A DNA stretch of 64,000 nt from a virus. This document shows, in pieces, positions 1 to 64,000 of this stretch (within the stretch, counting starts at the first letter, position 1; every line of letters starts with the position of its first letter). The position numbers were made by a program, and so were the translations under genes. The stretch is from positions 1-64,000 of the IMG/VR virus record IMGVR_UViG_3300036781_000418; one strand, written 5' to 3'. The notes under the pieces are model-generated. The model was given only the letters and a program-made list of their open reading frames with translations. It searched no databases and was not told where the DNA came from.

Positions 1-38
1 TGAAGATGCAACCGTCATTGGAGAAGTGAGAAGGAGTT

Positions 39-236
39 ATGGGCACACACGTCAACACACGCGACAAGACGCGCAAGCACAAGCGTCTGAACGAGGACGC
101 CGACGCGCGTCAACGTCGCATCAGCTTCAAGCAGTACCTACGCCAGGTGGAAGAAGAGCTTGAAGCCGACCTCGATGACACCAAGTCCAACGAGGAACTG
201 AACCAAGCTTTGGATCAAGACACCGACGACCTCTAA
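39..236 (+). CDS. Small charged protein, unknown function
   Basis: A 65-residue, highly charged protein: basic in its first half, acidic and probably helical in its second. The start is set by a strong AAGGAG site 6 bases upstream. It ends inside the late promoter box that serves the next gene, so stop codon and promoter overlap. I do not recognise a family. Its place at the head of a structural block suggests a late, possibly virion-associated role, which is inference only. Confidence 0.65.
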   Translation: MGTHVNTRDKTRKHKRLNEDADARQRRISFKQYLRQVEEELEADLDDTKSNEELNQALDQDTDDL

Positions 237-256
237 ATACTGGATCTAAAAGAGGT
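229..256 (+). promoter_or_regulatory. Late promoter box with ribosome-site dyad
   Basis: CTAAATA at 233-239 matches the T4-type late -10 box. ACCTCT (229-234) is the inverted complement of AGAGGT (251-256), which is the ribosome binding site of the gene starting at 263. Read-through RNA could pair the two arms; RNA started at the late box would lack the left arm. Confidence 0.7.
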
Positions 257-262
257 TCAGTA

Positions 263-757
263 ATGTTCGTCGTCCCAGTTGCAGGTGACAAGATTCAGAC
301 GCATGAAGGCGATACCTTCACCGTTTCAAGCTACACCAACTACAAGACCGCCGGTCCGGCCGTCTACGCCAGCCTTGGCGACACTCCACCGGTGATCGTC
401 TACTACAGCGACATCGTGAAGATCAACGGCGTACCAGCGAAGCTCGGAGCCGGTAAGGTCTTCGTCGTCGCCGGTCGAATCAAGCGCACCTTCCACCTTC
501 CACAGCCTGGCGACGCGATCACCGTGCGTCAAGCTGACGCGCCAGTCGACTTGAAGGTTTCCGGGTACCGTCTCCACTCGAAGACAGACGGCTTGTCCAA
601 GGGTCTAGTTATCCTGGCCAAGAACGAAGAGGGTAAAGCCGTCCCGTTCCGACTCGACTCGATCGTCGACGTCAGTCGCGCGATTGGCAACGACCTCTTT
701 GATCGCACCAAGTTTCTTCGGTACTACCAAGACTACCGCGGCTACACTGGCAAGTAA
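263..757 (+). CDS. Conserved-looking T4-like phage protein, unknown function
   Basis: 164 residues. The N-terminal half looks like small beta-rich (SH3-like) segments around 'GDKI.T..GD.F.V', then a second similar stretch, 'QPGDAITV', near residue 81, so it may be an internal duplication of a small barrel. It has its own late promoter 24 bases upstream and an AGAGG ribosome site. No catalytic motif is visible. The late promoter and structural neighbours suggest a virion or assembly role; function unknown. Confidence 0.75.
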   Translation: MFVVPVAGDKIQTHEGDTFTVSSYTNYKTAGPAVYASLGDTPPVIVYYSDIVKINGVPAKLGAGKVFVVAGRIKRTFHLPQPGDAITVRQADAPVDLKVSGYRLHSKTDGLSKGLVILAKNEEGKAVPFRLDSIVDVSRAIGNDLFDRTKFLRYYQDYRGYTGK

Positions 758-774
758 CAACCAAAGACCACACG

Positions 775-993
775 ATGAGCATGCTAGCTGAAATTGAACA
801 AGGTCTTGGAAAAACTCCGTACCAAACCTACATCCTGGCCGTTGGCCTTGACCTCATTACGGTTGAGGTTCCACTGTCACAGACCGACAGCTTCGAACAA
901 GCCCTCAAGGAAGAGAACTCTCCGCGTGGCACGCGTCTTACCGTCGTGAAGCAGCTCATCGCCGCTCACAATGGCTTGATTCTGGAGGTCTAA
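775..993 (+). CDS. Small hypothetical protein
   Basis: 72 residues with no recognised domain. It lies 17 bases after the previous gene and one base before the next start, so it is probably translated in the same operon. The ribosome site is weak, which suits coupling to the gene upstream. The protein is mixed alpha/beta in character with no membrane segment. Confidence 0.6.
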   Translation: MSMLAEIEQGLGKTPYQTYILAVGLDLITVEVPLSQTDSFEQALKEENSPRGTRLTVVKQLIAAHNGLILEV

Positions 994-994
994 C

Positions 995-1654
995 ATGCCA
1001 CAGATCATCGACGCCCAGTTGTTCACCAACAACGCGGTCTCGCTCCTTGCCGCGCCGATCACGTCGTCCGCCCTAACCTTCACGGTGATGGCCGGTCACG
1101 GTGCGAAGTTCCCACAGCCGGTAGGCGACGGTTCCGACTGGTTCTTGATTACCCTTGAGAGTCAAGACGCCCAGGACCGTGAGATCATCAACGTCATTGG
1201 TCGGACCGGTGACGTCTTCACCATCCACCCAATGGGTCGAGGCAATGAAGGCACCACCGCGCAGGCCTGGTCCGCGACCTCCGGCAACGACACGCTCGTG
1301 GACCTGCGCCTGACGGCCGAGTCGATTCGTCGACTGTCCAACGCGTACTCCACCGCAAGCTACCCAGACGTCGCCTCCACTGGAGATGCGCTGGACAAAC
1401 TTTTCAGTTTGTTTACGCTCTCAGGCACTTCACTTTACGATCAGCCGTACACGTTTGACGACTCGACGTGCAAGGTCACGTTGGAACAAGCCTACCAACC
1501 TGGGTCAGTTCGCATGTTCGTGGGTGGCCTGCGCCAGAAGAGTGGTGAGGACTACACCGAGTCAGGTGAGATGGAGCTGACCATGTCGTTTACGTTCTCG
1601 AACGCCATGATCGCTGAGGGCCAGACGCTGGTGATTGACTTCATTCCTGCTTGA
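995..1654 (+). CDS. Putative tail or fibre-associated structural protein
   Basis: 219 residues, rich in Ser/Thr/Gly and beta-strand patterns, with a C-terminal segment (about residues 150-219) of the 'QPGSVRMFVGGLRQ...Y.ES' type often seen in phage fibre and structural proteins. The start at 995 follows GGAGG and sits one base after the previous stop. It is the last gene before a new late promoter and two long fibre genes. Structural assignment is from composition and context, not from a clear family match. Confidence 0.65.
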   Translation: MPQIIDAQLFTNNAVSLLAAPITSSALTFTVMAGHGAKFPQPVGDGSDWFLITLESQDAQDREIINVIGRTGDVFTIHPMGRGNEGTTAQAWSATSGNDTLVDLRLTAESIRRLSNAYSTASYPDVASTGDALDKLFSLFTLSGTSLYDQPYTFDDSTCKVTLEQAYQPGSVRMFVGGLRQKSGEDYTESGEMELTMSFTFSNAMIAEGQTLVIDFIPA

Positions 1655-1666
1655 CGAAGGGCCAGT

Positions 1667-1710
1667 AACCTCTAAATAGGATGTTGGATTATTCCTAATG
1701 ATGAGAGGTT
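1667..1710 (+). promoter_or_regulatory. Late promoter box with ribosome-site dyad
   Basis: CTAAATA at 1672-1678. AACCTCT (1667-1673) is perfectly complementary to AGAGGTT (1704-1710), the ribosome site of the fibre gene at 1715. This is the same layout as at 229-256, with a longer loop. Confidence 0.7.
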
Positions 1711-1714
1711 CCAA

Positions 1715-3232
1715 ATGGCACTAACTAAAATCCGTGGTAACAGTCAAATTCTTGACGGTACCATCTTCGATGCGCAGATTGCCGATGCAGCTGCGATCGC
1801 AACGACCAAGCTCGCCGACGGCGCGCTGTTCATCAAGTCAGACGGCTCAGTCGACTTCACCTCGGTCCAAGTTGGTGTCATGCCAACCGCGGACAACCAC
1901 CTGGCCACCAAGGAATACGTTGACAACGTCGCGACGGGCCTTGACGTCAAGCTTTCCGTGCGTGCCATGTCGGTCGCCGACGTCACCCTTAGCGGCGCTA
2001 CCGCGATGGACGGTGTTGCGATCACGACTGGTGATCGCGTTCTCCTGACCGGCCAAACTGACGCGACTCAGAACGGCATCTACGTCGTCAACGGCGACGG
2101 CGCTTGGGCTCGTTCAGCCGACGCCGACAACTCACCAGTTGGTGAAGTTACCTCGGGCATGTTCACCTTCGTCGAAGAAGGCGCCGTGTACGCTGGTACT
2201 GGCTGGGTCCTCACGACCGCCAACCCAATCGTGCTTGACACGACCGAGCTGGTCTTCGCCCAGTTCTCCCAAGCCGGTGTTATCAACCCTGGTGCAGGTC
2301 TCGTTAAGGTCGGTAACGTCCTCAACGTGGTCTCCTCTAACGGTGGTATCGTCGTCAACGCTGACGACATCGCCCTGACCGTCGATTCAAACGGCACCCT
2401 CGCCGTCGGCGCTGGTGGTATCAAGCTGGCCGACCTGGCCACTGGTAAGATCCTGGTCGGTAACGGCTCCAACGTCGCCACCGCAGTTGACGTCTCCGGT
2501 GACGCTACGATCTCCAGCGGTGGTGGTCTTACCATCTCCGACTCGGCCATCACGACCTCAAAGATTGCGGACGCCGCGGTCACTGAGGACAAGATCGCGG
2601 ACGGTGCAGTTCACCTGGCCAAGCTCGAAGCCCTTGACTCTACCGCGATCATCGTTGGTACGGGTTCCGGCAACGCACAGCGCCTGGTCTCCGGTGACGC
2701 TACGCTCGCTGAATCTGGCGCCCTGACGATCGCCAACGACGCGATCACCACGGTCAAGATCCTCGACGCTGCGGTTACCACTGACAAGCTCGCCTCGTCG
2801 GCCGTCACCGAAGACAAGATTGCGGACGCCGCAGTTACGTCCGACAAGATCGCCAACCAGGCCGTCGGCTTCAACCAGCTCCTGACCCTTGCTGACGCAC
2901 AGATCATCATCGGTACCTCGGGTGGTAACAACGCCGTCGTGTTGTCTGGTGACGTTACGATGGACGACACTGGGCTGGTCACGATCAACCCAGCTACGGT
3001 CGTTCGCGTCGCCGACGTGATCACCCGTGAAACTCCAGTCGGTACCGTCGACGGCGTGAACATGGTGTTCACCCTGGCGAACGTGCCGAAGGTTGGAACC
3101 GAGTCGGTGTTCTACAACGGCCTGCTCCAAGACGTGGGTGGTGCAAACGACTACACGATCTCGGGTGCCGTGGTTACGTTCACCTTCGCCCCAGAAGCTG
3201 GCACCAAGGTGCGAGTCAGCTACTTCAAATAA
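1715..3232 (+). CDS. Tail fibre protein
   Basis: 505 residues. Residues about 60-180 hold the fibre module found in many T4-like phages: 'HLATKEYVD', a 'GLDVK.SVRA' strand, then 'GDRVLLTGQT...NGIYVV'. The middle is a run of short repeats of the type 'DAAVT.DKIADGAV', typical of trimeric phage fibre shafts. The last 75 residues ('DGVNMVFTLANVP...VFYNGLLQ') form a separate C-terminal module common in fibre and receptor-binding proteins. Expected to be a homotrimeric virion fibre. It is the first gene behind its own late promoter. Confidence 0.85.
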   Translation: MALTKIRGNSQILDGTIFDAQIADAAAIATTKLADGALFIKSDGSVDFTSVQVGVMPTADNHLATKEYVDNVATGLDVKLSVRAMSVADVTLSGATAMDGVAITTGDRVLLTGQTDATQNGIYVVNGDGAWARSADADNSPVGEVTSGMFTFVEEGAVYAGTGWVLTTANPIVLDTTELVFAQFSQAGVINPGAGLVKVGNVLNVVSSNGGIVVNADDIALTVDSNGTLAVGAGGIKLADLATGKILVGNGSNVATAVDVSGDATISSGGGLTISDSAITTSKIADAAVTEDKIADGAVHLAKLEALDSTAIIVGTGSGNAQRLVSGDATLAESGALTIANDAITTVKILDAAVTTDKLASSAVTEDKIADAAVTSDKIANQAVGFNQLLTLADAQIIIGTSGGNNAVVLSGDVTMDDTGLVTINPATVVRVADVITRETPVGTVDGVNMVFTLANVPKVGTESVFYNGLLQDVGGANDYTISGAVVTFTFAPEAGTKVRVSYFK

Positions 3233-3247
3233 CAGAGGAGACCCGAG

Positions 3248-6049
3248 ATGCGCACGCGTATTCCCGGGCAACAGATCCTAGATGGCAGTGTCGGGGTTGA
3301 CGACATTGCCGACGGTGCGGTTACGGAGTCCAAACTCTCCGTAACCGGTGTTGCAGCCGGTACCTATCAATCCGTCACCGTCACGACCGCCGGTCGAGTT
3401 ACGGCCGGAACGAACCCAACCACCCTTGCCGGCTACGGCATCACTGACGGCGCGACCAACACCGCCTCCTACATCACGATCAGCGCTGAAGCTGGGCTGA
3501 CGTCGGAGCGTGTGCTCACTGGCACCGCGAACCGTCTCACAATTACGGACGGTGGAGTCAACTCGACCGTCACCCTAAACATTGCCCCGACCTACGTTGG
3601 TCAGAACACGATCACCACGCTCGGCACGGTAACCACCGGCACGTGGGCCGGTGTCACGATCGCGACGACGGTTGGTGGTACGGGCCTTACGTCAATAGGC
3701 TCTGCATCGCAGCTGCTCGGTGTGAACGTCGGCGCTTCAGGCCTCGAGTACAAGACGATCTCAGGTGGCACCGGTCTCGGTGTGACCCTGACGGCTGGCT
3801 CAATCGCGCTGTCGAACACCGGTGTCACGGCCATCGCCGGCACGGCGAACCAAGTGATCGCCTCCGGTTCGACTGGCAGCGTCACCCTCTCACTGCCACA
3901 GAGCATCAACACGGCGGCCACGCCGACCTTCGCCTCGATCACCGTCGCGGCGGACCCAACGTTGCCGTTGCAGCTCGCGACCAAGCAGTACGTGGACTTG
4001 ATCTCGCAGGGCATCGACCACAAGCAGTCGGTAAAGGCGGCTTCGACCGCCACCTTGACCCTGTCCGGTGCTCAGACGATCGATGGCATCGCCCTCGTAG
4101 CTGGTGACCGTGTTCTCGTCAAGGACCAGACGTCGGCCCCAGCGAACGGCATCTACGTCGTCGCGACTGGAGCTTGGACTCGTGCCACCGACATGGACGC
4201 TTGGTCGGAGGTTCCTGGAGCCTACACCTTCGTTGAGCAGGGTACCGTCAACGCCGACGTCGCCTTCCTCTGCACGTCTGACCAGGGCGGCACGCTTGGC
4301 ACGACCGCGATCACGTGGGTGCTGTACAGCTCCGCCACGTCGATTACGGCTGGCACTGGCCTGACACGTTCCGGCAACGCGCTCTCCATCACAAACACGG
4401 GCACGTCGACCGGCACCTTCGCTGGGTTGACGATCAACGCCCAAGGTCAAGTGACCGCGGCTTCCGCCCTGACGACCCTCGCTGGGTACGGCATCACGGA
4501 CGCGCAGCCAGTTGACTCTGACCTGACCGCTCTCGCGGCTACCGCGTCAACTGGACTTTACGCCATCACGGCGGTCGGCACGTCCGCAACTCGCACCATC
4601 ACCGCTGGCTCGACGAAGGTCGCGGTCACCAACGGTTCCGGTGTCGCGGGTAACCCAACGATCGACGTCACTGAAGCCAACCTTACGCTCAACAACATCG
4701 GCGGGACGCTGAGTGGTGCGAAGGGCGGTACAGGCTTGAACGCGCTTGGCACGGCCAACCAACTGCTTGGTATGCAGGGTGGTGGCTCCGCGTCCGAGTG
4801 GAAGACGATGGCCGCTGGAACTGGCATCAGCATTGGCAACACGCCGAACACGATGACGATTACCAACACTGGCGTGACGTCCATCTCGATCACCGCACCA
4901 ACTGCCGGTATCACGGTGGCCGGTAACCCAGTCACGACGACCGGCAACATTGCGCTGACCCTCGCCGACGATTTGGCCGCCGTTGAGAACATCTCCAGCG
5001 CTGGTATGGTCGTTCGTGTTGGCTCAAACACGTGGAACACGCGTACGTTCGCGGCTGGTTCGACGAAGATCGCCATCACCAACCCAGACGGTGTGTCAGG
5101 TGCGCCAACCTTCGACGCGGTTGAAGCCAACTTCACCCACAACAACATCGGCGGCGTGCTTAGTATCGCCAAGGGCGGCACGAACCTGACGGCACTCGGT
5201 ACGGCTAACCAAATCCCAGGTGTGAACGCTGGCGCGACCGCGCTGGAGTACAAGACCATTACGGCTGGCACTGGCATCACGGTTACGCAGGGTGTTGGCA
5301 CCGTCACGATCGCCAACAGCAGCACCGCCACGGTCTCCTCGGTCGCGCTCTCGCTGCCGTCCATGTTCACCGTCACCGGTTCGCCAGTGACGACGTCGGG
5401 CACGCTCACGGCGACCTTGGCCAACCAGGCCATCAACACCGTGCTGGCCGGCCCGTCAACTGGAAGTTCAGCCGCCCCAGCCTTCCGCACCCTTGGCCTC
5501 GCCGAAAACGACATCAACGACGTGACCATCACGTCCGCGACGTCTGGTCAGGCGCTGACGTACAACGGTTCACGTTGGGTTAACACGACGCTGACGGGCA
5601 ACAAGATCCTGCAAGTGGTCAGTGCCGCGATCGCCGTGTCAAGCTCAAACTCACAGGTGCCGTACGACAACACGACGCCGTTGAGCACCGAAGGTTTCCT
5701 GATGGTGACCCAAGCGTTCACGCCGCTGAGCGCCACCAGCACCATTATGATCACCATCAACGGCTTCGTCACGGTCAACTCAGCCAACGACGTGTTCGTG
5801 ACAGGTGCACTGTTCAACGGCACCACCTGTATCGGTGCCAAGTTGCTGACGTTCACCACCAATACCGGCGATGGAAATTCATTTGACTTCACGGTGACGT
5901 CGGCCGCCGCATCAACTACCGCTCGTACATACACCTTCAGAGCTGGACCAAACTCCAACGTCACCGTGTTCTACAACCAAGGTACTGGTGGTCAGGCTTT
6001 CGGTGGTGTTCAGACCGCAAACTACCAGATCATTGAGATCGCACCTTAA
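3248..6049 (+). CDS. Long tail fibre protein
   Basis: 933 residues, almost wholly low-complexity Gly/Thr/Ser beta repeats. It begins with the '[19 protein letters not shown]' repeat shared with the upstream fibre, carries the 'LATKQYVDL...[17 protein letters not shown]' module around residues 240-310, and contains several '[10 protein letters not shown]' and '[15 protein letters not shown]' repeats. The last 150 residues are a globular module shared with the next gene ('VTGALF', 'YTFRAG', 'YNQGTGGQ'). GAGGAG lies 8 bases before the start. Probable distal fibre with a C-terminal receptor-binding tip. Confidence 0.85.
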
Positions 6050-6058
6050 GGAACATCA

Positions 6059-6715
6059 ATGGCCATCACCTACGCCGAAGCGATCGTAATTCTGTACCCT
6101 GACATCGTGTTCAGTTGCAGTGGCGACGGTTCCGTCTACGAGACGATCACGTGGATCTCAGGCTCTCAGCTGCCAAGCAAGGCGACGCTTGACACATGGA
6201 TGGCGGCGAACGCCGACGCCTCCCCGTCGATTCCAACCACGAACATCATCCAGATTAAGACGGGGACGTTCGGGGCGTTTAGTACGAACGCGACGATTCC
6301 GTACACCACCGCCACGCCATTGGTTACGCAAGGTGCCGAGGTCTTCAATACGACCTTCCGTCCACGCTTTGCCACCAGCAAGATCATCATTCGCGTGCAG
6401 CTCTTCGTGTCCCACTCGGCCACGACTCAGCGCTTCATCACGGGCGCGTTGTTCCGAGACGGTAGCTGTGTGCGGGCTTCAGTGCTCGGTAACGTGGCGG
6501 CAATTGCTGGACTGTTGGCTACCATTGTGGGCAATCAAGCTGGCAACGCCGCCCTTGAAGCGGTCGACGCCACGGGCGCGATCAACACGGTCACCTACTC
6601 GTTCCGTGTCGGCGCTGATGACAGCTCCGGCACGCTCTACGTCAACCAAGGCGCGGGTGGTCAAACCCTCGGCACCTTTGGTTCAGGCGTCTATACCATC
6701 ACGGAGGTCATGTGA
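6059..6715 (+). CDS. Fibre-tip module protein
   Basis: 218 residues. An N-terminal segment ('AEAIVILYPDIVF.CSGDGS..E.I.W') is followed by about 150 residues resembling the C-terminus of the preceding 933-residue fibre: 'IPYTTATPLVTQG', 'RFATSKIII', 'FITGALFRDGSC', 'YSFRVGA', 'YVNQGAGGQTLG'. So a receptor-binding or tip module exists both fused to a fibre and as a stand-alone gene. The N-terminal 'YP...CSGDGSVYETI' piece also resembles that of the next gene. Virion role inferred. Confidence 0.75.
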   Translation: MAITYAEAIVILYPDIVFSCSGDGSVYETITWISGSQLPSKATLDTWMAANADASPSIPTTNIIQIKTGTFGAFSTNATIPYTTATPLVTQGAEVFNTTFRPRFATSKIIIRVQLFVSHSATTQRFITGALFRDGSCVRASVLGNVAAIAGLLATIVGNQAGNAALEAVDATGAINTVTYSFRVGADDSSGTLYVNQGAGGQTLGTFGSGVYTITEVM

Positions 6716-7230
6716 CCGCCCTACCATCATACGTTGAGATCATCAGCCGCCAGTACCCAACAGTTCAGGTGACGGCGCTCGGTGACGGCTTTGACTACAA
6801 CTCGATCGTCTACCTTGGCGGAGATCCGATTCCTCCGCAGGCTGACCTTGACAGCGCTCGAACTGACGTCGTTCATGACGTTGTGTGGAGTGAAATCCAG
6901 GCAATTCGAGACTACCGTAAGGGACGTGGCGTGAAGGTTGGCGCCTACTGGTTCCACACCGACCCTGACTCCCGAATCCAGCACTTGGGACTAAATATGC
7001 TGGGCGCAAACATGCCACCAGGCATTATGTGGAAGACGATGACCGGCGCGTTCGTGGAGATGACCCAATCTCTTGCGGGCCAGATCTTTGTGGGAATCTC
7101 CATCAAGGACACCCAGACGTTTGGCGTGGCGGAAACGCACCGAGCAAACATGCTGGCAAGCGCCACTCCAGAAGACTATGACTACTCGACCAACTGGCCG
7201 CAAATCTTCGATGAGGACACATCAGCATGA
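6712..7230 (+). CDS. DUF4376 domain protein
   Basis: 172 residues. The start is GTG at 6712, overlapping the previous stop (ATGTGA). The C-terminal 110 residues match the DUF4376 pattern of fibre-associated phage proteins: 'R...VKVGAYWFHTDPDSRIQ..GL', then 'WKTMTGAFVEMTQSLAGQIF'. The first 40 residues ('YPTVQVTALGDGFDYNSIVYLGG') resemble the N-terminus of the upstream gene. Usual context is tail-fibre clusters; molecular function is not established. Confidence 0.8.
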   Translation: MTALPSYVEIISRQYPTVQVTALGDGFDYNSIVYLGGDPIPPQADLDSARTDVVHDVVWSEIQAIRDYRKGRGVKVGAYWFHTDPDSRIQHLGLNMLGANMPPGIMWKTMTGAFVEMTQSLAGQIFVGISIKDTQTFGVAETHRANMLASATPEDYDYSTNWPQIFDEDTSA

Positions 7231-7865
7231 ACATCTTTACCAGCATCTGGAACGGCATCAAGGCCGTTGAACAAGCCGTTATCTTGACCATTGGCAAGAT
7301 CCACTGGACTACCAAGGACACTATGACCGCCGACGAACAAGACAAGATCCGTAAGCTGCTTGAGGGCGGCTACTACATCATCCTGACCCGTCGCAAGAAC
7401 CACCTGTCCACGTTCTTCGTGAACTTGGCGACCTGGTTCCTCACCTTCAAGTGGGGCTACTGGTCGCACTCGCTGATGAACTTGGAAGACACTGTGGTCG
7501 GTGACGACGACTTCCGTCTGGTTGAGGCCATCGGTACGGGCGTCCAGTACACGCCGTTCGCCGACGAGTTCGACTGCACGTCCGTCGCGCTGCTCTCGCC
7601 AAAGGGCCTGACCACGCGTGACTGGACGCTCATGATGGAGAAGGCGAACTCGGAACTGGGTAAGCCGTACGACACCCTGTTTGACCTGAAGAACGACAAC
7701 GCCCTGAGCTGTGTCGAGCTGGTGCGTGACGCCCTGATGTCCGTTCCAGACTACGCGACTCGCTTCGCCGCCTTCGAGGCGATGATCGCCAAGGACGGTA
7801 ACCTCGACCCACAGACTTTCTACAACTGCCCAGACTTTGAGATCGTCTACGAGGCGCGTCACTAA
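7227..7865 (+). CDS. Permuted papain-like (YiiX/NlpC-P60 type) hydrolase
   Basis: 212 residues. The order of likely catalytic residues is that of permuted papain-fold enzymes: a His in 'GYWSHSLMN' near residue 81 and a Cys in 'NALSCVELVRDAL' near residue 162. Members of this fold act as amidases, endopeptidases or lipid-modifying enzymes. In a tail-fibre operon it could be a virion peptidoglycan or surface hydrolase. It overlaps the upstream stop by ATGA. Assignment rests on motif spacing only, and substrate is unknown. Confidence 0.6.
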   Translation: MNIFTSIWNGIKAVEQAVILTIGKIHWTTKDTMTADEQDKIRKLLEGGYYIILTRRKNHLSTFFVNLATWFLTFKWGYWSHSLMNLEDTVVGDDDFRLVEAIGTGVQYTPFADEFDCTSVALLSPKGLTTRDWTLMMEKANSELGKPYDTLFDLKNDNALSCVELVRDALMSVPDYATRFAAFEAMIAKDGNLDPQTFYNCPDFEIVYEARH

Positions 7866-8212
7866 TGTCCTTGAACGCCTGCGCGCTTGACACCAACACC
7901 GTCGACCTGCTGTGCGGCTACCGCCGTTCACAGATCGTCAGCGGGCTGCTTCGCGAGAAGTACCCAGCGGTTGGTACGCGAGCGGGCGGTAGCGGCGGTC
8001 GTTCGCACTGGACTCCTCGAGCAAAGGTTGACGAGGAGTTCCAAGCACCAGGTGAACAGAGCGTCGTCACCATCTCGCTCAGCCTGGACGGTGTCACCTA
8101 CACGACCTCACAGGTGCGGACCAACGAGCACGCACTCGTCATGATCGGCAACATGGAGATCACGGAGGACCAGGTGATTAGCGTAAATATCTCAGGCCTC
8201 ACGTTGACGTAA
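7865..8212 (+). CDS. Hypothetical protein
   Basis: 115 residues starting at an ATG that overlaps the previous stop (TAATG), so probably translationally coupled. The C-terminal 60 residues are predicted beta strands of Ig-like character ('VVTISLSLDGVTYTTSQVRT'). No known motif. Context suggests a minor structural protein. Confidence 0.6.
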   Translation: MSLNACALDTNTVDLLCGYRRSQIVSGLLREKYPAVGTRAGGSGGRSHWTPRAKVDEEFQAPGEQSVVTISLSLDGVTYTTSQVRTNEHALVMIGNMEITEDQVISVNISGLTLT

Positions 8213-8214
8213 CC

Positions 8215-8760
8215 ATGCTGCTAACCGAAGACAAACCAACCTCGATCTCCTTTGATCTTTCAATTGACGGTACCAAGTCAGTTCCATCTTCAGTGCGCCT
8301 CGTCATGGGTTCAAACCCTGGCATCGTCTATGAGGCCAGTAAGGAAGACGGCAAGTGGTCCTGCAGCTTTACCCCACCTAAGTCGCTTGGTTCATCCTTT
8401 CCAATTTTGATCGAAGTCGTCGTGAACGGCTCCGTGTTCGTTCCGTACAAGTCCACCGCCTCGTTTAAGCCACTTGAAACCGTTTCAGTTTCCAACGTTA
8501 CCGAAGCCAACAAGTTTGCCGACCTACGTGACCGCACCTTTACCGCTGAGCAGCAGACACGTGTGAAGGCTCGCACCACCGAGCTGCTCAAGACCCTTGA
8601 ACCCAAGCCAGTTCAACCCAAAAAATCTACGCCCAAGTCAACCCAAGTCAAACTACAATTGCCTGAAAGCAAGGTGAAGCTTGGAGCCGGTCTAAATGAG
8701 TCGACCTCCAGCACCACCGTAGGAATCAAGTTTACCAAGGGACCAGTCGTCTACAAATGA
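8215..8760 (+). CDS. Protein with N-terminal beta domain and basic tail
   Basis: 181 residues. Residues 1-85 look like one Ig-like beta sandwich ('ISFDLSIDG', 'VRLVMGSNPG', 'WSCSFTPPK', 'ILIEVVVNG'). Residues 95-130 are helical and basic, and the rest is a Pro/Lys/Ser-rich flexible tail. Layout is similar to head-decoration or scaffold-associated proteins of T4-like phages, but I cannot assign a family. It follows the previous gene by two bases. Confidence 0.6.
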   Translation: MLLTEDKPTSISFDLSIDGTKSVPSSVRLVMGSNPGIVYEASKEDGKWSCSFTPPKSLGSSFPILIEVVVNGSVFVPYKSTASFKPLETVSVSNVTEANKFADLRDRTFTAEQQTRVKARTTELLKTLEPKPVQPKKSTPKSTQVKLQLPESKVKLGAGLNESTSSTTVGIKFTKGPVVYK

Positions 8761-8942
8761 AGAACCTTAACTCTGACCTCGTCTCCCGTAAGGAGTTCGA
8801 CCTCATCGCTACCACCTGTGCCGATCTTCGACGCGACCTGAAGTCGCTCACCGACAGCCACAACACCACCAAGAACGGTCTCATCCTTATTGGCGTGATC
8901 ACCGCAATCGCCATCGTCGCGTTTCTAGTCGTTTTGATCTAA
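8757..8942 (+). CDS. Small tail-anchored membrane protein
   Basis: 61 residues: a charged helix followed by one strongly hydrophobic segment at residues 41-61 running to the C-terminus. The topology suggests a tail-anchored inner-membrane protein. The start overlaps the previous stop (ATGA), and a terminator follows. It could belong to the lysis or superinfection-exclusion proteins, but nothing in the sequence decides this. Confidence 0.65.
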   Translation: MKNLNSDLVSRKEFDLIATTCADLRRDLKSLTDSHNTTKNGLILIGVITAIAIVAFLVVLI

Positions 8943-8962
8943 CTCAACTCGCCAAAACTTTT

Positions 8963-8984
8963 AGGGACCGCAAGGTCCCTTTTT
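8963..8984 (+). terminator. Rho-independent terminator
   Basis: AGGGACC (8963-8969), loop GCAA, GGTCCCT (8974-8980), then a run of T. It closes the first structural operon. The same GGGACC/GGTCCC stem recurs at other terminators in the window. Confidence 0.85.
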
Positions 8985-9012
8985 GTTGCTCAGACCCTTC
9001 ACACCACTCGCT

Positions 9013-9047
9013 CGTAGAGGCATTAGCTGACAGATAGTGCGGGTTCA
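9013..9047 (+). repeat. 35-bp intergenic repeat, copy 1
   Basis: Identical except for one base to 50499-50533. It holds a potential hairpin CATTA(9-nt loop)TAGTG. Both copies lie between a terminator and the promoter of a following early gene. Function unknown. Confidence 0.75.
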
Positions 9048-9075
9048 CATTTAGGACGACGTCGGGGTACCACCA

Positions 9076-9084
9076 TGCTATGAT
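9076..9084 (+). promoter_or_regulatory. Early promoter, extended -10
   Basis: TGCTATGAT is an extended sigma70-type -10 box (TATGAT at 9079-9084), 26 bases before the RNA ligase start. No convincing -35 is seen. Confidence 0.55.
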
Positions 9085-9110
9085 CGACGATCAACACGTG
9101 AGACCCAACC

Positions 9111-10268
9111 ATGTTCCCAGAGATCAAGACGTTCGCCGACCTGAAGCCAAAGCTGAACGAGAAGTTCAACATCCATGAGCGCGACAAGGGCTACGCCACC
9201 GTGGTCTACGGCATCCAAGACGACGAGGTGTTCGACGGTCCTGACGAGGCCTACCTGCGTGAGTGCCGTGGCATCATGTTCGACGGTGAGCGCGACGACT
9301 CCAAGCTGATCTGCCGTCCACTCCACAAGTTCTTCAACGTGGGCGAGCGCTCCGACACCCTGCCGTCGGCGATCGACTGGTCGCGTGTCAACAAGGTTGG
9401 CGTCAAGCGTGACGGCTCCATGATCACGCCGTTCATCGACCCGGCAACGTACGAACTGCGCTGCAAGACGAAGAAGTCCTCGGCGACGAAGGAGGCGGCG
9501 GCCGCCCTCAACCTGCTGCTCAACAACCAGCGCCAACACCAGTGGGTGGTGAACCTTATCGAGGTCGGCTACACGCCGATCTTCGAAATCACGTCCCCGC
9601 GCTTTCCAATCGTCGTGTTGTACGAACAGGAGGAGCTCACGCTGCTTCAAGTCCGCCACATGGAGCAGGGCGTCTATCTGACCGACGCAGAGATCGCCGC
9701 TCTCAACCCACCGTTCCCAGTCGTGCCCGACGTTGCAAGCCAGTTCCTTGACAGGGACGGTCACGTGAGCTGGCCGCTGATCCACAAGGCCTGCCAGGAA
9801 ACGCATGGCATGGAGGGCTGGATCATCCAGACGTCACGTGACATGTACAAGGCGAAGACGCAGTGGTACATGGACCTGCACCACTCGGTGACGTTCATCC
9901 GCTGGCGTGACGTCGCACGCTGCGTGCTGTCCAACAGTGCCGACGACCTGAAGGCGAACTTCCGGATGACGGGTCGGGACGTTGTTCCGATCGAGCTGGT
10001 TCAGGCCTACTTGAAGGAGGAGCTCGAGTACGTTCAAGGCAAGGTCAACTTCGAGGTCCAGTTCGCTCGTGACGCGGGTCTGTCCTTCAAGGACATGGCG
10101 GGTTCCCTGCGATCCCACCCGTACTTCAACCTGATTATGGCCACATCCCGCGGCCAAAACGTTGACTACAATGAATGGTACCAACGGCGTCGTCTCAGCG
10201 ACTGGTCCCTTGAAGTGATCACAACTGAGGTGAAGTTTATCGAACCCCTAGCACGCGAACGTCCATGA
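9111..10268 (+). CDS. rnlA: T4 Rnl1-type RNA ligase
   Basis: 385 residues, close to T4 RNA ligase 1 (374). The adenylated lysine motif KRDGS has its Lys at residue 99, the same position as in T4 Rnl1. 'LRECRGIMFD' (about residues 49-58) is the conserved upstream strand, 'EGWII' near residue 233 is motif IV and 'KAKTQWY' near 247 is motif V. It seals 5'-phosphate/3'-OH RNA ends; in T4 it repairs tRNA cut by the host anticodon nuclease. It sits behind an early promoter and is coupled to a GNAT gene. No polynucleotide kinase/phosphatase is visible in the window. Confidence 0.92.
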   Translation: MFPEIKTFADLKPKLNEKFNIHERDKGYATVVYGIQDDEVFDGPDEAYLRECRGIMFDGERDDSKLICRPLHKFFNVGERSDTLPSAIDWSRVNKVGVKRDGSMITPFIDPATYELRCKTKKSSATKEAAAALNLLLNNQRQHQWVVNLIEVGYTPIFEITSPRFPIVVLYEQEELTLLQVRHMEQGVYLTDAEIAALNPPFPVVPDVASQFLDRDGHVSWPLIHKACQETHGMEGWIIQTSRDMYKAKTQWYMDLHHSVTFIRWRDVARCVLSNSADDLKANFRMTGRDVVPIELVQAYLKEELEYVQGKVNFEVQFARDAGLSFKDMAGSLRSHPYFNLIMATSRGQNVDYNEWYQRRRLSDWSLEVITTEVKFIEPLARERP

Positions 10269-10675
10269 ACGTCAAGCTTCGGCACTACGCAGGTCCAAAG
10301 GACCTGATCACCGCGGTCGACCTGGCCATTGAACACGAGCTCTTCGTGCACGGCTGGTACTTCTCCAGGTACTATTACATCGTCCGACAGTGTGCCGAAG
10401 ACCTGTTCAGGTGGGACGCCGAGTACTGGCAGCGCGGGTACGAGATTGCCCTGGCCTTCGCCGACGGAAAACCAGTCGCGATCGCCGCCATGGAGCGAGC
10501 CAGGATCATGGCCTTCTGTAAGGAGAGCCATCGACGACAGGGGTTCGCCACGGCCTGCGTTCAGCGCCTCATGCCGATCGCCAGCCAATTTCCTGACCTG
10601 AACGCCGGCCTCGGGATTGACGGTTCCGAGCTGTTCTGGACGTCGAACGGGATCGTGATCAACACCGAATACTAG
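10265..10675 (+). CDS. GNAT-family acetyltransferase-like protein
   Basis: 136 residues. The stretch 'CKESHRRQGFATACVQRLM' (about residues 84-102) has the R-R-x-G-x-A acetyl-CoA pyrophosphate-binding loop and following helix of GNAT enzymes, preceded by strands as expected. Substrate unknown. The start overlaps the ligase stop (ATGA), so the two are co-translated. Its TAG stop lies at the beginning of a 14-bp inverted repeat that also contains the stop of the convergent gene. Confidence 0.65.
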   Translation: MNVKLRHYAGPKDLITAVDLAIEHELFVHGWYFSRYYYIVRQCAEDLFRWDAEYWQRGYEIALAFADGKPVAIAAMERARIMAFCKESHRRQGFATACVQRLMPIASQFPDLNAGLGIDGSELFWTSNGIVINTEY

Positions 10676-10772
10676 GCGACACGAGAGGTCGCCGGTTGCA
10701 CTCGACCGGTTCGGTGCAGAGCTTCACAGACGAGGGACCCGAGTGGTCCCTCGGTTCGTCTCGTGTCGCCTA
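10673..10772. repeat. Convergent-junction element with 14-bp inverted repeat
   Basis: TAGGCGACACGAGA (10673-10686) and its perfect inverse (10759-10772) bracket the gap between two convergent genes; each arm begins with the TAG stop of its gene. Just inside the left arm GGCGAC/GTCGCC forms the small hairpin shared with 20994-21016, and a 9-bp stem lies at 10731-10753. Confidence 0.75.
10731..10753. terminator. Terminator-like hairpin between convergent genes
   Basis: CGAGGGACC, loop CGAGT, GGTCCCTCG. It has the GGGACC stem of other terminators here but no T-run on either strand, so it may act only weakly or as part of the larger inverted repeat. Confidence 0.45.
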
Positions 10773-10988
10773 AACGACCTTCGCCTCAATCATCGACTGC
10801 ACACGGTCGATCGCCCGTTGAATCGGCTTCCGGTAGGCTTCAACCCGCTTTGACGCGTCAAACTTCGCGTACAGCTTCGACCTGACGTCGAGCAGCTGAT
10901 CGAAGGACATGTCGCCCCATGTTTCAGGGTGTGGGATTGAGACGCGCTCTTCGTCGACGAACATTGGCTTGTTTTCTTCGGTTGTCAT
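10770..10988 (-). CDS. Small hypothetical protein, late
   Basis: 72 residues, charged and mostly helical in its second half. On its own strand it has AGGAGG 6-7 bases before the ATG and a late promoter box (10999-11020 region) further upstream, which supports real expression. No family recognised. It is the only minus-strand gene in this stretch and converges on the RNA ligase/GNAT pair. Confidence 0.65.
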   Translation of the reverse strand: MTTEENKPMFVDEERVSIPHPETWGDMSFDQLLDVRSKLYAKFDASKRVEAYRKPIQRAIDRVQSMIEAKVV

Positions 10989-11013
10989 GGTGACCTCCTA
11001 AGTTAGTCCTTTC

Positions 11014-11020
11014 TATTTAG
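11014..11020 (-). promoter_or_regulatory. Late promoter box (minus strand)
   Basis: CTAAATA read on the minus strand, 26 bases upstream of the minus-strand gene ending at 10770. It is divergent from the plus-strand box at 11026-11032, only 5 bases away. Confidence 0.7.
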
Positions 11021-11025
11021 AGGGG

Positions 11026-11032
11026 CTAAATA
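11026..11032 (+). promoter_or_regulatory. Late promoter box
   Basis: CTAAATA, 27 bases before the ATG at 11060. It would drive the whole paralogue array to 13658. Confidence 0.7.
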
Positions 11033-11059
11033 CGCTTGAAGTCAACGGAACCTGGACAC

Positions 11060-11443
11060 ATGAAGCTCCTACAAGACCTGATCGGCGAAGGCCGTCACCC
11101 AATCACCCCAGCCGCACCAATGCTGGTTAACCTGACTCTTCAAGAGATCGTTTCGGGCGGTGGTATCTCCAACCCGTACCAGCTCTTCGTCCTCGGCAAG
11201 ATGGCCCGCTTCTTCAAGGACGGCCTGAAGTCGGCTGACCTAGAGCTTGAGACGCCGGTGAACTACGGATCCGGTGAGACTGACTCAGCCCTGAAGGTCG
11301 AGATGCAGAAGCTCACGAACGAGGAGTGCGTCCACTTGGCCGCCTACCTGCTGGACTGCATCGACGCTGGTGAAGCCGCCCTCTACTGCGAAGGCATGGA
11401 CACCGTGGCGTGGATCAACTTTGTCCTCCAACGTCAGAAGTAA
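11060..11443 (+). CDS. MKL-type late protein, unknown function
   Basis: 127 residues from the ATG at 11060; an upstream TTG at 11036 is less likely because the N-terminus 'MKLLQDLIGEG' then aligns with the other proteins of this array. The rest is helical and globular with no catalytic motif. It is the first gene behind the late promoter at 11026. The N-terminus resembles the T4 capsid-targeting sequence (T4 internal proteins start MKTYQEFIAEA), so packaging into the head is a possible role; this is inference. Confidence 0.7.
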   Translation: MKLLQDLIGEGRHPITPAAPMLVNLTLQEIVSGGGISNPYQLFVLGKMARFFKDGLKSADLELETPVNYGSGETDSALKVEMQKLTNEECVHLAAYLLDCIDAGEAALYCEGMDTVAWINFVLQRQK

Positions 11444-11857
11444 ATGAGGGTCGTTCACCTCTTTGAGGAGAACCTCGACCGTGAAGACGCACTGCATGCA
11501 ATGCAGCTCATGGCTAAATTCCTCACTAAGAAGCTTGGTGAGGAATACAAGGTATTTGACCGCGACCAAGGTAGTGGCAAGCCTCTTCCAGTCATGCTCA
11601 TTGAGGTAAAACCTGCGGTAAATTACATGGCCGCCAGTACGGATAGCAGCGCTGGTCGCTCCGCCCACATTTCACGTGGGGCTGATAAATGGGAAGTTGT
11701 CATCTATGAGGGGCGTAGGCGATCACAGACTTTGCTACACAAATTTAAGGTCGACACGGACAAAGAGGCGGTAGACACAGCCGTTGAATACGTGAAGAAG
11801 TTCGATGTTAATAAGCCGTACGTTGGCTCATTTAGAGCTGAAGATGCCGATGAGTGA
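11444..11857 (+). CDS. LFE-motif late protein, paralogue array member 1
   Basis: 137 residues beginning 'MRVVHLFEENLD'. After this tag comes one copy of the domain repeated downstream: helix 'ALHAMQLMAKFLTKKLG', central strands, 'WEVVIYEG' and a closing helix 'KEAVDTAVEYVKKF'. It starts immediately after the previous stop. Codon choice is more AT-rich than in the fibre genes. No enzyme motif is seen. LFE fits the LxE type of site cut by T4-like prohead proteases, but cleavage is not shown. Confidence 0.65.
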   Translation: MRVVHLFEENLDREDALHAMQLMAKFLTKKLGEEYKVFDRDQGSGKPLPVMLIEVKPAVNYMAASTDSSAGRSAHISRGADKWEVVIYEGRRRSQTLLHKFKVDTDKEAVDTAVEYVKKFDVNKPYVGSFRAEDADE

Positions 11858-11875
11858 TCTTAGGTATAACAAACT

Positions 11876-12247
11876 ATGAAACTTAATCACCTCTTTGAAG
11901 ATGATCTTGACGATCAGTTGGACGGGGCCGAAGAAGACTTCGCCATCTTGGCGCGCTCAGCCACTAAGACGCTGGGCCACAAGTTCAACTTCATCAAGGG
12001 CTATGGCTCAGTCACGCTTGAGATGAACGCCGACGACCTGTCGTTCTTTGAAGCTGACGGCATTGAAATCCCGTACCTTATCTTTACACCTTTCACGCCT
12101 AAGGGTGAACACGATGATCAATATCAGTACAAGGTGTCCTTGTACAACGGTGTTCAGATGGACGGTACCTTGTACGCGAAGCTTGGTGCCGCGTACACCG
12201 CGTTCATTGAACTTGCCAAGACCCAAATCGCAAAGAAGAAGCCATGA
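11876..12247 (+). CDS. LFE-motif late protein, paralogue array member 2
   Basis: 123 residues: N-terminal tag 'MKLNHLFEDDLDD' then one repeat domain with helix 'EEDFAILARSATKTLG', strands, 'IEIPYLIF' and a closing helix 'AYTAFIELAKTQIAK'. The same pattern is found in the next two genes. It ends by overlapping the next start (ATGA). Function unknown; see the array finding. Confidence 0.7.
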   Translation: MKLNHLFEDDLDDQLDGAEEDFAILARSATKTLGHKFNFIKGYGSVTLEMNADDLSFFEADGIEIPYLIFTPFTPKGEHDDQYQYKVSLYNGVQMDGTLYAKLGAAYTAFIELAKTQIAKKKP

Positions 12248-12669
12248 AGCTCAACAGCATTCTTGAACATTTTGACGATGAAGATGACGGGGACGACGGT
12301 GCTGGCGACGCCGCCATCCTTAAGGCGGAGTTTGAAGAAGCCGTTGACGACCTCGAACTGCTGGCTAAGATTGAATCCAAGCGATTTGACCTAGATCTGT
12401 TCGTGCGTGTGAACAATGGAGTGGGTGTAGCTACGATTGAATGCGAAAGCGCCCTTGATCAAGGCCTCAGAGCCAAGTACGACATCGAGTTGCCGAAGTT
12501 GGAGTTTAGTCAAACCAACCGTATCCTGAAGAATGAACCGTACACCATCACCATGTGGCACAAGGCACCTCGGCGACTTTCAACGTCACGCTACCGTGAC
12601 CTCAAGACCGCGCACGCTGAGTACGTCAAGCTCATAAAATATCAGCTGGAGAAGAGGACTGAGCCATGA
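12244..12669 (+). CDS. MKL-motif late protein, paralogue array member 3
   Basis: 141 residues: tag 'MKLNSILEHFDDED', an acidic linker, then the repeat domain ('VDDLELLAKIESKRFDLD', 'IELPKLEF', 'AHAEYVKLIKYQLEK'). Start and stop both overlap neighbours by ATGA, so expression is tightly coupled across the array. No known family. Confidence 0.7.
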   Translation: MKLNSILEHFDDEDDGDDGAGDAAILKAEFEEAVDDLELLAKIESKRFDLDLFVRVNNGVGVATIECESALDQGLRAKYDIELPKLEFSQTNRILKNEPYTITMWHKAPRRLSTSRYRDLKTAHAEYVKLIKYQLEKRTEP

Positions 12670-13658
12670 AGCTTGACCACCTTCTCGAAGACTCCAACAA
12701 GGAAACTTTGGACGGGGTTAAAGAAGACTTTGAACTCTTCGCGCTCGCGGACACCAAGCGCTTTGGGCTTGGGTTTGACGTGCGCGAAACGGCCACCTCC
12801 GTGATACTGGGTCTGACCTACGAGATCTCAGATAAGATTGAGGCGGACAACAGAAACAGAGTTGAACTGCCGTATCTAATGTTCAGCAATGACAGTGAAT
12901 TCCCGGAACCGTTTAGAGTGGCTTCGTGGAACCATCAGAGTAAGATTGTCCCGCCACGATACTTCAAGAGCGCCAGTCAAGCACATGCCGCAATGGTCTT
13001 TATCATGCGTCAACAGTTGAAGGTGGCGGGGATTATTAAAGAAGAGTCGTCAGGTGAGCTCACGTCCGCCGGTACGTGGAAGCACGCGCTGCGCGTGTTG
13101 GGCCAACACGATGAGCTCAACGTCATTGACTGCGTGACAAGTGCAACCGTCACAATTGCGCTTGCTGCGTTCTTCAATGAACACATGCGTGCGGACATTA
13201 AGGACGCTCATTCTGGCAACTATGAGGAGCTCTTTGACAAGGTCAATAAGGACCGCAAGCTGCTTGACTTGTTCGTCGAACACATGGGCAACAAGCTGGT
13301 CAAGCTGCAGCCGCTGATCTCCGTCAAAGTTCGTAAGGCGTTTGACATGTGCATTGCGAAGTACGTTGATTTGGCGGACGTGAAGGAGGACCTTGAACTG
13401 CTTGGCGCCGCCCTTGCAAAGATCTACGACACTGACTACAAAATCGTAGTTAAAGATGGACACGTGGATCTCCGTGTTGACGTTGAGACGGATAAAGACG
13501 GTGTCGAACCTTACATCACCTACAGCCTGAACACGTTCCGACTTGAGTTCATTACGGACCTTAGACGAACTCAAGTGCTGCCGCGCTACTTCCTCACCGC
13601 GGGTCAGCTGTCAAAGGTGGCCGTCGAATATGCCAAGCGCTTTAAAGACGCTAAATAA
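12666..13658 (+). CDS. Two-domain late protein, paralogue array member 4
   Basis: 330 residues: tag 'MKLDHLLEDSNKE', a first repeat domain (about 15-118, 'VKEDFELFALADTKRFGL', 'VELPYLMF'), a helical middle domain (about 125-230) not seen elsewhere, and a second repeat domain (about 235-330, 'VKEDLELLGAALAKIY', closing 'KVAVEYAKRFKD'). Both halves share 'PRYF' before the last helix. It looks like a gene fusion or duplication product of the array. The stop codon lies within a CTAAATA box. Confidence 0.7.
   Translation: MKLDHLLEDSNKETLDGVKEDFELFALADTKRFGLGFDVRETATSVILGLTYEISDKIEADNRNRVELPYLMFSNDSEFPEPFRVASWNHQSKIVPPRYFKSASQAHAAMVFIMRQQLKVAGIIKEESSGELTSAGTWKHALRVLGQHDELNVIDCVTSATVTIALAAFFNEHMRADIKDAHSGNYEELFDKVNKDRKLLDLFVEHMGNKLVKLQPLISVKVRKAFDMCIAKYVDLADVKEDLELLGAALAKIYDTDYKIVVKDGHVDLRVDVETDKDGVEPYITYSLNTFRLEFITDLRRTQVLPRYFLTAGQLSKVAVEYAKRFKDAK
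13651..13657 (+). promoter_or_regulatory. Possible late promoter box
   Basis: CTAAATA overlapping the end of the array's last gene and 206 bases before the PhoH start. It could equally be a chance product of the final codons. Confidence 0.4.
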
Positions 13659-13862
13659 GCCATGATTATCTCGAACGCCTTGGACTAGCTCCCTGATCGA
13701 ATTCAAGGCACGGCAATGAGCACACTCCTACCTTAAGGTGATTCGCATCTTGACGATCACAGCTATCTACCAACTGCTCCTCTTGCTTCAACTGACCCCA
13801 TCGGAGGTGCGTTGAAGCACACTGATGGCCTCACCACTCGTTCCCTCACCGTAGGAGGTACC
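13659..13862 (+). other. 204-bp gap before phoH
   Basis: No long gene. It contains a 10-bp palindrome (ACCTTAAGGT, about 13731-13740) and a GTG-started frame of 25 codons at 13738-13815 that would encode a hydrophobic peptide; nothing else supports that frame. A strong AGGAGGT lies just before the phoH start. Confidence 0.4.
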
Positions 13863-14615
13863 ATGGGACGTAGAACGCCAAAGTTGGAAATCATTTCTTC
13901 AGATGATGACTTCGCTCTGCCACGCAAGGCAGCCAAGCAGAAGTACCCTCAGCCAGAGAAGACGGCAAGTCAAATCTGGTTCAAGCACAAGCTCACGCCG
14001 CGAACCGGCAACCAAGAATACTACCTGCAGAACCTACGCGAGAATCAACTCACCATGTGTGGTGGTCCAGCTGGTACTGGCAAGACGATGTTCGTCACAC
14101 GAGTCGCCCTCGAGATGTTGCAAGCCAACGCCGTGGGAAAGATCGTCGTGACGAAGCCGATCATTGAAGCGGGTGATGAAGAGCTGGGGTTCCTACCAGG
14201 TGATCAGACCGACAAGATCATGCCGCACTTCCAATCGATCCTCGACCAGTTCGAAGAGCACGTTGGACCGACCATCCTCAAGCGACTGCTTGACAGCGGC
14301 AAGATCACGTTCCTCCCAACGGCGTTTGCACGCGGCCGTGACATCAAGCACGCCTTCATCTTGATCGATGAAGCACAGAACCTCTCGAAGAAGGGCATCA
14401 AGACCATGATGACTCGCATCTCCGAAGGCTCGGTGATGGCGCTGAACGGTGACTCAGACCAGTGCGACTTGAAGGACCCACGCATGAGCGGGTTCGAATG
14501 GGCGATTGAGCGCCTCACTGGCCGTGACGGCAACATCGGTGTGGTGCGCATGACTGAGGATGACATCCAACGCCACCCACTCGTGGCGGTCATCTGCAAG
14601 GCGCTGCGCGATTAA
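13863..14615 (+). CDS. phoH: PhoH-like P-loop ATPase
   Basis: 250 residues from the ATG at 13863, chosen because AGGAGGT lies 4 bases upstream; a longer TTG frame from 13812 lacks this. Walker A is GPAGTGKT near residue 68 and Walker B is ILIDEAQN near residue 165, with 'KPIIEAGDEELGFLPGD' between them as is typical of PhoH. The family is a predicted RNA helicase/ATPase, common in large phages, with uncertain role in infection. A terminator follows directly. Confidence 0.92.
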   Translation: MGRRTPKLEIISSDDDFALPRKAAKQKYPQPEKTASQIWFKHKLTPRTGNQEYYLQNLRENQLTMCGGPAGTGKTMFVTRVALEMLQANAVGKIVVTKPIIEAGDEELGFLPGDQTDKIMPHFQSILDQFEEHVGPTILKRLLDSGKITFLPTAFARGRDIKHAFILIDEAQNLSKKGIKTMMTRISEGSVMALNGDSDQCDLKDPRMSGFEWAIERLTGRDGNIGVVRMTEDDIQRHPLVAVICKALRD

Positions 14616-14634
14616 GCGACCAGCCACGCAGCGA

Positions 14635-14657
14635 AAAGGGACCGTAAGGTCCCTTTG
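14635..14657. terminator. Terminator after phoH
   Basis: AAAGGGACC, loop GTAA, GGTCCCTTT (14635-14656). Because of its symmetry it can also serve the convergent minus-strand operon ending at 14659. Confidence 0.8.
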
Positions 14658-14658
14658 T

Positions 14659-14958
14659 TCATTCCGCGTTACGGTACTTGAAGAACAGCGTCAGCCATGT
14701 TATCTGCGTTAGCATGTAGATGAAGTTGATGACGTTGGCCAAGTAGAACGACGCGCTTGGGTAGACCACGAAGGTCGACCAGACGTTCCACCCAAGGAAC
14801 AGGCACATGTTCTTCCAGTCAAACCCCTTCACCTCTTTGTCCTTTATCAGCTTGCGTAGGTTCTCGATACCGGCACAGACGAAGATGGTGTCAAAGATCG
14901 CGGTGATCAGGTCAGTTCGACTAGGATGCAGCATGTGCTGCACCCACTCGGCGATCAT
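14659..14958 (-). CDS. Small multi-pass membrane protein
   Basis: 99 residues from an ATG at 14958 that overlaps the stop of the upstream Thg1-like gene (ATGA) behind a GGAGG site. Three hydrophobic stretches (about residues 16-36, 55-75 and 78-96) with aromatic residues suggest an inner-membrane protein of two or three helices. The fold 'TAIFDTIFVCAGIENL' plus 'LGWNVWSTFVVYP' is not one I recognise. It is co-transcribed with the Thg1-like gene; function unknown. Confidence 0.7.
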   Translation of the reverse strand: MIAEWVQHMLHPSRTDLITAIFDTIFVCAGIENLRKLIKDKEVKGFDWKNMCLFLGWNVWSTFVVYPSASFYLANVINFIYMLTQITWLTLFFKYRNAE

Positions 14959-15758
14959 GGTGCCTCCACGATCGGACCACCAAACAGCAAGGTGGCCACT
15001 GGATCTTCCTGCTTTGACAGCCAAATGTCGCGCAGCACGACTTCACTGCGTTCAATCGGCCCAGTGGGTCGGTGTTCAGGCTTCAGCTTCGCGACGATCA
15101 ACGGGTCCAACTCCTTGAACACCTTCTCACGACGGGCAAACGTACCGCGCTTGAAGCTCCAGTCGTAGTCGTTGAAGTTTACGCCAGCGTCGTTGAACAT
15201 CTTCTCTTGACGTTCCTTGGAGTTCATACCAAGCACCGCCTTGTGGCCGCAGTGAAACACGGCCGCTGATGAGATGGCGTTCTTCACCGCGTCTTGCTGA
15301 CGCCAGAGGACTGCGTTGTAGGCCTCAACGAGGGTCGGCACGACGAAGGCGCGGGCGTCGAAGCAGGCTTCAGCCTTTGACTTCTCTTGAAGGTGCTTGT
15401 CGATCAGCTTGGCGAAGCGGGCGGCGGCCCATGACGGCAGCTGGGACTCAAGCTTCTGGAAGCGGCCGGCGAAGGGGTAGTCACCACTGGAGTCAGGGGT
15501 CTCGTACCAGACGAGCGTGATCTCGTCGGACTGTACATAGCCAACCGTCGCTTGGTAGCGTTCGACCAACCCAACCATCAGCTCCTGCATGCAGGTGGTG
15601 AAGCGGTAGTCGAAGGGCTTGGCGAGTCCCTTGGTGAAGGTGCTGAAGTTGTCGCCGTCAAGACGGACGATCAGTGGTTGGCCTTTGTAGGCGCGGCGGG
15701 CGGTGGACGGCTCTTCATAGAGCTTCATCCGGTCCCCAAGTGACATGGAAGGTTTCAT
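14955..15758 (-). CDS. thg1: Thg1-like 3'-5' polymerase (tRNA-His guanylyltransferase family)
   Basis: 267 residues from ATG 15758 (an upstream ATG at 15812 gives 285). The metal-binding motifs are clear: 'VRLDGDNFSTFTKG' with Asp 34 and 'YVQSDEITLVW' with Asp 78/Glu 79, close to human Thg1 Asp 29 and Asp 76/Glu 77, which favours the shorter start. 'LWRQQDAVKNAI' is the conserved family helix. Thg1 adds G to the 5' end of tRNA-His; bacterial and phage Thg1-like proteins repair 5'-truncated tRNAs by 3'-5' polymerisation. With the RNA ligase at 9.1 kb it suggests tRNA repair capacity. Confidence 0.9.
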   Translation of the reverse strand: MKPSMSLGDRMKLYEEPSTARRAYKGQPLIVRLDGDNFSTFTKGLAKPFDYRFTTCMQELMVGLVERYQATVGYVQSDEITLVWYETPDSSGDYPFAGRFQKLESQLPSWAAARFAKLIDKHLQEKSKAEACFDARAFVVPTLVEAYNAVLWRQQDAVKNAISSAAVFHCGHKAVLGMNSKERQEKMFNDAGVNFNDYDWSFKRGTFARREKVFKELDPLIVAKLKPEHRPTGPIERSEVVLRDIWLSKQEDPVATLLFGGPIVEAP

Positions 15759-15853
15759 GGTCTCGAACTCCGAGTTAATGGTTGGTCTGGCCTCATCGGC
15801 CAGTGCGTTCATACTATCAAGGTGGTTGGGTTGTGCCTACTCCTCTCTGGTTG

Positions 15854-15860
15854 CTAAATA
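15854..15860 (+). promoter_or_regulatory. Late promoter box
   Basis: CTAAATA, 75 bases before the 971-residue structural gene. GCTAAA here is also complementary to TTTAGC near 15913-15918, so the leader may fold. Confidence 0.55.
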
Positions 15861-15935
15861 CCCAGCTGCGAACGATCGACTAGGTAGCCAGCCATGATCA
15901 ACTCGCGTCTTCTTTAGCTGGCAAAGGAACATTAG

Positions 15936-18851
15936 ATGTCATACAACCTCTTCTGGCGCTCGCCAGGCGTGCACACCTACGGCACGAAGAACACGATCAC
16001 CGTCCCAGTTGGACAGGTCGTCTCTGACCAAGCCTCCCTCCGTTTCACGGGTAAGGGCGCTGCAAACACCGGTAAGATTCAGCAGGAAAACTTGATGCGG
16101 CTCCTCGAGAGCTTCGCTGGTCCAACCCCGCCTGACTACCCAACCGTCGGCCAGTTCTGGTACGACACGACCTTCTCACAGCTTAAGATCTGCGTTGCCG
16201 CCGCGCCGCTCCCAGTCGAATGGCGTGAGATTCGCTCGAGCATCTCGATCACCGACGTCGGTGAACCACCACCAGACGGCGCCGTGCTGGGTGACAGCTG
16301 GTTCCAGCGTACCGGCTCGATGTCAGGTTTCCTGTACATCTACACTGGCCTTGGACGCTACCCTGAAGTCAACGGCGTGATCGGTGGTTGGGACCAAGTA
16401 TGGCCCGAGTCCGACCGCGCCGCTGCCCGTGAAGAGTACGAGATCATGTTCGGTCTCATCGACCAGTTCATCGGCCCAACGAGCTCACGCGGTTCTGGTG
16501 CCACCAACCGTGCGATCCGCAACTTCGCCCCGCTCGGCGACCTTGACTCCTCGATGCGCAACGCATGGCGCGCCCACACGCCGCTCGACGGCAACGTGCT
16601 CGCCTTCCAACCAGCCGACCCGAACTACCCACAGCAGGCCTTCGCCTCCAAGAAGTACGTGATCACGGTCAACACCCTTGGCCTGCAGTCCGTCGCGGCT
16701 GGCAACGCCTACGTCTCCGGTTTTAGCCCAACCACTGGCGCGCCAGCCGACGTTGACGGCAAGATCTGGGTGAACGGTGTACTGACAACCCTGCCACGCG
16801 CCTCCCTCTGGTACCATCAGATCGTCTCCGACGCGTGGATCATGTGGGACACCACCTCCACGCTCACCTCGTCCTCTGGCCCAGCCAAGTACTTCGTCGT
16901 GCAGAAGGTCGGAAACCAGTGGCAGTACGACACCGACCTCGTGACGATCACGCCGTCCGCTGGCTGGCAGAACTTCACCCCAGTCGCGGGCATGTACCTG
17001 ATCGGCTTGATCACCACCACGCTGAACGGCTCGACCTCAAACGATCCGAACACGTCGTACATCCAGCCTTGGGACAACACCGTTGAGATCATCCAGCCTG
17101 ACAACGACCTGTTGAAGGTTGAACCGAACTCGACCGACTGGGACGCGCTCCTGGCCGCTGGTCGCTACGCGTTGAACCGTCTTGACGTGCCTTCAGCCGC
17201 GTTGGCTGACTTCCGCCAGACGCCGTTCGTCACCGATGGTCGCCAACCAGACCCATCGTTGCTCGCGCTCGCGTCGACCGACGTTCGCTATCCACCAGCC
17301 GCCCGTCGTGCTTCACGTCGCTTCGGCTCGGTCACGCTGGCCCGTTACTTCAACGAAGCGAACAACGTGATCTCGCTGGCGATGCCGAATCGTTACGTCC
17401 TCAAGGGCCTGCTTGGTACCTCCGGTGTTAGCGCCGCCTTCAACTCCAACGTGACGGTCGACACGCAAGCCACGTTCTCCGCGGACGCTGGCGCGTCTGG
17501 TGGCTCGTTTGGTACGTCCGCAAAGCCGTTGACCGTGGGAATCCACTTCAACTCACGTGACGAGTACGAGCGCTTCTTCTTCAGCGGTCAAGCTATCGAG
17601 GTTCGCATGGCCCACACGCCAAGCACGAACACCGCGGCTGACTTGAACTTGAAGACGATCACGGACACGCAAGGCCGCATTCGCATCACAGCCAACCGCA
17701 CGTACGTCATGACCCCAGCCGCGACTCCAGCGCTGAGTGGCACGACGGGTACGAACGGTGGTGTGAACATCGTCAACACCCCAACCTTGATGACGAACCT
17801 TGCCTCTGGCGGTGCTACCATCTCACTGAACGCGCAGGCTGACTCCACCCACTTCAGCCTCACGCTGTCGGTGGCGGCTGGTGGCGCAACCTCCGGTACC
17901 TTCGCCATCACGATCGCGACGATCAACGACAACGAACTCTGGGCCGGTGGCCGTGTGTACCCATCGGTCCTGCCGTTCGTGGTTGGCACCGACGCCGTCC
18001 TTGGTGTCTACACCAACACAACGCCTGGTGTCCCACTCGCAATCGTGGCGGCCCCACAGAACGTGTCCGCCAACATCAACCAACCAGCCTTGTTCTCGGT
18101 CGTGGCGAAAGCTACGCCTGGTCCAATCTCGTACCAGTGGAACCGCAACGGAGTCCCAATCTCCGGCGCTACTAGCTCCACGTACGTCCGCACCGCGATT
18201 ATCTCCGACTCTGGCTCGTCCTACAGCTGCGCGGTGACCGCGAACGCGACGACGATCACGTCCTCGGCTGGTACGCTGACGGTGAGCTCCACCACGGCGC
18301 CAACGATTACGGTTGCCGGCTTCACGGCGCTGGCTGGTACGTCGATGCTCGTCATCGGCACGTTCACCGGCGATGGCGTCACGCTGTCGGCGAAGCGCAA
18401 CGGTGCGTCGGTTACGATCAACCAGCTGGGTTCACCGCTCTACACGATCGGCTCGAACATCTTCGTGAACGTTGACTTCACCCTGTTGTCGAACAACAGT
18501 GACATCTACTCGATCACGGCGACGAACACCGGTGGTTCAGCGAACGGCAGTGGTACGGTGGTGATCAACTCACGCACCTTCACCTTGGCCGCGAACAACG
18601 CCACGATCGCCAGCGCGACACCCGCCTCCCTGCGGATCGCCAGTGAGCTCAGCAGCGACGCGCCGATCGCGACCACCGCGATCTCAGCCGGTGTGCTGCC
18701 ACCTGGCTTGTCGTTGGACGGTACCCTTGGGTTCGTTTCTGGGACTCCAACGTCCCCTGGAACCTACACCTTCACCGCCCACTTCACCCCAGCGGCGAAC
18801 TACACCTCGATCGTCGAGACCTTCGTGAACGTCACCCTGACGGTGACCTAA
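15936..18851 (+). CDS. Large structural protein with Ig-like domains
   Basis: 971 residues. The N-terminus ('NLMRLLESFAGPTPPDYPTVGQFWYDTTFSQLKI') is a module found in T4-like virion proteins. Two Ig-like domains follow at about 700-790 (with 'ISYQWNRNGVPISGATSSTY' and 'YSCAVTAN') and 790-870, and the C-terminal 95 residues form a putative cadherin/He_PIG-like domain ('LPPGLSLDGTLGFVSGTPTSPGTY'). Ig-like domains on phage particles usually bind surface carbohydrates. Start supported by AAAGGA 7 bases upstream. Probable tail or fibre-network component. Confidence 0.8.
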   Translation: MSYNLFWRSPGVHTYGTKNTITVPVGQVVSDQASLRFTGKGAANTGKIQQENLMRLLESFAGPTPPDYPTVGQFWYDTTFSQLKICVAAAPLPVEWREIRSSISITDVGEPPPDGAVLGDSWFQRTGSMSGFLYIYTGLGRYPEVNGVIGGWDQVWPESDRAAAREEYEIMFGLIDQFIGPTSSRGSGATNRAIRNFAPLGDLDSSMRNAWRAHTPLDGNVLAFQPADPNYPQQAFASKKYVITVNTLGLQSVAAGNAYVSGFSPTTGAPADVDGKIWVNGVLTTLPRASLWYHQIVSDAWIMWDTTSTLTSSSGPAKYFVVQKVGNQWQYDTDLVTITPSAGWQNFTPVAGMYLIGLITTTLNGSTSNDPNTSYIQPWDNTVEIIQPDNDLLKVEPNSTDWDALLAAGRYALNRLDVPSAALADFRQTPFVTDGRQPDPSLLALASTDVRYPPAARRASRRFGSVTLARYFNEANNVISLAMPNRYVLKGLLGTSGVSAAFNSNVTVDTQATFSADAGASGGSFGTSAKPLTVGIHFNSRDEYERFFFSGQAIEVRMAHTPSTNTAADLNLKTITDTQGRIRITANRTYVMTPAATPALSGTTGTNGGVNIVNTPTLMTNLASGGATISLNAQADSTHFSLTLSVAAGGATSGTFAITIATINDNELWAGGRVYPSVLPFVVGTDAVLGVYTNTTPGVPLAIVAAPQNVSANINQPALFSVVAKATPGPISYQWNRNGVPISGATSSTYVRTAIISDSGSSYSCAVTANATTITSSAGTLTVSSTTAPTITVAGFTALAGTSMLVIGTFTGDGVTLSAKRNGASVTINQLGSPLYTIGSNIFVNVDFTLLSNNSDIYSITATNTGGSANGSGTVVINSRTFTLAANNATIASATPASLRIASELSSDAPIATTAISAGVLPPGLSLDGTLGFVSGTPTSPGTYTFTAHFTPAANYTSIVETFVNVTLTVT

Positions 18852-18896
18852 ATCGAGTTGGGTCTCAACCTTCAACGAGGTTGCAGTTGAGCGAGC

Positions 18897-18932
18897 AGCT
18901 CGTTACAATTGACTTAACAGTTGTAACGAGCT
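18897..18932. repeat. 12-bp perfect inverted repeat at an early promoter
   Basis: AGCTCGTTACAA (18897-18908) and TTGTAACGAGCT (18921-18932), 12-base spacer, then CTTCTTTT. It includes a GTTACAAT -10-like box at 18902-18909. Could be an operator, a terminator for the upstream gene, or both. Confidence 0.7.
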
Positions 18933-18952
18933 CTTCTTTTCTAAATTTCAAT

Positions 18953-19249
18953 ATGCAGCCAATCATCCTTCAAGGTCAAGTCTACCTCCACGAAACTCTG
19001 AACGAGTACGTCGTCGTCAAGTCCTGTCTCAAGGGCCTGGTGACCTACGCGGGTCATGGTCTCGGCGGTATGATGGACTACGAGCGCTTCATGGAGATCT
19101 ACGGTCCCGTAAACCCAGACGACCTGACGCCAGTCGAAGCTGCACAGCTGTGCATCCACCTGCCTGAGACGGTCAAGCTGTCTACTGGCTGGGTGGCGAC
19201 GCTGGAAGACGGTCTCGAGTTCGAACTTGATGACGATTGTGACAGCTAA
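18953..19249 (+). CDS. Hypothetical protein
   Basis: 98 residues from the ATG at 18953. A longer frame from TTG 18881 would run through the 12-bp inverted repeat and is unlikely. The protein is mixed alpha/beta with an acidic C-terminus ('LEFELDDDCDS') and no recognised motif. Its stop overlaps the late promoter box for the next gene. Confidence 0.65.
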   Translation: MQPIILQGQVYLHETLNEYVVVKSCLKGLVTYAGHGLGGMMDYERFMEIYGPVNPDDLTPVEAAQLCIHLPETVKLSTGWVATLEDGLEFELDDDCDS

Positions 19250-19267
19250 ATAGCTCCATACAAGGAG
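19246..19267 (+). promoter_or_regulatory. Late promoter box with short ribosome-site dyad
   Basis: CTAAATA at 19246-19252. CTCC (19254-19257) can pair with the GGAG ribosome site (19264-19267) of the gene at 19276; RNA starting at the late box would begin just past CTCC. Only 4 bp, so weak alone. Confidence 0.55.
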
Positions 19268-19275
19268 ATCACATA

Positions 19276-19761
19276 ATGTACATCTTGAGTGACCCAATCT
19301 CCGAGAAGTTCTCGGAGAAGGATCGTAAGGCGCTAGTCGACGGCCTTGAGCACATGAACACGCTGTCGAACCCTTCAATTCGAATTGAAGGCATCGAGCG
19401 GATCGATGACGTGTCCAACTTGTCCGTCATCAACACGGTCCTGCGTGTGGCCAACACCCTCCACAGCGTGGTGGGTTCGTCGAACGACGAGATTCGCAAG
19501 CTCGAGCAGAAGCTGCTTGACACGCTTGAGGAGACCATCTCCTTGAACCTGCAGGTGCGTGACCTCACGGACGACCTGCGCTTCATGAAGCAGGACCCAA
19601 ACATCAACTCGGACGCGCTCAACGCCGTGATCAACGTGGCGTTGGCCTACGGTACTGAGGGCACCACCGACGGCGACGATGACACGGTCATCATCTTCTC
19701 CAAGGCGAGCCTGAAGGCGGCGGTCTCGGACGCGATCTTCTCGTACAACAACTACGAGTAA
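19276..19761 (+). CDS. Coiled-coil protein, unknown function
   Basis: 161 residues. Residues about 55-110 are a likely coiled coil ('NDEIRKLEQKLLDTLEETI'), flanked by an N-terminal 'MYILSDPISEKF' and a C-terminal helix. AAGGAG precedes the start and a late box lies 23 bases upstream. No family recognised; late expression suggests a virion or assembly protein. Confidence 0.7.
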   Translation: MYILSDPISEKFSEKDRKALVDGLEHMNTLSNPSIRIEGIERIDDVSNLSVINTVLRVANTLHSVVGSSNDEIRKLEQKLLDTLEETISLNLQVRDLTDDLRFMKQDPNINSDALNAVINVALAYGTEGTTDGDDDTVIIFSKASLKAAVSDAIFSYNNYE

Positions 19762-19773
19762 GGCCTGGAGGCC

Positions 19774-19806
19774 GTTACAATTCTCTTGGACGGTTACAAT
19801 TCTCTT
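19774..19806 (+). repeat. Tandem GTTACAATTCTCTT repeat
   Basis: Two identical 14-base units at 19774-19787 and 19793-19806, 19 bases apart, upstream of the AAA+ gene. Each holds a TACAAT box. They may be tandem promoters or a binding site; GTTACA also occurs at 18902, 22929 and 38099. Confidence 0.6.
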
Positions 19807-19829
19807 CAACCTTTTTCTCGAGAATGAGC

Positions 19830-19862
19830 TAGAATTCACTCATGCCAACCAAACCATGAGTG
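19830..19862 (+). promoter_or_regulatory. Early promoter with start-site dyad
   Basis: TAGAAT at 19830-19835, then CACTCATG (19837-19844) and its perfect inverse CATGAGTG (19855-19862). The dyad covers the expected start of transcription and its right arm carries the only ribosome-site-like bases before ATG 19869. Confidence 0.6.
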
Positions 19863-19868
19863 AACATC

Positions 19869-20984
19869 ATGCCGAAAGTTTCGAAGAAGCCAGCCGCTCC
19901 CGCAGTCGAAGAAGTTGAGGTTACCGCCGCTCCGAACGTCCTGACGCCGCCCTTGGCCGACGACGAAGCCGCCGTGATCTGGAACGAAGGTGCGCAGCGC
20001 TTTCAAGCTGTGACGAGTCGCGGTGCTATCGTGGCTGAAGGCCGCGAGAAGCAGTACATCTGGGCCGTGATCCCCGCCACGAGCAAGAAGGCCCAGCGCC
20101 TCGGCATCACGAAGCTTCGTGACTGCACCGGCATGACGGCTGACGGCACACAGATCAACCCCCTCTTGAACGCCTCGCCGATCACGATGGCCGCTGGTCA
20201 AGTCGTCGGCTACCGCATCGAAGATGAGTTCGCGATCAACGAGCGCTTCGAGATCCTCACCGACTACGTCGACATGGTCGCTCGCAAGAAGCAAGTCGGC
20301 TGCGTCGTTACGGGTTCCGGTGGTCTTGGTAAGACCCACACGGTCCTCGCCACCCTCCGCCACGCTGGTGTGAAGGACGTCACCGACGTCGAACTCGAAA
20401 AGCGGATCGCGATGGAGAACGCCTTCATCGTCGTCAAGGGTTACTCCACGCCCAAGGCGTTGTACCGCACCCTCTTCGAGAACAAGAACAAGATCGTGGT
20501 CTTCGACGACTGCGACTCCATCCTCCGCGACCCCACCGCGATCAACGTGCTCAAGGCCGCCTTGGACTCCTACGAAGTGCGCCGGGTCTCGTGGAACACC
20601 GAAGGCTTCGGCTCCGCCGACGACCTCCCCTCGACCTTCGTCTTTGAAGGTGGTGTGATCTTCATCACCAACTACGCGATCACCAAGGTGCCGCAGCCCA
20701 TCCGCTCGCGCGCTCCCTGCGCCGACGTGACGATGACCCACGACGAGGTGATCGAACGGATGCGCACCATCGTGGCGTCGGAGGAGTTCCTCCCCGAGTT
20801 CCCGATGGACCTCAAGCTCGAGGCCCTCGAGTTCGTCGCCGGGCACGCTCACCACCCCTTGGTCAAGGTGCTCAACCTCCGCTCGCTCATCAACACCACC
20901 CGCACCGCCGCCGCGAAGCCCGATTCCTGGAAGCGTGTCGCGCTGTACGACCTCGCCAGCAACTCGGTTGGCTACACGCAGTAA
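19869..20984 (+). CDS. AAA+ family ATPase
   Basis: 371 residues from ATG 19869 (a GTG at 19860 is inside the dyad). About 130 N-terminal residues of unknown type precede a P-loop ATPase core: Walker A GSGGLGKT near residue 148, Walker B VVFDDCD near 212, a sensor-1-like 'FITNYAI' and an arginine-finger-like 'IRSRA'. Such stand-alone AAA+ proteins occur in many large phages and their role is not settled; loading or remodelling of replication or transcription complexes is possible. Frequent CCC proline codons set it apart from the fibre genes. Early promoter directly upstream. Confidence 0.8.
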   Translation: MPKVSKKPAAPAVEEVEVTAAPNVLTPPLADDEAAVIWNEGAQRFQAVTSRGAIVAEGREKQYIWAVIPATSKKAQRLGITKLRDCTGMTADGTQINPLLNASPITMAAGQVVGYRIEDEFAINERFEILTDYVDMVARKKQVGCVVTGSGGLGKTHTVLATLRHAGVKDVTDVELEKRIAMENAFIVVKGYSTPKALYRTLFENKNKIVVFDDCDSILRDPTAINVLKAALDSYEVRRVSWNTEGFGSADDLPSTFVFEGGVIFITNYAITKVPQPIRSRAPCADVTMTHDEVIERMRTIVASEEFLPEFPMDLKLEALEFVAGHAHHPLVKVLNLRSLINTTRTAAAKPDSWKRVALYDLASNSVGYTQ

Positions 20985-20993
20985 GCACCATAC

Positions 20994-21016
20994 GGCGACA
21001 CGAGAGGTCGCCGGTT
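20994..21016 (+). repeat. GGCGACACGAGAGG repeat, single copy
   Basis: GGCGAC, 7-base loop ACGAGAG, GTCGCC, then GGTT. It matches 10676-10698 and is close to 38000-38020, including the preceding TAAGCACC. It lies between two co-directional genes. Confidence 0.7.
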
Positions 21017-21038
21017 CCCTCAACTTAGGAGCCTCAAC

Positions 21039-21575
21039 ATGCTATTCATCGGTTCACCTGACCACCCTGGCAAGGTCCTGGGACGAGTCAAACTTGGCAT
21101 CTTCGAGTTCATCTACCCGAGCATGATCATGGCGGGTCTCCACCGCGAGGTCTACCAGTGCCCGCAAAGTCTCGACGAGGCGTTCGTCGAAATGGAGTAC
21201 CTGAAACTCAAGCTGCAGAACCCCTTCAAGCAGCTCCACATCCTCCGCTACGGCATCGTCGGTGAGCCCATCACCGAGAGCCTGGTGGGTGCGTGGACGC
21301 ACTTGACCGAGGACCAGTTCGCCGCGAAGCTCCTCGGTGGAGAGGACATGGACTACAACCCCGTCACGCGTGAGGCCGCTCGGCGCCGTCTGAAAGAAGA
21401 GCAGGACGCCGAGCTGCGCCTGTACCCCGTCGCCGTCGCGGCACGGCTCACACCCCCAGTTCCCGAACCGAAGCCTGAAGTTGGAGTCTTCGGCGAGAAG
21501 CTGCCGTTCTGGCAGGAAGTTGGCTTGGCCATCGGCGCCATCATCGGCCTGAAGGCCATTACCAGGAAAGACTGA
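21039..21575 (+). CDS. Hypothetical protein with hydrophobic C-terminus
   Basis: 178 residues. The middle is helical and charged, with a Pro-rich stretch near residues 138-150 and a hydrophobic segment near 158-172 followed by basic residues, so weak membrane association is possible. TAGGAG precedes the start. CCC codons are common, as in its early neighbours. Family not recognised. Confidence 0.65.
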   Translation: MLFIGSPDHPGKVLGRVKLGIFEFIYPSMIMAGLHREVYQCPQSLDEAFVEMEYLKLKLQNPFKQLHILRYGIVGEPITESLVGAWTHLTEDQFAAKLLGGEDMDYNPVTREAARRRLKEEQDAELRLYPVAVAARLTPPVPEPKPEVGVFGEKLPFWQEVGLAIGAIIGLKAITRKD

Positions 21576-21587
21576 AAGGAGCACACC

Positions 21588-21962
21588 GTGCAATATCAAC
21601 TCATGGGAAGTTCAAGTTACTTCGTTGGCGATCCCACCAACGTCATGACGGGTGAGGCGGTGACGCACCTCCTGCGGGCCGCGAAAGCGAGCCTCGTCGA
21701 GTACCAAGACGGCGTCATCCCCGTCGGCGGGCTGAACCTCTGGCTGGTTCGACTGCCCGAACACGACACGGCCTTCGAAGACCAGAACGGTGTGGGCTAC
21801 TCCACCGACTCCGGCCTCTTCGCCGTCGTGCCGATGGAGATGATCGACGAGCCGTCGGGCGAGGAGTTCGGCACGATGCTGCAGTCCCGCGTCATCAACA
21901 TCTCGTACATGAACGGAAACCTGCTGGTGAACGACATCAGCATCGTGTTCAAGGACTCCTGA
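21588..21962 (+). CDS. YFxGDP-motif protein 1
   Basis: 124 residues from a GTG behind AAAGGAG. 'SSYFVGDP' at residues 9-16 and 'YSTDSGLFAVVPMEMI' near 65-80 fit a small-protein family common in phages and bacteria (N-terminal 'YFIGDP', later 'DSG..G.VP..L'), recalled from general knowledge; its function is unknown. It is paralogous to the next gene, with identical spacing to the motif. Confidence 0.65.
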   Translation: MQYQLMGSSSYFVGDPTNVMTGEAVTHLLRAAKASLVEYQDGVIPVGGLNLWLVRLPEHDTAFEDQNGVGYSTDSGLFAVVPMEMIDEPSGEEFGTMLQSRVINISYMNGNLLVNDISIVFKDS

Positions 21963-21997
21963 TCCCAAGATTGAGTTCACACGGCTGGCAGGCTGTC

Positions 21998-22030
21998 TAG
22001 AATAGGGAGCAAGTTAACTACTTGCTCCCT
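21998..22030 (+). promoter_or_regulatory. Early promoter followed by 11-bp hairpin
   Basis: TAGAAT at 21998-22003 is followed at once by AGGGAGCAAGT (22004-22014), loop TAACT, ACTTGCTCCCT (22020-22030). The start codon at 22034 is 3 bases beyond. The hairpin would form the 5' end of the RNA, or the dyad could be an operator. Confidence 0.65.
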
Positions 22031-22033
22031 TTC

Positions 22034-22459
22034 ATGCGCTCCACCATGCTCCCACCGGACACCTACTTCATCGGTGATCCAATCTTCGCGCTCTCCAACG
22101 AGCACCTCACGGAACTCTCCAGTCAGCTTGGTCGTCGGTCGTCGGCCGAGTTTGAGATCGATGGCCACCAAGGCTGGTGTGCCGTCACGCCGACCGAGGA
22201 GATGACCGCCACCTCCACAGGCGTCCTCTATGAGATCCAGTCGGGACGACTGGCCGTGATCCCGTCCGCCCTCGTCAAGGAAGACGACGAGCTCGAAGTC
22301 GAGCTTGACGACGTTGGCGACATCAAGATGTACAAGCGTGTCTTCACGTGCGAGGAGACGCCCACCACGTTGATGGTTGGCCGCACATCCATCTCGCTCG
22401 AGGCGACGGGCGACGATGACGAGCTCGACGAAGAGCTCGATTATGTCGACTTCGACTAA
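22034..22459 (+). CDS. YFxGDP-motif protein 2
   Basis: 141 residues from ATG 22034; this start puts 'TYFIGDP' at the same distance from the N-terminus as in the upstream paralogue. 'YEIQSGRLAVIPSALV' aligns with that paralogue's 'DSG' segment. It has a longer acidic tail ('DDDELDEELDYVDFD'). No Shine-Dalgarno site is visible because an 11-bp hairpin lies directly upstream. Function unknown. Confidence 0.65.
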   Translation: MRSTMLPPDTYFIGDPIFALSNEHLTELSSQLGRRSSAEFEIDGHQGWCAVTPTEEMTATSTGVLYEIQSGRLAVIPSALVKEDDELEVELDDVGDIKMYKRVFTCEETPTTLMVGRTSISLEATGDDDELDEELDYVDFD

Positions 22460-22472
22460 ATACGAAAAGTCG
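22453..22472 (+). promoter_or_regulatory. Late promoter box with 5-bp dyad
   Basis: CTAAATA at 22456-22462, overlapping the previous stop; CGACT (22453-22457) is inverse-complementary to AGTCG (22468-22472). The gene starts at 22487. Confidence 0.6.
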
Positions 22473-22486
22473 TTAAGAGAGTCCAC

Positions 22487-22924
22487 ATGTCCTCACTCGA
22501 ACAGCAGTACCGTACGACCCTCCATGAGGTGGACGACGCCTTGGGTATTCTAGTGAGGAATCAAAACGCGCTGCTCGACGCGGTGGACCTCTATCAAGCT
22601 CGCATCGGAACCCGCTGCAGCTCCGAGCGGTTCGTGACACGCGAGCTGATCCGTACGATCAACATCATCGCGTCCCTCCCACATCAGCTCGCTGGTCAGG
22701 TCTACGAGTGGAAGCTTGGCATGATCCCCACCATCTCCTCAACGGGCTTCAAGCAGACCGTGTTGGATGAACTCCTAATCAACTTTTCGATCGTTGACGG
22801 GTTCATGAAGCGGGAGAAGGTGCCGATGCCGGAATTCAGCCTGGTCGCCGTTCAGCACGCCTTTACCGTGATCGTGAAGGCGAACGCCCTGTTCGGTAAG
22901 TTTGCCGGAGAACCGATCCCGTAA
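22487..22924 (+). CDS. Hypothetical helical protein
   Basis: 145 residues, almost entirely alpha-helical in pattern, with no transmembrane stretch and no known motif. It lies 25 bases behind a late promoter box with a modest AGAGAG ribosome site. Role unknown. Confidence 0.65.
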   Translation: MSSLEQQYRTTLHEVDDALGILVRNQNALLDAVDLYQARIGTRCSSERFVTRELIRTINIIASLPHQLAGQVYEWKLGMIPTISSTGFKQTVLDELLINFSIVDGFMKREKVPMPEFSLVAVQHAFTVIVKANALFGKFAGEPIP

Positions 22925-22965
22925 CTGTCGTTACACTTTAGTTTACCTGGAAAATCCGGTTTGGC

Positions 22966-22997
22966 TATAATGCACCTACGCCAACCAACCTGAGGTG
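22966..22997 (+). promoter_or_regulatory. Early promoter with start-site dyad
   Basis: TATAAT at 22966-22971, then CACCT (22973-22977) and AGGTG (22993-22997). GAGGTG is the ribosome site of the gene at 23004, so the right arm would be masked in a hairpin. The loop holds GCCAACCAA, also present in the dyad at 19837-19862. Confidence 0.65.
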
Positions 22998-23003
22998 AAC
23001 ACC

Positions 23004-23093
23004 ATGTTCGAAGTTCTGAAAGCCGGATATGAAGTCGCCAAGCTCGACGTCAAGCTGGCCATCAACGCCCTGCAAATCTTCTGGTACTCCTGA
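23004..23093 (+). CDS. 29-residue peptide
   Basis: Short frame with a good GAGGTG site and early promoter: 'MFEVLKAGYEVAKLDVKLAI' then 9 more residues. It ends two bases before the next ATG, so it is probably translated together with the next gene. It may be an amphipathic helix. Too short to assign. Confidence 0.55.
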   Translation: MFEVLKAGYEVAKLDVKLAINALQIFWYS

Positions 23094-23095
23094 TC

Positions 23096-23329
23096 ATGGC
23101 TACCAACACCATGAACTTCCAGCAGATCCTGCGTGCTGAAGGCGCCGGTCTGGTGCTGACCAATGCCACACCGGAAGTCGTCGAGTCGCTCAAGCCTCAC
23201 CTGGAAGCTTCGGCTGAACCAAAGGCCATGGAGTTGTACGAGAAGCTGAAGGCGAACGCCGAGGCAAGTCGCGCTCTCAGTGCACTGATCATCGAGCTGG
23301 CTGCAAAGTACGACGCCAAACTGTACTGA
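23096..23329 (+). CDS. Small hypothetical protein
   Basis: 77 residues, helical, Ala/Glu/Lys-rich, second in a three-gene early operon of very small genes (23004-23508) with two-base spacings. No known domain. Confidence 0.6.
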   Translation: MATNTMNFQQILRAEGAGLVLTNATPEVVESLKPHLEASAEPKAMELYEKLKANAEASRALSALIIELAAKYDAKLY

Positions 23330-23331
23330 TC

Positions 23332-23508
23332 ATGCACATACGAGTAAAGTTCGTCCTGCACATGATCATCAACTTGATCAAGGTGAACATGGAGTTCAAG
23401 GACGACGATGAAGCGATTCAGGTCGCCAAGGCCCTACGCGAAGCCGGATTTCCGGTGAAGCTGATGCGGGTTACCGAGGACGTGAAGAGCGAAGACGTCA
23501 AGTTCTAA
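23332..23508 (+). CDS. Small hypothetical protein
   Basis: 58 residues starting 'MHIRVKFVLHMIINLIKVNM', with a basic N-terminus and short hydrophobic stretch, then a charged alpha/beta part ('DDEAIQVAKALREAGFPVKL') of ferredoxin-like pattern. It follows the previous stop by two bases and precedes a terminator, which supports it as the last gene of the operon. Confidence 0.6.
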   Translation: MHIRVKFVLHMIINLIKVNMEFKDDDEAIQVAKALREAGFPVKLMRVTEDVKSEDVKF

Positions 23509-23523
23509 AATCCGAACGAAAGC

Positions 23524-23552
23524 ATTCGAGGACCGCAAGGTCCTCGAATCGT
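23524..23552 (+). terminator. Terminator of small early operon
   Basis: ATTCGAGGACC, loop GCAA, GGTCCTCGAAT (23524-23549), then CGTTT. Confidence 0.8.
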
Positions 23553-23598
23553 TTGCGGCGACGATAGGCGACGCCGGTTGAACCTGAGCTTGCATACC

Positions 23599-23622
23599 AA
23601 AAGAGGGACCGCAAGGTCCCTC
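23599..23622 (-). terminator. Terminator for minus-strand gene
   Basis: GAGGGACC, loop GCAA, GGTCCCTC (23603-23622). AAAA just before it on the plus strand gives the T-run on the minus strand, so it ends transcription of the gene at 23653-24690. Confidence 0.75.
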
Positions 23623-23652
23623 AGTCGCATCCGGTGGCCCGGTCAGGCGTGC

Positions 23653-24690
23653 TTAAGTTGAAGCGCGCGTGAACATGTTGAACATCTGCTTGGTCACGCC
23701 GATCTTGCGCATGGCCTGCTGAATCTGCTCATAGGACTCGTAGTCCTCGCGGAAACCGTCGAGCTTGTTCAGGAAGTTCATGAACTTCGTCATACCAGCT
23801 CCACCGCCACCACCAAGGAAAAAGTCCTCAACAGCGCGCTGGCCGACGTTGGCACCGAGTTCGGCCAGCTTTGGCATGACGACGTCGCGGATCTTCTCAC
23901 GTGCGAGCTGATGGACGTCCTTCTTCATCTCTTCCAGCTCAAAGCTTTCAGCCATCGTGCTGTCCGACTTTTCAGCTGGAGCTGACGAAGCGCCGATCTC
24001 ACCAGCACCAACGAACACGGTGTTCAAGTCGGCTTGATCTTCATCGTTGGCGACCATCACCAAGACGTCGTCCTTCTTCATGAAGGTAAAGCCCTTGTAC
24101 GAACGGACCTTCTCAAAGTCGGCTTCCTTGAAGTCCTTCATCTCTGGCGCGCTTGGGTTGCGAACGCCGAGCTTACGCATGATGCGGGTGTATTCAGGCT
24201 TGAAGCTGTTGACCGCGTAGGTGTAGACCTTGTCCTGTGGAACCTTCCAGCCCATGATGCGGAGCGCGGAACGGAACAGGTTAACGACTTCAGGGAAATC
24301 GTTGATCGAGCTGGCTTCTTCGATGTCCGTTAGCAGGGCGCGACGAGCGTGGCGGAAGCCTTCGTTCAGCTTACCTTCGTCCATGTTGCCAACCCAATCG
24401 CGTTCAGCACTGCGGCCGGACGCGGCTTGCGAACGCATCGTCATGGAACCACGTTCCATTGGATCGAAGCCACCGTTCTTCTCGTCCTGTTCGGCCTTCT
24501 TGGCGGCGCTCCACTTCTTGTCGAGCTTTTTCTTCGCGTCTTCGCGCTTCTTCTTCAACGCTTCTCGTTCAGCACGAAGCTTCTCGATCTTGTCGTTGTT
24601 CTTGAACATACCGAAGATCTCATTGAGCTCCTCTTCGGTCGTTGCCTCAGCCATGATGCGGTTGTAGGTCTTGAATGACAGTTTTGACAT
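23653..24690 (-). CDS. Late protein with capsid-targeting-like N-terminus
   Basis: 345 residues from ATG 24690; a longer frame to 24852 runs through the late promoter and is rejected. The N-terminus 'MSKLSFKTYNRIMAEATTEE' closely resembles the T4 capsid-targeting sequence KTYQEFIAEA. Next comes a Lys/Glu coiled coil (about 35-70), a globular middle and a helical C-terminus with a Gly-rich turn ('FFLGGGGGAGMTKF'). A late box lies 27 bases upstream. Candidate internal head protein; molecular activity unknown. Confidence 0.75.
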   Translation of the reverse strand: MSKLSFKTYNRIMAEATTEEELNEIFGMFKNNDKIEKLRAEREALKKKREDAKKKLDKKWSAAKKAEQDEKNGGFDPMERGSMTMRSQAASGRSAERDWVGNMDEGKLNEGFRHARRALLTDIEEASSINDFPEVVNLFRSALRIMGWKVPQDKVYTYAVNSFKPEYTRIMRKLGVRNPSAPEMKDFKEADFEKVRSYKGFTFMKKDDVLVMVANDEDQADLNTVFVGAGEIGASSAPAEKSDSTMAESFELEEMKKDVHQLAREKIRDVVMPKLAELGANVGQRAVEDFFLGGGGGAGMTKFMNFLNKLDGFREDYESYEQIQQAMRKIGVTKQMFNMFTRAST

Positions 24691-24716
24691 GGTGCAAGGT
24701 TGCAGATGTGATTGCT

Positions 24717-24723
24717 TATTTAG
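24717..24723 (-). promoter_or_regulatory. Late promoter box (minus strand)
   Basis: CTAAATA on the minus strand, 27 bases upstream of the start at 24690. Confidence 0.7.
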
Positions 24724-24774
24724 CATGACTCGCAGCTGAACCAGCATTTTGGATGCCAAGACCAGCCCGGCAGC

Positions 24775-24780
24775 TACAAT
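24775..24780 (+). promoter_or_regulatory. Early -10 box
   Basis: TACAAT, 28 bases before the kinase start at 24809. No clear -35. Confidence 0.5.
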
Positions 24781-24808
24781 CAACGTTGAAATACACATAA
24801 GGTCGTCT

Positions 24809-25408
24809 ATGATCATTGGAATTAGTGGCCCGCAGGGCAGTGGCAAGACCACCGTCCTCGCCGCCCTGGAACAACGAGGTTGGAAGCTGGATCCCTACAA
24901 GGCGTCCCGCCAGGTTCAAGCTCAGCTCGAGGTGTTGAACTTGCTCGACGCCATCAAGACCCCCGAGGGCATGAAGATGTTCCAAGGGCTGGTGTTGGAG
25001 CAAAAGTGCCGGAACCTTGAGCTCATGCAACGCCAGCTGCAGGACGGTGAGCACCTCCTGACCGAACGCAGCTTCGCCGACATCGCGGCCTACGCCCAGC
25101 TCTGGTCGTTTGAGCTGGTGGACCAGCGGCGCTGGTCGTTCAGCGAGGCCATGGCGTTCAACATCGAGTTCTCGATGCGGTGCTACACGATGCAGGAAAA
25201 GTGGTTCGACCGCGTGATTCACCTGCCACGCATGCCGCACATCGTCGAGGAGAACGATCCACACCGGGCGCCAGCCAAGATGGTGGACTTCATCGACGAG
25301 CAGCTCCAGTCCTTCTACAAGCTGCAGGACCGCACCGCCACGCGCGTCATCTCGGCCCTCACGGTGGAAGACCGTGCCGACCAAATCGAATACTTCATCA
25401 ACCTCTGA
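24809..25408 (+). CDS. P-loop kinase (NadR/AAA_28-like)
   Basis: 199 residues from ATG 24809. Walker A GPQGSGKTT is at residues 7-15; 'HLLTERSFADIAAYAQ' has the acidic/aromatic pattern of the substrate and lid region of small-molecule kinases, and 'FDRVIHLPRM' fits the later core strand. It resembles AAA_28/NadR-type nucleoside or cofactor kinases that T4-like phages often carry; the substrate cannot be fixed. It lies beside an exonuclease and upstream of the replication genes, compatible with nucleotide metabolism. Confidence 0.75.
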   Translation: MIIGISGPQGSGKTTVLAALEQRGWKLDPYKASRQVQAQLEVLNLLDAIKTPEGMKMFQGLVLEQKCRNLELMQRQLQDGEHLLTERSFADIAAYAQLWSFELVDQRRWSFSEAMAFNIEFSMRCYTMQEKWFDRVIHLPRMPHIVEENDPHRAPAKMVDFIDEQLQSFYKLQDRTATRVISALTVEDRADQIEYFINL

Positions 25409-25410
25409 TC

Positions 25411-26031
25411 ATGGCCTACACCAAAACCTACTCCAAGTTCCATCCCGGTAAGTACGGACTGCTGATCGACTGGGAGACGACCGGCGCTGAGTTTGGCACA
25501 GACAGCTCCAAGCGTTTCCAAGGCATCGCCTTCGGGGCGATCATCTTCAACACCTCGACCTTCGAGGAAGTCGAGTCCATCTACCGTGAGGTCCAATACG
25601 ACGCCACGAAGTACGAGTGGACCGAGACCGCGGAGAAGATCCACGGCCTGTCGCGTGAGCACTTGGCCGCGAACGGCGTCACCCGTGAACAGGCCTGCGT
25701 CGACCTCTTCACGCTGATCCTCAAGTACATCGGGGCTGGCAACAAGGTGCTGTTGGCCGGCCACAACTGCGGCTTTGACGCGGACTTCACCAACCAGCTC
25801 GCGACGGACCATGGCATCGACCTGGTGCTTCACCACGTGATGCTGGACTCGTCGAGCCTCGCGTTCGCCCTTATCACGGAGTACAAGTCGGACGTCGTGT
25901 TCGAGCTGCTGGGCGGCATCGACAAGCGTGGCTTGCACAACGCCCTTGAGGACGCTCGTGCCTCGCTCGCCGTCTTCCGCAACGCGCGCCAGATCTTCGA
26001 GAAGGGCCTGTTCGCCGAGGTGAAGTCATGA
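25411..26031 (+). CDS. DEDD (DnaQ/RNase T-like) 3'-5' exonuclease
   Basis: 206 residues from ATG 25411; the open frame extends upstream inside the kinase gene but has no start site there. The catalytic set is complete: ExoI 'LLIDWETTG' (Asp 20, Glu 22), ExoII 'AGHNCGFDADF' near residue 118, ExoIII 'HNALEDARA' (His about 176, Asp about 181), i.e. DEDDh. Acts on single-stranded DNA or RNA ends; T4 DexA is a functional analogue. Two bases separate it from the kinase and it overlaps the next start. Confidence 0.88.
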   Translation: MAYTKTYSKFHPGKYGLLIDWETTGAEFGTDSSKRFQGIAFGAIIFNTSTFEEVESIYREVQYDATKYEWTETAEKIHGLSREHLAANGVTREQACVDLFTLILKYIGAGNKVLLAGHNCGFDADFTNQLATDHGIDLVLHHVMLDSSSLAFALITEYKSDVVFELLGGIDKRGLHNALEDARASLAVFRNARQIFEKGLFAEVKS

Positions 26032-26348
26032 TCGAGATTATGCAGGTCAGCAAGTGGGTTACCCTACGGCCAGGTGAGTGCTGGTACGCCAAGCTGCCAG
26101 GCAAGACTCAGGTGAGCCGCGTTATTGTGCGCGAGCTCACCAAGGTCACCGTGCTGGTCGAGGTTCTCTATGAGGAACACGGCGACATGTCGCAGTTTGG
26201 ATTCCAGCTGCCAGTCCAGCTTAACCGCTACATAGCAGATGCCGTGGGCTGGCTTGAACAGCTTGATCCACCACCTCCAAGACCTGATCCTGATCCACAA
26301 CCTTGGTGTACCGACCAGGAACAGTCACCGACCACCGCAGTAGAATGA
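26028..26348 (+). CDS. Hypothetical protein with Pro-rich tail
   Basis: 106 residues. Residues 1-75 are a small beta-rich domain ('KWVTLRPGECWYAKL', 'VTVLVEVLYEE'); the last 30 are Pro/Asp-rich and disordered. It overlaps the exonuclease stop by ATGA. Its final codons form the TAGAAT box of the next promoter. Confidence 0.6.
   Translation: MIEIMQVSKWVTLRPGECWYAKLPGKTQVSRVIVRELTKVTVLVEVLYEEHGDMSQFGFQLPVQLNRYIADAVGWLEQLDPPPPRPDPDPQPWCTDQEQSPTTAVE
26341..26346 (+). promoter_or_regulatory. Early -10 box with near-leaderless start
   Basis: TAGAAT, 8 bases before the GTG start at 26355, so the RNA would begin within about two bases of the start codon. Confidence 0.5.
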
Positions 26349-26354
26349 GCTTAC

Positions 26355-26567
26355 GTGACCGACACAACGTACATCCTTGAAGATATTGAAGTGAAGCGCA
26401 CGGGGCGCATTGCCAAAAAGCAACGCCGCCAAATTGTCGGTCGACCTGCCATTCCAGATGAGGTCCTCGTTGAGGTGACGCCAGTCGCGATCAACGAAGG
26501 CAACTGGAAGAAATGGGTTCCTGAAGCCAGTCTATTTGAGGTGATCAACGATGATTCTGTCAAGTGA
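26355..26567 (+). CDS. Small hypothetical protein
   Basis: 70 residues from a GTG with no Shine-Dalgarno site. It is basic in the middle ('KRTGRIAKKQRRQIVGRP'), beta-rich after. The start just after a -10 box suggests a leaderless message. It overlaps the next gene by 17 bases. Family unknown. Confidence 0.55.
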   Translation: MTDTTYILEDIEVKRTGRIAKKQRRQIVGRPAIPDEVLVEVTPVAINEGNWKKWVPEASLFEVINDDSVK

Positions 26568-26838
26568 AGATCCGAAGCCACGCGTGTCCTGGAACGCCAA
26601 GCAGTTAATCGACATGAAGCCGCTCAAGGCAATAACCTACTGGGCGCCGTCAACATTGCCCAAGACCGGCACCGTGTCCTTCGTGCAGTCAAAGCAACGC
26701 GCTAATCGTGGCACGACGGAAGTCGTCGTCTTAGACCTTGAAAACTTGAGCTTCGCCAAGCGGTACAAGGGGCCACGGGAGAATTCAGCCCATACCTGCC
26801 CTATCTGTGAGCGGGAGAAGTTCCACGGTCGAGGTTGA
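26551..26838 (+). CDS. Small hypothetical protein with CxxC
   Basis: 95 residues. A C-terminal 'CPICEREKF' is half of a zinc-ribbon type site; no second pair of cysteines is present, so metal binding would need a dimer or partner. It overlaps the previous gene by 17 bases and is followed 2 bases later by the next ATG. Confidence 0.55.
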   Translation: MILSSEDPKPRVSWNAKQLIDMKPLKAITYWAPSTLPKTGTVSFVQSKQRANRGTTEVVVLDLENLSFAKRYKGPRENSAHTCPICEREKFHGRG

Positions 26839-26840
26839 AG

Positions 26841-27140
26841 ATGCGCTACACCGTCATCTCCAACGTCCAGCTGTTTCTCCTTGCCATCCTGATTGGCCTG
26901 TTTTCGGCGTCCGCGGTCGTGCTAAATAGCATGTACCTCAGCTATAAGCTGCTGCCGCAGGTCATCACCGACAAATCGGGCCAGTGTGTAAAGGTCGTGA
27001 ACTTCGAAAACGGTCACGCCTTCACCTGTCAAGACGTTGATGTTGTCCTGCGACAATATCGGAAACGTTTGGACAATGACAAAGAGATACACGCGCCTGA
27101 AGTGCACGGTCTGCAGCCGAGTGAAGGATCAGCTCAATGA
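26841..27140 (+). CDS. Small N-terminally anchored membrane protein
   Basis: 99 residues from ATG 26841 (a TTG at 26835 is an alternative). One hydrophobic segment at about residues 8-35, then a soluble tail with two cysteines ('SGQCVKVVNFENGHAFTC') that could form a disulphide outside the membrane. It overlaps the next gene by 65 bases in another frame. Possibly an envelope protein; function unknown. Confidence 0.65.
   Translation: MRYTVISNVQLFLLAILIGLFSASAVVLNSMYLSYKLLPQVITDKSGQCVKVVNFENGHAFTCQDVDVVLRQYRKRLDNDKEIHAPEVHGLQPSEGSAQ
26922..26928 (+). promoter_or_regulatory. Possible late promoter box inside a gene
   Basis: CTAAATA within the membrane-protein gene, 148 bases before the structural gene at 27076, which otherwise has no late promoter nearby. 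It also codes for Leu-Asn-Ser, so chance is possible. Confidence 0.4.
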
Positions 27141-28263
27141 TCTGGGTCACTACGTTCCTGACCAGTGCACCATCACGTACCAGTGCGAGGGCCGACTCTT
27201 CCCGATCGACTACGTCTCCAACGGATCGCCGATCCTAGACGTACCACCAGTTGGCGTGTCCAACTGGTACCCTCGCGGTTCCACCTTCTCGACCACGACG
27301 GCCGCACCAGCGCCCACGCTGGTCGACACGTCAACAGGCTCTACACAGCAGGTCATCGTGGCCCTGCCGTTCACCGGCACGGCATCACCGTACCCTGACG
27401 ACGCGATCCTACGCGTCACGCTCGGCTACCAAAGCCAGTCGTCACAGGCCTTCCTGCAGTACACGTACAAGCGGTCCAGCCCGTTCACCATCATCAACGG
27501 GGTTGAGGACGGCACCGGCAAGAAGGTGCTGCGCTACAACGTCACGGGTGGTGCTCCGGACTCCGTGGTCGTGTACATCAACGGCGTCAAACGCAACCAA
27601 GGCACGGCGTCGGATCAGTACCAACTCTACGACGGCACAGTTGGATCTCCTTGCCCACCAAACTCCGTCTACTTCAACTCCACCGTAACTGGCACGTCGA
27701 CGCAGGTGGACGTGGTCGTGACCAAGGCACCTGAAGCCTCCGAGGTCGTGTTCAACTTTACCAAGATGATCGACGACGAGTCGCGGGCCGGGACCGGTGC
27801 TTGGGAAGGTGTTGAGCATGTCCGCACGTTCAACGGCAACTGGATTCTCTCTGACCTGTTCTACCTGGACTTCAGCGAGTTCGTGCCACCAACTGACCAA
27901 CCACTACCACGTGACACCCCGTTGAACGTGGCGAAGGTCGAGCTGATCACCAACGTGACGACGCCCATCTCGTCGTCCACGGTGTCCATGCTGTTGAGCC
28001 GTGAGAAGCTCCACCTCACGCTTGACCGAATTAAGTCCAGCAACGTTGCGCTGTCCGTCTTTGACGGCCTCAGCAACTGGTTGGTCTGCAAGTTTATCGA
28101 TGATGTTCGAGTGCTGCTGTTTACCGAGGCGGCTGCTACCTCCGTGTTTCCACCGATGGAGGTGTTGAGGTTCTCACCAGAGGCCTTGGCAACTACCGGC
28201 TTGGGTGGTGACACGGACGCGACGCAGCTTGATAGTGACCTGATTGTAGGACCAGACTCATGA
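27076..28263 (+). CDS. Virion structural protein with N-terminal zinc motif
   Basis: 395 residues from ATG 27076 ('MTKRYTRLKCTVC'). Cys 10, 13, 31 and 37 make a likely zinc site. The rest is beta-rich Ser/Thr/Gly-type structural sequence, with 'NGVKRNQGTASDQYQLYDG' resembling phage structural modules. Such zinc-led proteins occur among virion proteins of marine T4-like phages, from memory. The first 65 bases overlap the upstream gene. Confidence 0.7.
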   Translation: MTKRYTRLKCTVCSRVKDQLNDLGHYVPDQCTITYQCEGRLFPIDYVSNGSPILDVPPVGVSNWYPRGSTFSTTTAAPAPTLVDTSTGSTQQVIVALPFTGTASPYPDDAILRVTLGYQSQSSQAFLQYTYKRSSPFTIINGVEDGTGKKVLRYNVTGGAPDSVVVYINGVKRNQGTASDQYQLYDGTVGSPCPPNSVYFNSTVTGTSTQVDVVVTKAPEASEVVFNFTKMIDDESRAGTGAWEGVEHVRTFNGNWILSDLFYLDFSEFVPPTDQPLPRDTPLNVAKVELITNVTTPISSSTVSMLLSREKLHLTLDRIKSSNVALSVFDGLSNWLVCKFIDDVRVLLFTEAAATSVFPPMEVLRFSPEALATTGLGGDTDATQLDSDLIVGPDS

Positions 28264-28715
28264 TTGAAGTTCCACCAAACACCACCTGCTACTACACCGT
28301 TAAGCTTCAGGGCGAGGCGATGTTGAGCACCCTACACGATCTGTTTCCCGTAAAGTCGGGCACCTTTGACCATGCGGTCGTGGTGTCCGTCGACATGGAC
28401 TCGGACATTGAGGCGACCAACGCGGTTGAACACGCAGGCGCCAACCTCATCGGCAGCAAGTGGAAGGACTCTCGGTCCTTCAACCCACTCTACCTGCCGA
28501 TGGAACGTGACAAGCTCGTCGAACAAGTCGAGACTGACACCGACGGCAACCTCGTCGCCGTCGGTCGCTTTGAAGATCCGTTCGAGACGTACTTCCTTGA
28601 ACGCGCCGAGCCAGAGTCGGTCAACGCCTTCACTGGCAAGGTTGTCTACCATGAGTTCAAGATTCCACACCCAATGGACGTCTCACAACCATGGCCACAG
28701 AGGTACTTGGCTTGA
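28260..28715 (+). CDS. Hypothetical protein
   Basis: 151 residues with no recognised domain; overlaps the previous stop by ATGA, so it is coupled to the zinc-motif structural gene. Likely a partner or assembly protein, by context only. Confidence 0.65.
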   Translation: MIEVPPNTTCYYTVKLQGEAMLSTLHDLFPVKSGTFDHAVVVSVDMDSDIEATNAVEHAGANLIGSKWKDSRSFNPLYLPMERDKLVEQVETDTDGNLVAVGRFEDPFETYFLERAEPESVNAFTGKVVYHEFKIPHPMDVSQPWPQRYLA

Positions 28716-29146
28716 ACCTCGTACCTTCTTTCAAGTTCGCGATCAACCTGAAGTTCAGGGAGATCGAGTCCATGCACGCCACGTTGCCGTCCTTCGCCCG
28801 TGCTGAGGAGCTGGTAGTGATGTCAAAGCCGTACGACACGCTCGAGGAGATCAGCGACGACGCTGGTGACGTGCTTGAGGGGCTCATTGAGTCGCTTGAG
28901 CGCAAGAACCTCGGCACGTTCAAGATCGACGTTGAGCGCAACCTCACCCTGTTCGATGTCTCGGCCGAGCCTGAGACCGAGCAGCTGGCCGCGGAGATTG
29001 AGGACTTCGACGCTGAAGAGTGGGCCGAAGGCGAGCTCACCAAGATGTGGATCTACGAGGTTGAGTCCAACCCTGACATGATCATCCCAGTTGCGCTGAT
29101 TCAGATCTACAAGGAGCTGGTCAGCGCACCGCGTCTCTACTCTTGA
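28691..29146 (+). CDS. Hypothetical acidic protein
   Basis: 151 residues, strongly acidic in the second half ('EIEDFDAEEWAEGEL'), mixed alpha/beta. It overlaps the preceding gene by 25 bases. No family recognised. Confidence 0.65.
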   Translation: MATEVLGLNLVPSFKFAINLKFREIESMHATLPSFARAEELVVMSKPYDTLEEISDDAGDVLEGLIESLERKNLGTFKIDVERNLTLFDVSAEPETEQLAAEIEDFDAEEWAEGELTKMWIYEVESNPDMIIPVALIQIYKELVSAPRLYS

Positions 29147-29180
29147 CCAAGTGTTGGGATGCATAACACGGCCACAAGCC

Positions 29181-29186
29181 TACAAT
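29181..29186 (+). promoter_or_regulatory. Early -10 box
   Basis: TACAAT, 26 bases before the DsbA-like gene; ATAGGAG serves as the ribosome site. Confidence 0.5.
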
Positions 29187-29212
29187 AACATACTCATCTC
29201 ATAGGAGCATAA

Positions 29213-29560
29213 ATGCAAGAGCTAGTAAAGTCACCGAAGTTCCAGCCCATCGCCTCGATCATGAAGGATCCGTTGCTGGCTAGTCGGTTGGCCACGTTCA
29301 TCGACAACGCCGTTGAGGCCAAGGGCGAGATTGCGAAGCAGAACCAACTAATCAAGGACACCGTGAAGTTGGCCTGTGATGAACTCAAGGTTGATCCAAA
29401 GCTGTTCCGCATCTACGTGGCGGCCGCGTTCAACAACGACTACGGCCTGCGTCTCCAGTCGCTGAACACGCAAGTCGACCTGCTTGAACGCATCATCATG
29501 ACCCTGCCAGGCGGCCTTGACGCCTACATGCCGCAGCTCACGAACGACGACGGCGAGTAA
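29213..29560 (+). CDS. dsbA: DsbA-like dsDNA-binding protein
   Basis: 115 residues. The central part, 'RLATFIDNAVEAKGEIAKQN' followed by 'LIKDTVKLACDELKVDPKLF', follows the pattern of T4 DsbA ('FIKEA...K..I...N.LIKDIRIRAKDELGVDGKMF'), a double-stranded DNA-binding protein that helps late promoters. That fits a genome using T4-type late promoters. It is longer than T4 DsbA (89) with an extra N-terminal segment and a tail. Comparison is from memory. A terminator separates it from the polymerase gene. Confidence 0.65.
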   Translation: MQELVKSPKFQPIASIMKDPLLASRLATFIDNAVEAKGEIAKQNQLIKDTVKLACDELKVDPKLFRIYVAAAFNNDYGLRLQSLNTQVDLLERIIMTLPGGLDAYMPQLTNDDGE

Positions 29561-29579
29561 GCAACGTCACACAACACCC

Positions 29580-29599
29580 AAGGCGCGCAAGCGCCTTTT
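29580..29599 (+). terminator. Terminator before DNA polymerase
   Basis: AAGGCGC, loop GCAA, GCGCCTT, then TTC; ends 15 bases before the polymerase start. Confidence 0.8.
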
Positions 29600-29613
29600 C
29601 TGGGCAATACACT

Positions 29614-32502
29614 ATGCAAAAATCCTACATTGGCATCGCCAATGACTACCGCAGCGACCAGCTGATGGTGTGGGAACGGCCAGTTGCCGGTGGTCCACGC
29701 ACCTTGCGGTACGTCAAGCCACCCCGCTACTTCTACGTTCCAGACGAAGACGGACAGTACACCTCGATCTTCCGTCAGAAGTTGTCACGCCTTGACTTCG
29801 ACTCCAAGGACGAGTTCGACTACGCCAAGCGTCGCTACTCCCAGCGCTACGAGTCTGACATTCAGCCGCTCTACAAGTGCTTGATGAACGAGTACTACGG
29901 AGTGCCAACTCCGCAGATCAACTTCGCGCTGTTCGACATTGAAGTCGACTATGACTCGAAGCTGGGCTTTAGCTCCCACGACAACCCCTACGCACCGATC
30001 AACGCGATCACGATCTACCAGTCGTGGACGAAGGAGTACATCACCGTCGTCGTGCCACCAAAGGGCTGGGACCGTGACGTGCCAAAGCTGCTGGCTGAGA
30101 TCAAGAAGGTCGCTGACGACGCGGGCATGAAGGACCGTCCAGCACCGATCATCGCCTACAACGAGCGGGAGTTGATCGACGTCTTCCTCGACGCGATCGA
30201 AGAGGCGGACATCATCTCTGGTTGGAACTCGGACTTCTTCGACATCCCATACATCGTGCAGCGCTTGATGCGCCTGTTCGGTGATCAAGGCCACTCCAAA
30301 CTCTGCTTCCCAGGCGCCCCACGCCCACGCTCAAACGTGGTGCAGCGCTTTGGCTCGCCGTCCACCACCTACACGCTCTACGGTCGCACCCACCTCGACT
30401 ACCTGCAGCTCTTCCAGAAGTTTACCTTCGAAGGCCGCACGTCCTACGCGCTGGGCAACATCCTTCAAGAGGAAGTTGGACTCGGTAAGATCGACTACGA
30501 GGGTACCCTCGAGCAGCTGTACAACAACGACTTCGCCCGCTTTACGGTGTACAACTTCCGAGATGTCTCGGGCATGGTTGATCTCGACGCGAAGTTCAAG
30601 TTCATCCAACTGGTCAACCAGATGGCGCACGAGAACACGTGCCAGTTCATGAACATTCTGGGTACCGTTCGCTACGTCGAGACGGGCATCATGAACTTCG
30701 CCCACCACGTGCACCAGCTCATCTGCCCTGACAAGTTCATCTCCAGCGAGAAGAACCGCAAGGTGGAAGGTGCGGTTGTACTGTCGCCTCAGAAGGGCCT
30801 GCACAAGTGGCTTGGTTCAGTGGACATCAACTCACTGTACCCATCGGTCATTCGCGCCCTCAACATGTCGGTCGAGACGTTCGTTGGACAGTTCCAAGGT
30901 GAGGACCTTGACTGGATCGCGTTGTTCGACGACCGTGAACGCAAGCGCAACGTCACCAAGCACTTCAAGCAGTTTGGTACCCTGCACAACGTTCGCTACC
31001 GCTCACCTGAGGACATGCTGGAACGGCGTGCTAAGTCCTACTCGATGTACCACGCCGACGGCTCCACCACGACCAAGACATGGTTTGAATGGCGTGACTG
31101 GTTGAAGGACAACAAGTATTCGGTGTCGGCCTTCGGCACGGTGTTCAACCAAGAGCATGTTGGCATGGTCGCCGGGGTGCTGACCTTCTGGTACGGCGAA
31201 CGTAAGCGTCTCCAAGCCGAGAAGAAGAAGTGGGGCAAGATTGTCAAGGATCTTAGCGCTGAGTATTCCGAATATGTAGCCAAGCACAGTGGCGGATCAT
31301 ATGGTGATAGTGATGAGCTTCACGAGCGAATCAAAAACGCAACGGCTGAAGCGGAAAAGATCTATGGTTCAGATTTGAACCATGCCAAACGACAGGAGGA
31401 GCACTTCGACCTGCTTCAGCTGACGAAGAAGATCCAGTTGAACTCAACCTACGGCGCCCTCCTTAACGAGGCCTTCCTCTTCGGTCGTCGAGAGATTGGT
31501 GCGTCGGTTACCGCCACTGGCCGTGAAATCACGCTCTTCATGAACGAGCAGATCGGTACCGCCGCAACTGGAGAGGCGGCTGAGATCGAGAAGTACATGG
31601 CGATCGAGACCGACGATGAAGGCTACCCCGAAGTCGTCAACATCTACATCTCAGCGTGTGACGCCAACATCGCGGCCGACACGGACTCCGCGTACTTCAA
31701 GACCTACGCTGAGAACAAGGAGGACGCGGTTGCGATCGCCGATCACCTGGCCGACCACGTCAACGAGATGTTCCCTGGCTTCATGGAGAAGTTTTTCAAC
31801 ACCCAAGGTGATCGCTCCAAGCTGATCGTCGGCGGACGTGAGATCGTGGGTAAGAGTGGCCTCTTCATGGACGTCAAGAAGAAGTACACCATCAAGGTGG
31901 TGGACAAGGAAGGCAAGGCGGTTGATGAGTTGAAGTCCATGGGCTCTGAGCTCAAGAAGGCCGACACCCCGAAGGTCGTGCAGAACTTCCTCAAGGCGCT
32001 GATGGAGCTTGTGCTGGACAGTGAACCTTACCCAACCATCGAGAAGTTCGTCAACGACAACCGCATCGGCTTGATCAAGAAAAACTCCGAGATTCTGGCG
32101 CTGGGCACGGCCAAGCAGGTGAACAACCTCGACTCCAAGTACGCGGAGTGGGAACGAGTTGAGAAGCCAAAGAAGGGTAAGGTCAACTTGCCTGGCCACG
32201 TTCGAGCGGCCATCAACTACAACGAGCTCGTCAAGCAGTTCGAGGAAGGCGCGAAGCAGATCCAGACTGGTGACAAGGTCGTGATCTTCTACGTGAAGAT
32301 GAACCAGTTCAACATCAAGTCCATTGGGTTTCCGTCGGACAAGATGCACGTTCCAGAATGGTTCACTGAAAACTTCCAAGTGGACATGGCCTTGACCGAG
32401 GAAAAGCTGATCGACGCCAAGCTGGCCGGCATCTTCAACGCCCTCGACTGGGAGGTGCCGACCCTTCAGCGTTCGTACCTTTCAGCGTCCTTCGACTTCT
32501 AG
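29614..32502 (+). CDS. 43: Family B DNA polymerase (gp43-like)
   Basis: 962 residues, similar to T4 gp43 (898). Exonuclease: 'FALFDIEVDYD' with Asp 108/Glu 110 and 'ISGWNSDFFDIPYI'. Polymerase motif A 'DINSLYPSVI' near residue 405, motif B 'KKIQLNSTYG' near 604, motif C 'ADTDSAYF' near 689. The C-terminus 'SYLSASFDF' resembles the clamp-binding tail of T4 gp43. Replicates the phage genome with the clamp encoded just downstream. Codons for about residues 546-592 are unusually AT-rich, just before motif B. A -10-like TACACT touches the start codon. Confidence 0.97.
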   Translation: MQKSYIGIANDYRSDQLMVWERPVAGGPRTLRYVKPPRYFYVPDEDGQYTSIFRQKLSRLDFDSKDEFDYAKRRYSQRYESDIQPLYKCLMNEYYGVPTPQINFALFDIEVDYDSKLGFSSHDNPYAPINAITIYQSWTKEYITVVVPPKGWDRDVPKLLAEIKKVADDAGMKDRPAPIIAYNERELIDVFLDAIEEADIISGWNSDFFDIPYIVQRLMRLFGDQGHSKLCFPGAPRPRSNVVQRFGSPSTTYTLYGRTHLDYLQLFQKFTFEGRTSYALGNILQEEVGLGKIDYEGTLEQLYNNDFARFTVYNFRDVSGMVDLDAKFKFIQLVNQMAHENTCQFMNILGTVRYVETGIMNFAHHVHQLICPDKFISSEKNRKVEGAVVLSPQKGLHKWLGSVDINSLYPSVIRALNMSVETFVGQFQGEDLDWIALFDDRERKRNVTKHFKQFGTLHNVRYRSPEDMLERRAKSYSMYHADGSTTTKTWFEWRDWLKDNKYSVSAFGTVFNQEHVGMVAGVLTFWYGERKRLQAEKKKWGKIVKDLSAEYSEYVAKHSGGSYGDSDELHERIKNATAEAEKIYGSDLNHAKRQEEHFDLLQLTKKIQLNSTYGALLNEAFLFGRREIGASVTATGREITLFMNEQIGTAATGEAAEIEKYMAIETDDEGYPEVVNIYISACDANIAADTDSAYFKTYAENKEDAVAIADHLADHVNEMFPGFMEKFFNTQGDRSKLIVGGREIVGKSGLFMDVKKKYTIKVVDKEGKAVDELKSMGSELKKADTPKVVQNFLKALMELVLDSEPYPTIEKFVNDNRIGLIKKNSEILALGTAKQVNNLDSKYAEWERVEKPKKGKVNLPGHVRAAINYNELVKQFEEGAKQIQTGDKVVIFYVKMNQFNIKSIGFPSDKMHVPEWFTENFQVDMALTEEKLIDAKLAGIFNALDWEVPTLQRSYLSASFDF

Positions 32503-32534
32503 CCACCGTAGGACGCCAAGCGCGCCCTACCCAC

Positions 32535-32540
32535 TATAAT
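32535..32540 (+). promoter_or_regulatory. Early -10 box with near-leaderless start
   Basis: TATAAT with 6 bases to the clamp start codon at 32547; transcription would begin at or next to the ATG. Confidence 0.55.
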
Positions 32541-32546
32541 TGACCT

Positions 32547-33329
32547 ATGAAGCTTACCTCAACACAGATTGGCCATCTTCGAACGGCCCTGACGGCGGCT
32601 AAGACGGCCAACGTCTCGCAAGTCGCGTTGTACGCCAACATGATCCGCGGCGTCTCGGACACGGAGAACTCGATCATCTTCTCCAAGCTCGACCTAGGGC
32701 TGGCTATGGATGTCCAAGTTGGCATCGGCAACGTCGACACCCTCGTCAAGCGGCTCATGATCTTCGGTGACGCTGGCCTGACGTTGGAGGGTGAAGTCGG
32801 CGCCGACAACCAGACCATCAAGCGTCTCTCGATCAAGGCGCCAAACGGCAAGACCGAGTTCCGTTGCAGCTCGATTAAGCACATCAAGCACCCCAAGAAC
32901 ACGCCAGATGACCTGGACAACATCACCCTTGCCCGTGACACGAAGGTCGCGACGCTCGTCTTGACGTTGGAGGAGCTCCAACAGCTTTCACGTGGGGCGA
33001 AGACCCTTGGCACCGAGGCGATCACCATCCAGCTCAAGGCAGACGGTGGCGTCAAGGCGGAGTGCTACGACACCGACAACAACGTCTTCACGATCACGCT
33101 AAAGAACCCATGCGTGTTCGAAGATGATGAGTTCTCGGTTGTACATAGCTATGCAGCGGGATCAAGTGGTGTACTCCTGACCCTCATGGAGAACATGGCG
33201 CGTGAGCGTCAAGGTGAGGAGCTGATCGAGTTCCCGCTGTATAGCAACGGCATGATTGGTTGCCGTGTAAACGGTCACTTCATCTTGGCGGCCAAACGAG
33301 CCGACCGTGACGAAGGCGACGACGAATAA
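32547..33329 (+). CDS. 45: Sliding clamp (gp45-like)
   Basis: 260 residues against 228 in T4. Starts 'MKLTSTQIGHLRTAL' and has the two-domain beta/alpha clamp pattern, including 'LVLTLEELQQLSRGAKTLGT' comparable to the T4 'AEDLQQLLRVSRGL' helix. It follows the polymerase gene, as replication genes cluster. In T4 the clamp also activates late promoters, which fits the late boxes here. No Shine-Dalgarno; see leaderless note. Its C-terminus is an acidic extension. Assigned by pattern and place. Confidence 0.75.
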   Translation: MKLTSTQIGHLRTALTAAKTANVSQVALYANMIRGVSDTENSIIFSKLDLGLAMDVQVGIGNVDTLVKRLMIFGDAGLTLEGEVGADNQTIKRLSIKAPNGKTEFRCSSIKHIKHPKNTPDDLDNITLARDTKVATLVLTLEELQQLSRGAKTLGTEAITIQLKADGGVKAECYDTDNNVFTITLKNPCVFEDDEFSVVHSYAAGSSGVLLTLMENMARERQGEELIEFPLYSNGMIGCRVNGHFILAAKRADRDEGDDE

Positions 33330-33337
33330 GGATTGAT

Positions 33338-33706
33338 ATGCATAACGAAGACTTTGAAAAGAACCGCATCGAATACGTGATGCTGATTGAAAACCAGCTG
33401 CGCCACGCGAAGCATGAGCTCGCGATCGCCAAGGCCGCGGTCACCGCGTGGGAACCGAAGTTCTCCACCGAGATGAACATTGGCAGCGACTCCACCAAGG
33501 TGTCCCTTACCTTCGGTGGCAAGGTCGCCGCGTTCTCGGTGAACGACGCTTGGCTCAACGCAACCTCTGCCACCGACGCCTGCGTCGACGTCGTCGACAA
33601 GCTCGTTGAGGCGATCGTGGCCGAGAAGCTGCGTGAGCTGCTCCGCCCGCAGCTTGAACACGTCAAGGCCAACATTCAGGTGCGGGCCGCATCAGGGAAG
33701 TGGTAA
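33338..33706 (+). CDS. Hypothetical protein in replication operon
   Basis: 122 residues, helix-strand-helix in pattern with long amphipathic helices at both ends; no motif recognised. It lies 8 bases after the clamp and overlaps the next start by one base. Could be a replication accessory protein, by place only. Confidence 0.65.
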   Translation: MHNEDFEKNRIEYVMLIENQLRHAKHELAIAKAAVTAWEPKFSTEMNIGSDSTKVSLTFGGKVAAFSVNDAWLNATSATDACVDVVDKLVEAIVAEKLRELLRPQLEHVKANIQVRAASGKW

Positions 33707-34017
33707 TGTTTGAGAAGCTCATCCGTAAGCTCTTCACCTCTCAGCAGGAGAAGTCCAAGGAACCTTGGGCCTCCTTTGAGATCAGCAACGTCGACAAGAG
33801 TGGACGAGCTCAAGTGTCCTTCGCCTGGAATCAGGCCTTCCTCACGTACATCCACGCACAGGGCGTGCAAGCTGAGACCGATGAGGAGAGCGTCCAGCTC
33901 TTCTTCATGATGGCCCGCATGTCTCCTGAGGAACAGGCCATGTTGGGTGGTGACGAGCCGGTCCAGTCGGCCGCGCACCCTAACTTGAGCCAGCCAGTTA
34001 ACCGTTTTTACTCGTAA
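33706..34017 (+). CDS. Small hypothetical protein in replication operon
   Basis: 103 residues from ATG 33706, overlapping the previous stop (TAATG). 'FEKLIRKLFTSQQEK' is a basic amphipathic helix; the rest is mixed. Six bases separate it from the nuclease gene. Unknown family. Confidence 0.6.
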   Translation: MFEKLIRKLFTSQQEKSKEPWASFEISNVDKSGRAQVSFAWNQAFLTYIHAQGVQAETDEESVQLFFMMARMSPEEQAMLGGDEPVQSAAHPNLSQPVNRFYS

Positions 34018-34023
34018 GATCAA

Positions 34024-35070
34024 ATGACCAAACGCCTTGTAGTTGATTGCGCAAACATGTTTTGGAGGGCAGTCGCCGCCCAACAGCGGTACGGCTCTCC
34101 AGACGCCAAGGAAAGCGCCGGTTTCGGTCTCCACATGTCGCTGATGTCGCTGCGCAAGCAGTGGAACGCCATCAAGCCTGACAAGATGGCCATCGTCTTC
34201 GAAGGCAAGGCTAACTGGCGGAAAGACTACACGCGCTCTGAGGCCTGCGTTTCCAAGCGCCTCTACAAGGGCAACCGAGTCGCTGATCCGTCCATGGCGA
34301 TTCTTGGTGAGGTGATCAGGTCGTTTGAGGAGCTGGCACGGCTGCACTCCAACATCACCTGCCTCTCACACATGAAGCTTGAAGGCGATGATCTGATTGC
34401 CGGCTACGCCCAACACTTCAGCAAGCTGGGTGATGAGGTCACCATCCTCTCAGGTGACAAGGACTTCGTCCAGCTGTTGGACAATCCACTCATTAGCTTG
34501 GTCAACCCAGAAGATGGCAAGAAGCGCACGCTCCTTGACGTCTGTGGTGTTGAGACCCCAGGGTACTTCATCTTTGAGAAGTGCTTCCGCGGCGACGCTG
34601 GTGACAACGTGCTGACGGCTTACCCACGCGCCGCCTCCAAGAAAATGAAGAAGGCGTTCGGGGTCGACAGTCCAGCCGACAGCTTCGAGCTCTCCAACCT
34701 CATGGCCCACACGTGGACGTTGCGTGACAAGGACACGGGCGACGACCGTGAAATGAAGACCAACGAGATGTTCGCCGAGAACAAGCTGCTGATGGACCTC
34801 ACAGCTCAGCCACCTGAGATTCGTGAGCTGATCACGCAGACGATCGTGGAGGAGAGCGAGAAGACGGGCAAGTTCAACTACTTCCACTTCTCCAAGTTCC
34901 TCGGCCAATACGACCTGAAGCAGATCAGCGAACGCAGTCAAGACTTCGTGGAGATGCTGTCAGGTCGTCACCCAGCCTCAGTTGAACGCAACCGTCAACC
35001 CGCCGCTCAAAGCGGCACGGTGGCCGCCGCTATCCAGAAGATCAACCAAAGCCGTGGGTTTGACCTGTGA
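34024..35070 (+). CDS. rnh: 5'-3' exonuclease / RNase H (T4 Rnh-like flap nuclease)
   Basis: 348 residues (T4 RNase H is 305). Acidic metal-binding motifs of the FEN superfamily are present: 'VVDCANMFWRA' (Asp 8), 'KLEGDDLIAGYA' (about 119-127), 'ILSGDKDFVQLL' (about 141-152) and 'RGDAGDNV' (about 190-196). Removes RNA primers and flaps from lagging strands. The C-terminal 'QSRGFDL' could be a clamp-binding tail. Overlaps the next start by GTGA. Confidence 0.92.
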   Translation: MTKRLVVDCANMFWRAVAAQQRYGSPDAKESAGFGLHMSLMSLRKQWNAIKPDKMAIVFEGKANWRKDYTRSEACVSKRLYKGNRVADPSMAILGEVIRSFEELARLHSNITCLSHMKLEGDDLIAGYAQHFSKLGDEVTILSGDKDFVQLLDNPLISLVNPEDGKKRTLLDVCGVETPGYFIFEKCFRGDAGDNVLTAYPRAASKKMKKAFGVDSPADSFELSNLMAHTWTLRDKDTGDDREMKTNEMFAENKLLMDLTAQPPEIRELITQTIVEESEKTGKFNYFHFSKFLGQYDLKQISERSQDFVEMLSGRHPASVERNRQPAAQSGTVAAAIQKINQSRGFDL

Positions 35071-35306
35071 AGCTGCTGAAAGCTGAGACCATCTTCGACA
35101 ACGATACGTTTGAACCGCGCCACCGACTGACGGTGGAAGTTAGTCAGACGTTCATCGACGATGTGCAGTTGTACGAAGGACTGCGGACCGACATAGCCCA
35201 GGTGATTGGACTTCGGTTTATGGAGCTAATCGATCAGCTGATAACGGCCAACGCTGCGCTTTCTAAACTGAACCCTTCGGTGCAGCTTGGCGAAGCGCAG
35301 CCTTAG
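35067..35306 (+). CDS. Small hypothetical protein
   Basis: 79 residues from GTG 35067, coupled to the nuclease gene. Beta strands then a helix ('VIGLRFMELIDQLITANAAL'); no motif. Its 3' end overlaps the convergent gene on the minus strand by 44 bases, an unusual arrangement in this window. Confidence 0.55.
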   Translation: MKLLKAETIFDNDTFEPRHRLTVEVSQTFIDDVQLYEGLRTDIAQVIGLRFMELIDQLITANAALSKLNPSVQLGEAQP

Positions 35307-35793
35307 TCGCCCTAGCCTTCATCTCAGGCACCTTGTCGTCGAGGAACTTAGCGACCTCGACGGCGTCGATGATCCGAACCTTAGTTGGCTTGGAGACGCC
35401 GTTAGCGTAGAAGATGTTCCAACCACCCTGCCTAAACTCCATCTCAACGCTGACCCTTACGGCCTCCGCTTTTGGTACGTCCCAGAACGCGAAGATGTGG
35501 TGTGACGCATAGCTGGTCTTAAGGGCCTGGCCATTGTCCACGGTCAAGCCAAGCTTTTCCAGCTTCTTCATGAACAGGTGCTGGTCAACGTCCAGGTCTT
35601 CTGGCTCATGGGCGCCGGTAACTCGGCTTACGACGCCGTCAATCTGTGCGGCTGATAGAATGTCCGACAAGATATCGGCCAACTTGTCCTGTACTTGCTT
35701 AGGATCGTCCACCTGGGCGAAGGCGTCGTGTAGGGCCTTAAGCTTGTTAGTTTTGCTGTCGACTGAGGCCTCGAAAAGGTGCTGGATATGCAT
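35263..35793 (-). CDS. LFE-motif late protein (minus strand)
   Basis: 176 residues from ATG 35793; the frame extends to 35880 but through the late promoter. It starts 'MHIQHLFEASVDSK', matching the LFE tag of the 11-13.7 kb array, and its C-terminal part ('GGWNIFYANGVSKPTKVRII' plus a closing helix) loosely follows the array domain. A CATAAATA late box lies 23 bases upstream. Candidate internal head protein; activity unknown. Confidence 0.7.
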   Translation of the reverse strand: MHIQHLFEASVDSKTNKLKALHDAFAQVDDPKQVQDKLADILSDILSAAQIDGVVSRVTGAHEPEDLDVDQHLFMKKLEKLGLTVDNGQALKTSYASHHIFAFWDVPKAEAVRVSVEMEFRQGGWNIFYANGVSKPTKVRIIDAVEVAKFLDDKVPEMKARATKAALRQAAPKGSV

Positions 35794-35816
35794 GGATCGG
35801 CGTCCGGTAGTTTCTC

Positions 35817-35823
35817 TATTTAT
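35817..35823 (-). promoter_or_regulatory. Late promoter box (minus strand)
   Basis: ATAAATA on the minus strand, closest in the window to the T4 consensus together with 44167-44173; 23 bases before ATG 35793. Confidence 0.75.
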
Positions 35824-35834
35824 GGCCGGCCTCG

Positions 35835-35841
35835 CTAAATA
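35835..35841 (+). promoter_or_regulatory. Late promoter box
   Basis: CTAAATA divergent from the minus-strand box 12 bases away; the gene it would serve starts at 35931, giving a 90-base leader. Confidence 0.6.
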
Positions 35842-35930
35842 AGCCATGACCGCAAGGTCTAGCAAAGGGTTCGGCTCCATCTTCTTGGCGCTGGTAAATC
35901 GTTCACGATGTCCCGCTAAAGGAGAGAAAC

Positions 35931-36356
35931 ATGGCTACAATTGAAAAGCGCGCTACGTCCCTGAACCACGTGTTCCTGATCGACTGGCATGACGACGGCA
36001 TCCTACGCGAAATCATCGTCGTGATGGAGGATAAGGTCGGTGCAATCTACGGCATCGAAGTTAACCGCCTTCACCCAATCGACAAGGGTCGCCTCAAGAA
36101 GGTGATCACGTCCATCCACTCGGACAAGTACTCGCTGTGGCAGCTGCTCGCCGACTCACGTCTGCCTAACGGCATGAACGCCCTTGACTTCTTCCACGCT
36201 AACTACGTGAAGGTCAAGCGTCCTCGTGGCTCGATCGGTGCAATGTCCATGGGTGGCACGATGGCTGATATTCAGATCACCAACGAGTCCGACAAGGTTA
36301 TCGGCTCAGGCTTCACCTCAGGTGTGGCTACGGCGGCTGAACCTACGTCGATGTAA
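35931..36356 (+). CDS. Late protein, unknown function
   Basis: 141 residues. Residues 1-100 are alpha/beta ('HVFLIDWHDDGILREIIVVM', 'LWQLLADSRLPNGMNALDFF'); the rest is a Gly/Ser/Ala-rich flexible tail. AAAGGAGAG precedes the start. It is flanked by a late promoter and a strong terminator, so it is a single-gene unit, possibly an abundant virion protein. Confidence 0.7.
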   Translation: MATIEKRATSLNHVFLIDWHDDGILREIIVVMEDKVGAIYGIEVNRLHPIDKGRLKKVITSIHSDKYSLWQLLADSRLPNGMNALDFFHANYVKVKRPRGSIGAMSMGGTMADIQITNESDKVIGSGFTSGVATAAEPTSM

Positions 36357-36376
36357 CCTGCGACCTGGTAGTACGG

Positions 36377-36401
36377 AGAGGTTCTTCGGAACCTCTTTTT
36401 G
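36377..36401 (+). terminator. Terminator with TTCG loop
   Basis: AGAGGTTC, loop TTCG, GAACCTCT (36377-36396), then TTTT. Confidence 0.88.
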
Positions 36402-36414
36402 GCCTCTGCTGTGT

Positions 36415-36420
36415 TACTAT
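36415..36420 (+). promoter_or_regulatory. Early -10 box
   Basis: TACTAT 23 bases before the start at 36444; GAGGAG is the ribosome site. Confidence 0.45.
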
Positions 36421-36443
36421 TTTTGAACTGAGAGGAGCACAGC

Positions 36444-36746
36444 ATGGATGAAGAAGTTTACAAGGTCTCCATTGTCGGTGACCTGCCTGAGATCGTCAAG
36501 GGAGTTACCGTCGAGATTGACGACGAACTGCCACGACACACGACCACGTTTGCGTGCCTCTGTGGCGGCGACAACGTGATTGAAGCACCGAGCACGCCCG
36601 ACGAAATCAATGGTCAGCTCAACTGCAACCGCGACTACGCGTGCTGCTGCGTTGCCTTCACCTGTCCTAAGTGCGGGCTTCGTTATGCCGGCAGTCAGGC
36701 CGCTCCAGAGTACATCCCAGACTATGAGCTGGACTCTGAAGATTAA
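36444..36746 (+). CDS. Cysteine-rich zinc-ribbon-like protein
   Basis: 100 residues with Cys 38, 40, 61, 67-69, 74 and 77 ('CLCGG', 'YACCCVAFTCPKCGLRY'), enough for one or two zinc sites. The N-terminal 35 residues are beta and acidic. Probably a small nucleic-acid-binding or protein-interaction module; no family fixed. Own early promoter and GAGGAG site. Confidence 0.65.
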   Translation: MDEEVYKVSIVGDLPEIVKGVTVEIDDELPRHTTTFACLCGGDNVIEAPSTPDEINGQLNCNRDYACCCVAFTCPKCGLRYAGSQAAPEYIPDYELDSED

Positions 36747-36790
36747 ACCAGTTGGCCGATGGTCAACGTCAGAGGTGCTCACGCACCCTT

Positions 36791-36819
36791 CATGATCAAC
36801 CACAAAAGGAGTCATCATG
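36791..36819 (+). promoter_or_regulatory. Start-codon dyad before endolysin
   Basis: CATGAT (36791-36796) and ATCATG (36814-36819) are perfect inverses; the right arm contains the endolysin ATG and the 17-base loop holds AAAGGAG. Six pairs only, so of modest stability. Confidence 0.4.
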
Positions 36820-37449
36820 CGGCGCATCCTACTTGCGTTGACGGTCGTTCTGTCCTCGTCAGCTTTCCTAATCAACTACGCCTTCTCGGAGATGCCTCAG
36901 GCCAAGGGCACGGTCGTCATCGGCGAGAAGCCCACCTACATCAAAGGCAACCAAGCGGTCACCCTCCTGCCGACCGACCTCAACATGAGCCAGGCCCAGC
37001 TCCTCAGCAAGGCCTATGAGATCGCGAAGGCCGACGGCCACAAGGATCCAGAGCTCGTGCAGGGCATTATCCTTCAGGAGTCTGAGGCGGGTCGGGCCAC
37101 GGCCTACCGCGTTGCAGGCTCGAAGTCGGAGCCGTACTACGGCGTCGGTCAAGTGAAGCTGGACGCGACGCGTGACGTCATGTCGGCCTACCCAGCCATG
37201 TGGACGAAGTACCGCTTCCAAACGAAGACGGACGATGAGCTCAAGGCCTACTTGATCTTGAACAACGTCTTCAACATGGAGGTGACGTCCAAGTACCTCC
37301 GCATCTTGGAAGTTCGCTACGGCCTCTCTGGTCGCGACCTGCTGAACGCCTACCAGAAGGGGCCAGGTGGCTACAAGGAAGTTGACCCTGATGAGTACCA
37401 CTACGCCCGTGGGGTTGAGGACAAGCTGGCAAGGATGAAGCGTCGATGA
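36817..37449 (+). CDS. Lytic transglycosylase endolysin with signal sequence
   Basis: 210 residues. Residues 1-24 are a signal peptide or signal-anchor ('MRRILLALTVVLSSSAFLIN'). The SLT/lysozyme-like fold shows 'GIILQESEAG' with the catalytic Glu near 87, 'YYGVGQVKLDATRDVM' (GxxQ) and 'NAYQKGPGGYK' (the AYNxG position). It cleaves peptidoglycan after export through Sec, so lysis may not need a large-hole holin. AAAGGAG lies before the start. The spanin genes are far away at 53.5-54.2 kb. Confidence 0.85.
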   Translation: MRRILLALTVVLSSSAFLINYAFSEMPQAKGTVVIGEKPTYIKGNQAVTLLPTDLNMSQAQLLSKAYEIAKADGHKDPELVQGIILQESEAGRATAYRVAGSKSEPYYGVGQVKLDATRDVMSAYPAMWTKYRFQTKTDDELKAYLILNNVFNMEVTSKYLRILEVRYGLSGRDLLNAYQKGPGGYKEVDPDEYHYARGVEDKLARMKRR

Positions 37450-37988
37450 TGAAGAATATCGTGCTACCGCAGATCAAACGCGTCGTGCCATCCACCGTGG
37501 TGATGACGAACGTTGGTGTGCAACCAATGTCGGCACCAAGTGGGATACTACCAATGCTTAGGTACAATTTCACTCCCAACGTTGTCACTGTTGACATTGC
37601 GCGACCAACTATCATGTTGATCACGCATGACCAGTATATGGAGTTAAGATGTAAGAATAGCGTCGTTGACACTTGCGTAGCTCGCTCATGGCCAGTTGAC
37701 GCAATTATGGCATGGCTCCAGTCAAACATCGATCCAGAAGGCTCAATCATCATCCATGTCAATCAGCTTAGCTTGATTGTCTCATCTGGTATTTGGTCTG
37801 GTATACTAAAAGGGCGGGCTTACTTGTATAGCCTAGGGCAAGATAAAGGATTGTCCTTTCACTTTAACGGCATGATCGCTTTGGTTGGGTTAGATGAACT
37901 TACGCCTGTTAAACAGCGGGCCGCATTCTCGCGACTTCGGTTGATCGCGCCCAAGACGCAAATCATCCCCGGCAAGTACAAGCTCTAA
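37446..37988 (+). CDS. Orphan protein with T4-type capsid 'VGVQPM' motif
   Basis: 180 residues. 'NIVLPQIKRVVPSTVVMTN' then 'VGVQPMSAPSGI' near residues 22-36 closely follows the conserved N-terminal segment of T4-type major capsid proteins ('LP.I.RV.P...A...VGVQPM.GP.G.'). The rest is not like gp23 and is far too short for a capsid protein. DNA is clearly more AT-rich than its neighbours, with rare codons such as ATA and TTA. The start overlaps the endolysin stop. Possibly a captured fragment or capsid-interacting decoy; function unknown. Confidence 0.6.
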   Translation: MMKNIVLPQIKRVVPSTVVMTNVGVQPMSAPSGILPMLRYNFTPNVVTVDIARPTIMLITHDQYMELRCKNSVVDTCVARSWPVDAIMAWLQSNIDPEGSIIIHVNQLSLIVSSGIWSGILKGRAYLYSLGQDKGLSFHFNGMIALVGLDELTPVKQRAAFSRLRLIAPKTQIIPGKYKL

Positions 37989-37998
37989 GCACCGCTAC

Positions 37999-38020
37999 GG
38001 CGACACGAGAGGCCACCGGC
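37999..38020 (+). repeat. GGCGACACGAGAGG repeat, variant copy
   Basis: Begins like 20994-21016, with TAAGCACC before it, but its right half is GGCCACCGG and merges into a terminator stem. Confidence 0.65.
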
Positions 38021-38041
38021 TCATACGGTGGCCTCTCTTCA
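38007..38041 (+). terminator. Strong terminator
   Basis: GAGAGGCCACCG (38007-38018), 7-base loop, CGGTGGCCTCTC (38026-38037), then TTCATTT. Confidence 0.85.
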
Positions 38042-38098
38042 TTTAGCTCTACAACCTAAGCGGCCCACAGCAACTGGGACGCACGTCGTGGCTCGATC

Positions 38099-38134
38099 GT
38101 TACAATCTACCTATCAACTTTAACTTTGGTAGGT
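38099..38134 (+). promoter_or_regulatory. Early promoter with start-site dyad
   Basis: GTTACAAT at 38099-38106, then ACCTATCAA (38109-38117) and TTGGTAGGT (38126-38134), inverse complements with one G-T pair. The right arm includes the ribosome-site bases GTAGGT before ATG 38141. Confidence 0.6.
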
Positions 38135-38140
38135 GCATTG

Positions 38141-38440
38141 ATGAGCTATGAACCGACTGGCTACCAGCCAGGCCGCCCACGATACGGCGAGGTTCGTCCT
38201 GACAGTGATCGTAAGTACGCGGCTCGCGAGCGAGCACGTGAACGTCGCGCCACTGACCCTGAGTACGCCGAGCGCTGTCGCGCCGCGTACCGTCGCTGGT
38301 ACTACAACAATCCAGCTCGGGCCATGGCCATGCAGAAGGCCTGCAAGCTGCGCATGAAGGGCTTCAAGGAGCTGCTTGAGCACCAGAATTACGTGGTCAC
38401 CGACCCTGCTCAGCTGATCATCACCGCGGGCTTTGAGTGA
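38141..38440 (+). CDS. Small basic protein, Arg/Tyr-rich
   Basis: 99 residues from ATG 38141. 'RKYAARERARERRATDPEY' and 'RAAYRRWYYNNPARAMAM' resemble the basic repeats that flank HNH endonuclease or DNA-binding modules in phages, but no HNH catalytic site is present. Likely nucleic-acid binding. It overlaps the primase start (GTGA), so the two are co-translated, hinting at a link with primase. Confidence 0.6.
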   Translation: MSYEPTGYQPGRPRYGEVRPDSDRKYAARERARERRATDPEYAERCRAAYRRWYYNNPARAMAMQKACKLRMKGFKELLEHQNYVVTDPAQLIITAGFE

Positions 38441-39474
38441 TCAAGCAAGTACTTCTCTGGGACCTCATCACCACTCGGATCGGGCTTGGCGCTCGAAAGC
38501 CGAACGGCTGGTACCCATGCCGCTGTCTCATCTGCAACGACTACCAAGAACGCGGTGGTTTTAAGCAGGACGGTGATGAGGTCCGTTGGAAGTGCTTCAA
38601 CTGTGGCTCACGCTTCAAGTACACCGAACATTCTGGCAAGCTCTACTCCGACGCGAAGCAAGTTCTCTACTCCTTTGGAGTCACCAGCAACGAGCTGGAC
38701 GAGGTCCTTGGCTCCACGTTCTTCAACAAGGGCGAGGCCAAGGCGGAGATCAGCGAGGAAACGCTCAAGCCAAAGTTCTCACTGTTCACGCCTGAGATTG
38801 AGCTCCCACCAAGCTCCCACCTGCTAGGCGCGCCCATCAAGGACGAGCTGCAAAACCCGCTGATCGAGTACATGGTGCAGCGCAAGCTTGACCCAATCAA
38901 GCTCAACGCCCACTTCAGCTTGGATCCGAAGTTTCTCGGTCGCATCATCGTGCCATGCTACCGTGACACGAAGGTGATCTTCTGGCAGGCCCGCACGATC
39001 TTCAAGGACGTCAACCCACGGTACCTCTCACCGTCGGTCGTCAAGGAGGCCGTGCTCTGGGGCTACGACAACATCTGGCGTCGGTACGACACACCGCTCT
39101 TCATCACTGAGGGCATCTTCGACGCCCACCACCTAGACGGTGTCGCCCTGCTCGGCTCCGAGTTGACGGCCGCGAAGTTGGAGGTGTTGAACCGCACGAA
39201 GCGTCGGAAGGTGGTCGTGGTCGACCGCAACATGAACGGCAAGAAGCTGGCTGAGGTCGCGCTCACCAACGGTTGGGAGATCACCTTCCCACCTGAAGGC
39301 ACGAGTGACACCAACGACAGCGTGCAGAAGCACGGCCTCGCGTACACTATGTGGACCTTGATGCGGGACATTACGCAACCCACAGGGGTGAAGGACGTCG
39401 ACGGCCTGACGGTACAATCGAAGCTTCAACTCAACATGCAACTCGCACTGGCTAACATTGGCAGATCAAAGTGA
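38437..39474 (+). CDS. 61: DNA primase (gp61-like)
   Basis: 345 residues, almost the length of T4 gp61 (342), from GTG 38437. N-terminal zinc ribbon 'CRCLICN' (Cys 31, 34) with 'KCFNCG' (Cys 53, 56). A TOPRIM core follows: 'LFITEGIFDAHHLDG' with the Glu near residue 225 and 'VVVVDRNMNGKK' near 258, where the second Asp of the usual DxD is Asn, as in some T4-type primases. Makes RNA primers for the helicase encoded next door. Overlaps neighbours at both ends. Confidence 0.88.
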   Translation: MIKQVLLWDLITTRIGLGARKPNGWYPCRCLICNDYQERGGFKQDGDEVRWKCFNCGSRFKYTEHSGKLYSDAKQVLYSFGVTSNELDEVLGSTFFNKGEAKAEISEETLKPKFSLFTPEIELPPSSHLLGAPIKDELQNPLIEYMVQRKLDPIKLNAHFSLDPKFLGRIIVPCYRDTKVIFWQARTIFKDVNPRYLSPSVVKEAVLWGYDNIWRRYDTPLFITEGIFDAHHLDGVALLGSELTAAKLEVLNRTKRRKVVVVDRNMNGKKLAEVALTNGWEITFPPEGTSDTNDSVQKHGLAYTMWTLMRDITQPTGVKDVDGLTVQSKLQLNMQLALANIGRSK

Positions 39475-39650
39475 AGACCTACTACTCAGCCACCATCACG
39501 ATCGAGCTGCCCACCAGCCTGCAAAGCTACGAGGAGGCACACCAGCTGGCCGTCCTCTGTAAGGAGGCGCTTGATCACGCCATCAACGGAGGTGGGGAGT
39601 TTGCCCTCAGCCTCGGTGAAATCACGGAGCACCATGACAACTCTAATTGA
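39471..39650 (+). CDS. Small protein between primase and helicase
   Basis: 59 residues from GTG 39471 overlapping the primase stop: 'MKTYYSATITIELPTSLQSY' then a helix and a short strand. It ends 17 bases inside the helicase gene. The tight overlap at both ends argues that it is real. Function unknown; it may assist the primosome. Confidence 0.55.
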   Translation: MKTYYSATITIELPTSLQSYEEAHQLAVLCKEALDHAINGGGEFALSLGEITEHHDNSN

Positions 39651-40962
39651 CGACGAGGCCCAGCGCCTCTTTATGACCACCATGCTGGGCAACCCCTCGT
39701 TGTTTGCCCGCGTCCAACACCTGATCAAGCCGTCGTACTTCGACTTGCAGTTCCAGCATGGTGTGAAGTTCATGCAGGACTTCTTCCAAGATCACCGTGG
39801 AGTTCCCTCCCAGCCGGTCTTTCAAGCGGCCACGAAGTTGCCGCTGCAACCAGCCCAGTTGCCGACGCAGGACGTCGCCTTCGTGGCCGAGCAGATCGCG
39901 AACTTCTGCCAGATCCGAGCGTCCATCGAGGCCGTGATGACGGCCCCGGCCCTGATCGAGAAGGGCGACTTCGGTTCGTTGGTGGCCAACATCAAGTCGG
40001 CGTCGGAGATCAAGCTTCACACGGACCTCGGCATCGACTACTTCGCCGACCCAGCCGCTCGCCTGACTGAGGACGAAGCGGAGGACATTCCCTTTCCACT
40101 TGGCTGGGACACGGTGGACGACCTCATCGGTGGCGGCATGGGTCGTGAGGAGCTGCTCCTGTTTCTCGCCAACTCAGGTGGTGGTAAGTCCGTCACGATG
40201 TTGAACGTTGCCTACAACCTCATCAAGCGTGGGTTGAACGGCGTCTACATCTCGTTGGAAATGAAGGACAAGAAGGTCGCCAAGCGGTTGGACAGCATCA
40301 TCTCGCGCATCGTCGGCAAGAAGATCTTCCTCAACAAGATGGAGGTCGTCCACCAGATCGAGCAGCTGCGGGAGCAGGGCGCCGGTCGGTTCTTCGTAAA
40401 GCGGATGCGGGAGAACACGACCACCTCCAACCACATCATCGCCTACCTCCGTGAGCTCGAGGCGGTCTACGCCTTCAAGCCTGACTTCGTAGTAGTGGAC
40501 TACCTTGACCTGCTGGGTTCCGTTCGCAAGATGACGAGCGACTCCCTGTTCACCAAGGACAAGTACGTCGCCGAGGAAGTTCGAGCCATCGGCTTCGACT
40601 TCAAGTGCCTGATGATCTCAGCTTCACAGCTTGGACGTGGTGCCATCACCGCGGTTCGTGAGGACAAGGACCTTGGCCAAGACCACATTCAAGGTGGTAT
40701 CTCGAAGATCAACACGGCCGACCTCGTGATCGGCTTGGTGAAGGACGAGGCGATGGACGCGGCGGGCGAGTACCGCTTCGAGTTCTTGAAGTCACGGAAC
40801 TCCAGCGCGGTCAACAAGAAGTTGATGATGAAGTGGGACTCGCTCTCACTGCGAATCAGCGACTGGCCGAAGCAGGACGGCTACAGTCGACCGATCAGCG
40901 CCACCACTCCAACTGGACCAAAGTTGATTCCAGGCCGAAAGCAGAACTTGTCGGACCTCTAA
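39634..40962 (+). CDS. 41: Replicative DNA helicase (DnaB/gp41-like)
   Basis: 442 residues from ATG 39634, near T4 gp41 (475). The N-terminal helical domain matches DnaB ('LFMTTMLGNPSLFARVQHLI'). RecA-like core: Walker A NSGGGKS near residue 180, 'VYISLEMKDKKVAKRLDS', Walker B 'VVVDYLDLLG' near 286, 'ISASQLGRGA' with the sensor Gln, and a C-terminal 'EFLKSRNSSAVNK' for the arginine finger loop. Unwinds DNA ahead of the polymerase as a hexamer with the primase. Confidence 0.93.
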   Translation: MTTLIDDEAQRLFMTTMLGNPSLFARVQHLIKPSYFDLQFQHGVKFMQDFFQDHRGVPSQPVFQAATKLPLQPAQLPTQDVAFVAEQIANFCQIRASIEAVMTAPALIEKGDFGSLVANIKSASEIKLHTDLGIDYFADPAARLTEDEAEDIPFPLGWDTVDDLIGGGMGREELLLFLANSGGGKSVTMLNVAYNLIKRGLNGVYISLEMKDKKVAKRLDSIISRIVGKKIFLNKMEVVHQIEQLREQGAGRFFVKRMRENTTTSNHIIAYLRELEAVYAFKPDFVVVDYLDLLGSVRKMTSDSLFTKDKYVAEEVRAIGFDFKCLMISASQLGRGAITAVREDKDLGQDHIQGGISKINTADLVIGLVKDEAMDAAGEYRFEFLKSRNSSAVNKKLMMKWDSLSLRISDWPKQDGYSRPISATTPTGPKLIPGRKQNLSDL

Positions 40963-40967
40963 ACGAA

Positions 40968-40992
40968 AAAGGGAACCTAAAGGTTCCCTTTG
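40968..40992. terminator. Bidirectional terminator
   Basis: AAAGGGAACC, loop TAAA, GGTTCCCTTT (40968-40991). It lies between the helicase and a convergent fibre gene and can serve both. Confidence 0.8.
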
Positions 40993-41008
40993 TTGTATGC
41001 AGGTATGA

Positions 41009-41719
41009 TCAAGAGTTCGGGAACGGACCCGTTGCTGGGGTGAACGTGCCAGTGTAGCGAGCCACACCCTTGGTGACACGCACTTCGTCGATGTAGCCAG
41101 GGAAGAAGTGGGCGTCGGTAGAGCCACCAACCCGTGCTACTTGTGACGTCATGTTGATCGAGTTCGTCGCCGTACCAGCCGACACACCGTTGATCCACAC
41201 CGTCAGAGTCGTGCCAGAACGTGTCACGGCGACGTGTGACCAGGTGTTCACCACCACGGCCACAGTTGACGTCAGGTAGTTGGCCAAGTGGTTACCCAAG
41301 ACCACACGACCAGAACCGTTCACGTAGGCGTTGCAACCGTCTTGAGCTGAGGCGCTGGCCGAGCAGATGAACGTACCGACCGTCACGAAGGACGTTGGGA
41401 AGATCCAGCATTCCTGCGTGAAGTCACCAGTGCCGAAGGCGTAGGCCGCGATAGTCGGAAAGTCAAGATAGTCTGTTGAGCCGTTGAACTTGCCCGACGT
41501 TGCACCGTACTTGAACTGAGTCGTTGACGTGACTGGAGTACCCGTCCGAGTCGGCGTGGCTCCCTTCTGGTCGGTGAACACGGTGCCGTTGTTGGCACCT
41601 TCCATGTGCATGAGCAGCGAGACGTTGGCGAAGAACGGATCAACGGAGAGCGCGACTCCACGCTGGGCCCCGAAGGACCGAGCCGAAGCCGCGCCGAAAG
41701 TTGACATAAGAGGCATCAT
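41009..41719 (-). CDS. LamG/concanavalin-like tail fibre protein
   Basis: 236 residues. About residues 30-236 form a Laminin-G-like lectin domain: 'SLLMHMEGANNGTVFTDQKG', 'FNGSTDYLDFP', 'FTQECWIFP', 'WSHVAVTRSGTTLTVWINGV' and 'GYIDEVRVTKGVARYTGTF'. Such domains on fibres bind glycans. AAGGA lies before the start, 6 bases from the upstream gene's stop, so they share one late transcript. Confidence 0.82.
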   Translation of the reverse strand: MMPLMSTFGAASARSFGAQRGVALSVDPFFANVSLLMHMEGANNGTVFTDQKGATPTRTGTPVTSTTQFKYGATSGKFNGSTDYLDFPTIAAYAFGTGDFTQECWIFPTSFVTVGTFICSASASAQDGCNAYVNGSGRVVLGNHLANYLTSTVAVVVNTWSHVAVTRSGTTLTVWINGVSAGTATNSINMTSQVARVGGSTDAHFFPGYIDEVRVTKGVARYTGTFTPATGPFPNS

Positions 41720-41725
41720 GGATCC

Positions 41726-43783
41726 TTACTTGTACTGGGTTTGCGATGCGAGCACCGTGTAGGTGGCCGACGCGGTCTTGATAATCGTGAACGAATACGA
41801 GTCGATACCGCTTGCGTTACCAGCACTTGGCGCGACACCACCAATCCACTTTGGCGTCACGGCGGAACCGTCCACTTGGTAGGCTGAAGCGTAGAACGGC
41901 GAAGCACCGTTGGTGATCAACATAGCGACCGAGACTGACTCACCGACTGCGAGGGCCGTGTTCATCGACGTACCGCTGGACCATGCAAAGTTGACCGTGA
42001 AGTTGGCCGTTGCGTTGGACGTGTAGTACTGGACGGCACCTGACGCGGCGTAGAATGTCTGTGTCGTGGACGGTGCCGATCCAACGACCGACACGACTTC
42101 CGTAGCGTTGGTCAAGTGGGCGGCCGGAGCGGAGGTTGTACCAGCCAGCGTGGTGGAACCAAGGGTAGCCGTGCTGGTTGTCGTCAGCGTGCTGAAGCGA
42201 CCAGTCGAAGCCGTGGTAGCGCCGATTGGCGTGTTGTCGATCGACGTAGCGGATACGGCACCGGTGAGGGTGATGGTCGTGCCAGTCAAGGCGATCGTCG
42301 TACCAGCCAGCGTGATGGTCGTCGCTGTGTTACCAGTGCGAGCCACCGTGAGCCAGTCGGCGTTCGAGGAGATCGCGTCGTTCTGGAGCGTGAAGTGGAT
42401 CGTACCACCAGAGCCAACGTAGATTTCCGAGGTCTTCAGGTCAGTGCCAACGGCACTGTTGATGAGACGGACGATTGGGAAGGAGTTGGTGTCAATACCC
42501 GCGTAGGTACCCGTAGTTCCAGCGCTTGAGACCAAGCTCGTGCCGTTCAGCGACGTGACGGACAGGCTCTGCCAAGTAGCTGAGGTGCCGTCCGTGATCA
42601 GGGCCTTGGTGGCGTTGGTGGCTTGCGATGGGAGGATCGCGGTCAGGGCGGCGGCCGCGGAAGTCGCGCCAGTACCACCGTTGGCGAGGGCCAACGTGCC
42701 AGCCAGCGTGATCGTGCCGGAGGTCGTGATTGGAGAACCCGTAACCGTCAGACCAGTCGTACCACCGGAGAAGGCGACCGAAGTCACGCCACCACCAGCG
42801 GAGGAGACCTGCGAGAACGTCAGGCTGGTCGTGCCGACGGTGATCGCGCCAGAGGTGATGAGCACCCAGCCAGTTCCACCGTTCAAGGTACCAGATTGGA
42901 CGTACACGAAGTCACCGGATGAGACTTCGTTCGATGGGTTGCCGTCGAAGTCGGCGGCTCGTGCCCAAGCGCCAGCAGCCGAAACGTAAACGCCGTTCTG
43001 CGAGCCAGTCGATTGGTTCTTGACCAGCACGCGTGAGCCGCTGGTGAGAACACCGTCGATGGTTTGTTCACCTGACAGGGTCAGGTTGGCGGTCGATGCA
43101 ACGTTGACGGACGGCTTTGGGGTGAGACCAGCGGCGACCGCGTCAACGTACTGCTTGGTGGCGACTTGAAGGTTGCCAGTTGGGTCAGCGGAGACCGAGA
43201 CAGTACCAGCCAACGCAATGGCCGTGCCAGTCAGGGTAATAGTGGTAGCCGTCGTGCCGGTACGAGCGACCGAGAGCCAGTCGACGTTGGACGAGATGGC
43301 GTCGTCTTGCAGAGTCCAGTGAATCGTGCCGTTGTTACCGACGTAGACTTCAGACGTCTTAGCGTTTGAGCCGGCTGACGAGTTCAGGAACCGCGTGATT
43401 GGGAAACTGTTTGAGTCCAAACCAACGTAAACACCAGTCGTGCCTGAGCTGGAGACCAGCGCGGTGGCCGAGAGGCTAGTTGGGGTGCCAGCCACTGTGG
43501 ACCAGACACCGTCACCACGCCAATAGGTAGAGCTGGACGCGTTGGTGCCGCTGTTCAGGTGGGACACGTCCAAGTTGCCGGTGGCCGTTGAAAGGTCGAC
43601 TGAGCCACTACCACCAGACTGTGACCAGGTGGATCCGTTGTAGGAGTAGAGACCTTCAGGCGCTGCGTCGGTGCGGTAGAACAGTTCGCCGACGGATGGA
43701 TTCGATGGGAAAGCCGTACCGTTCGCCACGGTAAGGTTGGTTACGACAGACCCTTCGAGGAGGGTTAGACCGTCTGAATGCAT
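41726..43783 (-). CDS. Tail fibre protein with internal duplication
   Basis: 685 residues. The N-terminus ('NPSVGELFYRTD...GLYSYNGSTW') is a standard fibre module. Residues about 105-200 and 420-515 are near-copies ('DSNSFPITRFLNSS' and 'DTNSFPIVRLINSA', each ending in 'WLSVARTG/WLTVARTG.TATTITL'). Between them lies the module 'VATKQYVD...GSRVLVKNQ...NGVYVS' shared with three other fibres here. Virion fibre, probably trimeric, on a late transcript with the LamG gene. Confidence 0.85.
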   Translation of the reverse strand: MHSDGLTLLEGSVVTNLTVANGTAFPSNPSVGELFYRTDAAPEGLYSYNGSTWSQSGGSGSVDLSTATGNLDVSHLNSGTNASSSTYWRGDGVWSTVAGTPTSLSATALVSSSGTTGVYVGLDSNSFPITRFLNSSAGSNAKTSEVYVGNNGTIHWTLQDDAISSNVDWLSVARTGTTATTITLTGTAIALAGTVSVSADPTGNLQVATKQYVDAVAAGLTPKPSVNVASTANLTLSGEQTIDGVLTSGSRVLVKNQSTGSQNGVYVSAAGAWARAADFDGNPSNEVSSGDFVYVQSGTLNGGTGWVLITSGAITVGTTSLTFSQVSSAGGGVTSVAFSGGTTGLTVTGSPITTSGTITLAGTLALANGGTGATSAAAALTAILPSQATNATKALITDGTSATWQSLSVTSLNGTSLVSSAGTTGTYAGIDTNSFPIVRLINSAVGTDLKTSEIYVGSGGTIHFTLQNDAISSNADWLTVARTGNTATTITLAGTTIALTGTTITLTGAVSATSIDNTPIGATTASTGRFSTLTTTSTATLGSTTLAGTTSAPAAHLTNATEVVSVVGSAPSTTQTFYAASGAVQYYTSNATANFTVNFAWSSGTSMNTALAVGESVSVAMLITNGASPFYASAYQVDGSAVTPKWIGGVAPSAGNASGIDSYSFTIIKTASATYTVLASQTQYK

Positions 43784-43810
43784 GAGTGAAGCTCCTTATG
43801 ATAGAGGAAC

Positions 43811-43817
43811 TATTTAG
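43811..43817 (-). promoter_or_regulatory. Late promoter box (minus strand)
   Basis: CTAAATA on the minus strand, 28 bases before the fibre start at 43783; AAGGAG serves as the ribosome site and can form four pairs with TCCT just past the box. Confidence 0.7.
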
Positions 43818-43861
43818 ACCTCTGACCTGGAAATGGATCGTTTGTTACCGCTTTGAGCTCG

Positions 43862-43868
43862 CTAAATA
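43862..43868 (+). promoter_or_regulatory. Late promoter box
   Basis: CTAAATA, 31 bases before ATG 43900, divergent from the box at 43811. Confidence 0.65.
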
Positions 43869-43899
43869 TCAGCATCTTCCACTCATATTGAGATCACAC

Positions 43900-44142
43900 A
43901 TGACTACCCCACAAAGCATCACCGTTGACGGCATCGGCTACGACGTTGCCCAGTTCTCCGATGAAGTCAAGGGCGCCATCGGCCTGTACAACACGATCAA
44001 CTTGGACCTGCAGAAGGCCAACATTGAAGTCGTGAAGCATCAGGCCGCGCTGCAGACGATCGGTGCCCAAGTTTCGAACGCCGTGCGCAAGGAACTCGCC
44101 GCCATGCAGCCGCCAGCTGAACCAGCCAAGGCCGCTGAGTAA
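43900..44142 (+). CDS. Small late protein (DUF6447-like)
   Basis: 80 residues from ATG 43900; a longer frame crosses the late promoter. 'SITVDGIGYDVAQFSDEVKG' followed by one long helix and an Ala/Pro-rich tail resembles the small phage DUF6447 type ('I.IDG..Y....LS.EAK'). Function unknown. Late promoter upstream. Confidence 0.65.
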   Translation: MTTPQSITVDGIGYDVAQFSDEVKGAIGLYNTINLDLQKANIEVVKHQAALQTIGAQVSNAVRKELAAMQPPAEPAKAAE

Positions 44143-44166
44143 GTCATCGACGCTTAGGCGGTCGAC

Positions 44167-44195
44167 ATAAATAGGACACTTGCGTGTCCTATTTT
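44167..44195 (+). terminator. Terminator overlapping a late promoter
   Basis: ATAAATA (44167-44173) runs into AGGACAC (44173-44179), loop TTGC, GTGTCCT (44184-44190), then ATTTT. RNA from upstream would terminate; RNA begun at the late box would start near the loop and escape the hairpin. Confidence 0.7.
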
Positions 44196-44207
44196 GGTAA
44201 ATAGCGA

Positions 44208-46487
44208 ATGACTATCCTCCGCCGCCTTAACGAAGGCATCGATCACGTCGACGATCTCCCAGTCGACCAGTTCATCCAGATCATCTCGACCCTGAAGGAC
44301 ATGCGTCTTTCGGAGAAGCTGGACGGCTCAAACCTGTGGGCGGGCGTCGACGATCAAGGGAAGGTGTTCATCTCCCGTGAGGGTAAGCGGAACAACGCCA
44401 AGCGGATGTACGCGCCAGAAGACTGGGCGAAGGTCGGCAACAACAACCAGTTCATCGCCGCCACGGCCGCCATCATCAACCAGCAAGCTATCTTTACCCA
44501 GTGCCTGAAGCCTGGTCAAATGGTCGAGCTTGAAGTCCTGTACGGCAACCAACCGAACACCGTCGTCTACAACAACGCGTTCAACTTGATCGCCGTGTTG
44601 CGTGGCGTCGAGGACACACCGTTGGGCGTCGCCACCTCGCTGGCCGCGGCCCTGAAGGACAAGACGGCCGACGTTAGCGTCAACCTCGTCTCCAGCGACG
44701 ACGGTGAAAACCTGAAGATGGTCCTGACGGACGCGAAGTTCCAGTTCATCACCCCGAAGACGTTCGACGCCAAGAAGCTCGAGCACGGTAAGCTGAACGC
44801 CGAGGTCAAGAAGTTGCAGGACTTTGCCGCCAAGAAGTCCACCATTGCTGGGTACACGAACGCCGAGCTCGCCGCGGTCAACCTCAACAAGGTCCCGAAG
44901 GAAGAGCGCGACGCCGCCAAGTCGGCCCGTCAAGAGCTGCTTGACACCTTCCAGTCCGACTTCATCCAGCCAATCAAGGCCCTCCTGCTCGACACCTTCA
45001 TCGGTGGTAGCCGTGACGGCGCCGAAGGTGTCGTCATCTCCAACCCCAACGATGGCTCCCAGTTGAAGCTGGTGGACAAGGAGAAGTTCACCCAGCGTAA
45101 CGTGGAAGTCCAGCAGGAACGTGCGAACCTGCAAGGCGCCGTGATGACGACCGACCAGAACGCTGACCTAGCAGCCCGTGGCGGCCTGATGGGTGAGCTG
45201 AAGATTATGTTGGCCGAGCTGCTGGGCAACCGCAACATGGCCCGCGGCGCCGAGTTGAACAAGGTGCTGGCCTCGTTGAAGGCACAAGACGTCCCAGCCG
45301 CCGTCCAGAAGCTGGCGGACCAGCTCCAAGTCGACGACTACCTAGCGATCCGCAACAAGGCGATTGCCTTGACGTCCGCCACACAGGACAAAGTCGCGGC
45401 CGCCCTGAAGGAGTTCAAGGGTCAAGTCCAGGCTGACACGACTGGCAAGAAGCTTGGTCAGGACAACGTCAAGCGGACGTTGGTCACCTACGCTGAAGTC
45501 AACAACCGCCTGAAGTCGTTGGTCGCCAAGCTCAAGGGTGCGGAGGACATGCGTGGCATGGTCAACGCGATCTACGGCCCAGCGATCACCACGTACTTCG
45601 AGAAGCGGATTGAAGCACAGCAGGCGAACGAGGCGCTCACCGAGAACAAGGGTGAGCAGGACATGATCAACCTCAAGAACCTGACACCGTTCATCGTGAT
45701 CAACTGCTACCTTGCCACCCTGTTCATGACGATCATCTGCATCAAGGAACAGGACAAGCTGGCGATGCGCAAGATCGCGGACCGTTCGAACTTCAGGCTC
45801 AAGGACTTCTCCCACAACATGTCGCCGCTGAACTTCTGGGGCTACATCTTCTGGCGGGCCTCGAAGGCGGACGTCAAGAAGACGCTCGGCAAGGAGACCT
45901 CGGCGAAGCTGCACACGATCACGAAGAACATCCCAGTGATCTGGTGGCGGACCATGCACCAACAGCTGGCCCAACACAGCCAGCTGAAGTTGGACGTTCC
46001 AACCACCCAGCGAATGTTCAAGCTGATCCTTGAATACTCGGGAATGAGGACCGCCCGTGTAAATAGACTGATCAATGGGGTGCTGAGCTGGGATGATCAG
46101 GACTTCGATCAGAAGGTTGAGCTGCTCAACGACATGTACCTGTACGGTCAACAGTTCCTCCCAACCTCATACCTCTACAAGCGTGTTCGAATCATCCAGT
46201 CGAACATGCTGCTCAATGCAAACGGAGTAAACGACATGGTGGTCACCGAAGGACGGCTGTTGAAGCGCCTGATTGGACTGACTGAAGACGGTGAAGGCGA
46301 CGGCATGGCTGGGGCCGAACCCTCTGGTCAGCCAGCCGGCATGACGGCGACGACGGACATCGCGCCGCTCGCGATGCCACTCGGCACGACCGTCCACGTG
46401 GTCAAACGCAAGCGCAACCCTAACATCAAGCGCCTCAAGTTCAAGTACAAGGATCCAACCCAGAATGAAACTCCTAAAAACGATTAA
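44208..46487 (+). CDS. 759-residue late protein with nucleotidyltransferase/ligase motifs
   Basis: Residues about 30-300 show the order of covalent nucleotidyltransferases (DNA/RNA ligase fold): motif I 'EKLDGSNLWAG' with Lys 37, an acidic strand 'MVELEVLYGN' near 107 (motif III), 'AEGVVISNPNDG' near 272 (motif IV) and 'LKLVDKEKF' near 286 (motif V). The rest is helical, with one hydrophobic segment near 495-512 and a basic C-terminus. Related large proteins occur in T4-like phages (DUF6267 type). N-terminus 'MTILRRLNEGIDHVDD' recalls a capsid-targeting tag. No Shine-Dalgarno is seen; late promoter upstream. Ligase activity is not established. Confidence 0.7.
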   Translation: MTILRRLNEGIDHVDDLPVDQFIQIISTLKDMRLSEKLDGSNLWAGVDDQGKVFISREGKRNNAKRMYAPEDWAKVGNNNQFIAATAAIINQQAIFTQCLKPGQMVELEVLYGNQPNTVVYNNAFNLIAVLRGVEDTPLGVATSLAAALKDKTADVSVNLVSSDDGENLKMVLTDAKFQFITPKTFDAKKLEHGKLNAEVKKLQDFAAKKSTIAGYTNAELAAVNLNKVPKEERDAAKSARQELLDTFQSDFIQPIKALLLDTFIGGSRDGAEGVVISNPNDGSQLKLVDKEKFTQRNVEVQQERANLQGAVMTTDQNADLAARGGLMGELKIMLAELLGNRNMARGAELNKVLASLKAQDVPAAVQKLADQLQVDDYLAIRNKAIALTSATQDKVAAALKEFKGQVQADTTGKKLGQDNVKRTLVTYAEVNNRLKSLVAKLKGAEDMRGMVNAIYGPAITTYFEKRIEAQQANEALTENKGEQDMINLKNLTPFIVINCYLATLFMTIICIKEQDKLAMRKIADRSNFRLKDFSHNMSPLNFWGYIFWRASKADVKKTLGKETSAKLHTITKNIPVIWWRTMHQQLAQHSQLKLDVPTTQRMFKLILEYSGMRTARVNRLINGVLSWDDQDFDQKVELLNDMYLYGQQFLPTSYLYKRVRIIQSNMLLNANGVNDMVVTEGRLLKRLIGLTEDGEGDGMAGAEPSGQPAGMTATTDIAPLAMPLGTTVHVVKRKRNPNIKRLKFKYKDPTQNETPKND

Positions 46488-47901
46488 CGAGTTTGTAGGC
46501 GACGCTCAGTCCAACCTGAAGACTAGCGACGGTAACGACGCCGGGCAGACCGACGTCAAGAGCTACAACGTCTCGTTCAACATGCTCCGCAACACCATCA
46601 ACCAAGGTGACGGTGAGAACGTCCAAGCTTCAGACGTGAACAACTACCTTGAGCGTGCCCATGAGATCAACAACGAAGTTGACACCGTGGAGTATGGTCT
46701 CGAGACGGACGACGGCCGCATCATCAAGATTTGGGTGAACGCGGCGGACGCCACGGCCTTCCAAGACGAGATGCAGCACCTGCTCGGCGTGGAGAATGAC
46801 ATTGAGGAGGCGATCAACACGCTGGCCTCGAAGTTCGACATCGTCGACGTGGTCTGGCCAGACGCCAACCAAGCGACCGCCGACGTGCCGGACGCTGAAG
46901 CAACCGACGACCTTGGAGTCACGGACGACCTAGACGCCGTCGGCGACGACGACCGAGACGGTGCGACCCTGGCTAAGGCCGCCCTTGATAAGATCAACGG
47001 CAAGTCCAGTGACGACAAAGACGATGACGACGAACCAACCAACGAAACAAAGGCCCCAATGAGCATCGGTAGCGACTTCTTCAAACGCGTCATGCAGGAG
47101 GCCGATGAGGCTGACGTTGACGGCATCAACGACGGCTTGAACATCAAGCTCGACCCACGTCAACGTTCGATCATGCTGCGCCTACGTCGTGCGATCGACC
47201 GCAAGATCCTCGCCTTGTTCGCCATGATTGGTGTTCCAGGCCGCTACATGGACGTCGAGGGTATCGACGGCCTGATCAAGGAAGCGGGCCTGAAGCTGCG
47301 TGCCTCACCAACCCAGCAGGCCGCGTTCAACTCCTTCTACACGGCCTTGGGCAACGCCCGCGGCTTTGGAACTGCGCCTGACGCCGAGACGGTCGCCGAA
47401 GCCGGTGAAGAGAACCTGAAGGGTGCCTACATCCAGAAGATGCTTGAGGGCATCGCGGTCCACCTTGGTCTGCCAGAGTCGCTCGTCGTCTCGGGCGGTC
47501 CACAGCAAGTCTCCCTCGCCTTCTACAACTGCGCCAAGCTGATTGAAGACGACGGCGCGTTGGAAGCCGCGATGCGCAAGTTGGCCCAACGGTTGAAGGT
47601 CTCCTCGTCCGCTGAAAAGCCGGCCGAGAAGGTCGCTGAAGACGTGAACACCGGTGGTGACCCGTTCCTGGCGGCCGTGGTTACGTTGGTGGAGGCCCTT
47701 GGTATCCCAGAAGCCAACCTCAACTACCAGCGCTCGAACGTGCTCAACAGCCTGCGCGCCCTTAAGCTCAGCTTGAACAACCGCTCGATGATCCAGCAAC
47801 GGATGGCGGCCCTCAGCACGCTGATCGCGGCCAACGTCAAGCAAACCGCTGGACAGCCAGCGGATACGACCGACACCGCTGGAACTGCTGGCACCGCCTA
47901 A
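46465..47901 (+). CDS. Late protein with acidic linker, tagged N-terminus
   Basis: 478 residues starting 'MKLLKTINEFVGDAQSN', again like the capsid-targeting tag. Residues 30-130 are alpha/beta, 130-200 a strongly acidic low-complexity linker ('DDKDDDDEP'), and 210-478 mostly helical. It overlaps the 759-residue gene by 23 bases, so the two are coupled and may act together. No known family. Confidence 0.7.
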   Translation: MKLLKTINEFVGDAQSNLKTSDGNDAGQTDVKSYNVSFNMLRNTINQGDGENVQASDVNNYLERAHEINNEVDTVEYGLETDDGRIIKIWVNAADATAFQDEMQHLLGVENDIEEAINTLASKFDIVDVVWPDANQATADVPDAEATDDLGVTDDLDAVGDDDRDGATLAKAALDKINGKSSDDKDDDDEPTNETKAPMSIGSDFFKRVMQEADEADVDGINDGLNIKLDPRQRSIMLRLRRAIDRKILALFAMIGVPGRYMDVEGIDGLIKEAGLKLRASPTQQAAFNSFYTALGNARGFGTAPDAETVAEAGEENLKGAYIQKMLEGIAVHLGLPESLVVSGGPQQVSLAFYNCAKLIEDDGALEAAMRKLAQRLKVSSSAEKPAEKVAEDVNTGGDPFLAAVVTLVEALGIPEANLNYQRSNVLNSLRALKLSLNNRSMIQQRMAALSTLIAANVKQTAGQPADTTDTAGTAGTA

Positions 47902-47919
47902 CACGTCGTGCTCACACGC

Positions 47920-47943
47920 AAGGGACCTACGGGTCCCTTGTTT
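47920..47943 (+). terminator. Terminator
   Basis: AAGGGACC, loop TACG, GGTCCCTT (47920-47939), then GTTTC. Confidence 0.75.
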
Positions 47944-47968
47944 CGTTTGCGCAGCCGGCATGGCTACA

Positions 47969-47974
47969 TACAAT
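47969..47974 (+). promoter_or_regulatory. Early -10 box with near-leaderless start
   Basis: TACAAT with 5 bases to the ATG at 47980; the RNA would begin at about the start codon. Confidence 0.5.
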
Positions 47975-47979
47975 CAACC

Positions 47980-48660
47980 ATGTCACAGTTCAACTACCAA
48001 CCGATCGAGGCCGTCACCCACCCCACCTCGGGAGTTCGGCTCTACAAGACCCCAGACGGCGACTTTCCCAGCATCACCACGATGCTCGGTCAGACTATGC
48101 CACCCGACAAGGCGGCGGTGCTGCAACGTTGGCGCGACTCCATTGGGCATGAGGAGGCGGACGCCCACTCGAAGCGAGCCACGGACCATGGCACGATGGT
48201 GCACACGTGTGTCGAACGGTTCCTACTTGGTACGCCTATTGACGCCCCAGTCGACGGTGAGCCGGTGCCACCTCGTGCCCTCGAGTCGGTACAGAGCCTC
48301 AAGCTGAAGCTCAAGAAGATCAGCCTCATCTACGGTCAGGAGCAGGCGGTCTGGTCGAAGACCCTCAAGCTGGCCGGTCGGTTTGACTGCATGGGCGTCT
48401 ACGACGGTGTTCCGTCAATCATCGACTTCAAGACGTCGGGTCGCATGAAGACACGTGAGGACATTGCGGACTACGAACTGCAGCTCGCCTTCTACGCGAT
48501 CGCCCACAACGAGCTGTTCGGCACCGACGTTCGAAACGGCGTCATCCTCATGTCGGTGGACGGTGGCTTCCCGCTTGAGTTCAGGGTGGCGCTTTTTGAG
48601 GGCGACATCATCAACCGCCTCCTGGCGCGCACCCTTCAGCACCATGCTTTGTTCCGGTAG
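47980..48660 (+). CDS. PD-(D/E)xK exonuclease (RecB/Cas4-like)
   Basis: 226 residues from ATG 47980; the frame to 47908 crosses a terminator. 'HGTMVHTCVERFL' gives the N-terminal His, 'LAGRFDCMGVYDG' the Asp near 133, 'SIIDFKTSGRMK' the D-x-K near 149-151, and 'YELQLAFYAIAHN' the Gln/Tyr helix. This is the RecB/Cas4/MGME1 nuclease order, often found in T4-like marine phages. Likely acts on DNA ends in recombination or host DNA breakdown. No Shine-Dalgarno; probable leaderless message. Confidence 0.85.
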   Translation: MSQFNYQPIEAVTHPTSGVRLYKTPDGDFPSITTMLGQTMPPDKAAVLQRWRDSIGHEEADAHSKRATDHGTMVHTCVERFLLGTPIDAPVDGEPVPPRALESVQSLKLKLKKISLIYGQEQAVWSKTLKLAGRFDCMGVYDGVPSIIDFKTSGRMKTREDIADYELQLAFYAIAHNELFGTDVRNGVILMSVDGGFPLEFRVALFEGDIINRLLARTLQHHALFR

Positions 48661-48661
48661 G

Positions 48662-48668
48662 CTAAATA
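48662..48668 (+). promoter_or_regulatory. Late promoter box
   Basis: CTAAATA two bases after the exonuclease stop and 24 before ATG 48693. Confidence 0.7.
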
Positions 48669-48692
48669 AGCGGTAAGTCTCTGGAGTCTTTA

Positions 48693-49127
48693 ATGGACCA
48701 ACTGAACGAATTTAACAGCGTGCTCTCCGTGATGTCCGCACCGGCGATGGCCCTTGGCAGTGCCGTGGCAGATTTGCAGGGTAGGCTGGCTACGGCTGAC
48801 GCGTCGACCCCGTACGTCGCACCGGTCCAACAGGACGCGCCACCAGCCCCGCCACAACCGAAGTACAAGAACATCTACGTGTCCCCAGCGTGCTTTGAGC
48901 AGGCCTCCAACACGCCTGACGGCATGACGGTGTTCAACCTCGTCTTCGACGTGTCCTACACCGACGAGAACGACAGCTACAAGCGCTTCAAGGTCGCCAA
49001 GCAGATCTCCATCTGCCCTGACAAGCTGGCCTGCGAAGCCTCACAAACCCAACCTATCCAGGTCATTGAAAACAAGAGCGAGATCGACGCCATGACGGCG
49101 CGCCTGGTCTTCCTCGGAGGAAAGTAA
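48693..49127 (+). CDS. Late protein, unknown function
   Basis: 144 residues: an N-terminal helix ('MDQLNEFNSVLSVMSAPAMA'), a Pro/Gln linker near 45-60, and a beta-rich C-terminal domain ('NIYVSPACFEQASNTPDGMT'). Late promoter directly upstream with CTGGAG as ribosome site. No family recognised; probably virion-associated. Confidence 0.65.
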   Translation: MDQLNEFNSVLSVMSAPAMALGSAVADLQGRLATADASTPYVAPVQQDAPPAPPQPKYKNIYVSPACFEQASNTPDGMTVFNLVFDVSYTDENDSYKRFKVAKQISICPDKLACEASQTQPIQVIENKSEIDAMTARLVFLGGK

Positions 49128-49129
49128 AC

Positions 49130-49774
49130 ATGGAACCGATCGTTATCCTGACACACGGCAAAGCAAGCGACCTCGATGAGTTCACGCAAGCCCTCGCCGA
49201 CAAGGACATGCAGGCCACGGTGCTCAACACCGCCACCGCAACCTTGACCGACATCTTGGCCGCACTTGCCGGTGAAGACGACGGTGGCGACAAGAAAGAT
49301 AAGAAGGACGACAAAGATAAGGACAAGGACGATAAGGAACCGAAGGACGACGACCTTGGTGACGACAAGGCGCCCAAGAAGCCGAAGAAGGACAAGGACG
49401 CGGTTGACGACGACACCACGCCACCTGACACTGGCGCTCCAGCGGACGACTCCGCCCCGGCCGACGAGACCTTCGAAGAAGGCTTCAAGCTGGCGAGCGT
49501 GCCGATCAAGGCGGTCGTCAGCGAACGCTACAAGCACGCCCAGCTCCACGCCAACTTCATCGGCGTGTTGTCCGAAGGTGGTGGTTCCTCGCGCAACACG
49601 GTCCAACTCGACCAGTTCTCCGAGATGGTAATCTACGAGGACAACGGTGCGATCCACGCGCCACTGGCCTACGGCGAGACCTACCACGCGCTGTCCGTCA
49701 AGCTCGTCAAGTCGACTTCCCCGACCGCCGTGCTCAAGCTTTCACCCGCCGCCTTCAAGCGCTTTACCAAGTAA
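49130..49774 (+). CDS. Late protein with Lys/Asp-rich linker
   Basis: 214 residues. Residues 1-45 helical, 46-115 an extreme Lys/Asp low-complexity stretch ('KKDKKDDKDKDKDDKEPKDD'), 120-214 a globular beta-rich domain. GGAGG precedes the start and only two bases separate it from the upstream gene. Charge-rich segments occur in T4-type prohead core proteins, but no match is claimed. Confidence 0.65.
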   Translation: MEPIVILTHGKASDLDEFTQALADKDMQATVLNTATATLTDILAALAGEDDGGDKKDKKDDKDKDKDDKEPKDDDLGDDKAPKKPKKDKDAVDDDTTPPDTGAPADDSAPADETFEEGFKLASVPIKAVVSERYKHAQLHANFIGVLSEGGGSSRNTVQLDQFSEMVIYEDNGAIHAPLAYGETYHALSVKLVKSTSPTAVLKLSPAAFKRFTK

Positions 49775-49777
49775 TCA

Positions 49778-50422
49778 ATGACGACGCCATACGGACCCTT
49801 CATCGTCGCGGAGGATTTTCTATCTCCGCTGCGTTGTGAAAACATCGTCAAGCAGTATGGCATTCGGCGTCCGAGCTTCGATGAGCGCGGACTGCCAATC
49901 AACCAGAAACGAGACCTAGAGTCTGACGTCACCTTCCCGCTGACGTCAGACCTGCTGTCTGACTTTACGTCCGAGATCGAACAACGCTACAACGCGAAGC
50001 TTCGCTCGGACCAGCCGATCTACAAGTTCATCCAGTACTTCGAGAACTCGAAGGAAAAGCCGGAAGGCATGGGCTGTGCGAACTCCGTGTACCAACGGAA
50101 GAAGTGGACCCGCTCCCGAGACGTCGACCTGGTCGGCTACATCTGGCTGAAGTCCTACTGCGGCACCGTGCCACTTGACCCTCGTGAAGAGGTGTACGGT
50201 GGCAAGCTCGAATTTCCGAGGTGGAACTGCTCCCTCACGCCGAACCGTGGCACGATGGTGATCTTTCCAGCGGGCCCTCAGTTCCTGACGAGCGTCTCAC
50301 ACGTCCTGGTCGGCAGTCTCGAGCTGATCAAGTTCGGTATAAAGCTGCAGGCGCCAGACGGCGAGCCATGGAGCTTTGAAGGTGAGCGATACTCCGGTGA
50401 ATTTCCGGAGTGGTTCGTCTAA
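49778..50422 (+). CDS. 2OG-Fe(II) oxygenase-like protein
   Basis: 214 residues. The C-terminal half has the strand pattern of phage prolyl-hydroxylase-type oxygenases: 'DVDLVGYIWLKSYC', 'YGGKLEFPRWNCSLTPNRGT', 'MVIFPAGPQFLTSVSHVLVG', 'LIKFGIKL'. The iron ligands look altered: the usual HxD is RDVD or absent and the His after 'FP....F' is Thr, although SH follows three residues later. It may be an inactive fold or use other ligands. Structural genes are adjacent. Confidence 0.6.
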   Translation: MTTPYGPFIVAEDFLSPLRCENIVKQYGIRRPSFDERGLPINQKRDLESDVTFPLTSDLLSDFTSEIEQRYNAKLRSDQPIYKFIQYFENSKEKPEGMGCANSVYQRKKWTRSRDVDLVGYIWLKSYCGTVPLDPREEVYGGKLEFPRWNCSLTPNRGTMVIFPAGPQFLTSVSHVLVGSLELIKFGIKLQAPDGEPWSFEGERYSGEFPEWFV

Positions 50423-50442
50423 GTCGACCGCACGCTACTAAT

Positions 50443-50470
50443 AAGAGGACCTCACTGAGGTCCTCTTTCG
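50443..50470 (+). terminator. Terminator
   Basis: AAGAGGACC (50443-50451), loop, GGTCCTCTT (50459-50467), then TCG; ends the late block. Confidence 0.8.
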
Positions 50471-50498
50471 TTTTCGGCTCTGCTCACGCAGTGCGACG

Positions 50499-50533
50499 CG
50501 TAGAGGCATTAGCTGGCAGATAGTGCGGGTTCA
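50499..50533 (+). repeat. 35-bp intergenic repeat, copy 2
   Basis: One mismatch from 9013-9047 (GCTGGCAGA against GCTGACAGA), the flanks are unrelated. Confidence 0.75.
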
Positions 50534-50614
50534 TGATCCTGATCCTGAGGATGTAACGACGGAGGGTCAGGGAAGTAAAGTGTAACCAGCTATGTACAAA
50601 GTCAAACGAGGGAT

Positions 50615-50620
50615 TAGAAT
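50615..50620 (+). promoter_or_regulatory. Early -10 box
   Basis: TAGAAT, giving a long (about 85-base) structured leader before ATG 50711. Confidence 0.5.
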
Positions 50621-50710
50621 TCACCTAACTGCTAAACCTTGCAGCCCGAAGCTGAAGCGAATCTTCAGCGTTATTTGAGGAGTAATCCTCGCAAATTTCT
50701 GGAGAACATC

Positions 50711-51040
50711 ATGACCGCATCCACCAAGAAGACCGCCCGTGCCGCCAAGGCCAAGCCCGAAGTCCGTGAACGTCCGAAGGCTGCCGACGCAATGGCCGGC
50801 CGCGGTCGCATGACTTTCGGCGAAGCCTACATCCGTGACGTGATCGCCGGTGTCCAGCGTGACTTCAGCAAGCAGCTGTCCCACGCCGTCGCCCTCGGCA
50901 TCGACTCGAAGGCGAAGCTGGCCAAGCTGGAAGGCACCGAACTGCGTGACAAGCTCGCGGCCAAGCTGAAGAAGCTGCCGAAGGCTCAGCAAGTCTGGTC
51001 CGCCACGCCCGAAGGTGAAGTCATCGCGATGGTCGGCTGA
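50711..51040 (+). CDS. Small basic early protein
   Basis: 109 residues from ATG 50711 behind CTGGAG; the longer frame from 50639 covers the leader hairpins. Lys/Arg/Ala-rich N-terminus ('MTASTKKTARAAKAKPEVRE') then a helical domain ('YIRDVIAGVQRDFSKQLSHA'). Likely DNA- or RNA-binding and possibly made early in quantity. Uses CCC codons, like other early genes. Confidence 0.65.
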   Translation: MTASTKKTARAAKAKPEVRERPKAADAMAGRGRMTFGEAYIRDVIAGVQRDFSKQLSHAVALGIDSKAKLAKLEGTELRDKLAAKLKKLPKAQQVWSATPEGEVIAMVG

Positions 51041-51056
51041 TCAAGAAGTTCGTTCC

Positions 51057-51089
51057 CCTGGTCCGCTTTTCCTCCCTGAGTGGACCAGG
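51057..51089 (+). other. Hairpin after early gene
   Basis: CCTGGTCC (51057-51064) and GGACCAGG (51082-51089), with TTTTCC in the loop; it may be a processing or weak termination element ahead of the strong terminator that follows. Confidence 0.45.
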
Positions 51090-51095
51090 TCCTTC

Positions 51096-51130
51096 GCCCC
51101 CTATGACTAACCCTCATAGGGGGCTCTTTT
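51096..51130 (+). terminator. Strong terminator
   Basis: GCCCCCTATG (51096-51105), 9-base loop, CATAGGGGGC (51115-51124), then TCTTTT. The next gene begins 14 bases later, so it may attenuate rather than fully separate the genes. Confidence 0.8.
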
Positions 51131-51143
51131 ATGCGGAGCCCAC

Positions 51144-51449
51144 ATGAACACCCCAGAACTCCCGAAGGACTACCACTACTTCTGCCACGCTCGTGCGAAG
51201 CGCGGATTTAGCCTTGAACGTCGCGACCTCCTGGCCAGGGTGCGGGCTGAGCTGAACGACCTTGTCCATGCGATCATCGCCATCCAAGCCTCCGGGCAGC
51301 ACGTCACGCAGGATCAACTTGATCGGCGCAAGGCGCACGAGGACCAGATCGAGTCCTTCCTCAAGCAGCTGGACACCATGTGCTGGCCCGCCAAGTTCGG
51401 GCCGAAGGTCCGACACCAGGTCCGGCCAAGTCGCAGTCGCCAGACCTGA
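51144..51449 (+). CDS. Small hypothetical protein
   Basis: 101 residues, helical and charged ('LLARVRAELNDLVHAIIAIQ'), with a basic C-terminus. GGAG lies before the start. It follows a strong terminator by 14 bases and has no clear own promoter, so expression would depend on read-through. Family unknown. Confidence 0.55.
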   Translation: MNTPELPKDYHYFCHARAKRGFSLERRDLLARVRAELNDLVHAIIAIQASGQHVTQDQLDRRKAHEDQIESFLKQLDTMCWPAKFGPKVRHQVRPSRSRQT

Positions 51450-51462
51450 CCAACCGCTGAAA

Positions 51463-51546
51463 CGACACGAGGGCCCCTAGGGGCCCTCGACTGTTTAGCT
51501 CATCACCAACACCGACCGAAGTGAGCCGTCGTCGCCTCGTGTCGCC
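51463..51546. repeat. Convergent-junction element with CGACACGAGG inverted repeat
   Basis: CGACACGAGG (51463-51472) and CCTCGTGTCG (51536-51545) bracket the gap between convergent genes, like 10673-10772. A GC-rich stem CGAGGGCC/GGCCCTCG lies inside the left arm (51468-51489). Confidence 0.65.
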
Positions 51547-51551
51547 GAGCC

Positions 51552-51848
51552 TTAGGCCTCAGCTGATACGTTCGACGACGAGCTCGAAGCCGTGCCGTCG
51601 TGGCAGGATGACTTCTTGCAGTGCACCTTAATCTTCGTGGAACCCTTGATCGCGACGGGCTGGTTCTCCACGAACACGGTGGACGTGAAGTTGCTGATGA
51701 AGACCGTCGGCGGGTAACCGTCATGTCCCGTCGTCGTGGGGTGTCCCTTGGTCGTGATGGCGATGTTGTTGGCGAAGACCGTGCTGGCCCCGTCCGCTGA
51801 GAAGTCCCCACAACTGACCTTGTCGCCGATTCGAACTACGTTGCCCAT
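51552..51848 (-). CDS. PAAR-repeat tail tip protein
   Basis: 98 residues from ATG 51848; its first base is shared with the stop of the upstream lysin gene. 'GNVVRIGDKVSCGDFSADGA', 'ITTKGHPTTTGHDGYPPTVF', 'VFVENQPVAIKGSTKIKVHC' are PAAR-type repeats that form the sharp cone on the tail spike (T4 gp5.4-like). His and Cys residues may bind a metal at the tip. The neighbouring hydrolase fits a membrane-puncturing complex. Confidence 0.85.
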   Translation of the reverse strand: MGNVVRIGDKVSCGDFSADGASTVFANNIAITTKGHPTTTGHDGYPPTVFISNFTSTVFVENQPVAIKGSTKIKVHCKKSSCHDGTASSSSSNVSAEA

Positions 51849-53452
51849 TAGAGTGCCTTGATTGCCGCGGTGATGGAGGTGACACGGTTGCTCCAGCCCT
51901 TGGCGAAGCGCGCCTGAGCTGGGTTGGCCGCGACGATGGAGTCGTACGTCTTCTGACGGGCGGCGGCGTACTGGTCCACCTGCTGGTCGTCCGTGCCTGA
52001 GAGGTTGGCCGACGCCTTGATGGAGTTTGCACGTGAGACGCCGTGGTTGACACACGTGTCGAAGTGCATGGCCGCCACCTTCAAGGAGAACGCGTCACAG
52101 CCACCAGCCGTCCAGTAGCGGTTGTAGTAGACGGACTTGGCGTCGGTCAGGGCGATGGACTTCACGTCCGTCTGACGGTTCGCGTTCTGCGAGACGCCGT
52201 ACTTGGTGAGACCGCCGGAGTCGACTGGGTCGTTCACGTAGCCGACCTTCTTTTGCTGGGCCGCCGTCGTGATGTTTCCGGCGATGACGTCACTGTCCGC
52301 CTCGTTCCAGAAGCCGCCAACCTCGTAGTGCATGGACAGCGTGAAGGACGTGTCAAAGTCGGCTGGTGCGGTGGACGGGTCCTGTGGTGGTTGCGGTCCC
52401 TGTGTCGGATCAGGGTTGGCCACTGGGTCGTTCGGGTAGTCGCCACCGAAGGTCTTGCAGCTTTCCGCCTGACGAGCCGCCACCTCGTCCTGCGTCAGTG
52501 TCGCGGTGGACGTGCGTGGCGTAGGGTTAGGGTCAGTCGGCGTTCCGTCTGGGTTCGTACCTGGCGAAATCTTCAAGGAACCGTTGATGTACGGCTCAGG
52601 GTCGACGAAGGTGCCGTTCGGCAGCTTGCACTCGAAGTGAAGGTGCGGGCCAGTGACGGCGCCCGTGGCCCCTTCCTTACCGATCACCTGCCCAGCCATG
52701 ACCTTCTGCCCAGTGCCAGCGTAGCAGGCGGCCAGGTGGTTGTACGTCGTGGTGCAGAGCACGGTGCCGTTCGGCAGCGAGTGCTGGACGTGAACGCGCA
52801 GGCCGTAGCCCGTCGCTGGGTCGCCACCTGACAAGATGACCTGACCGTCGGCTGCGGCCACCACGTCCACGATCTTGTTTCCAGGCAGGACCATGTCAAT
52901 GCCGGTGTGGGCCTTCATGACGTGCGTGATTGGGTGCAGGCGTGGGCCGTACTTCGAGTTGACGATGCCACCAGGTAGCGGGGAGATGAAGCTGATGCTC
53001 GAGTTCTCGGAGGTGGAGGACCGTGGCACCATGACGAAGGTGCGTGAGTCGACCAAGTCGGTGCCGTTCATCGCCTTGATCTTCACGTTGATTGTCTCAC
53101 CGAAGCGCGAGTCAAAGGTGCCGCTCAAATGTCCAGCCGTCGTGTCGAAGGTCAGGCCCGCGATCGTCGTGGTGGCGGTGCCGTTCTCACTCAGCTCCCA
53201 AACCGTGGCTGAACCACTGGTCAGCGTGAACGTCACGTCCACCTGCCCAGTGCCACTCACCGGAATCGTGGTGTTCTCAATCTTGCCAGTCGGCGTGTCG
53301 GTAGCATCGTCGTGCAGGCCCGTCATGTTCCCACCACGCCGTGCGTAGCAGTCTACGTTCTCACCTGGGAGAATCGAGTTCTCCTCACCTTGAGCCTCAG
53401 TAGAGCTGCCAGATAGGTTGGTGGGCTGCGGTGCTGGTGGGCAGCATGACAT
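51848..53452 (-). CDS. Tail-associated dual peptidoglycan hydrolase: M23 peptidase plus GH108
   Basis: 534 residues. A beta-rich N-terminal part (about 1-155) is followed by an M23/LytM zinc peptidase (about 155-300): 'HTGIDMVLPG' gives the HxxxD, 'GPHLHFEC' the HxH. A Pro/Thr linker leads to a GH108-type muramidase (about 365-534): 'MHYEVGGFWN', 'DPVDSGGLTKYGVS', and the peptidoglycan-binding part 'AAMHFDTCVNHGVSRA'. Both peptide and glycan bonds could be cut. Next to the PAAR gene it is the likely gp5-like tail lysin; use at final lysis is less likely as no signal peptide is present. Confidence 0.85.
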   Translation of the reverse strand: MSCCPPAPQPTNLSGSSTEAQGEENSILPGENVDCYARRGGNMTGLHDDATDTPTGKIENTTIPVSGTGQVDVTFTLTSGSATVWELSENGTATTTIAGLTFDTTAGHLSGTFDSRFGETINVKIKAMNGTDLVDSRTFVMVPRSSTSENSSISFISPLPGGIVNSKYGPRLHPITHVMKAHTGIDMVLPGNKIVDVVAAADGQVILSGGDPATGYGLRVHVQHSLPNGTVLCTTTYNHLAACYAGTGQKVMAGQVIGKEGATGAVTGPHLHFECKLPNGTFVDPEPYINGSLKISPGTNPDGTPTDPNPTPRTSTATLTQDEVAARQAESCKTFGGDYPNDPVANPDPTQGPQPPQDPSTAPADFDTSFTLSMHYEVGGFWNEADSDVIAGNITTAAQQKKVGYVNDPVDSGGLTKYGVSQNANRQTDVKSIALTDAKSVYYNRYWTAGGCDAFSLKVAAMHFDTCVNHGVSRANSIKASANLSGTDDQQVDQYAAARQKTYDSIVAANPAQARFAKGWSNRVTSITAAIKAL

Positions 53453-53760
53453 TACTTCGAGGCTCCTTGGGCCGGCGCTGAGGCCGCTTCAGGCGGGGCG
53501 ACGGGCGCTTCGTAGAACTTGACGAGCTCAAGCGTGATCCGCTCAAGCTGACGCTGACGATCTTCGGACGCGGCGATCCACGTGGCCAACTGCGATTGGT
53601 CGGCCGTCTTCACGTCGATCGGGTCTGGGTACGGTGGTAGCTTCTTCTGGTCGGCACTGGCGGTACGCACCACGTAGTTGGTCTCCACCACGACTTCCTT
53701 CTCAGGGACGGTGGCGCAGGCGGACAGGGCGATGGCGAGGATTAGGATGAGGCGCTTCAT
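53452..53760 (-). CDS. o-spanin (Rz1-like lipoprotein)
   Basis: 102 residues with a lipoprotein signal: 'MKRLILILAIALSACATVPE', lipobox LSAC with Cys 15, then a Pro-rich periplasmic part. It overlaps the i-spanin stop by ATGA. Spanin pairs fuse inner and outer membranes at the end of lysis of Gram-negative hosts. Confidence 0.82.
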   Translation of the reverse strand: MKRLILILAIALSACATVPEKEVVVETNYVVRTASADQKKLPPYPDPIDVKTADQSQLATWIAASEDRQRQLERITLELVKFYEAPVAPPEAASAPAQGASK

Positions 53761-54197
53761 TGCTTGGCTCCGTCGAGCTCAGCTTGACGCTGGCTACGTG
53801 CTTGTTGGATGGCGTCAACCGTCAGCTGCAGGACTGGAGAGAGCTCCACCTTGTTCAGCGGGTTGTTCTTTTGGATGTTGATGGCCGACTTGAGTGTGTT
53901 GATCGTCACGGCGTCCTTGGCCTTCAGGGACTCGAGCGTCTTGACCGCGTCGGCCGAACGCTCTTGGTCCGCCTGCATCTGACGAATCGTCTCTTGGTTG
54001 GTCTTGTTGGCTTGGACGGCGGTGTCCAGCTGCGCGCTGATCGTAGTTACCTGCGCCTCAGCCGTCACGCGAGCCTCATGTTCCATGGTCAGCTTGAACC
54101 ACTGCCAGGTAAAGGCGCCGCCGATGGCGAGCACAATCAGCCCAATGCCGATCAACTTGGCGTTACCGCCGGTGAAAAGGGAAAGAAGAAAGCCCAT
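53757..54197 (-). CDS. i-spanin (Rz-like)
   Basis: 146 residues: one transmembrane segment at about 14-34 near the N-terminus, then a long periplasmic coiled coil ('EAQVTTISAQLDTAVQANKT' and on). Directly followed by the o-spanin gene, which settles the pair. Its start codon lies in the 3' arm of a 12-bp perfect hairpin with the ribosome site in the loop; a late box abuts the 5' arm. Confidence 0.82.
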   Translation of the reverse strand: MGFLLSLFTGGNAKLIGIGLIVLAIGGAFTWQWFKLTMEHEARVTAEAQVTTISAQLDTAVQANKTNQETIRQMQADQERSADAVKTLESLKAKDAVTINTLKSAINIQKNNPLNKVELSPVLQLTVDAIQQARSQRQAELDGAKQ

Positions 54198-54228
54198 ATC
54201 AGATCTCCTATGATATGGGCTTATTTAC
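54190..54228 (-). promoter_or_regulatory. Late promoter merged with start-codon hairpin of i-spanin
   Basis: On the minus strand GTAAATA (54228-54222) leads into the 12-base 5' arm (54222-54211), loop with TAGGAG, and 3' arm (54201-54190) containing ATG. RNA begun at this box would start inside the 5' arm and could not close the full hairpin. Confidence 0.65.
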
Positions 54229-54245
54229 GTCTATTCCTTAGAATG

Positions 54246-54252
54246 TATTTAG
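54246..54252 (-). promoter_or_regulatory. Late promoter box (minus strand)
   Basis: CTAAATA on the minus strand, 48 bases before the i-spanin start. RNA from here would contain the whole start-codon hairpin. Confidence 0.6.
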
Positions 54253-54254
54253 AC

Positions 54255-54476
54255 TCACGTGACCAACGCCGACCCCGTCTGTGGAGAGCTCCACGTGATG
54301 GTGATTTCGTTCAGTCCAGGATCAGCGACTACCTTGAGTGGTAGCACCTTGAAAACGACCCCATCTAGTTCCAGCCGTGTGTCGACGTTTACGAGTCGGC
54401 CGAAGTTGTGCGTGATAATCCAGGTGTCGCTTGGCGACTCTGGTGTGAAGGTAAAGTTCTGCAGTCCAGCCATCAT
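54255..54476 (-). CDS. HNLG-type single-domain structural protein 1
   Basis: 73 residues from ATG 54476, overlapping the previous stop. It is one copy of a domain marked by 'SDTWIITHNFG' and a C-terminal 'ITITWSSPQTGSA', found repeatedly in this block. Probably a small fibre or adaptor subunit, from shared sequence and place. Confidence 0.65.
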   Translation of the reverse strand: MMAGLQNFTFTPESPSDTWIITHNFGRLVNVDTRLELDGVVFKVLPLKVVADPGLNEITITWSSPQTGSALVT

Positions 54477-54691
54477 GAGCACCTTGCGAAGCCGCTCTGG
54501 GCGTTCGTGAACGTGACCGTAGCCGTGTTCACGTCGACGAAGGTGATGGTTGGCAGCACCTTGACGAGCTCAGAGTTTAGGTTGATGTAGACGTCCATGA
54601 TCGGGTAGCCACCGATGTTGTGAACTACCGTCCACGTCGTGTCCGCAACGTCCTGGGTATGGGTAAACTGAGTTGCGACGCGGTAGGTCAT
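54473..54691 (-). CDS. HNLG-type single-domain structural protein 2
   Basis: 72 residues: 'TTWTVVHNIGGYPIMDVYIN' then 'TATVTFTNAQSGFARC'. Second stand-alone copy of the domain, directly following the two-domain gene, with one-base overlap. No ribosome site of note; translation is probably coupled. Confidence 0.65.
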   Translation of the reverse strand: MTYRVATQFTHTQDVADTTWTVVHNIGGYPIMDVYINLNSELVKVLPTITFVDVNTATVTFTNAQSGFARCS

Positions 54692-55293
54692 TAGATCAAC
54701 CTCGCTACACCCACGTAGGCCTGATCAAAGGTGACCGTGACCTGGTTGATGCTGTTGAACGTGATGGACTCAGGCTGCACTTCCTGGTTGCCGATGAAGA
54801 TCCGCACGATCGGCTCGTAGCCGAGGTTGTGGTTGATGACCCATGTGTCGGACAACGACGTCTGCGTGAACTCGAAGGCGTACGTCGGCTTGGTGTTGCC
54901 GTCGATTGAACCAGAAAGCAGCACCGCGCGACCAGTCGTTGTGCCGGCAAACGTGACCACCACTTGGGAGTTTGACAGGATGGTGATCGTGTCTGGAATG
55001 ATCACTTCGTTCGAGTCGTTGAAGATCTGAACGATGAGTCCAGTCGTGTTCAAGTTGTGGTTGATCGTCCAGGAAGATGACGACGTCGTCTGCGAGTACG
55101 AGAACATGTCAATCTCGCGCGTCATCGGCACCCAGACTGGCAGGTTGTTTGACGTGCTGACGCAGATGTACAGGATGCTGTTGACGAACGCGACTTCACC
55201 GGCCTTTGGGCCTGCGGGGAACGCCGTGTTGACTGGAATGACCGCACGCTGCAGCTCGTTCTGCTGGAGGTTGGCGTGGCCGTAGAATTTCAT
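54691..55293 (-). CDS. Structural protein with two HNLG domains
   Basis: 200 residues. An N-terminal module ('NTAFPAGPKAGEVAFVNSIL') like those at the start of other fibres here, then two HNLG domains at about 65-130 ('SSWTINHNLNTTGLIVQIFN') and 135-200 ('DTWVINHNLGYEPIVRIFIG'). Late promoter 26 bases upstream. Likely tail or fibre component. Confidence 0.75.
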   Translation of the reverse strand: MKFYGHANLQQNELQRAVIPVNTAFPAGPKAGEVAFVNSILYICVSTSNNLPVWVPMTREIDMFSYSQTTSSSSWTINHNLNTTGLIVQIFNDSNEVIIPDTITILSNSQVVVTFAGTTTGRAVLLSGSIDGNTKPTYAFEFTQTSLSDTWVINHNLGYEPIVRIFIGNQEVQPESITFNSINQVTVTFDQAYVGVARLI

Positions 55294-55318
55294 GGTGGTG
55301 GCTTCCTCTGTAAATGGC

Positions 55319-55325
55319 TATTTAG
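55319..55325 (-). promoter_or_regulatory. Late promoter box (minus strand)
   Basis: CTAAATA on the minus strand, 26 bases before ATG 55293. Confidence 0.7.
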
Positions 55326-55349
55326 AACCTGAAGGTAGATTTTGGGCAA

Positions 55350-55379
55350 AAGAAAAGGCGGCCGAAGCCGCCTTCTTTT
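55350..55379 (-). terminator. Terminator with UUCG loop (minus strand)
   Basis: AAGGCGGC, loop, GCCGCCTT (55355-55374); on the minus strand the loop is TTCG and is followed by TTTTCTTTT. Ends the 790-residue fibre transcript. Confidence 0.85.
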
Positions 55380-55393
55380 CGATCAAACTATGA

Positions 55394-57766
55394 TCAGACG
55401 CCGCCGGCGTTAACACCCATCACAACCACAGTTGCTTGGAGTGGCGAGTTGAACGTCACCGTCAGTGTGTTAGCATCAACGTAGGTGATGCTCTGTGGGA
55501 TGACCACTTCGTCAGTGTCGTCCACGACCGTCACGTTGCAGTACTTCTGGCCCAGGTTGTGGCCGACCGAGTGGGACGTCGATGCCGAAACGGCTTGGTA
55601 CAGGAAGTAGATCTGCTGGTTGACGAACTCGGAACCGTTGAAGATCACCGCGTCACCACCAGTGGCGGACGTGATGGTCACATCGGAGAGGTCGTCCAGT
55701 GCGAGGTCGTTAGCCGTAACCACACCAGCGGTAACCGTGAAGTCACCGGAGTCGAAGGATGCAACACCCTTGACGGAGTCAGTAGCGTCGATACCTGAGA
55801 AGGTTACTACATTGCCATCAGAAACTGCAACCGCAAGGCCAGTACCGGAGGTGACTTCAAAGTTGAGGTCTTGACCCAGTTCCATTGGCTCAACTTGGGC
55901 GGCTGAGTTCGACTGCAGCGTGATCACGCCACCGGTCGAGAGCTTCGTGTTGGTGATGCCAGCGTCCTTGACTTGCACGACGTTCGTGGCAACTTCAATG
56001 GTCGAGTCATCAACGTTGACGGCGAGAGCCGAACCAGCGCCACCAGTCAGGCCGGAACCAGCCACCGAAGCTGCAAGCTCAGTTGCCGTAACACCGGAAG
56101 CCACGATGAAGAGGCCGCCGACGCCTTGGTCGAGCTGTGCGGTGTTGGTCAAGAGCTGCAGTTGAGCAGCCGTGTCGGTCGTGCGGTCCGTACCTGAGGA
56201 AGTCAGGATCAGGGCGCCGGTCGTTGGGTTGAACAGGTCGATACCGACTTCGTCAGTTGGGAGCTGAGCGATACCAGCACCAAGGTTGACGTTGAAGGTG
56301 TTACCAGCCAGCGAGAGACCCGTACCAGCGGAGTACGTACCAGCACCAGTGAACTGGGTGAATGAGACTGGGTCAGTGCCAACCGTCGTGACGGCGTTGA
56401 CTTGGGTCCAACCGGAACCTGCGTTCAGGGTACCTTCACCAACGAAGATTGCGGAACCTTCGAACTCAACGGCGTCGTCCATGTCCGTCGAACGGGTCAG
56501 GGCGGCGGCTGCTGCGGTGAAAACGTAGATACCGTTTTCAGCTGGAGCGGTTTGGTCCTTGATCAGCACGCGATCGTTGGCGGCCAGGGTCACACCGTCG
56601 AGGGCGGCTGGAGCCGAAGCGAGGTCAACGTTGGCGGTCGAGGCGGCGCGAGCGGCGGTCTTCCAAGAGAGGCCAGCAACGGCAGCGTCGAGCTGGTTCT
56701 TGTTGACAGCGTCTGTGCCGCCTTCAGCTGGAGCAATACCCGTAACCTTATTGCCGTTAAATCCAATGTCAGCGCTAACCACCGATGAACCATCAACGGC
56801 GATGAAATCGCCAGCGGCGTGCGTAGCTGCAGTGCCAAGTCCAAGGGCAGTGCGAGCTGCAGACCCATTCAACAGCGAGTAGCGAGCACCTTCAGCGCCA
56901 CCGTTGCCAACGATGAAATCGCCGCTAGCTGGGGTGAAGGCGGCGAGCTGGGCCAGGTCAACGTCATACGCTTGGACGTTGGTACCAGGAACGAGCGACA
57001 GGGTCGTTTGAACTTGGGAAGGCGTCTGCGATTCGTAACCACTGGCGGTGCCAACGATGAAGTTGCCAGCAGCTGGAGTCAGGGCGGCGATAGCCGAGAG
57101 GTCTGGGTCAAACGCTTGGACGTCGGTACCGATTACAACACCGAGGGTGGTGCGGGCGGTAGCGGAGTCAGCGTCGTCGAGCAGGGTGCGGGCGTAGGCC
57201 GTCAGGGACGCGGTTGCGTACGTGTCACCAGCGGTGGTGTACAGCATCTGGTTGGCCGCGGTCGTGAGACTAGCGATCGAGTCCAGTGCAGGGTCATTCG
57301 CTTGAACACCAGAGGTCGCGCCAGTAGCAGCCGCGGTCCAAGTGCCAGCGTTGTTGTAGATCACCTGACCGTTGGTGCCTGGAAGGATCTCGTCAAGGGT
57401 GTCCTTGCCGGAGATGGCCGAGTCAAGCTGGGCCAACGCGTTGGTGACGCTGGTTGGCGTGTGGACGTTGGCGAAGGCTGAGAAGGCGGCGGCGTTGAAC
57501 GTGCCGTCGGTGTTGATAGACGCACCAAGTGCGGCTTCAAGCGCGTCAAGTTCGACCTGGATGCCAGCAGCGTCGCCGCCAGTAGCAAATGGAACCCAAC
57601 CGGCACCGTCGTAGAACTTGAATTCTGCGGTGGTCGTGTTGAAGTAGATGCGGCCCTTGTTAGCGCTGGTTTGGCTAGCTGGGTCGGCGGACAGTCGCTC
57701 TACGTACAGGTTCTGAATTTCGCCTGAGGCGTCGGTATTCAGTACAAGATTGCCATTGAGTTTCAT
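55394..57766 (-). CDS. Tail fibre protein with HNLG C-terminus
   Basis: 790 residues. N-terminal fibre module ('SANKGRIYFNTTTAEFKFYD'), then repeats of 'LDSIASLTTAANQMLYTTAG'/'LSAIAALTPAAGNFIVGTAS' type, the shared 'VNKNQLDAAVAGLSWKTAAR...NDRVLIKDQT..ENGIYVF' module near 340-420, beta-rich shaft, and one HNLG domain at the C-terminus ('HSVGHNLGQKYCNVTVVDD'). Trimeric fibre likely. AGGAG lies before the start. Confidence 0.85.
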   Translation of the reverse strand: MKLNGNLVLNTDASGEIQNLYVERLSADPASQTSANKGRIYFNTTTAEFKFYDGAGWVPFATGGDAAGIQVELDALEAALGASINTDGTFNAAAFSAFANVHTPTSVTNALAQLDSAISGKDTLDEILPGTNGQVIYNNAGTWTAAATGATSGVQANDPALDSIASLTTAANQMLYTTAGDTYATASLTAYARTLLDDADSATARTTLGVVIGTDVQAFDPDLSAIAALTPAAGNFIVGTASGYESQTPSQVQTTLSLVPGTNVQAYDVDLAQLAAFTPASGDFIVGNGGAEGARYSLLNGSAARTALGLGTAATHAAGDFIAVDGSSVVSADIGFNGNKVTGIAPAEGGTDAVNKNQLDAAVAGLSWKTAARAASTANVDLASAPAALDGVTLAANDRVLIKDQTAPAENGIYVFTAAAAALTRSTDMDDAVEFEGSAIFVGEGTLNAGSGWTQVNAVTTVGTDPVSFTQFTGAGTYSAGTGLSLAGNTFNVNLGAGIAQLPTDEVGIDLFNPTTGALILTSSGTDRTTDTAAQLQLLTNTAQLDQGVGGLFIVASGVTATELAASVAGSGLTGGAGSALAVNVDDSTIEVATNVVQVKDAGITNTKLSTGGVITLQSNSAAQVEPMELGQDLNFEVTSGTGLAVAVSDGNVVTFSGIDATDSVKGVASFDSGDFTVTAGVVTANDLALDDLSDVTITSATGGDAVIFNGSEFVNQQIYFLYQAVSASTSHSVGHNLGQKYCNVTVVDDTDEVVIPQSITYVDANTLTVTFNSPLQATVVVMGVNAGGV

Positions 57767-57794
57767 CGAGAAGTTCTCCTAATTTACGATTGGG

Positions 57795-58049
57795 TCAGAG
57801 GATCCGCTTGGCAGCAGTGGTCAGGGTTCGAACAGCATTATTGAACGCAACTGGCTCGACCATAGTTTGACCCAGGTTGAATTCAGTCACAACGCTCACT
57901 TCAACATTCGAAAACATGAAGATACCCTTACGACCATCTTTTTCGATGGAGTCGAGACGGTATCCCTTAACCTTTAGAACCGCGGCGAAGACGATGTCAT
58001 TCGTCTCCACATTTTGCAGGCTGCTCATGATCTTGCTCTGGGTATTCAT
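57795..58049 (-). CDS. Small protein (DUF5659-like)
   Basis: 84 residues. 'DIVFAAVLKVKGYRLDSIEK' followed by 'GIFMFSN' and a closing helix 'PVAFNNAVRTLTTAAKRIL' match the DUF5659 pattern of small phage and bacterial proteins of unknown function. A late box lies only 8 bases upstream of the ATG, so the leader is very short. Confidence 0.7.
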   Translation of the reverse strand: MNTQSKIMSSLQNVETNDIVFAAVLKVKGYRLDSIEKDGRKGIFMFSNVEVSVVTEFNLGQTMVEPVAFNNAVRTLTTAAKRIL

Positions 58050-58057
58050 TCACAGGG

Positions 58058-58064
58058 TATTTAG
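58058..58064 (-). promoter_or_regulatory. Late promoter box (minus strand)
   Basis: CTAAATA on the minus strand, 8 bases before ATG 58049, leaving almost no leader. Confidence 0.6.
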
Positions 58065-58077
58065 ACCAAGGGCCCGG

Positions 58078-59013
58078 TCAGAACAAGAAAATCACCGCAC
58101 GACCGGCCTGTGAGCTGGTAAAGTGCACAGTGAGGTTGTCCGCGTCAATAATCTCCACACCGTCTGGCCACACTTGGAAGCCTGAATGGTCGTAGATGGT
58201 GACTTGGGCGTTGATTGAGTTCTGGCCGTGGTTGATCGCCCAGGTGACGGCACCGCTGGCTTCGAAGTAGGCGTAGGTTCGGATCGTGGCACCGGCTGAA
58301 CCGATGGCCGAGTCGATCGACTCCAGCGCTTCTTGGACGTTGGCACCTGAAATGTGGGTGAACGGGCCTTGCACGCTGACCTGTTCGGCGGTGTGCTTGA
58401 CTAGACTGTCCGACGCCAAGTGGAGCGTTAGCGCGGCGTGGTCGGCCGAGATGTCGACACCGTTGATCGTCGTCGCGACCTGCAGCTGGTAGACCGAGGT
58501 CAACCCAGCGCTGTCGATCTTGAAGACGTCCTGTCCACCGTGGGCGAGACGGAACCTGACAAGGTCCGTCAGCATCGTGACACCAACAACCGGCTCAATT
58601 AGGAGGGCCGAGGTGTTGCCGTCAGGTGGGTTGATGTTGACCTGATCCAGGTTCGAGATCGTACCGTCGATGACCGTCGAGGAGCCTTGCACCTCGAAGT
58701 CGCCGGTGATGGTGACCTTACCCGTGACCGCGTCGACCTTAAGAACCTTCGAGCTCGTTGAGCTGAAGATCAGGTCCTTGGACGGTGATAGGTTGATGAC
58801 GCCGTTCGAGTTGTCGTAGACACCCTGCAGCGTGGACGTGACGATGTTCGTCCCACTGCCGTCGGTGGACGTACCGTCGGCGAAGATCAGCGGCTTACCG
58901 TCAACGAAGAAGGTTGGGCCGATGACCCCACCCGCGTTGATCGTATCGCCGTTGGCTAGTCGGTGCAGCTCACCAGTTGATGAGACATAGGCAACGTATT
59001 TTCCTACAGTCAT
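58078..59013 (-). CDS. Virion structural protein with HNLG C-terminus
   Basis: 311 residues. Beta-rich N-terminal part with 'GDFEVQGSSTVIDGTISNLD' (a common fibre/wedge strand), 'NVQEALESIDSAIG' near 225, and a C-terminal HNLG-type domain ('VTWAINHGQNSINAQVTIYD', ending 'SSQAGRAVIFLF'). It overlaps the upstream gene by ATGA. Likely part of the baseplate-fibre assembly. Confidence 0.75.
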   Translation of the reverse strand: MTVGKYVAYVSSTGELHRLANGDTINAGGVIGPTFFVDGKPLIFADGTSTDGSGTNIVTSTLQGVYDNSNGVINLSPSKDLIFSSTSSKVLKVDAVTGKVTITGDFEVQGSSTVIDGTISNLDQVNINPPDGNTSALLIEPVVGVTMLTDLVRFRLAHGGQDVFKIDSAGLTSVYQLQVATTINGVDISADHAALTLHLASDSLVKHTAEQVSVQGPFTHISGANVQEALESIDSAIGSAGATIRTYAYFEASGAVTWAINHGQNSINAQVTIYDHSGFQVWPDGVEIIDADNLTVHFTSSQAGRAVIFLF

Positions 59014-60656
59014 GGACGGACTCCAATGGTAAGGCTGAGGGTGTTATCATCGGTGGTCGAATCATGCTCTGGGCTCGTAACATCGCCGTAAAGCTGGACG
59101 GCGACCGCGGTCGAAGCCACGGTGAGGTCGAACGTCGAGGAGGTGAAGCCACCTGAAGCAAGGGCCGTCACGGCTGGTAGGGTGATCGTACGGTAGACGC
59201 CGTCGTCGGTAATGATCGTGCCCATCGGCGCGTTCGTCACGGAGACCAAGGATCCGTCTGAGCTACGCAGCTTGACGGAACGTGCCACGTTGGTCGCGTC
59301 GCCCAAGCCGTCGTTCGAGACGTTGACTTGGAGGGTGAACGCTTGACCAGCGGTTGCTTGGAACGGGGCGTTGAACGAGATGCCGAGGTTCGTGTTGCCA
59401 GCGCCTGAACCAGGAGCCAGCACCGTGACGTAGTTTGCGCGGATCTTTTCAGAGGAACCGAAGGTGTTCGAGGCAACTTCACGGACCGTGTAGGTACCTG
59501 GCGTGGAGTACACGTAGACTGGGTTGACCACCGTCGTGTCGATGAAACCGTCGTTGTTGAAGTCCCACTGGATCGTGTCTGGGGCGCCGGTCGAGGCGTC
59601 CATAAACTGGACCGTAAGTGGTGCTACACCAGTAACTGGATCACCTGAGAAGTCCGCCACTGGCGTACCAGACGGCGGCGATGGAGGTGGCGCTGGGGTC
59701 GAGCCAGGCTCGTCGATCACGATGGCTTGCTTGATCTCAACGTAGATGGAGTCCACGTCTTGGATGAAGCCGAACTGTTGGATGACGCCGCTTGATGGGG
59801 CCGTCGTGGTGACCTCACCCGTTGGACCGCAGAAGACTGGACGACCGATCTGATCGTCCGTCCAAGTCCACGCTTGGTTTTGGACGATGCCGTCGGAGAT
59901 GATGATGCCGACTTCACCTTCGTAGAGGTCCTCAACCACGATACCGGCGAGGCGTGTACTCTGGTCAGATGAGCGACCAAGCACCATGCGACGTCCACGG
60001 TGGAACTGCACGATGCTGAAGGTTGGGATGTACTCGTTGGCCATGCCGCTGATGACCGTGCTCTCAACTCGAACCGTGGCGGTGCCGTAGTTCGTGATGT
60101 TCAGCCAGTCAGTCGACGTGACGAAGCTACCGTCGCTCTGGCGCAGTGGGTGGCCAAAGCTGTCGAGCATGATGTGTCCAGCGTCGAAGCTGCCGTTCAA
60201 TCCAGCTTGCGAGCCGATCGGCGCTGGAATCAAGACGGCGGACGATGAGTACGTACCAGCGAAGAGTCGAACCTTGTCCAACCACTTCGTGCCGTTCCAG
60301 ACGCGCATGACGTACTGGAGGGTGTCGAACCAGTGTTGGTCTACGCTCGGCGACGTTGGAGCGTCGGACGTGTAGATCGGCGGGAACGAGGTGTAGCTAC
60401 GGGTAAGTTCGCCAGTGAGCAGGTTGACGTCCCAGTACAAGTACTGGGTGGTTGTGCCGGAAAATGGACCCCAAGCGTGCTGAACCGTGCGCAGCTCTTC
60501 AACCAGGTACGTGGCCTGCTTGTGCGCAAAGATGAGAATTGTTGGGTCGGGGGAGACAATCAGATCGACGAAAGCACCGTTCCGCTGTAGGAAGATTGGA
60601 TTCCCATACAGATCGGTCTGGTGCCGTGCGATACCTTGTCTGAAGGTCACGAGCAT
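59010..60656 (-). CDS. Structural protein with PKD domain
   Basis: 548 residues. About 1-320 is phage structural sequence ('PSVDQHWFDTLQYVMRVWNG'); a Pro-rich linker ('STPAPPPSPPSG') leads to a PKD-type domain near 335-415 ('DFSGDPVTGVAPLTVQFMDA', 'IQWDFNNDGF', 'YSTPGTYTV'), and the C-terminal 130 residues look like a CARDB/DUF11-type beta domain. PKD domains usually mediate binding to sugars or proteins. Late promoter upstream. Confidence 0.8.
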   Translation of the reverse strand: MLVTFRQGIARHQTDLYGNPIFLQRNGAFVDLIVSPDPTILIFAHKQATYLVEELRTVQHAWGPFSGTTTQYLYWDVNLLTGELTRSYTSFPPIYTSDAPTSPSVDQHWFDTLQYVMRVWNGTKWLDKVRLFAGTYSSSAVLIPAPIGSQAGLNGSFDAGHIMLDSFGHPLRQSDGSFVTSTDWLNITNYGTATVRVESTVISGMANEYIPTFSIVQFHRGRRMVLGRSSDQSTRLAGIVVEDLYEGEVGIIISDGIVQNQAWTWTDDQIGRPVFCGPTGEVTTTAPSSGVIQQFGFIQDVDSIYVEIKQAIVIDEPGSTPAPPPSPPSGTPVADFSGDPVTGVAPLTVQFMDASTGAPDTIQWDFNNDGFIDTTVVNPVYVYSTPGTYTVREVASNTFGSSEKIRANYVTVLAPGSGAGNTNLGISFNAPFQATAGQAFTLQVNVSNDGLGDATNVARSVKLRSSDGSLVSVTNAPMGTIITDDGVYRTITLPAVTALASGGFTSSTFDLTVASTAVAVQLYGDVTSPEHDSTTDDNTLSLTIGVRP

Positions 60657-60686
60657 GTTGAGCGCCTCAGCGGTTTAGATCAGACC

Positions 60687-60693
60687 TATTTAG
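60687..60693 (-). promoter_or_regulatory. Late promoter box (minus strand)
   Basis: CTAAATA on the minus strand, 31 bases before ATG 60656. Confidence 0.7.
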
Positions 60694-60724
60694 AAGGCTG
60701 ACCTAAACCGGCTGGTCCTGGCGA

Positions 60725-61369
60725 TCAGGTCACCGTGATGATCAGGCTGTACGTCAGCGTGAGTTCACGGGAGCCCGTGTGCTCGATCGGGGAGAAGATC
60801 AGGTGGGAGAGCATCAGCTCGTCCGCTTCGTCGGCGAGGTACGGACCCGAGAAGGTGCCGTCGCCCTGGGTAAAGAGCCCCAGTTCGTCGAAGAAGTACT
60901 GACCATCAGGGTCCAACGTAGCGTCGGTGCTTGGGTCCGGAGTTGGCGTGGCGCTCGAGGCGTCGTCGCTTGGGCGGTTCACGGCTTGGTTGGCCGAGAT
61001 GACGCACGTGACGATCACACGTTGGGAGATGGTCGCTGGAACCGGTCCGTACACGACCGAGTTGCCGGCGTCCGCGCCCGCCGAACCAGCGTCAACGATC
61101 TCGTAGTACGTCGCTTGGTAGAGGTCGGCCGTCGTGCCAGTGGTGTTTGGTGGACGGAAGACGATCTGTTGCGAGGAGTCGATGTACGTGCCCTGGTTAC
61201 CAAGCTTCAGCTTGTAGATCTGCGCGTGGGCGGAGTTCGAAAGTCCACGGGCGATGGCGATGGCCATGTTGCCTGGGTGGATGGCGTTCTTCTGATCCAG
61301 CAAAACCTTGCCGGTATCGTCCGTGATACGCACGTGACCTTCGACATGGGTCTTGAATTGTTCCTTCAT
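60725..61369 (-). CDS. Virion structural protein
   Basis: 214 residues. 'VLLDQKNAIHPGNMAIAIAR' and 'YFFDELGLFTQG' resemble a small structural protein found in T4-like phages near baseplate and fibre genes; the rest is beta-rich. Late promoter 27 bases upstream. Exact place in the particle unknown. Confidence 0.72.
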   Translation of the reverse strand: MKEQFKTHVEGHVRITDDTGKVLLDQKNAIHPGNMAIAIARGLSNSAHAQIYKLKLGNQGTYIDSSQQIVFRPPNTTGTTADLYQATYYEIVDAGSAGADAGNSVVYGPVPATISQRVIVTCVISANQAVNRPSDDASSATPTPDPSTDATLDPDGQYFFDELGLFTQGDGTFSGPYLADEADELMLSHLIFSPIEHTGSRELTLTYSLIITVT

Positions 61370-61395
61370 TGGGGCCTCTTGGGTTAGCGATGCTC

Positions 61396-61402
61396 TATTT
61401 AG
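61396..61402 (-). promoter_or_regulatory. Late promoter box (minus strand)
   Basis: CTAAATA on the minus strand, overlapping the 3' end of the upstream gene and 27 bases before ATG 61369; flanked by GCGAT/ATCGC. Confidence 0.65.
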
Positions 61403-64000
61403 GTGATCGCAAGTTTGAAGTTGTTGGCTTGTCCGACACCAAACCTAAAGAGTCGGGTGTTGATTCGTTCAAGGTACGCGACTGGGGTTGGGGACGGTTC
61501 GGTCTCAAACCAGATGTACACGGTTGGCGGCACTGGAATATCAGTGGCGAACGACAGCTCGATGACTTGACCCGTGCCGGTCAAGTCCGTTTCGTAGTCG
61601 ACCCAGGCGCCAGTTGGGACTGATGGCAGTGGCACGTAGCTGGACACCATGAAGGTGGCCTGCACGTAGGCGATCTTGTCGTAGCCGCCAACTCCCCAAC
61701 CCATCATGTCGTAGGTCGTGCCGTACTCGTTGAGGTTGAGGTACATGGCGTCGACGATCTGGGCGCCGGTGACGTCACCTTCCACTTGGTCCGTGTCCAC
61801 CGCCAGGCCGCTGGTTGGGAAGCCGAATGACTCAGGCTGCAGGGTGGCGAGGTTCGTCAGGAACTCGGCCTTGAGCGGTGCGGTGTCTGTGGCGATGGTA
61901 GTGGCGGTCGCGGCGTTGATCGCGTCGACCTGGACGTTGTAGTCGGCGATGGTTGAGTTAATCTCAGCCGTGATCTGCAGTCGACGTGCTGGAGTAGTCG
62001 CTGGGTTGTTCATCTCCGCGGTCAGCGCGTCGACTTGGGTGGACGTCGTGGTCGCCAGCGTCGTGATCTGGGTGGCGTCGGCTTGCAGGTCAGTGGACCA
62101 CACGTCGGCCGGTGTCAGGTCAACGTACGGCGTCAGCAGCGTCGTGAGGTTCGTCAGCTCAGCCTGGTCTGGGCCAGACAAGGTCGCACGTGCCTTCAGC
62201 TCGACGGCACGCATGAACATGTCGTAGACTGAGCGGTTGACGAGGTCGTCCGCCTCGATGGCGGCTTGGAACTCAATGAAGGTCGTGTCGTCCAAGTTAG
62301 CGTCGACGAGGTAGGCCTGCACCAAGCTCGTGTAAAGTTCAAGGTTGGCCGTCTCGGTGTCCGACAGACCAACGTCCAGTTGCTTCGCACGCAGCACCTT
62401 GGCCAACGAGAAGAACGTCGAGAACGGGTAGCCGATGTCGTAGTAGCCGTCGACTTGATCTTCGAAGTCGTAGCCACCGGTGTCGTACCCTTGCAGGAAG
62501 CCGGTGAACGTGTCGTCAAGGTTGACGGCTGCGGTCTCTTCATGGACCTGGGAGATGGCCCACTGTGGATCTTCAACGACCTGAATGTTGATCGTGTCGT
62601 TGAAGAGGAAGCCCTCGTCGACGCCACCACCACTGATCAGGATGTTCAGCGTCTCGCTGAAGTTGACGTTGAAGTGTTCGTTCAGCCCTGAACCGACGGT
62701 CAAGAAGACGGACTCGGCGTTCAGCGGCATGTAGGAGCTGAAGAAGCCGGTGTCCCACGTCACGCCCCAACCAGCGGCGTCGTTCTGCAGCGTGCCGACG
62801 GCCTCGCCAGTGGACGCGGCCGTGATGTCCACCGCGACCTGTGGGTCAGTGAAGATCGCCTCGGAGGTTGCACCGTCACGGCGGTTGAACAGGATTGGAA
62901 TCCAGTCGGAGAGGACGTCGATCTCAGGCGAGGTCGTGTCGACCTGCGTCAAGCCAGCCGAGTAGTTGACGAAGCGTGGGTCGATTGAGACGGGCTCCAG
63001 CACCTCAAGCGTCGTCGCGTGGGCCATGTTGACTGGACGGATCGCGAAGCGGATGTTGTTCGCCTTGGTGCGTTCGAACAGGAGGTAGTCGTCGGCGGAC
63101 GGCAGGCGAGCTGGGGTGGCCTTCAAGATGGCGAGGTCGCGACCGATGGACAGCGAGCGATCGTCACCCAGCAGCGACATCGTGAAGAGCTTACCGACGG
63201 TCGCCGAACCAGCGGTTGGCAGGCTGATCGTGACGTACAGGTCCTTGACTTGGTCGGTGCCGGCTCCAACGAGTTCACCGTTGCGGTACAGCATCCACTG
63301 TTCGCCCTTGGAGCCCTTGATCGTGTAGTTGAACGATGGGCAGTCTGGACGGACGTAGTCAAGGGTCAGGTCACCGGCGCTGGTCGTCCACACGTTCTCG
63401 GCCGATTCAGGGAGGAGGCCGTTGTAGAAGCCCTCCGAGACGGCGTCGTCGAAGAACTCACGCACCTCGTAGACTTGGGCTTCAGGTGGTTCGATGTAGA
63501 AGCCGACCATGCCGTTGAAGTACCACTGACCCACCTGGGCGGACGGCATCCAACCGTTGGCGGACGAGTGGACGAGGTACGACGGGCTGAACCCGTACGT
63601 TTCAAAGGTGAAGACGTCACCAGCGTCCAGGCCACCAAGTCCTGGTACCACGGTGAAGTGAATGCCAAGGTCGTCGTCCTTGTAGGACAGGCCGTCCGTA
63701 AAGCTGATTACCTTGAGCGGATCGTAGAGCTGCGCGCCAGCGTTGGCGGTCGCCGTCGAGATTCCTGAGATCGTGTAGGTGTTCGTGTCCAGCCACGTCA
63801 GCGCCCACTGGGCTTGCGTGTCCTTCTGGAACGTGTCACCGTGCATGATCAGGCGCGGGGTGTGCGAGGAGACCAGCCCGTCGGTGTCAGCCACTGGCGG
63901 CTTGTTGATGATCGTCCAGTTGAACACGTCACCACCGTCCGTGTTCTCTTGGGAGAACGTCGAGGCGGTCGTCGAGGCGTACCAGCTTGAGCTCAGGCGC
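61399..64000 (-). CDS. Large virion structural protein, 5' end outside window
   Basis: At least 867 codons; the frame stays open to the window edge, and the GTG at 63927 is only an internal Val codon. Beta-rich in its first two-thirds ('FNWTIINKPPVADTDGL', 'GMVGFYIEPPEAQVYEVREF'), with a long helical segment near the C-terminal quarter ('TTTSTQVDALTAEMNNPATT'), then a beta domain with 'VYIWFETEPSPTPVAYLERI'. No enzyme motif. Likely a baseplate or fibre-attachment protein. Confidence 0.78.
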   Translation of the reverse strand, partial: RLSSSWYASTTASTFSQENTDGGDVFNWTIINKPPVADTDGLVSSHTPRLIMHGDTFQKDTQAQWALTWLDTNTYTISGISTATANAGAQLYDPLKVISFTDGLSYKDDDLGIHFTVVPGLGGLDAGDVFTFETYGFSPSYLVHSSANGWMPSAQVGQWYFNGMVGFYIEPPEAQVYEVREFFDDAVSEGFYNGLLPESAENVWTTSAGDLTLDYVRPDCPSFNYTIKGSKGEQWMLYRNGELVGAGTDQVKDLYVTISLPTAGSATVGKLFTMSLLGDDRSLSIGRDLAILKATPARLPSADDYLLFERTKANNIRFAIRPVNMAHATTLEVLEPVSIDPRFVNYSAGLTQVDTTSPEIDVLSDWIPILFNRRDGATSEAIFTDPQVAVDITAASTGEAVGTLQNDAAGWGVTWDTGFFSSYMPLNAESVFLTVGSGLNEHFNVNFSETLNILISGGGVDEGFLFNDTINIQVVEDPQWAISQVHEETAAVNLDDTFTGFLQGYDTGGYDFEDQVDGYYDIGYPFSTFFSLAKVLRAKQLDVGLSDTETANLELYTSLVQAYLVDANLDDTTFIEFQAAIEADDLVNRSVYDMFMRAVELKARATLSGPDQAELTNLTTLLTPYVDLTPADVWSTDLQADATQITTLATTTSTQVDALTAEMNNPATTPARRLQITAEINSTIADYNVQVDAINAATATTIATDTAPLKAEFLTNLATLQPESFGFPTSGLAVDTDQVEGDVTGAQIVDAMYLNLNEYGTTYDMMGWGVGGYDKIAYVQATFMVSSYVPLPSVPTGAWVDYETDLTGTGQVIELSFATDIPVPPTVYIWFETEPSPTPVAYLERINTRLFRFGVGQANNFKLAIT

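Follow-up and report, generated by a model that had tools for sequence, protein, structure and literature searches.

A late-promoter hairpin as a candidate translational mask of the i-spanin gene in a giant phage, and its recurrence at other late promoters

The start codon of a putative lysis gene in a giant phage lies inside a long, perfect hairpin that overlaps a candidate late promoter, which raises the question of what the hairpin does there. The locus lies in a window of 64,000 nucleotides (positions 1-64000 of a 342,591-bp virus record, 57% G+C), and the remainder of the record was read in stretches. Analysis of the minus strand revealed a perfect 12-bp stem with a 9-nt loop at 54190-54222 (5' arm AAGCCCATATCA, 54222-54211; loop TAGGAGATC, 54210-54202; 3' arm TGATATGGGCTT, 54201-54190), set in the sequence ...GTAAATAAGCCCATATCATAGGAGATCTGATATGGGCTTTC.... 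The loop holds the Shine-Dalgarno motif TAGGAG (54205-54210) and the 3' arm contains the ATG of the i-spanin gene (54197-54195). A TAAATA box is located at 54222-54227, with the spacing to the ATG (24 nt) that is most frequent in the genome, and the 5' arm begins on the last A of this box; farther upstream a second box occupies 54246-54251. A sequence-only reading had described this anatomy, and its placement of the stem, loop, start codon and both boxes was correct to the base. The full stem had a predicted energy of -16.5 kcal/mol. What stands out in this leader is a perfect stem in precise register with the box; the fold of the leader as a whole was unremarkable (z-score -1.5 to -1.7). No Rfam covariance model matched the hairpin at E ≤ 1.

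The hairpin precedes a cassette of minus-strand lysis genes. The i-spanin candidate (53757-54197, 146 aa) was assigned from synteny and homologs in relatives, with a weak PHROG match, and its stop overlaps by 4 nt an o-spanin candidate (53452-53760, 102 aa) recognized by its sequence, including the lipobox LSAC, synteny and homologs. The adjoining endolysin gene (51848-53452) combines peptidase M23 and glycosyl hydrolase 108 domain matches. An N-terminal membrane segment, an overlapping lipoprotein gene and an adjoining endolysin are the features of a two-component spanin, identified here from sequence and synteny, with weak family profile support. Syntenic contigs with the gene order tail genes, i-spanin, o-spanin, endolysin were reached via the neighbouring tail gene, and stretches of six of them were read. 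Searches with the i-spanin protein against viral contigs and phage records returned no relatives, and no DNA similarity to phage records was found.

We examined whether TAAATA behaves as a promoter element. The box occurs 26 times in the window compared with 2.8 expected, and 111 times in the record, where together with its complement it is the most over-represented hexamer of the genome; 94 of the 111 boxes lie at least partly outside predicted genes. Distances from box to next start codon cluster at 21-28 nt with a mode of 24 (a range of 21-31 nt was also obtained), and a second, smaller peak at 4-5 nt was present in this record and six relatives. The latter suggests a leaderless class that starts transcription at the A of the AUG, for which this spacing is expected. 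A conserved gene of 759-781 aa has TAAATA 4-5 nt before its ATG in five phages (window 44198-44210, plus strand; G003 233280, G004 156558, G005 68663 and G007 49122). The record encodes a gp55-family late sigma factor (record 113344-113826; phrog_234, E = 9e-30), and homologs with 58-72% identity were present in eight of nine relative contigs. Because the box is over-represented, stands at set distances before start codons and is accompanied by a gp55-family sigma gene, TAAATA is very probably a late promoter, and the late class assigned to it in the sequence-only reading is supported.

In T4 late promoters the box lies about one helical turn upstream of the transcription start (PMC2988020). 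An A/T preference at the 5th and 6th nt after the box, together with the 4-5 nt spacing peak, placed the start 5-6 nt after TAAATA, which for the near box predicts position 54216 or 54217. RNA begun there would lose half of the 5' arm, as had been proposed, and would retain six A/U-rich pairs with a predicted energy of -2.1 kcal/mol. Opening costs computed for the region -14 to +6 around the ATG were 18.7 kcal/mol for read-through RNA, 19.4 kcal/mol for RNA from the far box, and 6.3 or 5.5 kcal/mol for RNA from the near box; the predicted probability that the AUG is unpaired in read-through RNA was 0.00. The same calculation for T4 gene e gave a reduction from 16.3 to 4.7 kcal/mol, so that the logic of gene e suggested for this leader is borne out at the level of prediction. 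Other T4 controls behaved similarly (gene 49, 15.6 to 3.3; I-TevI, 14.7 to 5.2; I-TevII, 13.1 to 0.4; segB, 16.5 to 5.7 kcal/mol), soc changed little (8.0 to 7.3 kcal/mol) and three arbitrary T4 control genes gave values of 2-4 kcal/mol. Within this genome, 11 of 15 hairpin leaders differed by 8-19 kcal/mol. RNA from the far box would carry the whole hairpin, as foreseen; the further idea that the balance between the two boxes sets spanin timing was unsupported, because the start region is predicted to be no more open in far-box RNA than in read-through RNA and both boxes belong to the same class.

The genes upstream indicate which RNA such a hairpin would close. The nearest is a co-directional tail-fibre-like gene (54255-54482, minus strand; sequence and profile match), whose stop codon is separated from the hairpin by 32 nt, a distance at which a terminating ribosome would probably leave the stem closed. 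The upstream co-directional tail genes have their own TAAATA boxes, at 55319-55324 (a source of late read-through RNA), 58058, 60687 and 61396. No early promoter stood out near these genes, and sigma-70-like sites were at about chance level. The RNA to be silenced at the i-spanin gene is therefore probably itself late, and the expectation that the hairpin divides early from late RNA was not supported: because the upstream genes are tail genes that look late, it would separate read-through RNA from RNA made at the gene's own promoter. Spanin made before lysis is not known to do harm, and for this reason a mask has a less evident purpose here than at lysozyme.

Our preferred reading, to which we give a probability of about 0.7, is that the hairpin is a translational mask removed by the adjacent late promoter. 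In RNA reading through from the upstream tail genes, or begun at the far box, both arms would be present and the i-spanin start codon would be hidden. When a gp55-type polymerase acts at the near box, RNA would begin inside the 5' arm with six weak pairs left, the ribosome site would be exposed, and spanin translation would depend on the gene's own promoter. We infer the RNA start site, the closure of the hairpin in the cell and its effect on spanin output; as a prediction, the operation of gene e logic at the i-spanin gene is well supported.

An alternative that we regard as unlikely is that the hairpin acts mainly as an intrinsic terminator, ending transcription of the upstream tail genes and overlying the next promoter so that new RNA escapes it, with the start-codon overlap reflecting compactness. 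The stem contains G+C and is followed by TTTCTTCTTT, with six T in the 8 nt past the stem, and some siblings of the hairpin consist of a stem and U tract between box and ATG. Terminators were scored with a standard formula, for which the cut-off is 0. High scores were obtained for siblings at 89567 (14.0), 90696 (6.0) and G003 178933 (30.5), and the hairpin at G003 140611 is also terminator-like. Other hairpins lie between the last tail gene and the i-spanin gene in some relatives (L057, L065, L066 and L070), and a second peak of hairpins was found 41-70 nt upstream of boxes, as with ordinary terminators. In contrast, the spanin hairpin scored a borderline -1.9, under the usual cut-off, and contains a start codon; the window terminator scan, with a loop limit of 8 nt, does not list it. 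The U-rich stretch past the stem (54180-54191, minus strand), a possible weak terminator tail, is i-spanin coding sequence, and its MGF residues and TTT codon are common to a relative without the hairpin. Most siblings lack a U tract, many hold a ribosome site, and mutual exclusion between upstream and overlapping hairpins was not significant (P = 0.24). Masking is thus preferred on the grounds of the spanin score and a U-rich tail that is coding and partly shared with a hairpin-less relative, and the hairpin may in addition terminate some of the read-through RNA.

To examine how often a hairpin overlaps a box in this way, we counted stems in register, defined as a 5' arm beginning -6 to +4 from the end of TAAATA. 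Stems of at least 7, 9 and 10 bp were found at 19, 14 and 8 of the 111 boxes, compared with shuffle means of 0.5, 0.02 and 0.01, respectively; the number of independent hairpins is one lower, because the palindromic box pair 160812/160834 has one hairpin in common. This palindrome (TAAATAGGG...CCCTATTTA, record 160812-160839) carries a late box on each strand, the two pointing toward one another. With genes called by a simple in-house method, such that per-gene counts may shift slightly, stems of at least 8 bp ending near the start codon were present at 9 of 61 genes with a box compared with 5 of 381 without (odds ratio 13, P = 1e-5), and at least one of these five box-less genes (22034) has a close variant of the box, TAGAATA, in front. 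Most box-hairpins in this genome lay within 60 nt of the end of a co-directional gene (15 of 17 versus 28 of 66, P = 0.0008); in a seven-genome set with cruder gene calls there was a trend only (P = 0.22). A second example in the window, on the plus strand at 44169-44194, is an 11-bp stem that overlaps the TAAATA at 44168 and is terminator-like. The genes masked or overlapped in this genome encode a baseplate wedge subunit, a tail tube protein, virion proteins, a tail fibre, a NinI-like phosphatase, a RusA-like resolvase and a homing endonuclease. Two other loci in the record were also recorded. At 295396 a TATAAT-like sequence is followed directly by a terminator-like hairpin of 10 bp and then an ATG, so overlap of this kind may extend to promoters of sigma-70 type. 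Near 152795-152853 a second gene resembling lysozyme, with 57% identity to the G003 endolysin, has its own late box and a hairpin that starts 10 nt after this box and that late RNA would keep.

We extended these analyses to the relatives. Box-hairpins of at least 7 bp numbered 10 in G003 (0.7 expected), 4 in G004 (0.13 expected) and 4 in G006 (0.17 expected), with one each in G005 and G009 and none in G007; in 42 kb of Xanthomonas phage XacN1, none of 24 boxes had such a hairpin. In the seven-genome set, the predicted opening cost changed by at least 7 kcal/mol in 17% of box leaders, compared with 2.2% of shuffled leaders. The genes masked or overlapped include an endolysin and a homing endonuclease in G003 and the resolvase ortholog in G006. 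The box-hairpin device is not specific to the spanin gene, and recurs across the genome and its relatives. Individual hairpins turn over: seven ortholog pairs with exact stems were shared compared with 2.4 by permutation (P = 0.012, a mild excess), often with unrelated arms, as between the baseplate wedge genes of G000 and G003, and strong masking defined by an energy threshold showed no excess conservation among orthologs over permutation (P = 0.39). The i-spanin box and this hairpin were absent at the i-spanin genes of the relatives examined. One of these (L075) keeps CATATCATAGGAGAT before its i-spanin gene without box or stem, and for this reason the spanin mask looks recently acquired in this lineage. 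Homing-endonuclease genes or look-alikes often have a box-hairpin leader or a strongly masked start (G000 90696; G003 140611, 296081, 19397 and 53686). Three more distant phages (L017, L030 and L038) have the same layout with a Shine-Dalgarno in the loop, for example TAAATAgggttataggagcataacccagATG in L017.

These data bear on two further alternatives. That the spanin hairpin is a functionless chance inverted repeat in a compact leader would agree with its lack of conservation at the i-spanin genes of relatives, but we consider this very improbable given that box-hairpins are enriched far above shuffles in this genome and several relatives. Even less credible is that a protein controlling the late promoter uses the dyad as its DNA operator, since, although the dyad touches the promoter box and T4 I-TevI represses its own late promoter (PMC2988022), arm sequences differ from gene to gene at nearly every locus, with pairing and position alone in common and no shared operator site.

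Masking by a promoter-removable hairpin is proven in T4. In gene e the start region lies in a helix in long RNA, and the late promoter overlaps the 5' arm, so that late RNA lacks it (PMC3014915). The loss of the 5' part is described for RNA from both T4 late promoters; the structure is reported to cut lysozyme synthesis 100-fold (reviewed in PMC3014915 and PMC2988022). The i-spanin leader resembles gene e in belonging to a lysis gene with two late boxes in front, a promoter over the 5' arm and near-identical predicted energies. As in the T4 device, the start region is predicted to be sequestered, the late promoter to remove the 5' arm, and a gp55-type sigma is encoded. In contrast to gene e, where early read-through RNA is masked, the upstream genes here look late, the far box keeps the 5' arm, the stem is longer and more regular, and the box is TAAATA and never TATAAATA, which has no occurrence in this record. 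The arrangement is also known at T4 49, soc, I-TevI, I-TevII and segB and at Aeh1 mobE (PMC3014915, PMC2988022). The endolysin, Holliday-junction resolvase and homing-endonuclease cases of the jumbo clade match gene kinds masked in T4, the latter two resembling the 49, I-TevI and segB group, whereas many more promoters are involved here, including those of baseplate, tail tube, tail fibre and virion protein genes. A scan of T4 with loops of up to 10 nt gave no hits at TATAAATA; with loops of up to 20 nt the e and soc leaders appeared, and the total of six did not exceed the shuffle range for 6-bp stems. A search of the available literature returned no description of the layout outside T4-related phages.

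Masking in T4 has so far concerned a few late genes, treated as special cases in which early expression would be dangerous. That a sizeable minority of late promoters share this geometry in distantly related giant phages, among them promoters of ordinary structural genes that themselves follow apparently late genes, suggests a wider purpose, in which translation depends on which promoter made the RNA. Tentatively, and at slightly less than even odds, about one-sixth of late leaders across the clade may be shut in read-through RNA, at the level of translation, termination or both, and open only when transcribed from their own promoter. The approach provides a sequence-only way to find such leaders, together with many natural test pairs. 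If the reading is true, a hairpin over a late start would be a general insulation device, by which even late genes each have their output determined by their own promoter.
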